In this document: positions 1 through 25,276 of the stretch, in pieces | Position numbering within the stretch: position 1 is the stretch's first letter | Layout: the number at the start of each line of letters is the position of its first letter | IMG/VR virus record: IMGVR_UViG_3300032268_000690 | Span: 1-25,276 of that record | Reading direction: 5' to 3' (one strand) | Origin: a virus | Length of the DNA: 25,276 nucleotides | Notes under the pieces: model-generated | Told to the model about the DNA's origin: nothing | The model's input: the letters and a program-made list of their open reading frames with translations, nothing else | Databases searched by the model: none | Made by a program: the position numbers and the translations under genes

Positions 1-14
1 AAAATATCATCATT

Positions 15-227
15 ATGACCCTCATACATTTCATAGGTAATATCAGAATCGAAGTTAATTACGATCCAACAGAAAGAACAGTGGATGAAATCAGCTCCAT
101 CTCAGTTGAGGACGCTGATATCCTCAATGACCTGATGCTTTCCGGTGCAGCCGATGTGATTGTAGATAGTGTGGACTGGCCCGAAGTATATGTAGAATAC
201 CAGCAAGGCTCTGAAATAGCAGCTTAA
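15..227 (+). CDS. small hypothetical early phage protein (70 aa)
   Basis: I do not recognise this protein. It is acidic (roughly twice as many Asp/Glu as Lys/Arg), has no membrane segment, no cysteines and no nucleotide-binding motif, and looks like a small globular alpha/beta protein: beta-prone start (LIHFIGNIRIEVNY), an acidic middle and a hydrophobic VIVDSVDWPEVYVEY segment. The ATG follows an AT-rich leader without a Shine-Dalgarno box. It is first in a run of three short genes with gaps of 22 and 10 bases, which suggests one early transcript. The window starts 14 bases upstream, so its promoter is not visible. That it is a real gene rests on operon position and composition; the function is unknown. 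Confidence 0.6.
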   Translation: MTLIHFIGNIRIEVNYDPTERTVDEISSISVEDADILNDLMLSGAADVIVDSVDWPEVYVEYQQGSEIAA

Positions 228-249
228 TCACTCCTAAAATATACAAATC

Positions 250-477
250 ATGAACCCCAAACTAAAAATTCAAAAAAACTTCATGCAGCTCGCTATCAAC
301 TGGATGAACTCCATCGAGGCCTGCGACAATTACATCGAAAGAGGCGTTGAGGTTGCCTACTACATCAAATGCAAAGAAAAAGCTATTGATGGTTATGTAG
401 CTGCTATGCAGGAAGTGGCTGAGTCCATCCATGAGATGAGCCAAGAAAGAATTAAATCCGATTTCATCACCGCATAA
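250..477 (+). CDS. small hypothetical early phage protein (75 aa)
   Basis: Not recognised. The 75-residue product is predicted to be mostly alpha-helical: few Gly/Pro, heptad-like hydrophobic spacing, and two cysteines (in EACDNY and IKCKEK). It has no transmembrane segment and no catalytic motif. The start is an ATG after an A-rich leader (cctaaaatatacaaatcATG), the usual arrangement here in place of a strong ribosome binding site. It lies 22 bases after the previous small gene and 10 bases before the membrane protein gene, so the three are probably co-transcribed. An antisense ORF over the same region is a shadow. Role unknown; early, host-directed small proteins are common at this place in phage genomes, but nothing in the sequence proves that. 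Confidence 0.6.
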   Translation: MNPKLKIQKNFMQLAINWMNSIEACDNYIERGVEVAYYIKCKEKAIDGYVAAMQEVAESIHEMSQERIKSDFITA

Positions 478-487
478 ATATATCAGC

Positions 488-712
488 ATGAGACAAGAAT
501 TCATCCTACTATTTGCAGCCAGCACTATTCTATTCGGCTTAATTGTTACCCTTGTTCTTTTTTACATCGATCCGATTAAGAAGGAGTTGAAAAAAGAGCA
601 GCGCAAAAGAGAAATTTTTGAGGATGCTTATATCAGCTCTTTAATGGTTGACGAGCATGGCAACATTGTAGATTCCGGTAGTGCAAGCGAGTATTCTTTT
701 GATAGCCGATAA
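488..712 (+). CDS. small single-pass membrane protein (74 aa)
   Basis: The first 28 residues contain one strong hydrophobic segment (about residues 5-27, FILLFAASTILFGLIVTLVL then FYI). A basic stretch rich in Lys/Arg/Glu follows (KKELKKEQRKRE), then a soluble, acidic, Ser-rich tail. By the positive-inside rule the basic stretch should be cytoplasmic, giving an N-out, C-in anchor. There is no obvious signal peptidase site, so it is probably retained in the membrane. The gene follows the 75-aa gene by 10 bases and ends 7 bases before the tRNA. An N-terminal anchor with a short cytosolic tail would fit a superinfection-exclusion or other host-membrane effector, or a spanin-like protein, but there is no family match to support one of these. 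Function unknown. Confidence 0.6.
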   Translation: MRQEFILLFAASTILFGLIVTLVLFYIDPIKKELKKEQRKREIFEDAYISSLMVDEHGNIVDSGSASEYSFDSR

Positions 713-719
713 TAAATAT

Positions 720-793
720 TGCGGGGTAGATCAGTTGGTTAGATCATGAGACTCATAACCTCAAAGTCGCTGGTTCGAGTCCAGCCCCCGCTT
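720..793 (+). tRNA. tRNA-Met (CAT), initiator-like
   Basis: The cloverleaf can be folded by hand. The acceptor stem is 720-726 with 786-792 (six G-C/C-G pairs, position 1-72 unpaired U/U). The D stem is GATC/GATC around AGTTGGTTA. The anticodon stem is TGAGA/CCTCA with a mismatch at 31-39, and the loop is CTCATAA with anticodon CAT. The variable loop is AAGTC, and the T stem GCTGG/CCAGC encloses TTCGAGT. CCA is not encoded. Three traits are those of bacterial initiator tRNAs: the unpaired 1-72 position, an A11-U24 pair, and the CUCAUAA loop. The third classical trait, three G-C pairs at 29-31/39-41, is missing. It could serve initiation, elongation or, less likely, be an Ile2-type tRNA. It sits between small early genes and the recombination module on the same strand. 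Confidence 0.9.
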
Positions 794-838
794 CAGATTA
801 AAAAGTGTTTTTGGTTTTTGGGGATTAATAAGTATTAC

Positions 839-863
839 GGCTCTGTATTTCTATACGGGAGCC
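839..863 (+). other. RNA hairpin downstream of the tRNA
   Basis: GGCTC (839-843) pairs with GAGCC (859-863), and inside it GTAT (845-848) pairs with ATAC (853-856) around a TTCT loop. The two helices are separated by a small asymmetric internal loop. No T-run follows, so it is not a typical intrinsic terminator. It may be a 3' processing or structural element of the tRNA transcript or a leader structure for the gene at 931. Confidence 0.4.
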
Positions 864-881
864 TCCATTTAAAAAGTAAAA

Positions 882-900
882 GCCCGGTTAGTGGCCGGGC
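882..900. other. GC-rich hairpin before the Sak4-like gene
   Basis: GCCCGG (882-887) and CCGGGC (895-900) form a perfect 6-bp stem with a 7-base loop. On the + strand no T-tract follows. On the - strand the hairpin is followed by TTTTACTTTTTAAAT, which is the layout of a rho-independent terminator for leftward transcription. All genes here run rightward, so it may block antisense transcription or be a leader structure of the 931 gene. Confidence 0.4.
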
Positions 901-930
901 AATTAAGAAGTAAAATCAAAACGCAAATAT

Positions 931-1875
931 ATGTCAAAAATTAGAAAGCCTCACGAGCTAAACGTGGTAACAACTATCAAAGCCCTTATCTACGGGCAAC
1001 CAGGACTTGGTAAAACAACTTTTGCTTTATCAGCGCCAAATCCGATACTCCTTGATTTTGATAGCGGAGTACATAGGGTAAACCCACTTCACCAAAAAGA
1101 CACCTTACAGATTGAAAGCTGGCAGGATTGTCTTGATGAATTGAATGCTGGAACCTTTTCGCCTTACACCACCGTAATCATTGATACTGCCGGGAAGATG
1201 CTTGACTACATGGGTGCATGGCTGATAAAAAACAATCCAAAGCTGGGCAAAAGCAATGGAGCACTTTCGCTCCAAGGCTATGGTGAAAGGAAAGCTGAAT
1301 TTTCAAACTTCATGAAGCGGCTATCTACAATGGGTAAGAATATCATTTTTATTGCCCATGAAAAAGAAGAAAAGGATGGCGACGTGAATTACAAGCGTCC
1401 TGAAGTGGGAGGATCATCTGGTAATGACCTTTATAAAGAGCTTGACCTTATTGGCTACATGGAAGCCATCGGCAAAAAAAGAACAATCAGTTTTCTGCCA
1501 CAAGAAAAGTACTATGCAAAGAATGCCTGTGGCTTAAATGAGACAATACAGCTCACAGAACTTACCGATTCAACCCCAAATGATTTTTTTACCAAAAGCA
1601 TTGTTGATCTCTATCAAAAAAGTCTCGCTGATCGCAAAGAAAAGGTTTCTGACTACAACGACCTCATGGAAGTAATTGATGGCAAGATTGAGGCGATTAA
1701 AGATGCAGAAAGTGCAAATGACTATATCGAGTGGGCAAAATCTTTTGACGCTCATGTTTGGGGAAGCAAGGCGGTTGCCAGTCAAAAGCTGAGATATCGG
1801 ACTAAGGAGTTGAAAATAACTTTTAATCCAAAATCCAAAAATTATGAAGATGCAAAACTGTCAGCGACAGCCTGA
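931..1875 (+). CDS. RecA-fold ATPase, Sak4-like phage recombinase
   Basis: A RecA-like P-loop ATPase of the kind found in phage recombination modules (Sak4/AAA_24-type). The core lies in the first ~150 residues: Walker A GQPGLGKT (residues 22-29), a hydrophobic strand ending in the Walker B aspartate (VIIDT, 82-86), and an FIAHEKEE segment (140-147) where these proteins carry a conserved His/Glu sensor. The length of 314 aa fits the family plus a C-terminal helical extension. Sak4 proteins promote ATP-stimulated single-strand annealing, usually with an SSB and a nuclease. Here a PD-(D/E)XK nuclease gene overlaps its 3' end by 32 bases, which supports a two-part annealing system. The ATPase assignment is sure; the Sak4 subfamily is inferred from motif pattern and neighbour. 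Confidence 0.8.
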   Translation: MSKIRKPHELNVVTTIKALIYGQPGLGKTTFALSAPNPILLDFDSGVHRVNPLHQKDTLQIESWQDCLDELNAGTFSPYTTVIIDTAGKMLDYMGAWLIKNNPKLGKSNGALSLQGYGERKAEFSNFMKRLSTMGKNIIFIAHEKEEKDGDVNYKRPEVGGSSGNDLYKELDLIGYMEAIGKKRTISFLPQEKYYAKNACGLNETIQLTELTDSTPNDFFTKSIVDLYQKSLADRKEKVSDYNDLMEVIDGKIEAIKDAESANDYIEWAKSFDAHVWGSKAVASQKLRYRTKELKITFNPKSKNYEDAKLSATA

Positions 1876-2536
1876 TTATAAATTCTATCCATCACTATTG
1901 GATGCATACAATTGGTATGCATCCTCAGAAAACGAGGAGTCGGAAAATGACTTGATTAACAAAATTAACCGTGTTCCATTTGAAAGCGAAGCGGCATCAA
2001 AAGGCACTTGGTTCAATAATTTTATTGATCAGGCCCTAATAGGGATCGATAAATATGCAACTAACCATTTAACTGGTTATGCTGCTGAAATTGCACAAAT
2101 GCTTAAAGGTTCAGCAAAGCAAGTGTTTTGTAAAACCCAAATTGAAGTTGATGGTAAACTGGTTGAGATATACGGCTACATTGACTATGTGAAAGAAGAC
2201 AGGGTTATTGATTTAAAAACCACTTCTGAGTATCAGCTTGGAAAATACAAAGGAAGCCTGCAGCTCCACTTTTACCCTGTTGCACTGATTGATGAAGGAA
2301 ATGATATCCGGTCATTTGACTTTATCGTAACTGACTTCAAAACTGCTTACATAGAATCATACCCGGTAAATTATGAAGTTAGCAGAAAAGCAATTGTGGA
2401 TGCTTGTAAAAATCTAATTCGATTCATCGAAACAAAGAGATCATTGATTACCGATAAGAAAATTTTCGGAATTGATCATGCTACAATTATTCATGGCGAA
2501 AAGATCAACGGGAAGGACGTTCTTATTGCGCAATGA
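1844..2536 (+). CDS. PD-(D/E)XK nuclease, Cas4/RecB-like
   Basis: The protein (230 aa) opens with YPSLLDAYNWY, like the N-terminal helix of RecB/Cas4-type nucleases. The catalytic core follows: GYIDYV with Asp114, VIDLKTT with Asp123 and Lys125 (the D-x-K half of the motif), and QLHFYPVAL with Gln140 and Tyr144 (the QhxxY helix of the RecB subgroup). I see no four-cysteine iron-sulfur cluster as in true Cas4. It should be a metal-dependent exonuclease that produces single strands for the Sak4-like ATPase encoded just upstream. The start overlaps that gene by 32 bases; a second ATG lies two codons later. Its stop overlaps the next start (ATGA), which points to translational coupling. Confidence 0.75.
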   Translation: MKMQNCQRQPDYKFYPSLLDAYNWYASSENEESENDLINKINRVPFESEAASKGTWFNNFIDQALIGIDKYATNHLTGYAAEIAQMLKGSAKQVFCKTQIEVDGKLVEIYGYIDYVKEDRVIDLKTTSEYQLGKYKGSLQLHFYPVALIDEGNDIRSFDFIVTDFKTAYIESYPVNYEVSRKAIVDACKNLIRFIETKRSLITDKKIFGIDHATIIHGEKINGKDVLIAQ

Positions 2537-2931
2537 TTGAAAACATTGTATCTGAGGTAAACTCTTATCTGGAAGAGATTCAGAATTTCAGCAGGGATAT
2601 GGCCCAGGATGCAACAGCCCTGCATGAGTATCTAATTAGGCTTACTAATATTATGGCAAGGTGTAATCAGTTAATGGCTGAATGGAAGAGAGTAAATCGC
2701 GAAGAAACAGTTGTTGCCTATCAGAATTTACAAGTCAGTTTGCTTTCTCAAAAAAAGAATTTTAGTCCAAGCATGGCTAAAGATTACGTGAATGCGAAGT
2801 GCAGTGAAAGTGGATATCTATATGACTTGGCAGAAAGATGTAGCAGGCTTTGTACACATACAATTGATGCTATAAGAACTGTAATTAGTAGCCTTAAATC
2901 TGAAAGGGAGTTTGCTCAATTTTCACAGTAA
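2533..2931 (+). CDS. hypothetical helical protein of the recombination module (132 aa)
   Basis: Not recognised. Almost all of the sequence is predicted helix with few Gly/Pro, arranged as three or four long amphipathic helices, and it carries four Cys (ARCNQ, AKCSE, ERCSR, RLCTH). No metal-binding spacing or catalytic motif is evident. It starts in an ATGA overlap with the nuclease stop, so the two are very probably translated in step, and the next gene follows six bases later. The position suggests an accessory subunit of the Sak4-nuclease system, such as a loader, inhibitor or ssDNA-binding helper; this is guilt by association only. Confidence 0.65.
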   Translation: MIENIVSEVNSYLEEIQNFSRDMAQDATALHEYLIRLTNIMARCNQLMAEWKRVNREETVVAYQNLQVSLLSQKKNFSPSMAKDYVNAKCSESGYLYDLAERCSRLCTHTIDAIRTVISSLKSEREFAQFSQ

Positions 2932-2937
2932 GTACCA

Positions 2938-3213
2938 ATGCGATTGAAAGAAGATGTGGTTGGCATGTACAGTAAGATTGAATACGGCAAGGCCGGTGAT
3001 GAAGTTAAAGTGGTTTCAGAACATGGGGATATGGTTATCGTAGAAAATACTGAAGGGAGCAGGTTTCCGATGCTTAAAATACATCTGACAGAAGAAAAAA
3101 TAATTCATGAAGCTGCACCAGATACTGCAGCACCAAACAATAAACCAATTATCAACCGGGCACCGGTATCGAAAAAGAAGGCGGCACCCACAAATCAAAA
3201 CACACTATTCTGA
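2938..3213 (+). CDS. small protein with C-terminal clamp-binding-like peptide (91 aa)
   Basis: The first ~55 residues look like a small beta-barrel of SH3/KOW type (short strands: AGDEVKVVSEHGDMVIVENTEG, shortened here in sense to a GDEVKVV...GDMVIVEN pattern). The rest is a disordered Ala/Pro/Lys-rich tail that ends exactly in NQNTLF. QNTLF fits the bacterial sliding-clamp-binding pentapeptide (Q-x-[S/D/T]-L-F type), and free C-terminal placement is typical for such motifs. The same NQNTLF occurs at the end of the gene at 6972, with different synonymous codons. The stop overlaps the next start by one base. The role could be to tether a DNA- or RNA-binding domain to the host DnaN clamp. Gene call good; function inferred. 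Confidence 0.65.
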   Translation: MRLKEDVVGMYSKIEYGKAGDEVKVVSEHGDMVIVENTEGSRFPMLKIHLTEEKIIHEAAPDTAAPNNKPIINRAPVSKKKAAPTNQNTLF

Positions 3214-3719
3214 TGGAAAAAGTAAAAATCAAAAAAGCTAAGATCAAAGATTCAATGTTCCTCGAAGTGGAATACACTGAGCAACTACCTGGCCACAATA
3301 AGAAAGATAGAAAGGAGTCCAGCACAGTGCCGGTTCATCAGGATATGAAGGATGCTTTTTATAAGCTGCATGTGCATCTGGCTGTATTGTGCGATGAGGT
3401 AAAAACGCCAAAGCGTGGAGATATTGAAAGCTCGGAGTTTGAAGGCTTCATTGTTGGCGGTTTCAGTATTGGTGGATCTGGTGAAAACGAAGGAGTGACC
3501 ATTTCCGGAAGCAAGGAGGGTAAATATGGCACGGTGAATCTCAATACTCCTTTCACAAAGTATGAGAGTTCTGAATATCCTTTTGTGGCTGAGCTAAACG
3601 CATGCATTGAAAGCTGTGTGTATGAGATTGAGCAATATCTCTTTGATGGCAAACGGGCACCAGAAGCGCAGATGGAACTGTTCCAGGAGGATGATCTTGT
3701 AGTTGAAGAAACAAATTAA
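3213..3719 (+). CDS. conserved-looking phage protein with QMELF near its C-terminus (168 aa)
   Basis: I cannot assign a family. The N-terminus is basic (MEKVKIKKAKIKD). The middle is Gly/Ser-rich and probably beta-structured (FIVGGFSIGGSGENEGVTISG). A helix with two Cys (NACIESCVYEIEQYLFDG) precedes an acidic tail. Residues 153-157 are QMELF, followed by QEDDLVVEETN; this fits the clamp-binding pentapeptide and lies in a likely disordered tail. It starts in a one-base overlap with the previous gene, whose product also ends in a QxxLF peptide, so two adjacent proteins may share a partner. It lies between the recombination genes and the ParB-like gene, so a role in DNA replication or repair is likely but unproven. 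Confidence 0.65.
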   Translation: MEKVKIKKAKIKDSMFLEVEYTEQLPGHNKKDRKESSTVPVHQDMKDAFYKLHVHLAVLCDEVKTPKRGDIESSEFEGFIVGGFSIGGSGENEGVTISGSKEGKYGTVNLNTPFTKYESSEYPFVAELNACIESCVYEIEQYLFDGKRAPEAQMELFQEDDLVVEETN

Positions 3720-3740
3720 TAACCGCCTCAAAAATATTTT

Positions 3741-5318
3741 ATGGCAAAACTAAAAGCTCTAAAAGAAAAAGAGCAGCATCGTGGTGTACTGGTTCCAATT
3801 AACATCATGGCAATTGATGTAGTGAGCAACACGAGGAAGCATTTTAATGAAGATGATCTCCTTGAACTATCTAATAGCATCAAGCAGGTAGGCATACTGC
3901 AGCCGTTAGTGTTACACAAGTCGGATGAGGATATTTCTTTCGCTCTTATCTGTGGTGAAAGGAGGCTCAGAGCTGCAATGCTTGCCGGGCTTACAGAAGT
4001 GCCGTGTATGGTTTATGACAGGCTTCCTGCAGATACTGTACTGGAAATGCAGATTACTGAAAACCTGCAGCGCAAAAACATCAATGCGATGGAAGAGAGC
4101 GATGCCTTTGAGCAGCTTGTTAAAAGAGGCATCAGTACACCCGAACTGATTGCTGAAAAGCTCAGCACCAGTGTTCGCTATGTGTATGACAGGCTGATTC
4201 TGCAGAGGGTAATTGAAGATGTGCAGAATCTTATTCGTGACGGAAAGTTTTCCATCAGCCACGGCAAGCAGTTTGCCAGGTTGCCTTACGATGATCAGAT
4301 GAAGCTCTGGCTCTCTGTGCAAGATGATAATAATTTATCAGTTGACGATATCAAGCAAGAGATCCTTTCCAAGTTCGATTTTAAGCTGGAAGATGCACCT
4401 TTTGATATTAACAGTAAAAAGCTGGTGAAGAAAGCCGGTAGCTGTATGGATTGTACCAAAAGAACCGGTTGCAGACTTGTGCTGTTCGAAGATGTTCGCC
4501 AGGATGATTTATGCCTTGATGAAGCCTGTTACAATAATAAAATAAACGCCTTTATCGAGCAGAAAATTGAAGAGCTTAAAAAAGCCGGCAAGTCGGTTGT
4601 GATGATCACTACAAAATATAAATCCAATGATCCGCTCATTAAAGGCGAAAAAGATTGGCAGCATATTGAAAGTGAAGAGGAGACCGATACTGTAGGCATC
4701 ATCGTTGAAGCGCAAACATGGTATGAGCGAAAAGTGGGTGATATCATTTATCTGAAGCCGGAAGAAGAAGAAGAAGAAGAAGAACAGGATGATGAGGATG
4801 ATATTCAAGGTAATGGGATTACAAAAAGTAGTAAATCAACTTACGACAACCATGAGGAGGAATTCTGTGAGCTCATTGCCACAAAAATCTGTAATAAGTA
4901 TGAGATGCAGAATGATTCATTCCCTGAAAAAAACTTAAATGAACTCATAAAAGAATATATCGCTTTTAATTTCGTCCGTCTTGAAGAGTATCTGCAAGAA
5001 GTTGTTTTCAAGGTACTTGATATTCAAAAAATTAAAGCGCCTAATGATGGTGATCAGGTAGAATACTGCTCAAAAACAAGCATGAAAGCCTATCTGCACA
5101 ATCATGTATCTGAGGTCACTCTCCCCAAAATGGTTACACTAATTCAGGCTTTACATTCTATTGATTCTGCCGCTTACGGAATAAATGACAAGGAAGATGC
5201 AGCTAAACTTTCCGAAGAATTACAGCCGATCGGGCTTAACCTGTATGCCATTATTGATGAGTACCGCAATGGAAACAGCGAAATCCTAAAAGAAATACAA
5301 CCAGTAGAAGCCGATTAA
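3741..5318 (+). CDS. ParB/Spo0J-like protein with Cys cluster and acidic repeat
   Basis: The N-terminal ~160 residues are a ParB domain: NTRKHF box, ALICGERRLRAAMLAG with the GERR motif at 72-75 (the CTP-binding/CTPase signature of ParB), and ENLQRKNIN (about 106-114). A helix-turn-helix follows (STPELIAEKLSTSVRYVYDR, about 132-151). Next is a Cys cluster, C235-x2-C238-x5-C244 ... C258-x4-C263, that could bind zinc. After it come an eight-glutamate run followed by QDDEDD, and a helical C-terminal region. At 525 aa it is almost twice a chromosomal ParB. No ParA lies beside it, so it is probably not a partition system. In phages such proteins are found with replication genes and may load on phage DNA or regulate transcription. 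The family is clear; the job here is not. Confidence 0.85.
   Translation: MAKLKALKEKEQHRGVLVPINIMAIDVVSNTRKHFNEDDLLELSNSIKQVGILQPLVLHKSDEDISFALICGERRLRAAMLAGLTEVPCMVYDRLPADTVLEMQITENLQRKNINAMEESDAFEQLVKRGISTPELIAEKLSTSVRYVYDRLILQRVIEDVQNLIRDGKFSISHGKQFARLPYDDQMKLWLSVQDDNNLSVDDIKQEILSKFDFKLEDAPFDINSKKLVKKAGSCMDCTKRTGCRLVLFEDVRQDDLCLDEACYNNKINAFIEQKIEELKKAGKSVVMITTKYKSNDPLIKGEKDWQHIESEEETDTVGIIVEAQTWYERKVGDIIYLKPEEEEEEEEQDDEDDIQGNGITKSSKSTYDNHEEEFCELIATKICNKYEMQNDSFPEKNLNELIKEYIAFNFVRLEEYLQEVVFKVLDIQKIKAPNDGDQVEYCSKTSMKAYLHNHVSEVTLPKMVTLIQALHSIDSAAYGINDKEDAAKLSEELQPIGLNLYAIIDEYRNGNSEILKEIQPVEAD
4761..4784 (+). repeat. (GAA)8 trinucleotide repeat in the ParB-like gene
   Basis: Eight perfect GAA codons encode eight glutamates in the linker after the Cys cluster. 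Slippage would change the linker length without breaking the frame. A mixed QDDEDD stretch follows directly. Confidence 0.9.
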
Positions 5319-5320
5319 CC

Positions 5321-6979
5321 ATGCTCGATATTTTAGAAACCAATAACGGATATCAAGTTACATTCCAGTACAAACCCTGGTTGGTCGAAGCTATCAAACA
5401 AATTCCAGGAGCTGGCTTTCGCCAGAACGATGGCAAGAAGTTTTGGTGGGTGCCAGCCAGTAGCGGTGGAGCTCTTCTTAATTGGGCAAAAGGCATCAAT
5501 GGCAATGTATCTACAAAGCCCGCAACGCAGGAAATCGGAGAGATAGAGCCATTGCCAGAACTTACCATCGATATCCCGTTAAAGATGAATCTGTTTCCTT
5601 ACCAGCGCAATGGTGTGGCATACGGCATAGAGAAGAAGCGCATCATCAATGGCGATGATATGGGCCTTGGTAAAACTGCTCAAACCATTGCTACCCTAAC
5701 CGGTGCCGGCGCAAAATGTATCCTGGTAATCTGCCCGGCTACCCTGAAAGAGAACTGGAAGCGGGAATGGAAGATGTGGACCGGAAAAGAAGCTATGGTT
5801 CTTAATGACCGGGTAAAAAACACATGGCCACAGTACTACAAAGTGGGAATGATTAATGTGTTCATCTGCAATTATGAATCCCTGAAAAAATACTTCATCC
5901 AGGAAATTAATAAGCCGGAGGATAAACCGCTTCGCTTAAACCATATCGTTTTCAAAGAAACAATCGATTTGTTTGATGCCGTTGTTATAGATGAGCTACA
6001 CCGAACAAAGGACTATAAAACTCAGCTTAGTAAATTCTGCATGGGTATCACAAGAGGCAAGGAGTATGTGATTGGACTGACCGGTACGCCTGTTGTAAAC
6101 AAGCCGATTGATTTACTGGCTCAACTGCAGATCATTGGCAGACTGGTAGAGTTTGGAGGCTACAAAGGATTTACCGACCGCTTTTGCCAGGGTTACAACC
6201 AATCATCGAATCTTAAAGAGCTAAATTTCCTGCTCAACAAAACCTGTTTTTTCCGGCGGTTAAAAAAGGATGTGCTCAATGACCTGCCTGATAAGATGAG
6301 GCAAATTGTTTCATGTGAAATCACCAATCAGAAAGACTACAACAAAGCTCAGGCGGACTTCATCAATTTCCTTAGAGAGAACCTGAATAAAAGCGAGGGT
6401 GAAATTACTACTGCTCTCCGTGGTGAAGCGATGGTTCAGATGGGTATCCTGAAAAAGCTATCTGCAAAGGGAAAGATTGATGCAATGATTGAGCAGATCA
6501 GAGAAGTAGTGGAAGCTGGCGAAAAGATTATCGTGTTCGCTACCCATAAGGATGTGATTGCAGAGCTAAAGCAAGCTATCCCAGGATCCGTTACAGTTAT
6601 CGGGGATGATAGTATGGATCAGAGGCAAAGAAACGTGGATGCCTTCCAGAAGAACCCTAACTGCCAGGTAATCATCTGTAACATTCAATCCGGTGGTGTG
6701 GGTATTACCCTTACATCATCTTCACGGGTAGCCTTCATTGAACTCCCTTGGCATCCGGCTCATGCTGATCAGGCAGAGGATAGAGCGTGGCGTATCGGGC
6801 AGAAAAATAGCGTACAGTGTACCTACCTGCTGGGCCAGAATACTATTGATGAATACATCTACAACATCATTGAGAAGAAAAGGGCTATGGTTGCTCAGGT
6901 GACCGGGGCGGAAAATGATATATCGACAGAGCATAGTATGGTTGATGATTTAATCGGAATGTTTACTAAAAATGTCTAA
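5321..6979 (+). CDS. SNF2-family DEAD/H helicase with N-terminal HARP-like domain
   Basis: A superfamily 2 helicase/translocase of the SNF2 type (552 aa). Residues ~20-60 (WLVEAIKQIPGAGF...KFWWVP) match the HARP/SMARCAL1-like module linked to annealing helicases. The ATPase motifs follow in order: motif I GDDMGLGKTAQT (Lys118), motif II VVIDELH (224-227, DELH in place of DEAH), motif III LTGTP (253-257), then the second RecA lobe with IIVFATHKD, QSGGVGITLTSS (motif V) and DRAWRIGQ (487-494, motif VI). Nothing is truncated. It would remodel forks, displace proteins or anneal strands during phage replication or recombination. It starts two bases after the ParB-like stop and overlaps the next gene by eight bases. 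Confidence 0.93.
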   Translation: MLDILETNNGYQVTFQYKPWLVEAIKQIPGAGFRQNDGKKFWWVPASSGGALLNWAKGINGNVSTKPATQEIGEIEPLPELTIDIPLKMNLFPYQRNGVAYGIEKKRIINGDDMGLGKTAQTIATLTGAGAKCILVICPATLKENWKREWKMWTGKEAMVLNDRVKNTWPQYYKVGMINVFICNYESLKKYFIQEINKPEDKPLRLNHIVFKETIDLFDAVVIDELHRTKDYKTQLSKFCMGITRGKEYVIGLTGTPVVNKPIDLLAQLQIIGRLVEFGGYKGFTDRFCQGYNQSSNLKELNFLLNKTCFFRRLKKDVLNDLPDKMRQIVSCEITNQKDYNKAQADFINFLRENLNKSEGEITTALRGEAMVQMGILKKLSAKGKIDAMIEQIREVVEAGEKIIVFATHKDVIAELKQAIPGSVTVIGDDSMDQRQRNVDAFQKNPNCQVIICNIQSGGVGITLTSSSRVAFIELPWHPAHADQAEDRAWRIGQKNSVQCTYLLGQNTIDEYIYNIIEKKRAMVAQVTGAENDISTEHSMVDDLIGMFTKNV

Positions 6980-7358
6980 TTGGGTTGACGATATGATCAG
7001 TGAGAAACACCGGCGCATTGCCGGGCTGCTGATTAAATCCCTACAAACCAATTACAACAGCTCAAGCAGGAAGATTAAGTCCAATGAGATCATTGTAAAG
7101 CTCCGGGCCCGTGGTGCCAGTATAGGAGATGCAGAGCTAAGAGAAATCATCGGATGGATCAGGAGGAACGATATGTGTGCGCCGGGGTTTATCCTTTCAG
7201 ATAATGGAGGCTACTGGTACAGTACCGATGAAAACGAAATGAAGAAAGTCTGGGAGAGTAATCATGGTAGGGCAATAGAGATCATGACAAATTTCCAGCC
7301 ACTACACAAAAGATTCAAGCATTTATTATCAAACCAAAATACACTTTTTCAATTATGA
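6972..7358 (+). CDS. winged-helix-like small protein ending in NQNTLFQL (128 aa)
   Basis: Residues ~25-90 have the pattern of a winged helix: KIKSNEIIVKLRARG, ASIGDAELREIIGWIRR as a recognition-type helix, and a wing with GFILSDNGGYWYS. A helical, basic segment follows, and then the C-terminus HLLSNQNTLFQL. NQNTLF (7332-7349) is identical in protein to the end of the gene at 2938 while four of six codons differ synonymously, so the peptide itself seems to be kept. QNTLF is a good sliding-clamp-binding pentapeptide. The gene overlaps the SNF2 helicase stop by eight bases and its own TGA overlaps the next ATG. A DNA-binding adapter that recruits the clamp or is recruited by it is my best guess; no family was recognised. 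Confidence 0.65.
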   Translation: MSNWVDDMISEKHRRIAGLLIKSLQTNYNSSSRKIKSNEIIVKLRARGASIGDAELREIIGWIRRNDMCAPGFILSDNGGYWYSTDENEMKKVWESNHGRAIEIMTNFQPLHKRFKHLLSNQNTLFQL

Positions 7359-7741
7359 ACCTCCAAACATTTAATGCGACCACAATGCCTAATGAGAGGC
7401 AGAGTAACACTTCTCCTAAAATTAGTATCACTCCAAAAGGCGTTTTTTCTTTAAACAGAAAAGCTTCAGAGCTTATTAAGTTATCTGAAAAAGATAAGGT
7501 TGGTATTTCTCAAGATGCCGATGATCCAGTTAACTGGTATGTCCATAAAGACGCAGAAGGCTTTAATCTCCGTTCATTAAATGAGGCAAATGGAAGCCTG
7601 GGATTTAACAATGTAAGTCTGAAAAATGCAATGTTTGAGGCAATGGAATTACAACCCGATAAGACAAAACAGTGCATCATCAGCAAACAATGCACCAAAG
7701 TTGGCAAGGTTGAACTCTGGCCGATAATTTTCATAGGATAA
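7355..7741 (+). CDS. hypothetical protein, possibly AbrB-like start (128 aa)
   Basis: Not securely recognised. After a polar, probably disordered start (~25 residues), the sequence reads ISITPKGVFSLNRKASELIKLSEKDKVGISQD. This recalls swapped-hairpin (AbrB/MraZ-like) or other small beta-rich DNA-binding domains. A mixed alpha/beta region with three Cys (CIISKQCTK pair near the end) and a hydrophobic WPIIFIG terminus follow. Translation is likely coupled to the upstream gene through an ATGA overlap, and the next gene follows after 17 bases. It could be a small regulator or structural partner in the replication cluster. Evidence for the gene is context and codon pattern; evidence for function is weak. 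Confidence 0.6.
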   Translation: MNLQTFNATTMPNERQSNTSPKISITPKGVFSLNRKASELIKLSEKDKVGISQDADDPVNWYVHKDAEGFNLRSLNEANGSLGFNNVSLKNAMFEAMELQPDKTKQCIISKQCTKVGKVELWPIIFIG

Positions 7742-7758
7742 AATTTACTTCAATAAGT

Positions 7759-8565
7759 ATGGCAAGGATTAGAGATATAAAACCTGAGTTTTGGGATGAT
7801 GAGAAAATGGCTGAAGTACCCATGTCAGGCAGGTTATTTTTTATAGGCATGTGGAACTTCGCTGATGATAACGGAGTAATCACAACCTCAATAAAATGGC
7901 TCAAAACAAAGATTTTTCCTTACGATACTATTCGTGACATAGAAGTGGAGTCATGGTTAGATTCCTTAGTAAAGAACCGGATGTTAATCCCTTTCAGCCA
8001 CGGCGAAAAAGGCTATTACGTTATCCGCAGCTTTCGTAGCCATCAAATCATCGACAAGCGTTGGTTAAAAGAGATAGTTCCCACACAAATTGTGGATGAA
8101 ATACTATCAAATACAAACCACAGCGAGACCACCACGAGACCACTATGTGACCACCACGATGGTATTGGTATTGGTATTGGTATTGGTATTGGTATTGGTA
8201 TTGGTATGGGAGATAATACGGCTGAAGCCGAATCGCCCTCTCCTAAAAAATCAAAAAAAGAAAAATCTATTGCCCATCATTTTCGTGACAGTATGTATTT
8301 CGACAAAAATTTATTTTCAGAAGCGCTTGTCAATACCCAATACGCTGAAGCTGATATAGATTTTTACTACGAATCGGCACTTAATTGGAGCGATTCAAAA
8401 ACTACAAATCGAAAAGCAAACTGGCTCGCCACCATTAAAAATTGGATGCTCAGGGATATTTCTGAGGGAAAATTCAAAACAAAAAATCAATCAAATGGAA
8501 AAAAGAATTGGGGAGCTCCTTCCAAGGCCACCAAAGAAGATAGTGCGTATGCCGCCGGACTTTGA
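7759..8565 (+). CDS. DnaD-like phage replication initiator (replisome organizer)
   Basis: The start MARIRDIKPEFWDDEKMAEV and the following ~110 residues, including FIGMWNFADDNGVI and the YVIRSFRSHQIID strand-helix, match the winged-helix N-terminal domain of phage replisome organizers. A low-complexity linker of seven Gly-Ile repeats plus Gly-Met-Gly follows, encoded by a hexanucleotide tandem repeat. The C-terminal helical domain (FYYESALNWSDSKTTNRKANWLATIKNWML) is of the kind that recruits helicase loaders. It probably binds the phage origin and brings in the DnaC-like ATPase encoded next, and through it the host replicative helicase. The origin may lie in or near this gene, but I see no clear iteron array. 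The next gene overlaps its end by up to 71 bases. Confidence 0.75.
   Translation: MARIRDIKPEFWDDEKMAEVPMSGRLFFIGMWNFADDNGVITTSIKWLKTKIFPYDTIRDIEVESWLDSLVKNRMLIPFSHGEKGYYVIRSFRSHQIIDKRWLKEIVPTQIVDEILSNTNHSETTTRPLCDHHDGIGIGIGIGIGIGIGMGDNTAEAESPSPKKSKKEKSIAHHFRDSMYFDKNLFSEALVNTQYAEADIDFYYESALNWSDSKTTNRKANWLATIKNWMLRDISEGKFKTKNQSNGKKNWGAPSKATKEDSAYAAGL
8161..8208 (+). repeat. (GGTATT)7 hexanucleotide microsatellite
   Basis: Seven perfect GGTATT units at 8161-8202 are followed by one imperfect unit (GGTATG, 8203-8208). In frame they encode (Gly-Ile)7-Gly-Met. Each unit adds or removes two residues without a frameshift, so the linker length between the two domains of the initiator may vary between phage genomes. 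Confidence 0.95.
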
Positions 8566-9295
8566 TGAAGTACAGCTCACAGAGGAGGAAACGGAATATG
8601 CTATCTGGGATGCCAGGTGCGACAAGTATTTCGACCTGAAAAAACAGCAGGAAATGGATCTGCAACGTAAAGCGATACAGGATGCCGGAAAACCGTTCAC
8701 AGCAAAACAGCTCGGTGAGTATATTCTTGAAATCAATCCGCATTTCAAAGTGGATGATAGCTGCAGGGATTTATTCCTCTTGCTTTGCCAGTATTTCACC
8801 AACGATCCAGACTTTGAAAAATCGGGCCATAAGCTGAGTAAAGGTTTATTGTTATCCGGCCCGGTAGGTGTGGGAAAGACTGAATTACTCAGGATTTTTC
8901 AGAAGAATAAACGCCAAAGCTATTACCTGACATCTGTTTTTGAAATTGAAAAGCATTGCCAGGAGCAGGGAGTTGAACGCTTCACAACTTTTACTGGTTT
9001 TGTGCCAGGCTGGGGAGGCAAGGAGAAGTATTTCTACCAGCCAAATATCGGATGGGCCTTTGATGATATCGGAAGGGAAAGTGTAGTTTTTGATTTTGGG
9101 AATAAATCAGATGTGGTAAGCAAGATTATTCAGGTGAGGTATCTGAACAAAGACAAGATCCCATTTAATTCCCTGCATCTTACAACCAACCTTACCCCGG
9201 ATGAAATTGAGAACCGATATGATTATGCAGTAAAGAGCAGGCTCAGGGAAATGTTTAATTATATCCAGATAAAAGGATTCGACAGGAGGAAATAG
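8495..9295 (+). CDS. DnaC/IstB-like AAA+ helicase loader
   Basis: A 266-aa AAA+ ATPase of the DnaC/DnaI type. An N-terminal helical region (about 1-110) would contact the helicase or the initiator. Then come Walker A GPVGVGKT (122-129), Walker B FDDIG (189-193), a sensor-1 segment LHLTTNL (Asn232), and a box VII/arginine-finger region AVKSRLREMF (Arg249 or Arg251). Such proteins load the DnaB-type helicase onto single-stranded DNA; no helicase gene is present, so the host helicase is the likely client. The annotated ATG overlaps the initiator gene by 71 bases. A later GTG (8543) or ATG (8549) would cut the overlap to about 20, and I cannot decide between them. Confidence 0.85.
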   Translation: MEKRIGELLPRPPKKIVRMPPDFDEVQLTEEETEYAIWDARCDKYFDLKKQQEMDLQRKAIQDAGKPFTAKQLGEYILEINPHFKVDDSCRDLFLLLCQYFTNDPDFEKSGHKLSKGLLLSGPVGVGKTELLRIFQKNKRQSYYLTSVFEIEKHCQEQGVERFTTFTGFVPGWGGKEKYFYQPNIGWAFDDIGRESVVFDFGNKSDVVSKIIQVRYLNKDKIPFNSLHLTTNLTPDEIENRYDYAVKSRLREMFNYIQIKGFDRRK

Positions 9296-9296
9296 T

Positions 9297-9548
9297 ATGA
9301 AAGCACGCCTGATCTTATCGCTGAATGGAGTTTATCTGACCGAAGTGGATGTGGAGCTGCCGGGTACCGATGAGAATTTATCATGGCAGGATAACATCAA
9401 AATCAGGGAATCTTATGTGCATCATGAGGCTGAGAAGATGAGGATCAGGCACCTGAATGCAATACTGAAATACAAGGGTGTTTACGAAATTTTTCTTGTC
9501 GCACCAAGCAAAATGAACCAGTATGAAGAAGCGATGGAGCTTAGATGA
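9297..9548 (+). CDS. hypothetical protein (83 aa)
   Basis: Not recognised. The product is small and soluble, with a beta-rich start (ARLILSLNGVYLTEVDVELPG) and a long charged helix (IKIRESYVHHEAEKMRIRHLNAILK) before a YEIFLVAPSKMNQYEEAMELR end. Its ATG sits one base after the DnaC-like stop and is preceded by AGGAGGA (9284-9290), the best Shine-Dalgarno match in the window, which fixes the start. The next gene overlaps it by 26 bases. The tight packing between the helicase loader and the nuclease places it in the replication operon. Confidence 0.65.
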   Translation: MKARLILSLNGVYLTEVDVELPGTDENLSWQDNIKIRESYVHHEAEKMRIRHLNAILKYKGVYEIFLVAPSKMNQYEEAMELR

Positions 9549-9963
9549 TGTGAAGCGGACTGGCTTAAAGTTTGATGGTGTAGCGACGGTTGTTGCGCCT
9601 ACAGTAAAAGTAAAATCGGTTAAAAAGGTACCGGCTGCCATCGGAGAAATGTGCAATATATTGCACGCCATCGGTATCGATTATGTTACTGAGCACCGGT
9701 TCCACGAGCTGAGAAAGTTCAGGTTTGATATTGCCATTCTGGATATGAAAGTTGGCATTGAGTACGAGGGATTGATAAGCGAAAAAAGCCGGCACACAAC
9801 AATTGAAGGATTCAGTATGGATTGCATCAAGTATAATCTGGCGCAGCTCAACGGGTGGAAGGTGCTTCGCTACACGGCTAAGAATTACACGGATTTTAGA
9901 AACGATATACACACAATTATAAATCATGACAGAGTTAAAAAAACTGAAGAAGGAGCTATCTAA
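9523..9963 (+). CDS. PD-(D/E)XK endonuclease, DUF559/Vsr-like
   Basis: The 146-aa protein carries the pattern of small phage nucleases related to DUF559/Vsr: TEHRFHE (Glu57), KFRFDIAI (Asp69), VGIEYEG (Glu80, Glu82), then SRHTTIEGFSMDCIKYN (His91, Asp100, Lys103) and NGWKVLRYT. The order E...FD...E-x-E...RHT...D..KYN...GW is that of the PD-(D/E)XK fold. In phages such enzymes sit in the place otherwise taken by RusA-type resolvases, so Holliday-junction or branched-DNA cleavage, or nicking, is a reasonable guess. The MKKRWSLDDV start is typical for this type; it overlaps the previous gene by 26 bases. The fold is fairly sure, the substrate inferred. Confidence 0.75.
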   Translation: MKKRWSLDDVKRTGLKFDGVATVVAPTVKVKSVKKVPAAIGEMCNILHAIGIDYVTEHRFHELRKFRFDIAILDMKVGIEYEGLISEKSRHTTIEGFSMDCIKYNLAQLNGWKVLRYTAKNYTDFRNDIHTIINHDRVKKTEEGAI

Positions 9964-10108
9964 GCTAAAAAATTACAGGGCTCATTTACCAAGGCTAATT
10001 GATTGCAGCGAAGTCAATGGAGACCGATGCTTTACAATCGAAGACTTAATTGAGGTAGAAAAGCAAATTGAAAAACTTCAAAAACAAACAAACAACTTCA
10101 AACACTAA
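9926..10108 (+). CDS. small coiled-coil protein (60 aa)
   Basis: The 60-residue product is highly charged and consists of two helical stretches, TELKKLKKELSKLKNYRAH and EDLIEVEKQIEKLQKQ, around a short Cys-containing centre (IDCSEVNGDRCF). Heptad spacing of Leu/Ile suggests an antiparallel coiled coil or dimer. Its ATG lies inside the end of the nuclease gene (38-base overlap) and is the only good start. No catalytic motif. It may be a small DNA- or protein-binding accessory factor. I am moderately confident that it is translated. Confidence 0.55.
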   Translation: MTELKKLKKELSKLKNYRAHLPRLIDCSEVNGDRCFTIEDLIEVEKQIEKLQKQTNNFKH

Positions 10109-10118
10109 ATCATTTAAC

Positions 10119-10475
10119 ATGAAAAAACTTATTCCTTTCACTTTAGAAAGATGGAAACAAGGTAACTGCACACCTAAAACGGCAGACGGGAGAGAAGTAA
10201 AAGATTTGGTATATCAGCCAAGCCAAATTGCTATTGCTGATTATGTTTTTTGTGGAATATTAGAAGGGTATAGGCAAACATGGCAATCAAATGGTGTTTT
10301 TTGTAAAACTAAAACTGGCATAAATTTTAACCTCATGCTCGAAGTGGATTGTGAAGTTGTGTATGTGAGTTTGTTTAGATATGAAGATGGGACTATATCT
10401 TCAATGCTACATCTTATCTCAGGATCATGGGAAAAGAGCCATAGTTTCATCAAAGAAATAAAAGTAGAGTTATGA
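10119..10475 (+). CDS. hypothetical phage protein (118 aa)
   Basis: I chose the ATG at 10119 (MKKLIPFTLERWKQGN) over an in-frame ATG at 10068, because the upstream part overlaps the preceding gene and is polar low-complexity, whereas 10119 follows an AT-rich leader. The pattern of F-x-L-E-R-W-K-Q-G at the start, TADGREVKDLVY and a later strand-rich half with RYEDGTISS is of a type I associate with small beta-rich proteins common in Bacteroidota phages, of unknown function. Its stop overlaps the start of the YopX-like pseudogene (ATGA), so the two once formed a coupled pair. Confidence 0.6.
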   Translation: MKKLIPFTLERWKQGNCTPKTADGREVKDLVYQPSQIAIADYVFCGILEGYRQTWQSNGVFCKTKTGINFNLMLEVDCEVVYVSLFRYEDGTISSMLHLISGSWEKSHSFIKEIKVEL

Positions 10476-10825
10476 ACATAGAGATAAAATTTAGGGCATT
10501 CCACAAAGATTTCGGGTAAATGGTTTACACTAAAGGAGGTTGCATCTTTGAAAAAAGGGAATTTTCCCCATTTGTTTTTGAGGTAGGGTTTAGTCATTAT
10601 CCAGAAATCTAATGGGATATCATGCAATACACCGGACTAAAAGACAAGAACGGAAAGGAGATTTATTAAGGGGATATTGTTGATTATGGAAACAACAGAT
10701 TTATGCCTGTTGAATTTATTAATGGCACATTCTGTATCTGTAAAAACACTGCTATGTCAACACTTATGACGTTATATTCAGTAATCGGTAACATTTACGA
10801 AAACCCTGAATTATTAAAACCATGA
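10472..10825 (+). pseudogene. YopX-family protein, broken by three in-frame TAA codons
   Basis: Read as one frame, these 118 codons encode a recognisable YopX-type protein. The start is MNIEIKFRAFHKDFG, and the hallmark block MQYTGLKDKNGKEIY-x-GDIVDYG and the usual end VIGNIYENPELL are present. The frame is interrupted three times, always by TAA: 10517-10519 (where Lys or Glu is usual before MVY), 10610-10612, and 10667-10669 (in the place of the Glu of EIYEGDIV). There is no frameshift over the whole length. YopX proteins are common in phages of Gram-positive and Bacteroidota hosts and their function is poorly known. The ATGA overlap with the upstream gene is preserved. I read it as a recently decayed gene; recoding is considered under findings. 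Confidence 0.8.
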
Positions 10826-10881
10826 TACTATTCATCCTTTCAACATTCGCCCTGGTGATGCTCAAATTAACCAACTTGTAA
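10822..10881 (+). CDS. possible hydrophobic micro-ORF (19 aa)
   Basis: The ATG overlaps the TGA of the YopX-like frame (ATGA) and opens a 19-codon frame, MILFILSTFALVMLKLTNL, that is almost entirely hydrophobic and would span a membrane once. Its stop codon lies within an inverted repeat. It could be a membrane microprotein, a leader peptide, or the chance remainder of a lost gene. Nothing but the overlap and the hydrophobicity supports it. Confidence 0.25.
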   Translation: MILFILSTFALVMLKLTNL

Positions 10882-10897
10882 AAATGCTTTACAAGTT
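10873..10897. promoter_or_regulatory. 10-bp inverted repeat, operator- or hairpin-like
   Basis: AACTTGTAAA (10873-10882) and TTTACAAGTT (10888-10897) are exact reverse complements separated by AATGC. As DNA this could be an operator for a dimeric regulator; as RNA it is a 10-bp hairpin, but no U-tract follows. It lies in the otherwise empty stretch between the YopX-like pseudogene and the gene at 11017. Between 10898 and 10983 I see only AT-rich sequence. Confidence 0.5.
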
Positions 10898-10983
10898 AGA
10901 AGAATAATCATCTGGAACTGTTGTAAAGAATTATTTTTTATAGTGAATTTATCAGGTTGAACCCGACTACTGTACTATGATTC

Positions 10984-11006
10984 CCCAACCGATTATTAAC
11001 TTTTAA
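10984..11006 (+). repeat. leader repeat, copy A (short)
   Basis: This 23-base segment matches the first 23 bases of the two longer repeats at 11208 and 11555 with one mismatch (C for A at the seventh base). It ends ten bases before the ATG at 11017. All three copies lie shortly upstream of a small gene. Confidence 0.85.
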
Positions 11007-11016
11007 AAATTGAAAC

Positions 11017-11199
11017 ATGGATAAAAAAACATTGAAGGATTTAATTCAAGAAATGGAACATAGGGTATTTTCTTTTATTTGTCATCGTGATTTTTACACT
11101 AAAGAATGTGATTTATATTATTATTGGGATGGTAAGCGTTCCGAAGCAGCTTTCATGGTTGAGAAATTGACAGCAATTTTACAAGGTGAAAGCCAGTAA
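11017..11199 (+). CDS. hypothetical small protein of the accessory region (60 aa)
   Basis: Not recognised. The protein begins with a charged helix (DKKTLKDLIQEMEHRVFSFI) and has an aromatic, Cys-containing centre (CHRDFYTKECDLYYYWDGKR) and a C-terminal helix (SEAAFMVEKLTAIL). No membrane segment. Two Cys and one adjacent His could in principle bind metal, but the spacing is not a known finger. The ATG follows copy A of the leader repeat after ten bases. Because the third repeat copy heads an Acb2/Tad1-like anti-defence gene, this protein is a candidate for a related accessory role; that is inference from layout only. Confidence 0.55.
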   Translation: MDKKTLKDLIQEMEHRVFSFICHRDFYTKECDLYYYWDGKRSEAAFMVEKLTAILQGESQ

Positions 11200-11207
11200 T
11201 CACCACC

Positions 11208-11259
11208 CCCAACAGATTATTAACTTTTAACAGCCTTGAGCGGCTTTGTAAAACTCACA
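11208..11259 (+). repeat. leader repeat, copy B (52 bp)
   Basis: This segment is identical over 52 bases to 11555-11606. It contains TTATTAACTTTTAA, then AGCC-TTGAGC-GGCT, which can form a short stem, then TTTGTAAAACTCACA. It ends ten bases before the ATG at 11269. It may be a shared promoter/leader or the trace of cassette duplication. Confidence 0.95.
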
Positions 11260-11268
11260 ACAATTAAT

Positions 11269-11490
11269 ATGGCAAAGACAATAAGAGCCAAATTTAACGT
11301 AGCCGAGATTGCCAAATATGGTAACGGTGGCGGAACTAAAGTAACGCTAATGCCTGTAATGGGTAATAGCGAAGAGAACAAAGCCTTTTGGCAATATACG
11401 CCAAGCGGTAAAATCGAATTGCACATTTCAAATCCAGAAGCGGAGTTTGAATTTGGCGAGTATTACATTGATTTTACAAAGGCAGAGTAA
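11269..11490 (+). CDS. conserved small phage protein of unknown function (73 aa)
   Basis: I start at ATG 11269 (MAKTIRAKFNVAEIAKYG); a longer reading from a TTG at 11236 would begin inside the leader repeat. The product has the pattern of a small beta-rich protein seen in many phages: a basic first strand (RAKFNV), TKVTLMPVM, SEENKAFWQYTPSGKIELHISNP, and an acidic end with FGEYYIDFTKAE. The family is known to me as widespread but without a function. It is soluble and has no catalytic signature. The gene stands alone between the two long repeat copies, like a cassette, followed by a long hairpin. Confidence 0.75.
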   Translation: MAKTIRAKFNVAEIAKYGNGGGTKVTLMPVMGNSEENKAFWQYTPSGKIELHISNPEAEFEFGEYYIDFTKAE

Positions 11491-11501
11491 TTTATTGGGT
11501 A

Positions 11502-11531
11502 GTAGGATGCTCTTTTCGGAGGGTGTCCTAC
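11502..11531 (+). other. 13-bp GU-rich hairpin with TTCG loop
   Basis: GTAGGATGCTCTT (11502-11514) pairs with GAGGGTGTCCTAC (11519-11531) around TTCG. Thirteen consecutive pairs form if G-U pairs are allowed; four of them are wobble pairs, which points to an RNA rather than a DNA element. No T-tract follows. It sits between the 73-aa gene and the third leader repeat and could be a stability element, a processing site or a degenerate terminator. Confidence 0.6.
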
Positions 11532-11554
11532 GCTTGCCGCTAACACGCTGCTCT

Positions 11555-11606
11555 CCCAACAGATTATTAACTTTTAACAGCCTTGAGCGGCTTTGTAAAA
11601 CTCACA
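11555..11606 (+). repeat. leader repeat, copy C (52 bp)
   Basis: Exact copy of 11208-11259, 347 bases downstream. It ends eight bases before the ATG of the Acb2/Tad1-like gene. Recombination between copies B and C would remove precisely one gene plus its hairpin. Confidence 0.95.
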
Positions 11607-11614
11607 TAAATTTT

Positions 11615-11863
11615 ATGGAACAGATTGAAAAATTAGTAACTCTTGGAGAAGGCCGTGTAAGGGTAAACGAAAACCCATCAGAAAGCGATTATGTAAATGA
11701 CATCAAAGTCGCTGCTGCTGCATTGATTGACCTTATTGATGGTGCAGCAGGAAATCCTAAATGGACTGATTATGAACTGACAGAATGGTTAACGCTAAAA
11801 GACTTGGCAATGATCGCTGCTGAACAATCAGCAATGTGGGCTGTAAAAGCGGCTACTTGTTAA
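11615..11863 (+). CDS. Acb2/Tad1-like cyclic nucleotide sponge (anti-CBASS/anti-Thoeris)
   Basis: The 82-aa protein has the layout I know from the Acb2/Tad1 hairpin family: LGEGRVRVNENPSES near the start (the family has G-x-x-R-V-R-V-x-F-N-P-S), then DIKVAAAALIDLID, a short acidic turn, and the closing helix AEQSAMWAVKAATC (family pattern E-x-A-M-W-A-V-K-A-A-T). Known members form small helical oligomers that bind cyclic nucleotides or gcADPR signals and so silence CBASS or Thoeris defence. One difference is Glu in place of the usual Phe in the FNPS box. I start at ATG 11615, just after leader repeat C; an upstream in-frame ATG at 11447 lies inside the previous gene. Family recognised from memory of the pattern. 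Confidence 0.7.
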   Translation: MEQIEKLVTLGEGRVRVNENPSESDYVNDIKVAAAALIDLIDGAAGNPKWTDYELTEWLTLKDLAMIAAEQSAMWAVKAATC

Positions 11864-11983
11864 CTACCATCTTGCTTTAACCTTACGAATGTCAACTGGA
11901 ACTTTGAGACCAACGGATTCTTTGATGAAAATAAATGGGCTAAAAATTTAAATTTTTAATTATTCAATAGTAATAAATTTTAT

Positions 11984-11991
11984 TACATTTG
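11984..11991 (+). promoter_or_regulatory. Bacteroidota-type -7 box (TACATTTG) of the late operon
   Basis: TACATTTG fits the TAnnTTTG consensus of the main sigma factor in Bacteroidota. It lies in an AT-rich region (11941-11997) and six bases before the ATG of the small terminase gene, so transcription would start at or next to the start codon. A clear -33 TTG box at the expected distance is not visible. The rest of 11864-11997 shows no gene. Confidence 0.5.
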
Positions 11992-11997
11992 TGAATA

Positions 11998-12534
11998 ATG
12001 GCATCATCAAAAACAGCGAAGACCGTTAAAGTGGTTGAGGAAATCATTCTTTACATAGAAAAAGGATTGACTTACAATAAAACCATGAGAAAGATTGTCA
12101 GTAAGTATCAGTTTACCGACAGAACTTTTTGCCGCCATTGGAAAAATGCCTTTGAAATCCACACTCAGCGACAGTCTGAAAGAAAAGCATTACTGACAGA
12201 AACGGAAGTGGAAACACGTAAATATCACATCATTTCAGCCGCTGAACGCAAAGAATACCTCACCAAAATGATACTTGGAGAGATTGAAATTACTTTGAAA
12301 AGACCATTTTGGAATCCTGAACAAAAGAAAATGCAAATGATACCGGTTACTAATCCAGCGGATGAAAAGACCAGGATATCTGCAATAGCTGAACTCAACA
12401 GGATGGAGGGAGACTACGCTCCTACTAAGGTGGCTAATACAGATAAGGATGGCAACGATGTGCAGCCGCCATTAAGTCCAAAACAATACGAGGAATTGAT
12501 AAGAGCAGTTAATAATAGCGGAGGTAAATCGTGA
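11998..12534 (+). CDS. terminase small subunit
   Basis: The 178-aa protein has an N-terminal helix-turn-helix-like region (about 10-55: VVEEIILYIEKGLTYNKTMRKIV...FTDRTFCRHWKNAF), a charged helical middle and a polar C-terminal tail. This is the usual make-up of a phage small terminase that binds the packaging site and forms a ring. The sequence is diverged, so the call rests on this architecture plus the gene's place directly before the large terminase, whose GTG start overlaps its stop by four bases. A TAnnTTTG promoter box six bases upstream marks it as first gene of the late operon. Confidence 0.8.
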   Translation: MASSKTAKTVKVVEEIILYIEKGLTYNKTMRKIVSKYQFTDRTFCRHWKNAFEIHTQRQSERKALLTETEVETRKYHIISAAERKEYLTKMILGEIEITLKRPFWNPEQKKMQMIPVTNPADEKTRISAIAELNRMEGDYAPTKVANTDKDGNDVQPPLSPKQYEELIRAVNNSGGKS

Positions 12535-13976
12535 ACATAGTGCTGGCAAGTGCATTCAGGCACCAACCGCCAGAAGTGAAAAAGGTTATTGAAGCCTATT
12601 GGGGTAATTGGATTGTGAATGATGTGTTTGTACCCTGGATTGAGAATAAGAGCAAGGTCACGCTGTTATATGGCAGCTATGGATCAGGAAAATCGGTTTT
12701 CATAGTTGATCTGTTTTTGAATAAGTGTTTGGATGATAAGTATTTCAGGGGTTATTTCGGAAGGAAAGTTTTAGATACAGTTCGTAACACGGTACATAAA
12801 ACCTTTACCGACCGCATAAAAGAGCGAAAGCTCGAAAAGTTCTTTGTTTATTCTGATAAGCCAAACGGTTCGATGCGAATCCTGTGCAAAAAAAACGGAA
12901 ATGAGTTAATTCCTTTTGGGGCCAGTGATGCAGCTTCTTTGAAATCAATAAAGGATCCGACTCACTTTTTTTGCGAGGAGTTCGACCAGTTTACATTTGA
13001 GGATTTTGGGTTTATCTTCTCCAGGTTAAGGACTGAGAAAGCTGCAACACAGTTTTACGGTGCATTTAATACCGAGAAGATTTATCAAAGCCACTGGATC
13101 CGAAAGATATTCTTTGATGGCGGCTATACTGGGCAGGTGGCTACATTGAAAGCGAATTATACGAGTAACTACTTCATCAATCAGGAGGAGTATTACAAAT
13201 CGCTACAGCTTATTGCCAATGGTAATGCTGCCGTACTCAATGCAATAGCAAACGGCGAATGGGGAGCAATAAGGACCGGTGGTGAGTTTTGGAAATGCTT
13301 CGATGAGTCTAAGCATGTAAAGCCATTGAAGCCCAGAAAGGATACAACCATTCACGTATCACTTGATGAAAACGTGAATCCTTATGTAACTCAGATAGTT
13401 TGGCAGATAAGTGTGGCAGAAAAGAAATTATCACAGGTACATGAGATTTTGAGCAGAAGTCCGGCAAATAATGCGCCCAAAGCGGCAAAGCAGTTTGCGG
13501 ATTGGTTGCACTCAATTGGTTATTCAGACACAGTTTTTGTGTATGGTGATCCATCTGCCGGGAAGCGTTCAACCATCGATGCGAACAACGCCAGTTTTTT
13601 TGATAAGTACATAAGTACGCTGAAGGATTTAGGATTTTCTGTAGTGAGCAGAGTACAGAGGTCGGCACCGGAAGTTTCGCTAAGTGCTGATTTTATTAAT
13701 GCCATCTACGAAAACAACCATGAGGGATGGAGTATTGAGGTCAGCGATATGTGTTTTGGAAGCATCGAGGATTACATTATCGTAAAAGAGGATGCAGAAG
13801 GTAGGATGTTGAAAGCCAAGGAAAAAGATAAGGAAACAGGCGTGACTTATGAGCCACATGGCCACTGTTCAGATGCGAAGCGATACTTTATAACCACCGT
13901 ACTTGAAAAAGAGTTTGTGGCATTTAAGGGAAGGAGAAGGAAAACGGGAAGTATTGCGGTGCCAAGATTAAATTAA
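12531..13976 (+). CDS. terminase large subunit
   Basis: The packaging motor ATPase-nuclease (481 aa). The ATPase domain has Walker A GSYGSGKS (48-55) and Walker B HFFCEEFD (145-152) with the catalytic acidic pair. The C-terminal RNase H-fold nuclease has acidic residues at SLDENVNP (Asp279), VYGDPSAGK (Asp340) and HCSDAKRY (Asp447). Length and order are normal for a phage large terminase. The start is GTG, helped by GGAGG eleven bases upstream, and overlaps the small subunit stop. It cuts phage concatemers and pumps DNA through the portal encoded next. Confidence 0.95.
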   Translation: MNIVLASAFRHQPPEVKKVIEAYWGNWIVNDVFVPWIENKSKVTLLYGSYGSGKSVFIVDLFLNKCLDDKYFRGYFGRKVLDTVRNTVHKTFTDRIKERKLEKFFVYSDKPNGSMRILCKKNGNELIPFGASDAASLKSIKDPTHFFCEEFDQFTFEDFGFIFSRLRTEKAATQFYGAFNTEKIYQSHWIRKIFFDGGYTGQVATLKANYTSNYFINQEEYYKSLQLIANGNAAVLNAIANGEWGAIRTGGEFWKCFDESKHVKPLKPRKDTTIHVSLDENVNPYVTQIVWQISVAEKKLSQVHEILSRSPANNAPKAAKQFADWLHSIGYSDTVFVYGDPSAGKRSTIDANNASFFDKYISTLKDLGFSVVSRVQRSAPEVSLSADFINAIYENNHEGWSIEVSDMCFGSIEDYIIVKEDAEGRMLKAKEKDKETGVTYEPHGHCSDAKRYFITTVLEKEFVAFKGRRRKTGSIAVPRLN

Positions 13977-13987
13977 AAATTATCTCA

Positions 13988-15643
13988 ATGATACTAACCA
14001 TTGATCAGATTGAAAAAGTTTTGAAAGAAAATCAATCGGCTGCAACGCTGATTAAAGCCAGAGAATACCAGCAAAAGATGCGAATGCATCTCTATGGTGA
14101 GCAAATGTCTAATTACCTGCCTGTTATTGGAGGTTTTGAAGCTCCTGCATTGCAGACGCTAAGGGTTAAGTACGCCAAAAGCAACAGGGATTTATTTACC
14201 CGCCTCAGCCGCCCACTCGATAAAGTGTTTAGTGCAAGAGGAGGATCTGTTTATTATAACCTTGAAGGGGAGCAGGAAGATAAAGCAAGGCAGTTTGCAT
14301 CCAATATCCGCAGCGGCATGAGTGTAAAAGATGTGCTCAGTAGTATGTGGCGGTATAGAATGATTGATGATCCAATGGGTATAATGATGATGGAGCTGTT
14401 CCCTATTCAGGAGGCAACAAGGCAGAAACAGATGGGTAATTCAATATGCTACCCCACTTTCAAATCGGTTGCTAATATCCACGAATACCTATGCAATGGT
14501 TCTCAGGTTGAGTTTGTTTTTTTTGTTACGAGCAAGAAAGAGAGGAAAGCTATTGGATTGAAAGAGGATGATACTGTTTACAGGCTTGTTGATGATGCTA
14601 AGGATGTTTACGTCAAGGTTGAAGATGAATCGGTAACACTACATTCTCCATTGATAAACTATTTCGGCAAGGTGCCGGCTATCCTCAATAGCGATATACT
14701 AAGCGAGAGCAATAGTGGAATGATGATGTCATTCTTTGATCAGGTGATTGAGCTGGCAGATGAATTCCTTTTAAAAGGCAGCATTAAAATTACACATGAT
14801 TTCCTTCATGCTTATCCAAAGTATTGGGAGTATGCAGATAGCTGCTCAACTTGTGGCGGTACAAAGTATGTAGATGGTAAGGACTGCCCTGATTGCAAGG
14901 GAACCGGTAAGAACTTCATGAGCAAGGTATCGGATATTAAGCTGCTCGAATGGCCATCAAAGGATGAGCAGGTTTTAACGCCAAATGTTGCCGGTTATGT
15001 ATCGCCATCTGAGGTATACCACAAGATTGCTGGCGAAAGCATGGAGATGCTCGAATCATTGATGAGGTACACAAGATGGGGTGTGCAGGCTGATGTGAAG
15101 CAGGAAGGAATTAAGACCGCTACTCAGATTGTTCAGGATATAAAGCCTGAAGCGGATGTGCTTGAAATAGTGGCAAGGATGGCTGAGAAGCGGCACAAAT
15201 TCCTGGTTGATTTATCTGTAGCTGTAAACATTCAGCCCGGTTACAAAGGATCATCTGTAAATTATGGCAGAAGGTTTATGCTTGAAGGCCCCGATGTGTT
15301 GTGGGAAAAGTATCAAGATGCCAAACTCAAAGGTGTTGCTATTAGCGCACTTGATGATATGCTGTATGATTATTACGAGGCAAAATACGGAACTGATCCC
15401 GTGAAATTATACATAATGCAGAAGCTTACAAAGGTTGAACCATTTGTACACATGACAGCGGAGAAGGTAAAGGCACTTGGAGTTGGATCGTTAGTCCTCA
15501 ATCAGAAAATCTTTTATGGTGAATGGCTTTCAATGCTCAGTCAGGCAGAATTGACGGCATTGGATGAGCAGCAGCTCAGAGATAACTTGAAAGAGTATGC
15601 GGCAGCGCAGGAAATGGCACCAGAGCCTACAGTAATCCAGTAA
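13988..15643 (+). CDS. portal protein with inserted CxxCxG zinc-knuckle
   Basis: Called portal from its place right after the large terminase, its length (551 aa) and its mixed alpha/beta make-up with a long helical clip/stem-like region. Residues 286-307 hold two CxxCxG units, C286STCGG and C300PDCKGTG, spaced like half of a DnaJ cysteine-rich domain, so a zinc ion is probably bound. The insert comes just after a helix that should face the outside of the ring. Twelve portal subunits would form the DNA channel and the neck attachment. No truncation is seen, and the C-terminus is acidic and Gln-rich (EYAAAQEMAPEPTVIQ). Confidence 0.8.
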   Translation: MILTIDQIEKVLKENQSAATLIKAREYQQKMRMHLYGEQMSNYLPVIGGFEAPALQTLRVKYAKSNRDLFTRLSRPLDKVFSARGGSVYYNLEGEQEDKARQFASNIRSGMSVKDVLSSMWRYRMIDDPMGIMMMELFPIQEATRQKQMGNSICYPTFKSVANIHEYLCNGSQVEFVFFVTSKKERKAIGLKEDDTVYRLVDDAKDVYVKVEDESVTLHSPLINYFGKVPAILNSDILSESNSGMMMSFFDQVIELADEFLLKGSIKITHDFLHAYPKYWEYADSCSTCGGTKYVDGKDCPDCKGTGKNFMSKVSDIKLLEWPSKDEQVLTPNVAGYVSPSEVYHKIAGESMEMLESLMRYTRWGVQADVKQEGIKTATQIVQDIKPEADVLEIVARMAEKRHKFLVDLSVAVNIQPGYKGSSVNYGRRFMLEGPDVLWEKYQDAKLKGVAISALDDMLYDYYEAKYGTDPVKLYIMQKLTKVEPFVHMTAEKVKALGVGSLVLNQKIFYGEWLSMLSQAELTALDEQQLRDNLKEYAAAQEMAPEPTVIQ

Positions 15644-15662
15644 TCAATAAACATCAATAAAA

Positions 15663-15923
15663 ATGGGAAAATTACCACAAGCAGCACAACCTGAAAAAGA
15701 AATTGTGCAAGAGCAACCACAAGCAGCACAACCTGAAAAGGCTGCACACTTTGAGGAGTGGAGGATGGAAAAGGAAAAAGGCGAATGGGTAAAAAACAAA
15801 TTGCTCCGTTCTTGCGTGAAGATTACACAAGAAGAAGCTGATGTACTCAACGCTGGTTCCGCCTCATCCGATGGACTCCAGTCAATCATGTATTTATCAC
15901 CTGAAACCAAAGCAGATGCTTAA
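15663..15923 (+). CDS. small late protein with duplicated QAAQPEK segment (86 aa)
   Basis: Not recognised. Residues 5-25 carry two copies of PQAAQPEK separated by EIVQEQ, encoded by 24-base identical repeats. The rest is charged (EEWRMEKEKGEWVKNKLLR) and ends in a region with ITQEEADVLNAGSASSDGLQSIMYL. There are no membrane or catalytic features. It lies between portal and scaffold, where phages often encode a small head protein or a scaffold helper; the scaffold start overlaps its stop by eight bases. Confidence 0.6.
   Translation: MGKLPQAAQPEKEIVQEQPQAAQPEKAAHFEEWRMEKEKGEWVKNKLLRSCVKITQEEADVLNAGSASSDGLQSIMYLSPETKADA
15674..15739 (+). repeat. 24-bp direct repeat within the 86-aa gene
   Basis: The segment 15674-15697 is repeated exactly at 15716-15739 (unit accacaagcagcacaacctg plus aaaa). 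The 42-base period keeps the frame and gives a duplicated PQAAQPEK peptide. Confidence 0.9.
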
Positions 15924-16731
15924 AAACCAAACATTGGAGCAGATTGCCACACTGCTTAAAATCAAAAAGGCAGACTTGGAAGCAGCTATCAAAGCCGAGG
16001 CTGAAACAGATATTGAAATAGATGCCAACCTTCAGACTTTCAGCGAATCAGATCTAAAGACGCTGAAGAACAACAGCTACAAAGAAGGTAAAGCTGCCGG
16101 CATTGAAATGGAAGTTGATGCTGTAAAAAAAGCTGAAGGGCTTGAATTTACCGGTAAAACAGTTGCAGCACTGCTTGAAGCAAAAGCAGCCAAGGTTATT
16201 GCTGATGCAAAGATTGAGCCTGATAAAAAAGTGAAGGAGTTGGAAACGAAAGTAGCCACCCTTACCTCAACCGTATCAGACTATGAATCTCAGATTGCAG
16301 CCAAAGAAGCTGAGGTCAATGGTATTCGTGTAAACAGCGAGCTGTATAAACACATCCCTTCTTTTGGTGATAAAGGCCCTGCCCTTGGTGCAGATGATGT
16401 TATTCAGTTAATGAAGGCATCAGGCTATGAGGCAAAAATGGAAGACACTAAAACCGTGTTTTACAAATCAGGCGCAAAGCTTACTGATAAACTTGGTAAT
16501 GCAGCAGCTCCAAAAGATGTGATCAGTGCTTTTATAGCAGAAAAAAAGTTAGCGCCGGTTGAAGGTGCCGGTGCTGGCGGACGTGGTGCCGGTGATGGAG
16601 GCGGTGCATCAGCCAGTTCACTCACTGCATTAAAGGCAAAATTTACCGCAGAAGGAAAGAGTTTACTTGGCCAAGAGTTCAGCCAAGCAGTGCAGGAAGC
16701 CGCAAAAGCGGATGGATTTGTAATGAGCTAA
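15916..16731 (+). CDS. capsid scaffolding protein
   Basis: The 271-aa product is acidic and largely helical, with a central coiled coil (EPDKKVKELETKVATLTSTVSDYESQIAAKEAEV), a Gly/Ala-rich linker (GAGAGGRGAGDGGGASASS) and a short helical C-terminal end that may bind the capsid protein. This make-up and the position directly before the major capsid gene are typical of phage scaffolds (GP20-type). I start at ATG 15916 (MLKNQTLEQIATLL), because an ATG at 15841 would lengthen the overlap with the previous gene and add an unlike segment. A terminator-like hairpin follows its stop. Confidence 0.75.
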   Translation: MLKNQTLEQIATLLKIKKADLEAAIKAEAETDIEIDANLQTFSESDLKTLKNNSYKEGKAAGIEMEVDAVKKAEGLEFTGKTVAALLEAKAAKVIADAKIEPDKKVKELETKVATLTSTVSDYESQIAAKEAEVNGIRVNSELYKHIPSFGDKGPALGADDVIQLMKASGYEAKMEDTKTVFYKSGAKLTDKLGNAAAPKDVISAFIAEKKLAPVEGAGAGGRGAGDGGGASASSLTALKAKFTAEGKSLLGQEFSQAVQEAAKADGFVMS

Positions 16732-16762
16732 AGATTGTTTTCATAGATTGTTTATTTTAGGG

Positions 16763-16797
16763 TATGCCTCCTGTTTCTACAGGATGCATTTTTATTT
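16763..16797 (+). terminator. rho-independent terminator after the scaffold gene
   Basis: ATGC-C-TCCTGT (16764-16774) pairs with ACAGGA-T-GCAT (16779-16789) around TTCT, ten pairs with one mismatch. It is followed directly by TTTTATTT. It lies between scaffold and major capsid genes and would allow separate, stronger expression of the capsid gene from its own promoter downstream, or attenuate read-through. Confidence 0.7.
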
Positions 16798-16810
16798 GCA
16801 AAAAAATAAA

Positions 16811-16926
16811 GTTGTAATTTTTATTACTTTGAATTATTTGTTTTAATATTGTGGTCTACAGAGCAAGATATCGCTCAAAAGCTAACCGCCCAAGACGCAG
16901 GGCAACACCAGGGCAAGACGCCGCCC
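16811..16926 (+). promoter_or_regulatory. likely promoter and structured leader of the capsid gene
   Basis: After the terminator, an AT-rich stretch (16801-16850) holds TTTG and TAATATTG elements resembling Bacteroidota promoter boxes, though none is exact. Then follows a GC-richer leader: GAGC (16861) with GCTC (16873), and an alternating GCCC-GGGC-GGGC-GCCC series (16888, 16900, 16911, 16923) with CAAGACG twice (16891 and 16914). These can form competing stems. The whole gap 16732-16970 has no convincing gene; an open frame from a GTG at 16851 that runs into the capsid gene is rich in Arg and looks like chance. Confidence 0.4.
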
Positions 16927-16970
16927 ACATAGACCTCAACCACTTTTCAAAACATTTTAAATTTTTAATA

Positions 16971-17990
16971 ATGGCAAATTTCGATGTGTCGAACTTGCTC
17001 ACCGCTCAAACGATGGTGAATGCAATTTACCAAAATCCCGAAATGAGGATGAAGCCCGCACCAGCCTTTGGACTGTTGACCTCAAATGATGCACTCATCA
17101 TCGGAGCTAAAACCCTTCGCACAAGGGAAGACAGGGCTATAGAAGCCCATTTGCTTGCTCGCACAAAGCGTTCAAGTGGTTCTACAAGAACCCACAATCA
17201 CACTGGAACTATCGATGACAGCCAAAAAATAACGCTTAACTGGACTACCAAATCAGATAAGTTCGCAATTTCTTTGAAGCTGCTTGACAGATCCGTATTT
17301 GATTTCAATACTGTTTTCGCCAATAAAATGGTGCAGGCTTGCATGAACGTATTGGAAGACAAAGAAACCGAAGCAATCGCTTATCTACGTGCCCAGCGTG
17401 CCACTCAGCAGCCATCAGGCCTTAAAGGCGGAACTTTTACTGCTGCAACCAATGCTATCGACATAGATGCAGCCAATGCTATTGTTTTCTATCAGCGTTT
17501 GAAATCAGTAATGCGCCAAAACTATTTTGGTGGGCAAATTGACGTTATCGCCGATAGCAATATGCAAGCAGCTGCTGAAAGGCTTGCTGCCCAAGGAGTA
17601 GGTAATGCAGCCAACACAGCATTCCAGTTTGCCGGCCTTCGTATTGTTGAATCAGTTGAACTTAATGATGCCAACTATGCAGATGGTATCGTTTTAGCAA
17701 TGCCATCGCAGTCCGCATCCGCTCTTAACTGGATTCCACAACAAAACAGAAACGGATACGGTGACTACAACAGTTTCGTTGGTGGTTACGGCACTTTCAG
17801 TTTTGCCGGTTACACATTTGCTGTTCATGGTTATGCTCAGCGTGCTGACACCAGCGCATCCAACGGTAATTCGCAGGACGTTTCTTTGGAGTTTGAAGTT
17901 TCATTTGATACTTCATACAACAAAGCTCCTTTGAGCTTCACCACAGGCCGCACTGATAGCGTAATCCTTCAGTTTGGACAAACCTCTTAA
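16971..17990 (+). CDS. major capsid protein
   Basis: The 339-aa product starts at ATG 16971 (MANFDVSNLLTAQTMV) after an AT-rich leader. It has the expected profile of an HK97-fold coat protein: an N-arm, a central alpha/beta region (ITLNWTTKSDKFAISLKLLDRSVFD; NVLEDKETEAIAYLRAQR), an A-domain-like part with IDVIADSNMQAAAERLAAQG, and late beta strands. The place after the scaffold and before head-tail genes supports this strongly. No protease or delta-domain is fused. It should be the most abundant late product, which fits its private leader and the terminator upstream. Confidence 0.85.
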   Translation: MANFDVSNLLTAQTMVNAIYQNPEMRMKPAPAFGLLTSNDALIIGAKTLRTREDRAIEAHLLARTKRSSGSTRTHNHTGTIDDSQKITLNWTTKSDKFAISLKLLDRSVFDFNTVFANKMVQACMNVLEDKETEAIAYLRAQRATQQPSGLKGGTFTAATNAIDIDAANAIVFYQRLKSVMRQNYFGGQIDVIADSNMQAAAERLAAQGVGNAANTAFQFAGLRIVESVELNDANYADGIVLAMPSQSASALNWIPQQNRNGYGDYNSFVGGYGTFSFAGYTFAVHGYAQRADTSASNGNSQDVSLEFEVSFDTSYNKAPLSFTTGRTDSVILQFGQTS

Positions 17991-18016
17991 TTCACCATTG
18001 TAAAAGAAAAAGTAAA

Positions 18017-18418
18017 ATGAAAAAATTGCTAATGCTGTTCATCTTGGTTATTTCTTTCGGAATTGCAAATGCTCAACGTGGAACTACGTTGCAGTTATTG
18101 GCTGCCGATTCATTGATCAATGTGGACACCACAACCAAAGTATTTGCAACTACTGCTGGCTATCACGGTATCGTGATCAGCCCAATAGTTACAAGGATTT
18201 CAGGAACTGCAGCCGGAAAGGTTTATCTGTATGAATCCTTTGATGGAGTTAATTACAGCGCAGCTCTTGACAGCATCACGCTGAGTAATGCTGTAACTAA
18301 TACCGGAATCTGGAAGAGGACACCACCTTTTGCAAACTTCTACCGAGTACAATTTATAAGTTCCGGTACTTGTTTGCTCGTTCCATTAACCAGATTTGTA
18401 GCTCGTAAATACGACTAA
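18017..18418 (+). CDS. exported small protein with signal peptide, head-tail region (133 aa)
   Basis: Residues 1-19 form a classical Sec signal peptide: MKK, hydrophobic core LLMLFILVISFGI, and ANA|QR as signal peptidase I site. The mature ~114 residues are beta-rich, with SGTAAGKVYLYESFDGVNYSA (a sandwich-like pattern found in phage proteins after the capsid gene) and two exposed-looking edges. There is no lipobox Cys. Export of a protein encoded among virion genes is unusual; it may act in the periplasm or at the cell surface, or the hydrophobic start may be used differently. It begins 26 bases after the capsid gene, and the next gene follows after two bases. Confidence 0.7.
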   Translation: MKKLLMLFILVISFGIANAQRGTTLQLLAADSLINVDTTTKVFATTAGYHGIVISPIVTRISGTAAGKVYLYESFDGVNYSAALDSITLSNAVTNTGIWKRTPPFANFYRVQFISSGTCLLVPLTRFVARKYD

Positions 18419-18420
18419 AA

Positions 18421-19728
18421 ATGACCAAACCAATTGAGATAACAGTAGGCGGTTCCGGGATTTACGATCCAGTTGCAGGGGCAACGGATTGCAATATCTC
18501 AATCATAGCTGGCCAAGATCTTTGGATCAGTAAGCAGGGTTACGGCCCTTATGATTATGCGCTTTACACTGTTATCTCTACTGGTGGCTTTCGATTGATT
18601 GGAAGTACATTTGAAGATGGAGAGAAATGGTTTGTTTTTGCCTTAGGCACTTCATATCAGCTACAATATAGCAGCAATTACACAAATGGATTTAACTATC
18701 CTCAGGTGATTTCTGCTTTGTTTGGCAGGGTTGGTTGGTTACAGTCAGCAGGAGCTCCCGTTTTAAATACAAATAACCTATTCTCAAAAAGCGGAAGGTA
18801 CTTTAATGATGGCAGCTTTCATTCACTTGTTACACTTTCAAATTTGAAACAAGTAATGGAGCTCAATGGCGCCACCGACTTTGAGTTCAATGCTTACCTC
18901 GAAGCATTACAAAGAGGGGTAATCCTTCGTTTACTATCTGCAACATTTGGGGTTCCTGAATTTATTTCTCAGGATATGACCTATACACGTTTTGATAGTA
19001 GCGATAAGCAGATTCAAAATACTGGTGCTTTCACCGGAATAAGAATCTTCCGCCCTTCTTCTCTGAATTATGCAATTCAGATTGATAAGGTAGATCTGTA
19101 TTTTAATGAAGCCAAAACTTTCATGCTGTATCTGTATGAAGACACAAACCCTACTCCCATTTGGAGTACTTCCGTTACCAGTGTTGCAAATGCAAGAACC
19201 ACGGTTAGCATCCCTAATTTAGTGATCAACAATACCAATGGCAGAATACTGTATCTCGGTTATCATCAAGCTGAACTTGGCACTTGTAAAGCGATATCAG
19301 AAACTGATATTGAAACCATTGGCAATCGAATGTATGGAATCGAGTTTTTTAAATGCATTCCGGGAAACTTTTCTCAAGTAAACTATACCGGTGACACAAC
19401 CGGACTTAATGCTCAATTGACTGTTTTTAAAGATCACACTGCTTCCATCACAAGTAAAGCTGGATTGTTCGATAATGCAATCGGGCTTCAAATGGCAGCA
19501 CAGGTAGTTGAGCAGATACTGTTTACAAAGAGAAGTAATTCGGATGAAAGAATACTTGGAGACACAGCCGGCCAGATGCTTGGTTCAATGGCTCTTGATG
19601 GCGTTGCCCCTATTACTGATGGGCCTCAAAGCTATGGATTGAGAAAACAAATCAATGCAGAGCTTATCCGGATGCGGGAATCATTTTTTCCAAAACCTAA
19701 TAAAGGCACAATCCGAAACGTATGTTAG
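18421..19728 (+). CDS. putative virion structural protein (435 aa)
   Basis: Not assigned to a family. The protein is mainly beta-structured (Gly, Ser, Thr, Tyr-rich: VGGSGIYDPVAGATDCN, YALYTVISTGGFRLIGSTF, RIFRPSSLNYAIQIDKVDLYF). It has a helical C-terminal part (NAIGLQMAAQVVEQILFTKR...LRKQINAELIRMRESFF) that may be the contact region for the head-tail interface. The position between capsid and tail terminator genes suggests a connector, decoration or neck protein. It has no signal peptide and no enzymatic motif. The next gene overlaps its stop by seven bases, so it belongs to the same translation chain. Confidence 0.65.
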   Translation: MTKPIEITVGGSGIYDPVAGATDCNISIIAGQDLWISKQGYGPYDYALYTVISTGGFRLIGSTFEDGEKWFVFALGTSYQLQYSSNYTNGFNYPQVISALFGRVGWLQSAGAPVLNTNNLFSKSGRYFNDGSFHSLVTLSNLKQVMELNGATDFEFNAYLEALQRGVILRLLSATFGVPEFISQDMTYTRFDSSDKQIQNTGAFTGIRIFRPSSLNYAIQIDKVDLYFNEAKTFMLYLYEDTNPTPIWSTSVTSVANARTTVSIPNLVINNTNGRILYLGYHQAELGTCKAISETDIETIGNRMYGIEFFKCIPGNFSQVNYTGDTTGLNAQLTVFKDHTASITSKAGLFDNAIGLQMAAQVVEQILFTKRSNSDERILGDTAGQMLGSMALDGVAPITDGPQSYGLRKQINAELIRMRESFFPKPNKGTIRNVC

Positions 19729-20276
19729 TTCTTAGAACAACTCCGGTAGGTATTGATAAGGCTATTCAAGAGCTTCAAGTAAAGCTACATGATGCCCTTG
19801 CTGCTTCCTGGGGAAACGTAAAGTTTTATGGCCGTTGCTACCGTAACCGAAAAGACAATGGATTTGTTGCTGAAGTTTATCTCGGCAACAAGGAGTATAA
19901 GGAAGTCTATTACGATGATGCCTACTCTGCTACTTGTTTTTTCGGTATTTCAGACAGCATACAAATCGCTGAAGTAAACCGGGCAAATGTTCATCTGGTA
20001 TTCTTTGTAAACCTTGATCTTATTAAATCAAGCTCTGAACAAAGGGCTGATGAGGAGGTAAGAACAGAAGTTGCAGCAGTACTTGACGCCGGGCTTTCTC
20101 ATTCAATTCTACAATCTATTGATCTTGGAGTTGAAAGATGTTTAAGGGAATACCCTGGCAATACAATTGATGGACGATTAAAGCATGTAGACATGCACCC
20201 AAAACATTGTTTCCGGATAAATCTGGAAGTTCAATACGAAAATACAACAGGCTGCGAAACTCAAAACAATTTTTAA
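19722..20276 (+). CDS. tail terminator/neck-type protein (184 aa)
   Basis: The protein has a helix at its start (GIDKAIQELQVKLHDALAASW), a beta-rich middle with EVYLGNKEYKEVYYDD, a HLVFFVNLDLIK strand and a helical, then strand-rich end with CFRINLEVQYE. This alpha-beta layout and the place just before the major tail protein fit a tail terminator or head-tail joining protein. Motif evidence is weak; position is the main argument. It overlaps the upstream gene by seven bases, and a 21-base AT-rich gap leads to the tail gene. Confidence 0.6.
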   Translation: MLVLRTTPVGIDKAIQELQVKLHDALAASWGNVKFYGRCYRNRKDNGFVAEVYLGNKEYKEVYYDDAYSATCFFGISDSIQIAEVNRANVHLVFFVNLDLIKSSSEQRADEEVRTEVAAVLDAGLSHSILQSIDLGVERCLREYPGNTIDGRLKHVDMHPKHCFRINLEVQYENTTGCETQNNF

Positions 20277-20297
20277 TTACATTTTAAATTTAAAAAA

Positions 20298-21260
20298 ATG
20301 CCAACGATTCTTAACATTCCGGATTGCGGCGGTACAAAAGGCACTTTTAACAGTGGAATTCCTTTGTGCGACAAAATCCGTAGTAATTTCTATGGCCTTA
20401 TTGGCCTTGATGCGGGTGTTGGTTTCAGTGATGCTGAGACTGCAACTCCTGCTGCTTTTCTATCAGCTTTAACTACCAAAACAAGGGCTGCAAGGGGTGA
20501 CCGTGCTTATCCTCTGTTTGGTATCTGGTCGAATTTTGAAGATCAGCGTAAAGAGCGTACACAAGGATCTGCAGGTAACCTTACCAATGTTGATATCACC
20601 TTGGTTGATGGCCTTCCGGCTTTCGCCTTGCAGCATCGTAAAGGAGATATCATGCAGGCTAAGCTCATTGCAGCTCAGAATGCAGGTATGACCTGGCTGG
20701 TAGTGGATGATAAGTACACCGTTTACGGAACTTATTCCGCTTCTCAGTTCACCGGCTATTCAACTGCTGATGTGTATGCAGGTTTGCCTTTCTTCGGAAA
20801 CAATGGCCAGCCTTCTTACTATCCGTTTGAAATCAAATTCGGTAGCATTACTGAGTGGAAAGAAAATGCACGTTTTCTTCAAATGGGTTCTTCTCTCGTA
20901 GGTGTAACAGGTCTTCGTAATGTAAGCCTGGAGAAGTTCAGCTTTGCGACAAATGTGTTGAAATTGATTGTAACTGCTGAAGGAGGAACTAACCTCTCTA
21001 CTGCATTTGACACTGAACTTGCCCAGGCTAATGCAATCACTGTGGAAAACAAGGTGGCGGGAACTTCTGCTACAGTTTCTGCTACTTATGATAGCACAAA
21101 CAAGGTGATGAGCCTTACGCTGTCAGGTACTCCGTTTACTGGTGCCGCAACCGGGGCTATTTTCACCGTCAATCTTGCATCTGCCGCTGCTCTTGCAGCA
21201 TTGGCAGCACCAATCGATGGTTACGAATCGCTTGGTGCAATTGAAGTGGCTAAACCTTAA
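20298..21260 (+). CDS. major tail (tube) protein, probable
   Basis: The 320-aa product is beta-rich with few Cys, with two early ones (PDCGG, PLCDK). It has a core of DVTL-like strands (NVDITLVDGLPAFALQHRKGDIMQAKLIA, KFGSITEWKENARFLQMG), followed by an Ala/Thr/Ser-rich C-terminal domain with ATVSATYDSTNKVMSLTLSG that could be an Ig-like decoration. It lies between tail terminator and tail-assembly genes, and the tape measure follows 1.4 kb later. The presence of one tube-like protein and no sheath argues for a siphovirus. A strong hairpin follows the stop. Confidence 0.65.
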   Translation: MPTILNIPDCGGTKGTFNSGIPLCDKIRSNFYGLIGLDAGVGFSDAETATPAAFLSALTTKTRAARGDRAYPLFGIWSNFEDQRKERTQGSAGNLTNVDITLVDGLPAFALQHRKGDIMQAKLIAAQNAGMTWLVVDDKYTVYGTYSASQFTGYSTADVYAGLPFFGNNGQPSYYPFEIKFGSITEWKENARFLQMGSSLVGVTGLRNVSLEKFSFATNVLKLIVTAEGGTNLSTAFDTELAQANAITVENKVAGTSATVSATYDSTNKVMSLTLSGTPFTGAATGAIFTVNLASAAALAALAAPIDGYESLGAIEVAKP

Positions 21261-21267
21261 TGAAATT

Positions 21268-21295
21268 TGGCAGCATTCCTTTTGGGGTGCTGCCA
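21268..21295 (+). terminator. strong hairpin after the major tail gene
   Basis: TGGCAGCATTCC (21268-21279) pairs with GGGGTGCTGCCA (21284-21295) around TTTT, twelve pairs, two of them G-U. The bases after it (TTATAAAAC) are AT-rich without a proper T-run, so termination may be partial. It can also protect the abundant tail mRNA from 3' decay. Confidence 0.5.
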
Positions 21296-21311
21296 TTATA
21301 AAACTTAAATC

Positions 21312-21539
21312 ATGACCATTGATAATGTAAGCTACGATGAGAAAGCCATGGCTCAATTAACACAGGATGAGTTTGTTAATACCCATCTTGATAATGATGC
21401 CATCTATCCATTGATTTCAGAAAAGGAAAGAGTTTCCAGGTTAAAAGATGCTTATTCACTGATTAAAAAGGCAACCGATGAACGCCCTGCAATTAAAGGA
21501 AAAGATATCGAGCCTAAAGATTCAGGAGCTGGCAAGTAG
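21312..21539 (+). CDS. small late protein (75 aa)
   Basis: Not recognised. Acidic and helical, starting MTIDNVSYDEKAMAQLTQDEF and ending in a Lys/Asp/Pro-rich tail (PAIKGKDIEPKDSGAGK). It has no motif. It lies directly after the major tail gene, with the strong hairpin between them, and the next gene overlaps its end by 62 bases in another frame. A small tail-assembly or chaperone helper is possible. Confidence 0.55.
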   Translation: MTIDNVSYDEKAMAQLTQDEFVNTHLDNDAIYPLISEKERVSRLKDAYSLIKKATDERPAIKGKDIEPKDSGAGK

Positions 21540-21897
21540 TGCTGTAGATAACACTGGTTTTGTTGCCGCTGATCTTATCACTGCACAGCTTCGAAAGGGG
21601 TTGAAATCTGATGGCAATGAAATGCCGGATTACTCTGCAGTTTCTGTTGATGTGTTTGGAAAAGAGCCCGGACCGATAAAGCTCTATGATACAGGAGCTT
21701 TCTATGCAGGCATCAAGGTTGTTTCGGATGGCAAAAGCATTGTTTACCAAAGCTCTGATAAGAAAGGGGAAATGCTTGAAAAAAGATACAGCACAAAAAG
21801 CGGCCAGGTACTTGGACTTACTGAAAATAGTCGTGTTGAATACGCTCTTGATTTACAACCGGAGTTTGTTGATTTGGTAAAAAAGCAGTTGAAATGA
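21478..21897 (+). CDS. tail completion-like protein (139 aa)
   Basis: The only good start is ATG 21478, giving MNALQLKEKISSLKIQELASSAV and a 62-base overlap with the previous gene. The middle has IKLYDTGAFYAGIKVVSDGKSIVYQSSDKKGEMLEKRYS, a pattern (L-x-D-T-G-x-F-x-x-G-I) seen in phage tail completion proteins, and a SGQVLGLTENSR segment. The product is basic-neutral and soluble. Its TGA overlaps the next ATG (ATGA). Position between tail tube and tape measure fits tail assembly; exact role uncertain. Confidence 0.6.
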   Translation: MNALQLKEKISSLKIQELASSAVDNTGFVAADLITAQLRKGLKSDGNEMPDYSAVSVDVFGKEPGPIKLYDTGAFYAGIKVVSDGKSIVYQSSDKKGEMLEKRYSTKSGQVLGLTENSRVEYALDLQPEFVDLVKKQLK

Positions 21898-22082
21898 GTT
21901 GCGAGAATTGCACACAATCAATCATGCAGCAAAAAAGAGCCGATGAAGAAATTATCCTTCTTGCAAAGCAAAAAGCAAACCACACAGGAAAGCCTGTTGC
22001 TCTCTACAGAGATGAATACGGAAGGCTCTGCATCTGCACCGGCACAGAGCCTATTGTCATGTATTTTACACCAGAGCTGTAG
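21894..22082 (+). CDS. small CxxC protein before the tape measure (62 aa)
   Basis: The protein begins MSCENCTQS, has a charged helix (QKRADEEIILLAKQKANHT) and a short strand-rich end with LCICTGTEPIVMYFTPEL. Four Cys in two pairs (C3, C6; C46, C48 approximately) could bind metal. It starts in an ATGA overlap with the upstream gene. The following frame carries on directly at its stop codon without an ATG, as in tail-assembly chaperone pairs made by programmed frameshifting, so this may be the short form of a two-product locus. It may equally be an independent small protein. Confidence 0.5.
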   Translation: MSCENCTQSIMQQKRADEEIILLAKQKANHTGKPVALYRDEYGRLCICTGTEPIVMYFTPEL

Positions 22083-22653
22083 AACGCTTTCAATAGGTGC
22101 TTTTATTGATGCTTATTGCAATGGCAATTTATCAGTACTGATCAGGCAAGGCAACCCTACAGAAAAGGAGTTGCAAGATGCATGGAATGAAATCCTCTTC
22201 GAGTATTCAGCTCTTGTTGCCAATGGTGAATCTAACTACATACTTTCTTTACAAAGGCGCATGAGCCTTTTGAATGCCGATATTTTTTATATTGAAAATG
22301 CAATTACAATACTCCGGTTACGCTATGAGCAGGATATTGTTGATGAACTCATTGCCATGGGCTTTATTGGCGATTACAAAAAGCCTGAACAACTCAAAAG
22401 GGTTGTTGCACTTGCAAAAAATTATGTGATTGAGTTAAGTGAGTTGCAAGAAGAATTTGACCGGATTAATGCTACGGCAACCGGGAAAAAACAAACTGAA
22501 GACGATTACAATAGAACGCTTGTTGCGTTATCAAAATATATTGGCTACCGCATTGACAAGGAGGTGGTAAAGGTGGATGAGTTTGCGGCTATTTTCAGTC
22601 TTTACATTTCTGAATCAAAAAAACAAGAGACCGATGGCCAAAGGAACAATTGA
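22054..22653 (+). CDS. tail assembly chaperone-like protein, start uncertain (about 190-200 aa)
   Basis: From about 22084 the frame encodes a clearly protein-like helical sequence (TLSIGAFIDAYCNGNLSVLI, EKELQDAWNEILFEYSALV, ...VVKVDEFAAIFSLYISESKK) that stops 20 bases inside the tape measure gene. Its place directly before the tape measure and its helical nature fit a tail assembly chaperone. No ATG lies near its natural beginning. The choices are TTG 22054, used here, or ATG 22012 or ATG 21943, both deep inside the previous gene, or a +1 frameshift from the 62-aa frame at its CTG-TAG end. The C-terminal limit is sure; the start is not. Confidence 0.55.
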   Translation: MSCILHQSCRTLSIGAFIDAYCNGNLSVLIRQGNPTEKELQDAWNEILFEYSALVANGESNYILSLQRRMSLLNADIFYIENAITILRLRYEQDIVDELIAMGFIGDYKKPEQLKRVVALAKNYVIELSELQEEFDRINATATGKKQTEDDYNRTLVALSKYIGYRIDKEVVKVDEFAAIFSLYISESKKQETDGQRNN

Positions 22654-25276
22654 TGAACTCTTTGATCTGTCTGCCATACAGGCGCAATCTGATAAGGTTG
22701 AGAAACTTTTAGCTGAATTTGTTACGGGCATCTCGAAGATTCCAAAAATAAAGCTCGAAGTGTCGGGTAGTGAATCGGTGAAGGAGTTTTCTCTCGCTAA
22801 TGCAAAATTAAAGGCAGAAATAGCATCAGTTCAGCAGCTCGCAAATCAAAGGTTTGCTGCTGATGCCAAATTAATAACCCTTCAAACTGATTACGCCAAA
22901 GCCACTGCAAGAAGCCGGGAAGAGCTTCGTAAATCAAACAAAGAATTAAAGGCATCTACTGAATTTCAATTGGCTGAGACTGCTTCTATTGATAAGGCAA
23001 GGGCGGCGGTAAAAAAACTCACCATAGAAAGGAACGGACTGAATCTTGCTACAGCAGGTGGACAGGATAGAAGGGATGTGCTCAATGAGCGGATCAATAA
23101 GCTCAATGATTTTATAAAAAAGAATGTTGACTTGCTTGCCCAGCAAAAAATAAATGTCGGCAACTATGCCGGATCACTGGCGAAGCCTTTTGAATCTCTT
23201 ATTACTCGGCTCGATCAGCTAAAAGCTAATCTTGCACAAGGCATCGGGCTTGGTGGAGGAAGAAGCGAAGCCGATTTAAAAGGTGCTACATTTCAGATAC
23301 AGAAACTAACTGATGCGCTTTCACTTTCCAGTACAGCGGGAGCCAGTAGTGCCAAACAGGTAAAAATACTTGAAAGAACTTTTCAGGACTTATCGATATC
23401 TACTGCCAAAGGTGATGAAACAGCAACTAAATTCCTTAGCACATTAGCTGGACAGATTGGTGAAGCCAAAGATGCTGTTGGTGATCTAAGAGATGAGATA
23501 AAACTGAATGCGAGTGATACTAAGGGTATTGATAATATTGTTGGCTCGCTAAATGCTTTAGCGGGTATTGCCCAAGGTGCTGCAGGTGCCTACGCTTTGT
23601 TTGGTGCCAGTCAGGAAGATGCTGCCAAAATCACGGCCAAGCTGATTGCTGTTCAGGGGATTGCCAATAGCATTCAGACTGTTGGACAAGAATTGACAAG
23701 AAAAGGAACAATTGCCAATAAGGCTTATGTGTTTATACAAGGGCTGGTTACAACGGCTACAAACACCACGGCTGCTGCAACTACAAGGCTAAATGCTGTA
23801 CTCAAATTAAGCACCATCGGGCTTGTTGTTGCTGCTGTTGGAGGATTGATTTATGCCATATCAAAAGCAAGTGAGGCAACATTCGGTTTCACAAAAAACC
23901 AAAAAGCACTGTACGATATAACAAAAAGTGCGAACGCTTCTTATGCTGAAGAGGCTGTTAAATTAAAGATACTCACAAAGGAATACTTAAACACTTCCAC
24001 TTCGGTTGGCAGAAAGAAGGATATCCAGGATGAATTGCAGAAAACATATCCTGCATATTTTGGGAATCTTAAAACGGAAGCGGAATTTCAAAACGGCATT
24101 GCAGATGCAGCGAATAGAGCTACAAAGGCTTTGCTGATACAGGCAAAAGTGCAGGCTGCTCAAACATTACTTACCGAAAAATACAAAAAGGTTCTTGATG
24201 AAACATTTGATCCGCAATCAAGTTTAAATTTCTTTGAAAAAGCAGGCGTTGCGCTTCGCAATCCACTATCTACAATCAGAACTGCTTCAGGTTCGCCAAA
24301 CACAGATGATTTTAAAGCATTAGCAGAGGCTGCAACTGATAATGTCAATAAAACAAAAAAAGAATATAATGATTTGGAAGCTTTCATTCAGGGTTTTATT
24401 GAAAAATCAAATAAAGAATTAGAGACACTTGGCGGAGATCCTAAAAAAGTTACAAATAACACTACTGCTGGCGTAAAAGAAGCTGCCGCCGAAATTAAAA
24501 AGGTAAATGATAAAACCAAAGAAGATATCCTTCGCTCTCAATTTGAAATTAACAAGCTGAGGCTGGAAGAATCTTCTAAGGCTGACAAGGAAATTATTGA
24601 TAGTGAAAACAGAGGGTATTTCATCCGTAAACAAGCCCTGCTTGATTTTACACAAAAGCAGCAGGCAATTGCACAACTGGAAGTGCAGTTTGCAAGGGAT
24701 GTTGAAAAATTAAAGCTTGCTGAAATTATTGCGGCTCTCGAAGAAGAAAAGAAGCAGAAAGGCGCTAATGTAAAAGAACTTAACAATCAGATTGAAAAGG
24801 AGAGAGCGGCATCTGCAAAAAGGGTTGAGCTAATAGAGCTACAATCCACCATAAGGCTCACTGAAATTGGGAAAGAATTTGTAAAGACCGGGCAAGAGCT
24901 TGCTGATCAAAGGCAAGCCATCAGAGATGATGAGATTGCCAGGATAAATAAATTCGAGGAGGATCAACAAGAAATAAGCCAAAAATCAAGGGCAATATTT
25001 AAAGCTGCTATCAAGGAGCAAGCTGATGAAGAGGCCGCAGCGGCAGAAAAAAGGATTGAGCTTCAAAAGCAATTGCAAGATGAGTTGAAGTCTCTTTTTA
25101 TTCAGTTGGTAAATGATCAGTTTACCATTGAAGAACAGGCTTTAAACGAAAGAAAAAGACTGCTTGATGAAGACACTGCAAGGCGCATCAATCAAATCAA
25201 TCTTCTTGGCCTTACTGAGCAGGAAAGAATTCGCCAAACGGCTATCGTTGAGAAAAATGCCGCCGCACAAACGGAG
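22634..25276 (+). CDS. tail tape measure protein (partial, runs off the window)
   Basis: The open frame starts at ATG 22634 (MAKGTIDELFDLSAIQ), overlapping the chaperone-like gene by 20 bases, and remains open for 881 codons to the last base. It shows the usual tape measure profile: long helical, Ala/Lys/Glu-rich regions, a hydrophobic segment at about residues 394-409 (TIGLVVAAVGGLIYAI) and, from about residue 620, almost continuous coiled coil (Glu/Lys/Arg/Gln-rich). The family sets the tail length and carries channel-forming segments for DNA entry. The length so far already predicts a tail over 100 nm by the known proportionality of about 0.15 nm per residue. The C-terminus is missing. Confidence 0.88.
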   Translation, partial: MAKGTIDELFDLSAIQAQSDKVEKLLAEFVTGISKIPKIKLEVSGSESVKEFSLANAKLKAEIASVQQLANQRFAADAKLITLQTDYAKATARSREELRKSNKELKASTEFQLAETASIDKARAAVKKLTIERNGLNLATAGGQDRRDVLNERINKLNDFIKKNVDLLAQQKINVGNYAGSLAKPFESLITRLDQLKANLAQGIGLGGGRSEADLKGATFQIQKLTDALSLSSTAGASSAKQVKILERTFQDLSISTAKGDETATKFLSTLAGQIGEAKDAVGDLRDEIKLNASDTKGIDNIVGSLNALAGIAQGAAGAYALFGASQEDAAKITAKLIAVQGIANSIQTVGQELTRKGTIANKAYVFIQGLVTTATNTTAAATTRLNAVLKLSTIGLVVAAVGGLIYAISKASEATFGFTKNQKALYDITKSANASYAEEAVKLKILTKEYLNTSTSVGRKKDIQDELQKTYPAYFGNLKTEAEFQNGIADAANRATKALLIQAKVQAAQTLLTEKYKKVLDETFDPQSSLNFFEKAGVALRNPLSTIRTASGSPNTDDFKALAEAATDNVNKTKKEYNDLEAFIQGFIEKSNKELETLGGDPKKVTNNTTAGVKEAAAEIKKVNDKTKEDILRSQFEINKLRLEESSKADKEIIDSENRGYFIRKQALLDFTQKQQAIAQLEVQFARDVEKLKLAEIIAALEEEKKQKGANVKELNNQIEKERAASAKRVELIELQSTIRLTEIGKEFVKTGQELADQRQAIRDDEIARINKFEEDQQEISQKSRAIFKAAIKEQADEEAAAAEKRIELQKQLQDELKSLFIQLVNDQFTIEEQALNERKRLLDEDTARRINQINLLGLTEQERIRQTAIVEKNAAAQTE

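Follow-up and report, generated by a model that had tools for sequence, protein, structure and literature searches.

A 52-nt repeat found twice in the window (the whole stretch of viral DNA analysed here, 25,276 nt) serves two phage mRNAs as their 5′ leader, and comparison of its sequence across phages identifies its 3′ part as an H-type pseudoknot in the mRNA. We propose, with a rough probability of 0.6, that this element is a cis-acting translational control pseudoknot of Bacteroidota phages that gates initiation. Leader pseudoknots are a known general type, of which this is a new RNA in a new setting; apparently a new means of gene control, it could also guide the search for more anti-defence genes. 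Being widespread, structured and absent from Rfam, such an RNA would give a handle on the control of small accessory genes in hosts that lack Shine-Dalgarno initiation, and it is small enough for its structure and binding to be studied easily.

The preliminary description of this DNA had reported two exact copies of the 52-mer and a 23-nt partial copy, ending 8-10 nt ahead of the start codons of three unrelated small genes, and these observations were reproduced. The exact copies lie on the + strand at 11208-11259, ahead of gene 2, and at 11555-11606, ahead of the acb2/tad1-like gene; a 52-mer match was seen in 0 of 100 dinucleotide shuffles. The partial copy (10984-11006, +; CCCAACCGATTATTAACTTTTAA) matches in 22 of 23 bases, consists of the 5′ module only and is without the pseudoknot. 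The ATG codons at 11017, 11269 and 11615 lie 10, 9 and 8 nt past their respective leader copies. The genes that they open, all on the + strand, are unrelated by sequence: gene 1 (60 aa, 11017-11199) is a conserved neighbour of acb2 in relatives, gene 2 (73 aa, 11269-11490) is a predicted small β-barrel, and the third (82 aa, 11615-11863) is a predicted cyclic-nucleotide sponge. The earlier assignment of this third gene as Acb2/Tad1-like is supported by a match to PF24729 (E 1.6e-8, 35 bits against a gathering cut-off of 27). Fold comparison of gene 2 returned a β-barrel, the best match being to ribosomal OB-fold proteins at a non-significant E of 0.22. In distant phages (L056, L058/L028 and L075), relatives of gene 2 likewise stand behind the pseudoknot; at about 5120 in L028, such a relative carries an in-frame TAG where most have W, which could reflect recoding, mutation or an error.

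The repeat is a composite of a 5′ part, AACMGATTATTAACTTTTAA, and a 3′ part, AGCCUUGAGCGGCUUUGUAAAACUCA, whose distributions differ. Gene 1 is preceded by the 5′ part alone, and gene 2 and acb2 by both. The 5′ part is a plain leader that also stands 23-30 nt ahead of the start codons of a variety of other phage genes, in L015 on three consecutive occasions, with nothing in between. Within the window the AACMGATTATTAACTTTTAA module occurs at 10991, 11215 and 11562, and L015 and L018 are among the other contigs in which it is seen. Exact copies of the 3′ part, AGCCTTGAGCGGCTTTGTAAAACTCA, occur in four other viral contigs, always 10 nt ahead of an Acb2/Tad1 gene. Because acb2 in L002 and L013 has the 3′ part and no 5′ part, the two parts are independent of each other.

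Pseudoknot 1 occupies 11232-11257 (+) and pseudoknot 2, identical in sequence, 11579-11604 (+), ending 10 nt ahead of the acb2 ATG; both are defined by covariation and score 49.6 and 49.3 bits, respectively, with the R1 model. In pseudoknot 1, stem S1 (AGCC, 11232-11235, with GGCT, 11242-11245; +) is crossed by stem S2 (TGAG, 11237-11240, with CTCA, 11254-11257; +), and the loops, on the same strand, are L1 (T, 11236), L2 (C, 11241) and L3 (TTGTAAAA, 11246-11253). The general anatomy is an S1 of 3-4 bp, an L1 of 1 nt, an S2 of 3-4 bp, an L2 of 1-2 nt and an A-rich L3 of 7-11 nt. Nested folding energies of the leader were unremarkable and not significant, and so the case for the pseudoknot rests on covariation. 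The first compensatory changes, TGGG/CCCA ahead of an Acb2 relative and TGGA/TCCA ahead of a gene-2 relative, came from two loci recruited by protein homology only. With the outer S2 pairs unconstrained, a generalised pattern matched 74 stretches in viral contigs. In every distinct match that was read out, the two free S2 pairs were complementary and a start codon lay downstream; the S2 variants were TGAG/CTCA, TGGG/CCCA, TGGA/TCCA and TGGT/ACCA. The same pattern returned 14 stretches from 257 billion genome bases, 11 of them credible and all in Bacteroidota; the three without complementarity (Buttiauxella, a Helicobacteraceae MAG and Runella) resemble chance matches and were used as a chance control. 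The leader is not confined to the window.

Searches in which S1 was freed added the pairs GCT/GGC and GCT/AGC, and those in which L3 was freed added loops of 8-11 nt with an AAA end; an unconstrained pseudoknot descriptor in which L3 was kept loose was swamped by chance matches and was dropped. In alignment A1, 99.7% of cells are paired, and the number of cells with changes on both sides is 26, compared with 7.2 in shuffles (0 of 500), with a covariation of 0.246 compared with 0.117 in shuffles; slid structures pair in only 11-54%, and the invariance of several S1 and S2 positions in A1 reflects ascertainment, these positions having been fixed by the search pattern. Since the pattern fixes some stem positions, an independent set was assembled from relatives of one downstream family recruited by protein alone (n = 50 loci). 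By manual count the leader is present in 19 of these, some of them with forms beyond the reach of every previous pattern: S1 variants GGTC/GGCC, GCTC/GGGC and AGTC/GGCT (GTC/GGC and CTC/GGG), a U-G pair closing S2, and L3 sequences TTATAAAA, TCGTAAAA and TGTATAA. The leader accordingly has the two interleaved helices with compensatory changes by which an H-type pseudoknot is recognised. In the other 31 of the 50 crAss001_48-type relatives, crAss001 included, the element is absent, indicating that leader and gene are separable; likewise, none of the upstream leaders of crAss001, BT24, PV4-TP1, csAssE-Sib and EKP1 contains it. At the level of sequence, these comparisons establish a conserved covarying structure in a fixed place ahead of diverse genes.

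Of 77 genes, 74 have their start codon 7-12 nt past the last S2 base. The gap from the upstream stop codon to the element has a median of about 20 nt and is often 0-3 nt, and among elements with an assignable upstream ORF about half start 20 nt or less past its stop. Placement directly after a stop codon suggests that the element acts on translation rather than as a promoter, and the fixed distance to the ATG argues for the same, such that we consider action on translation probable. The idea of exchangeable modules behind the repeat is retained in part, as leader and genes swap independently, but the shared element is an RNA structure, and the promoter that had been suggested is not supported: the intercistronic placement leaves little room for -33/-7 elements and the conserved part is the covarying pseudoknot. 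In L048, L086, L091, L111, L113 and L128 the upstream frame enters the pseudoknot and ends at a TAA in L3, which could reflect translational coupling or chance.

These data allow us to propose a mechanism. Bacteroidia initiate translation without Shine-Dalgarno use, relying on reduced structure and upstream adenines, and structure close to the AUG normally lowers their initiation (PMC9976891). Given that Bacteroidia need little structure near the AUG, the pseudoknot should block or gate initiation. The folded form would occupy the region that Bacteroidota ribosomes need structure-free, and it most likely gates initiation, with some ligand or RNA-binding protein acting as the switch; once opened, the A-rich L3 would become an adenine-rich leader. 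Small accessory genes with no relation to one another, sponges of immune nucleotide signals among them, have this module in common, and it travels apart from them. We put regulated gating by the element at about even odds.

We prefer a translational switch to its main rival, a constitutive translation enhancer, in which the pseudoknot would dock on the 30S platform or, substituting for a Shine-Dalgarno sequence, keep the start region open; a gene inserted into any operon would then be translated independently. The tight AUG spacing, the placement straight after upstream stop codons, the many unrelated genes that use the pseudoknot and the lack of Shine-Dalgarno use in Bacteroidota (PMC9976891) are all consistent with an enhancer, which we regard as possible though rather unlikely. 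If the element were a general enhancer, many genes should carry it, whereas 37 of 40 viral records hold one copy and 3 of 40 hold two, counts that are a lower bound given that the model misses divergent copies (L218 shares a contig with L144); the inhibitory effect of structure near the AUG in Bacteroidia (PMC9976891) also speaks against it. Against the switch itself, a constitutive enhancer or a role in mRNA stability would fit the same anatomy, and members of these gene families can be without the element. The intercistronic position would suit a signal for RNA stability or processing, by which the cistron behind it is protected or released, and compact structures can shield the 5′ ends of RNA, but such a signal has no need of a fixed AUG distance, and L3 is highly conserved in sequence; this explanation is unlikely. 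It would be a long shot for the pseudoknot to be a riboswitch for a host immune nucleotide signal (a cyclic oligonucleotide or an NAD-derived molecule) or another infection cue; the sponge and other counter-defence genes would then be switched on only when needed.

The 77 distinct proteins encoded downstream of the element fall into 26 similarity clusters, some of which are joined only via shared domains. This agrees with the earlier suggestion of one leader with different genes behind it, and the downstream genes are not one fixed block. Pfam families among these proteins are Tad2-like, Acb2/Tad1, RyR, DUF4406, DUF4494 and crAss001_48-related; most clusters match no known function. The Tad2-like (PF11195) and Acb2/Tad1 (PF24729) proteins pass the Pfam cut-offs and recur behind the leader, which, as anticipated, works as a bait for anti-defence families, returning Tad2-like and further Acb2/Tad1 proteins. 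In a local search of 2067 ORFs from 76 loci, Tad2 and Acb2 were found solely behind the pseudoknot, a result that is not an unbiased rate as both loci and profiles were chosen via the pseudoknot; the single apparent exception, in L038, is no separate gene but a pseudoknot-led one whose start was assigned to an ATG further upstream. None of these domains occurred in ten sampled neighbouring genes. Given that the leader precedes Tad2 and Acb2/Tad1 genes and that none lacked it in the loci examined, the other families behind it are good counter-defence candidates.

Leader and genes are exchanged independently of each other. In four relatives acb2 directly follows gene 1, and a fifth has an 84-aa gene of unrelated sequence between them, at the place taken by gene 2 in the window, so that the middle gene is exchangeable. 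Gene 2 is followed by a hairpin, GTAGGATGCTC..GGGTGTCCTAC (11502-11531, +), and then by TTGCCGCTAAC (11534-11544, +). The same hairpin stands after pseudoknot-led genes in L050, L054, L060 and L065; in these and in the window (11502-11544) it is followed by TTGCC(G/A)CTAAC, and together the two are possibly the 3′ end of a class of cassette. A shared GTTA(G/T)(G/T)GGCTG(C/G)CGTT motif immediately precedes nine distinct pseudoknot sites, and several of these motifs, by eye, make up the 3′ arm in long, imperfect attC-like palindromes. Small ORFs with TAACG ends were observed in L060 (reverse strand, first 5 kb), L032, L054, L063, L074, L076 and L095; these contigs hold long attC-like palindromes, with pseudoknot-led genes often straight after GTTA(G/T)(G/T)GGCTGCCGTT. 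The order of genes in relatives, the pseudoknot-led gene 2 of distant phages, the hairpin and the attC-like palindromes make a cassette-like gain of gene 2 plausible.

The element itself is very unlikely to be a recombination site of gene cassettes, akin to an integron attC, with pairing in a folded single DNA strand. The repeats flank gene 2, nine pseudoknot sites adjoin the shared motif with several palindromes by eye, L060 holds a cassette-like array, and attC arrays are already known in phages (PMC9892861). Most pseudoknot sites, however, are without the motif, the pseudoknot has no attC R/L boxes, and the constraint concerns one strand only and is tied to a single gene's start codon; the R″/L″/L′/R′ palindrome with GTTRRRY of integron attC is absent from the 52-mer as read from its sequence. 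A recent tandem duplication carrying a promoter and no regulatory RNA, to which the identity of the two 52-mers and the AT-rich, promoter-like 5′ module in the window might point, is scarcely credible given the intercistronic placement and, above all, the conservation and covariation in unrelated phages.

The element was present in 2 of 395 Bacteroidota genomes surveyed and is therefore mainly phage-borne. Its carriers include prophages of Bacteroides neonati and B. gallinarum. An Rfam search of window positions 10900-11700 up to E 5 returned two implausible minus-strand matches far below gathering scores, and the leader gave no match in six other loci; the preQ1-I riboswitch (RF00522) was not among the matches for the window or these loci. 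The preQ1 class I riboswitch is an H-type pseudoknot of about 26-34 nt, with an A-rich third loop and a stem 2 that ends close to where the ribosome enters. The leader resembles it in size, topology, A-rich L3 and stem 2 placement, but differs in its consensus, its 1-nt L1 and its association with phage accessory genes rather than queuosine genes. In T4-type phages, the pseudoknot of the gene 32 mRNA, upstream of the start codon in the leader, is an autogenous translational operator. That pseudoknot serves a single gene and its own protein, whereas the present leader precedes 26 unrelated clusters, which are unlikely to be autoregulated through a single product of their own unless the leaders are all bound by the same protein of phage or host. 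The manA and wcaG motifs of cyanophages are also structured, phage-borne 5′-UTR RNAs, with different structures, hosts and genes (PMC2864571). As in integron cassettes (PMC9892861), some pseudoknot-led genes are found in arrays with attC-like palindromes, by eye; unlike them, the pseudoknot also occurs where no attC-like site was noticed. The families of the Acb2/Tad1 and Tad2 sponges are those behind the leader, and they do not always carry it. A description of this pseudoknot RNA was not found in the literature searched, which did not extend to a large published catalogue of candidate phage RNAs where it may be listed under another name.

Comparison of the window with known phages gave just one short YopX match, and its Acb2 had no match in annotated phages. 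At 10472-10825 the window contains the remnant of a YopX-like gene with stops and frameshifts, its DNA matching YopX of Vibrio phage H188; in L091 an intact YopX gene adjoins a pseudoknot-led gene. Finally, a perfect 6-bp repeat array (TGGTAT) at 8160-8207 lies within an ORF and encodes a Gly-Ile run, and the length of this array is possibly phase-variable.
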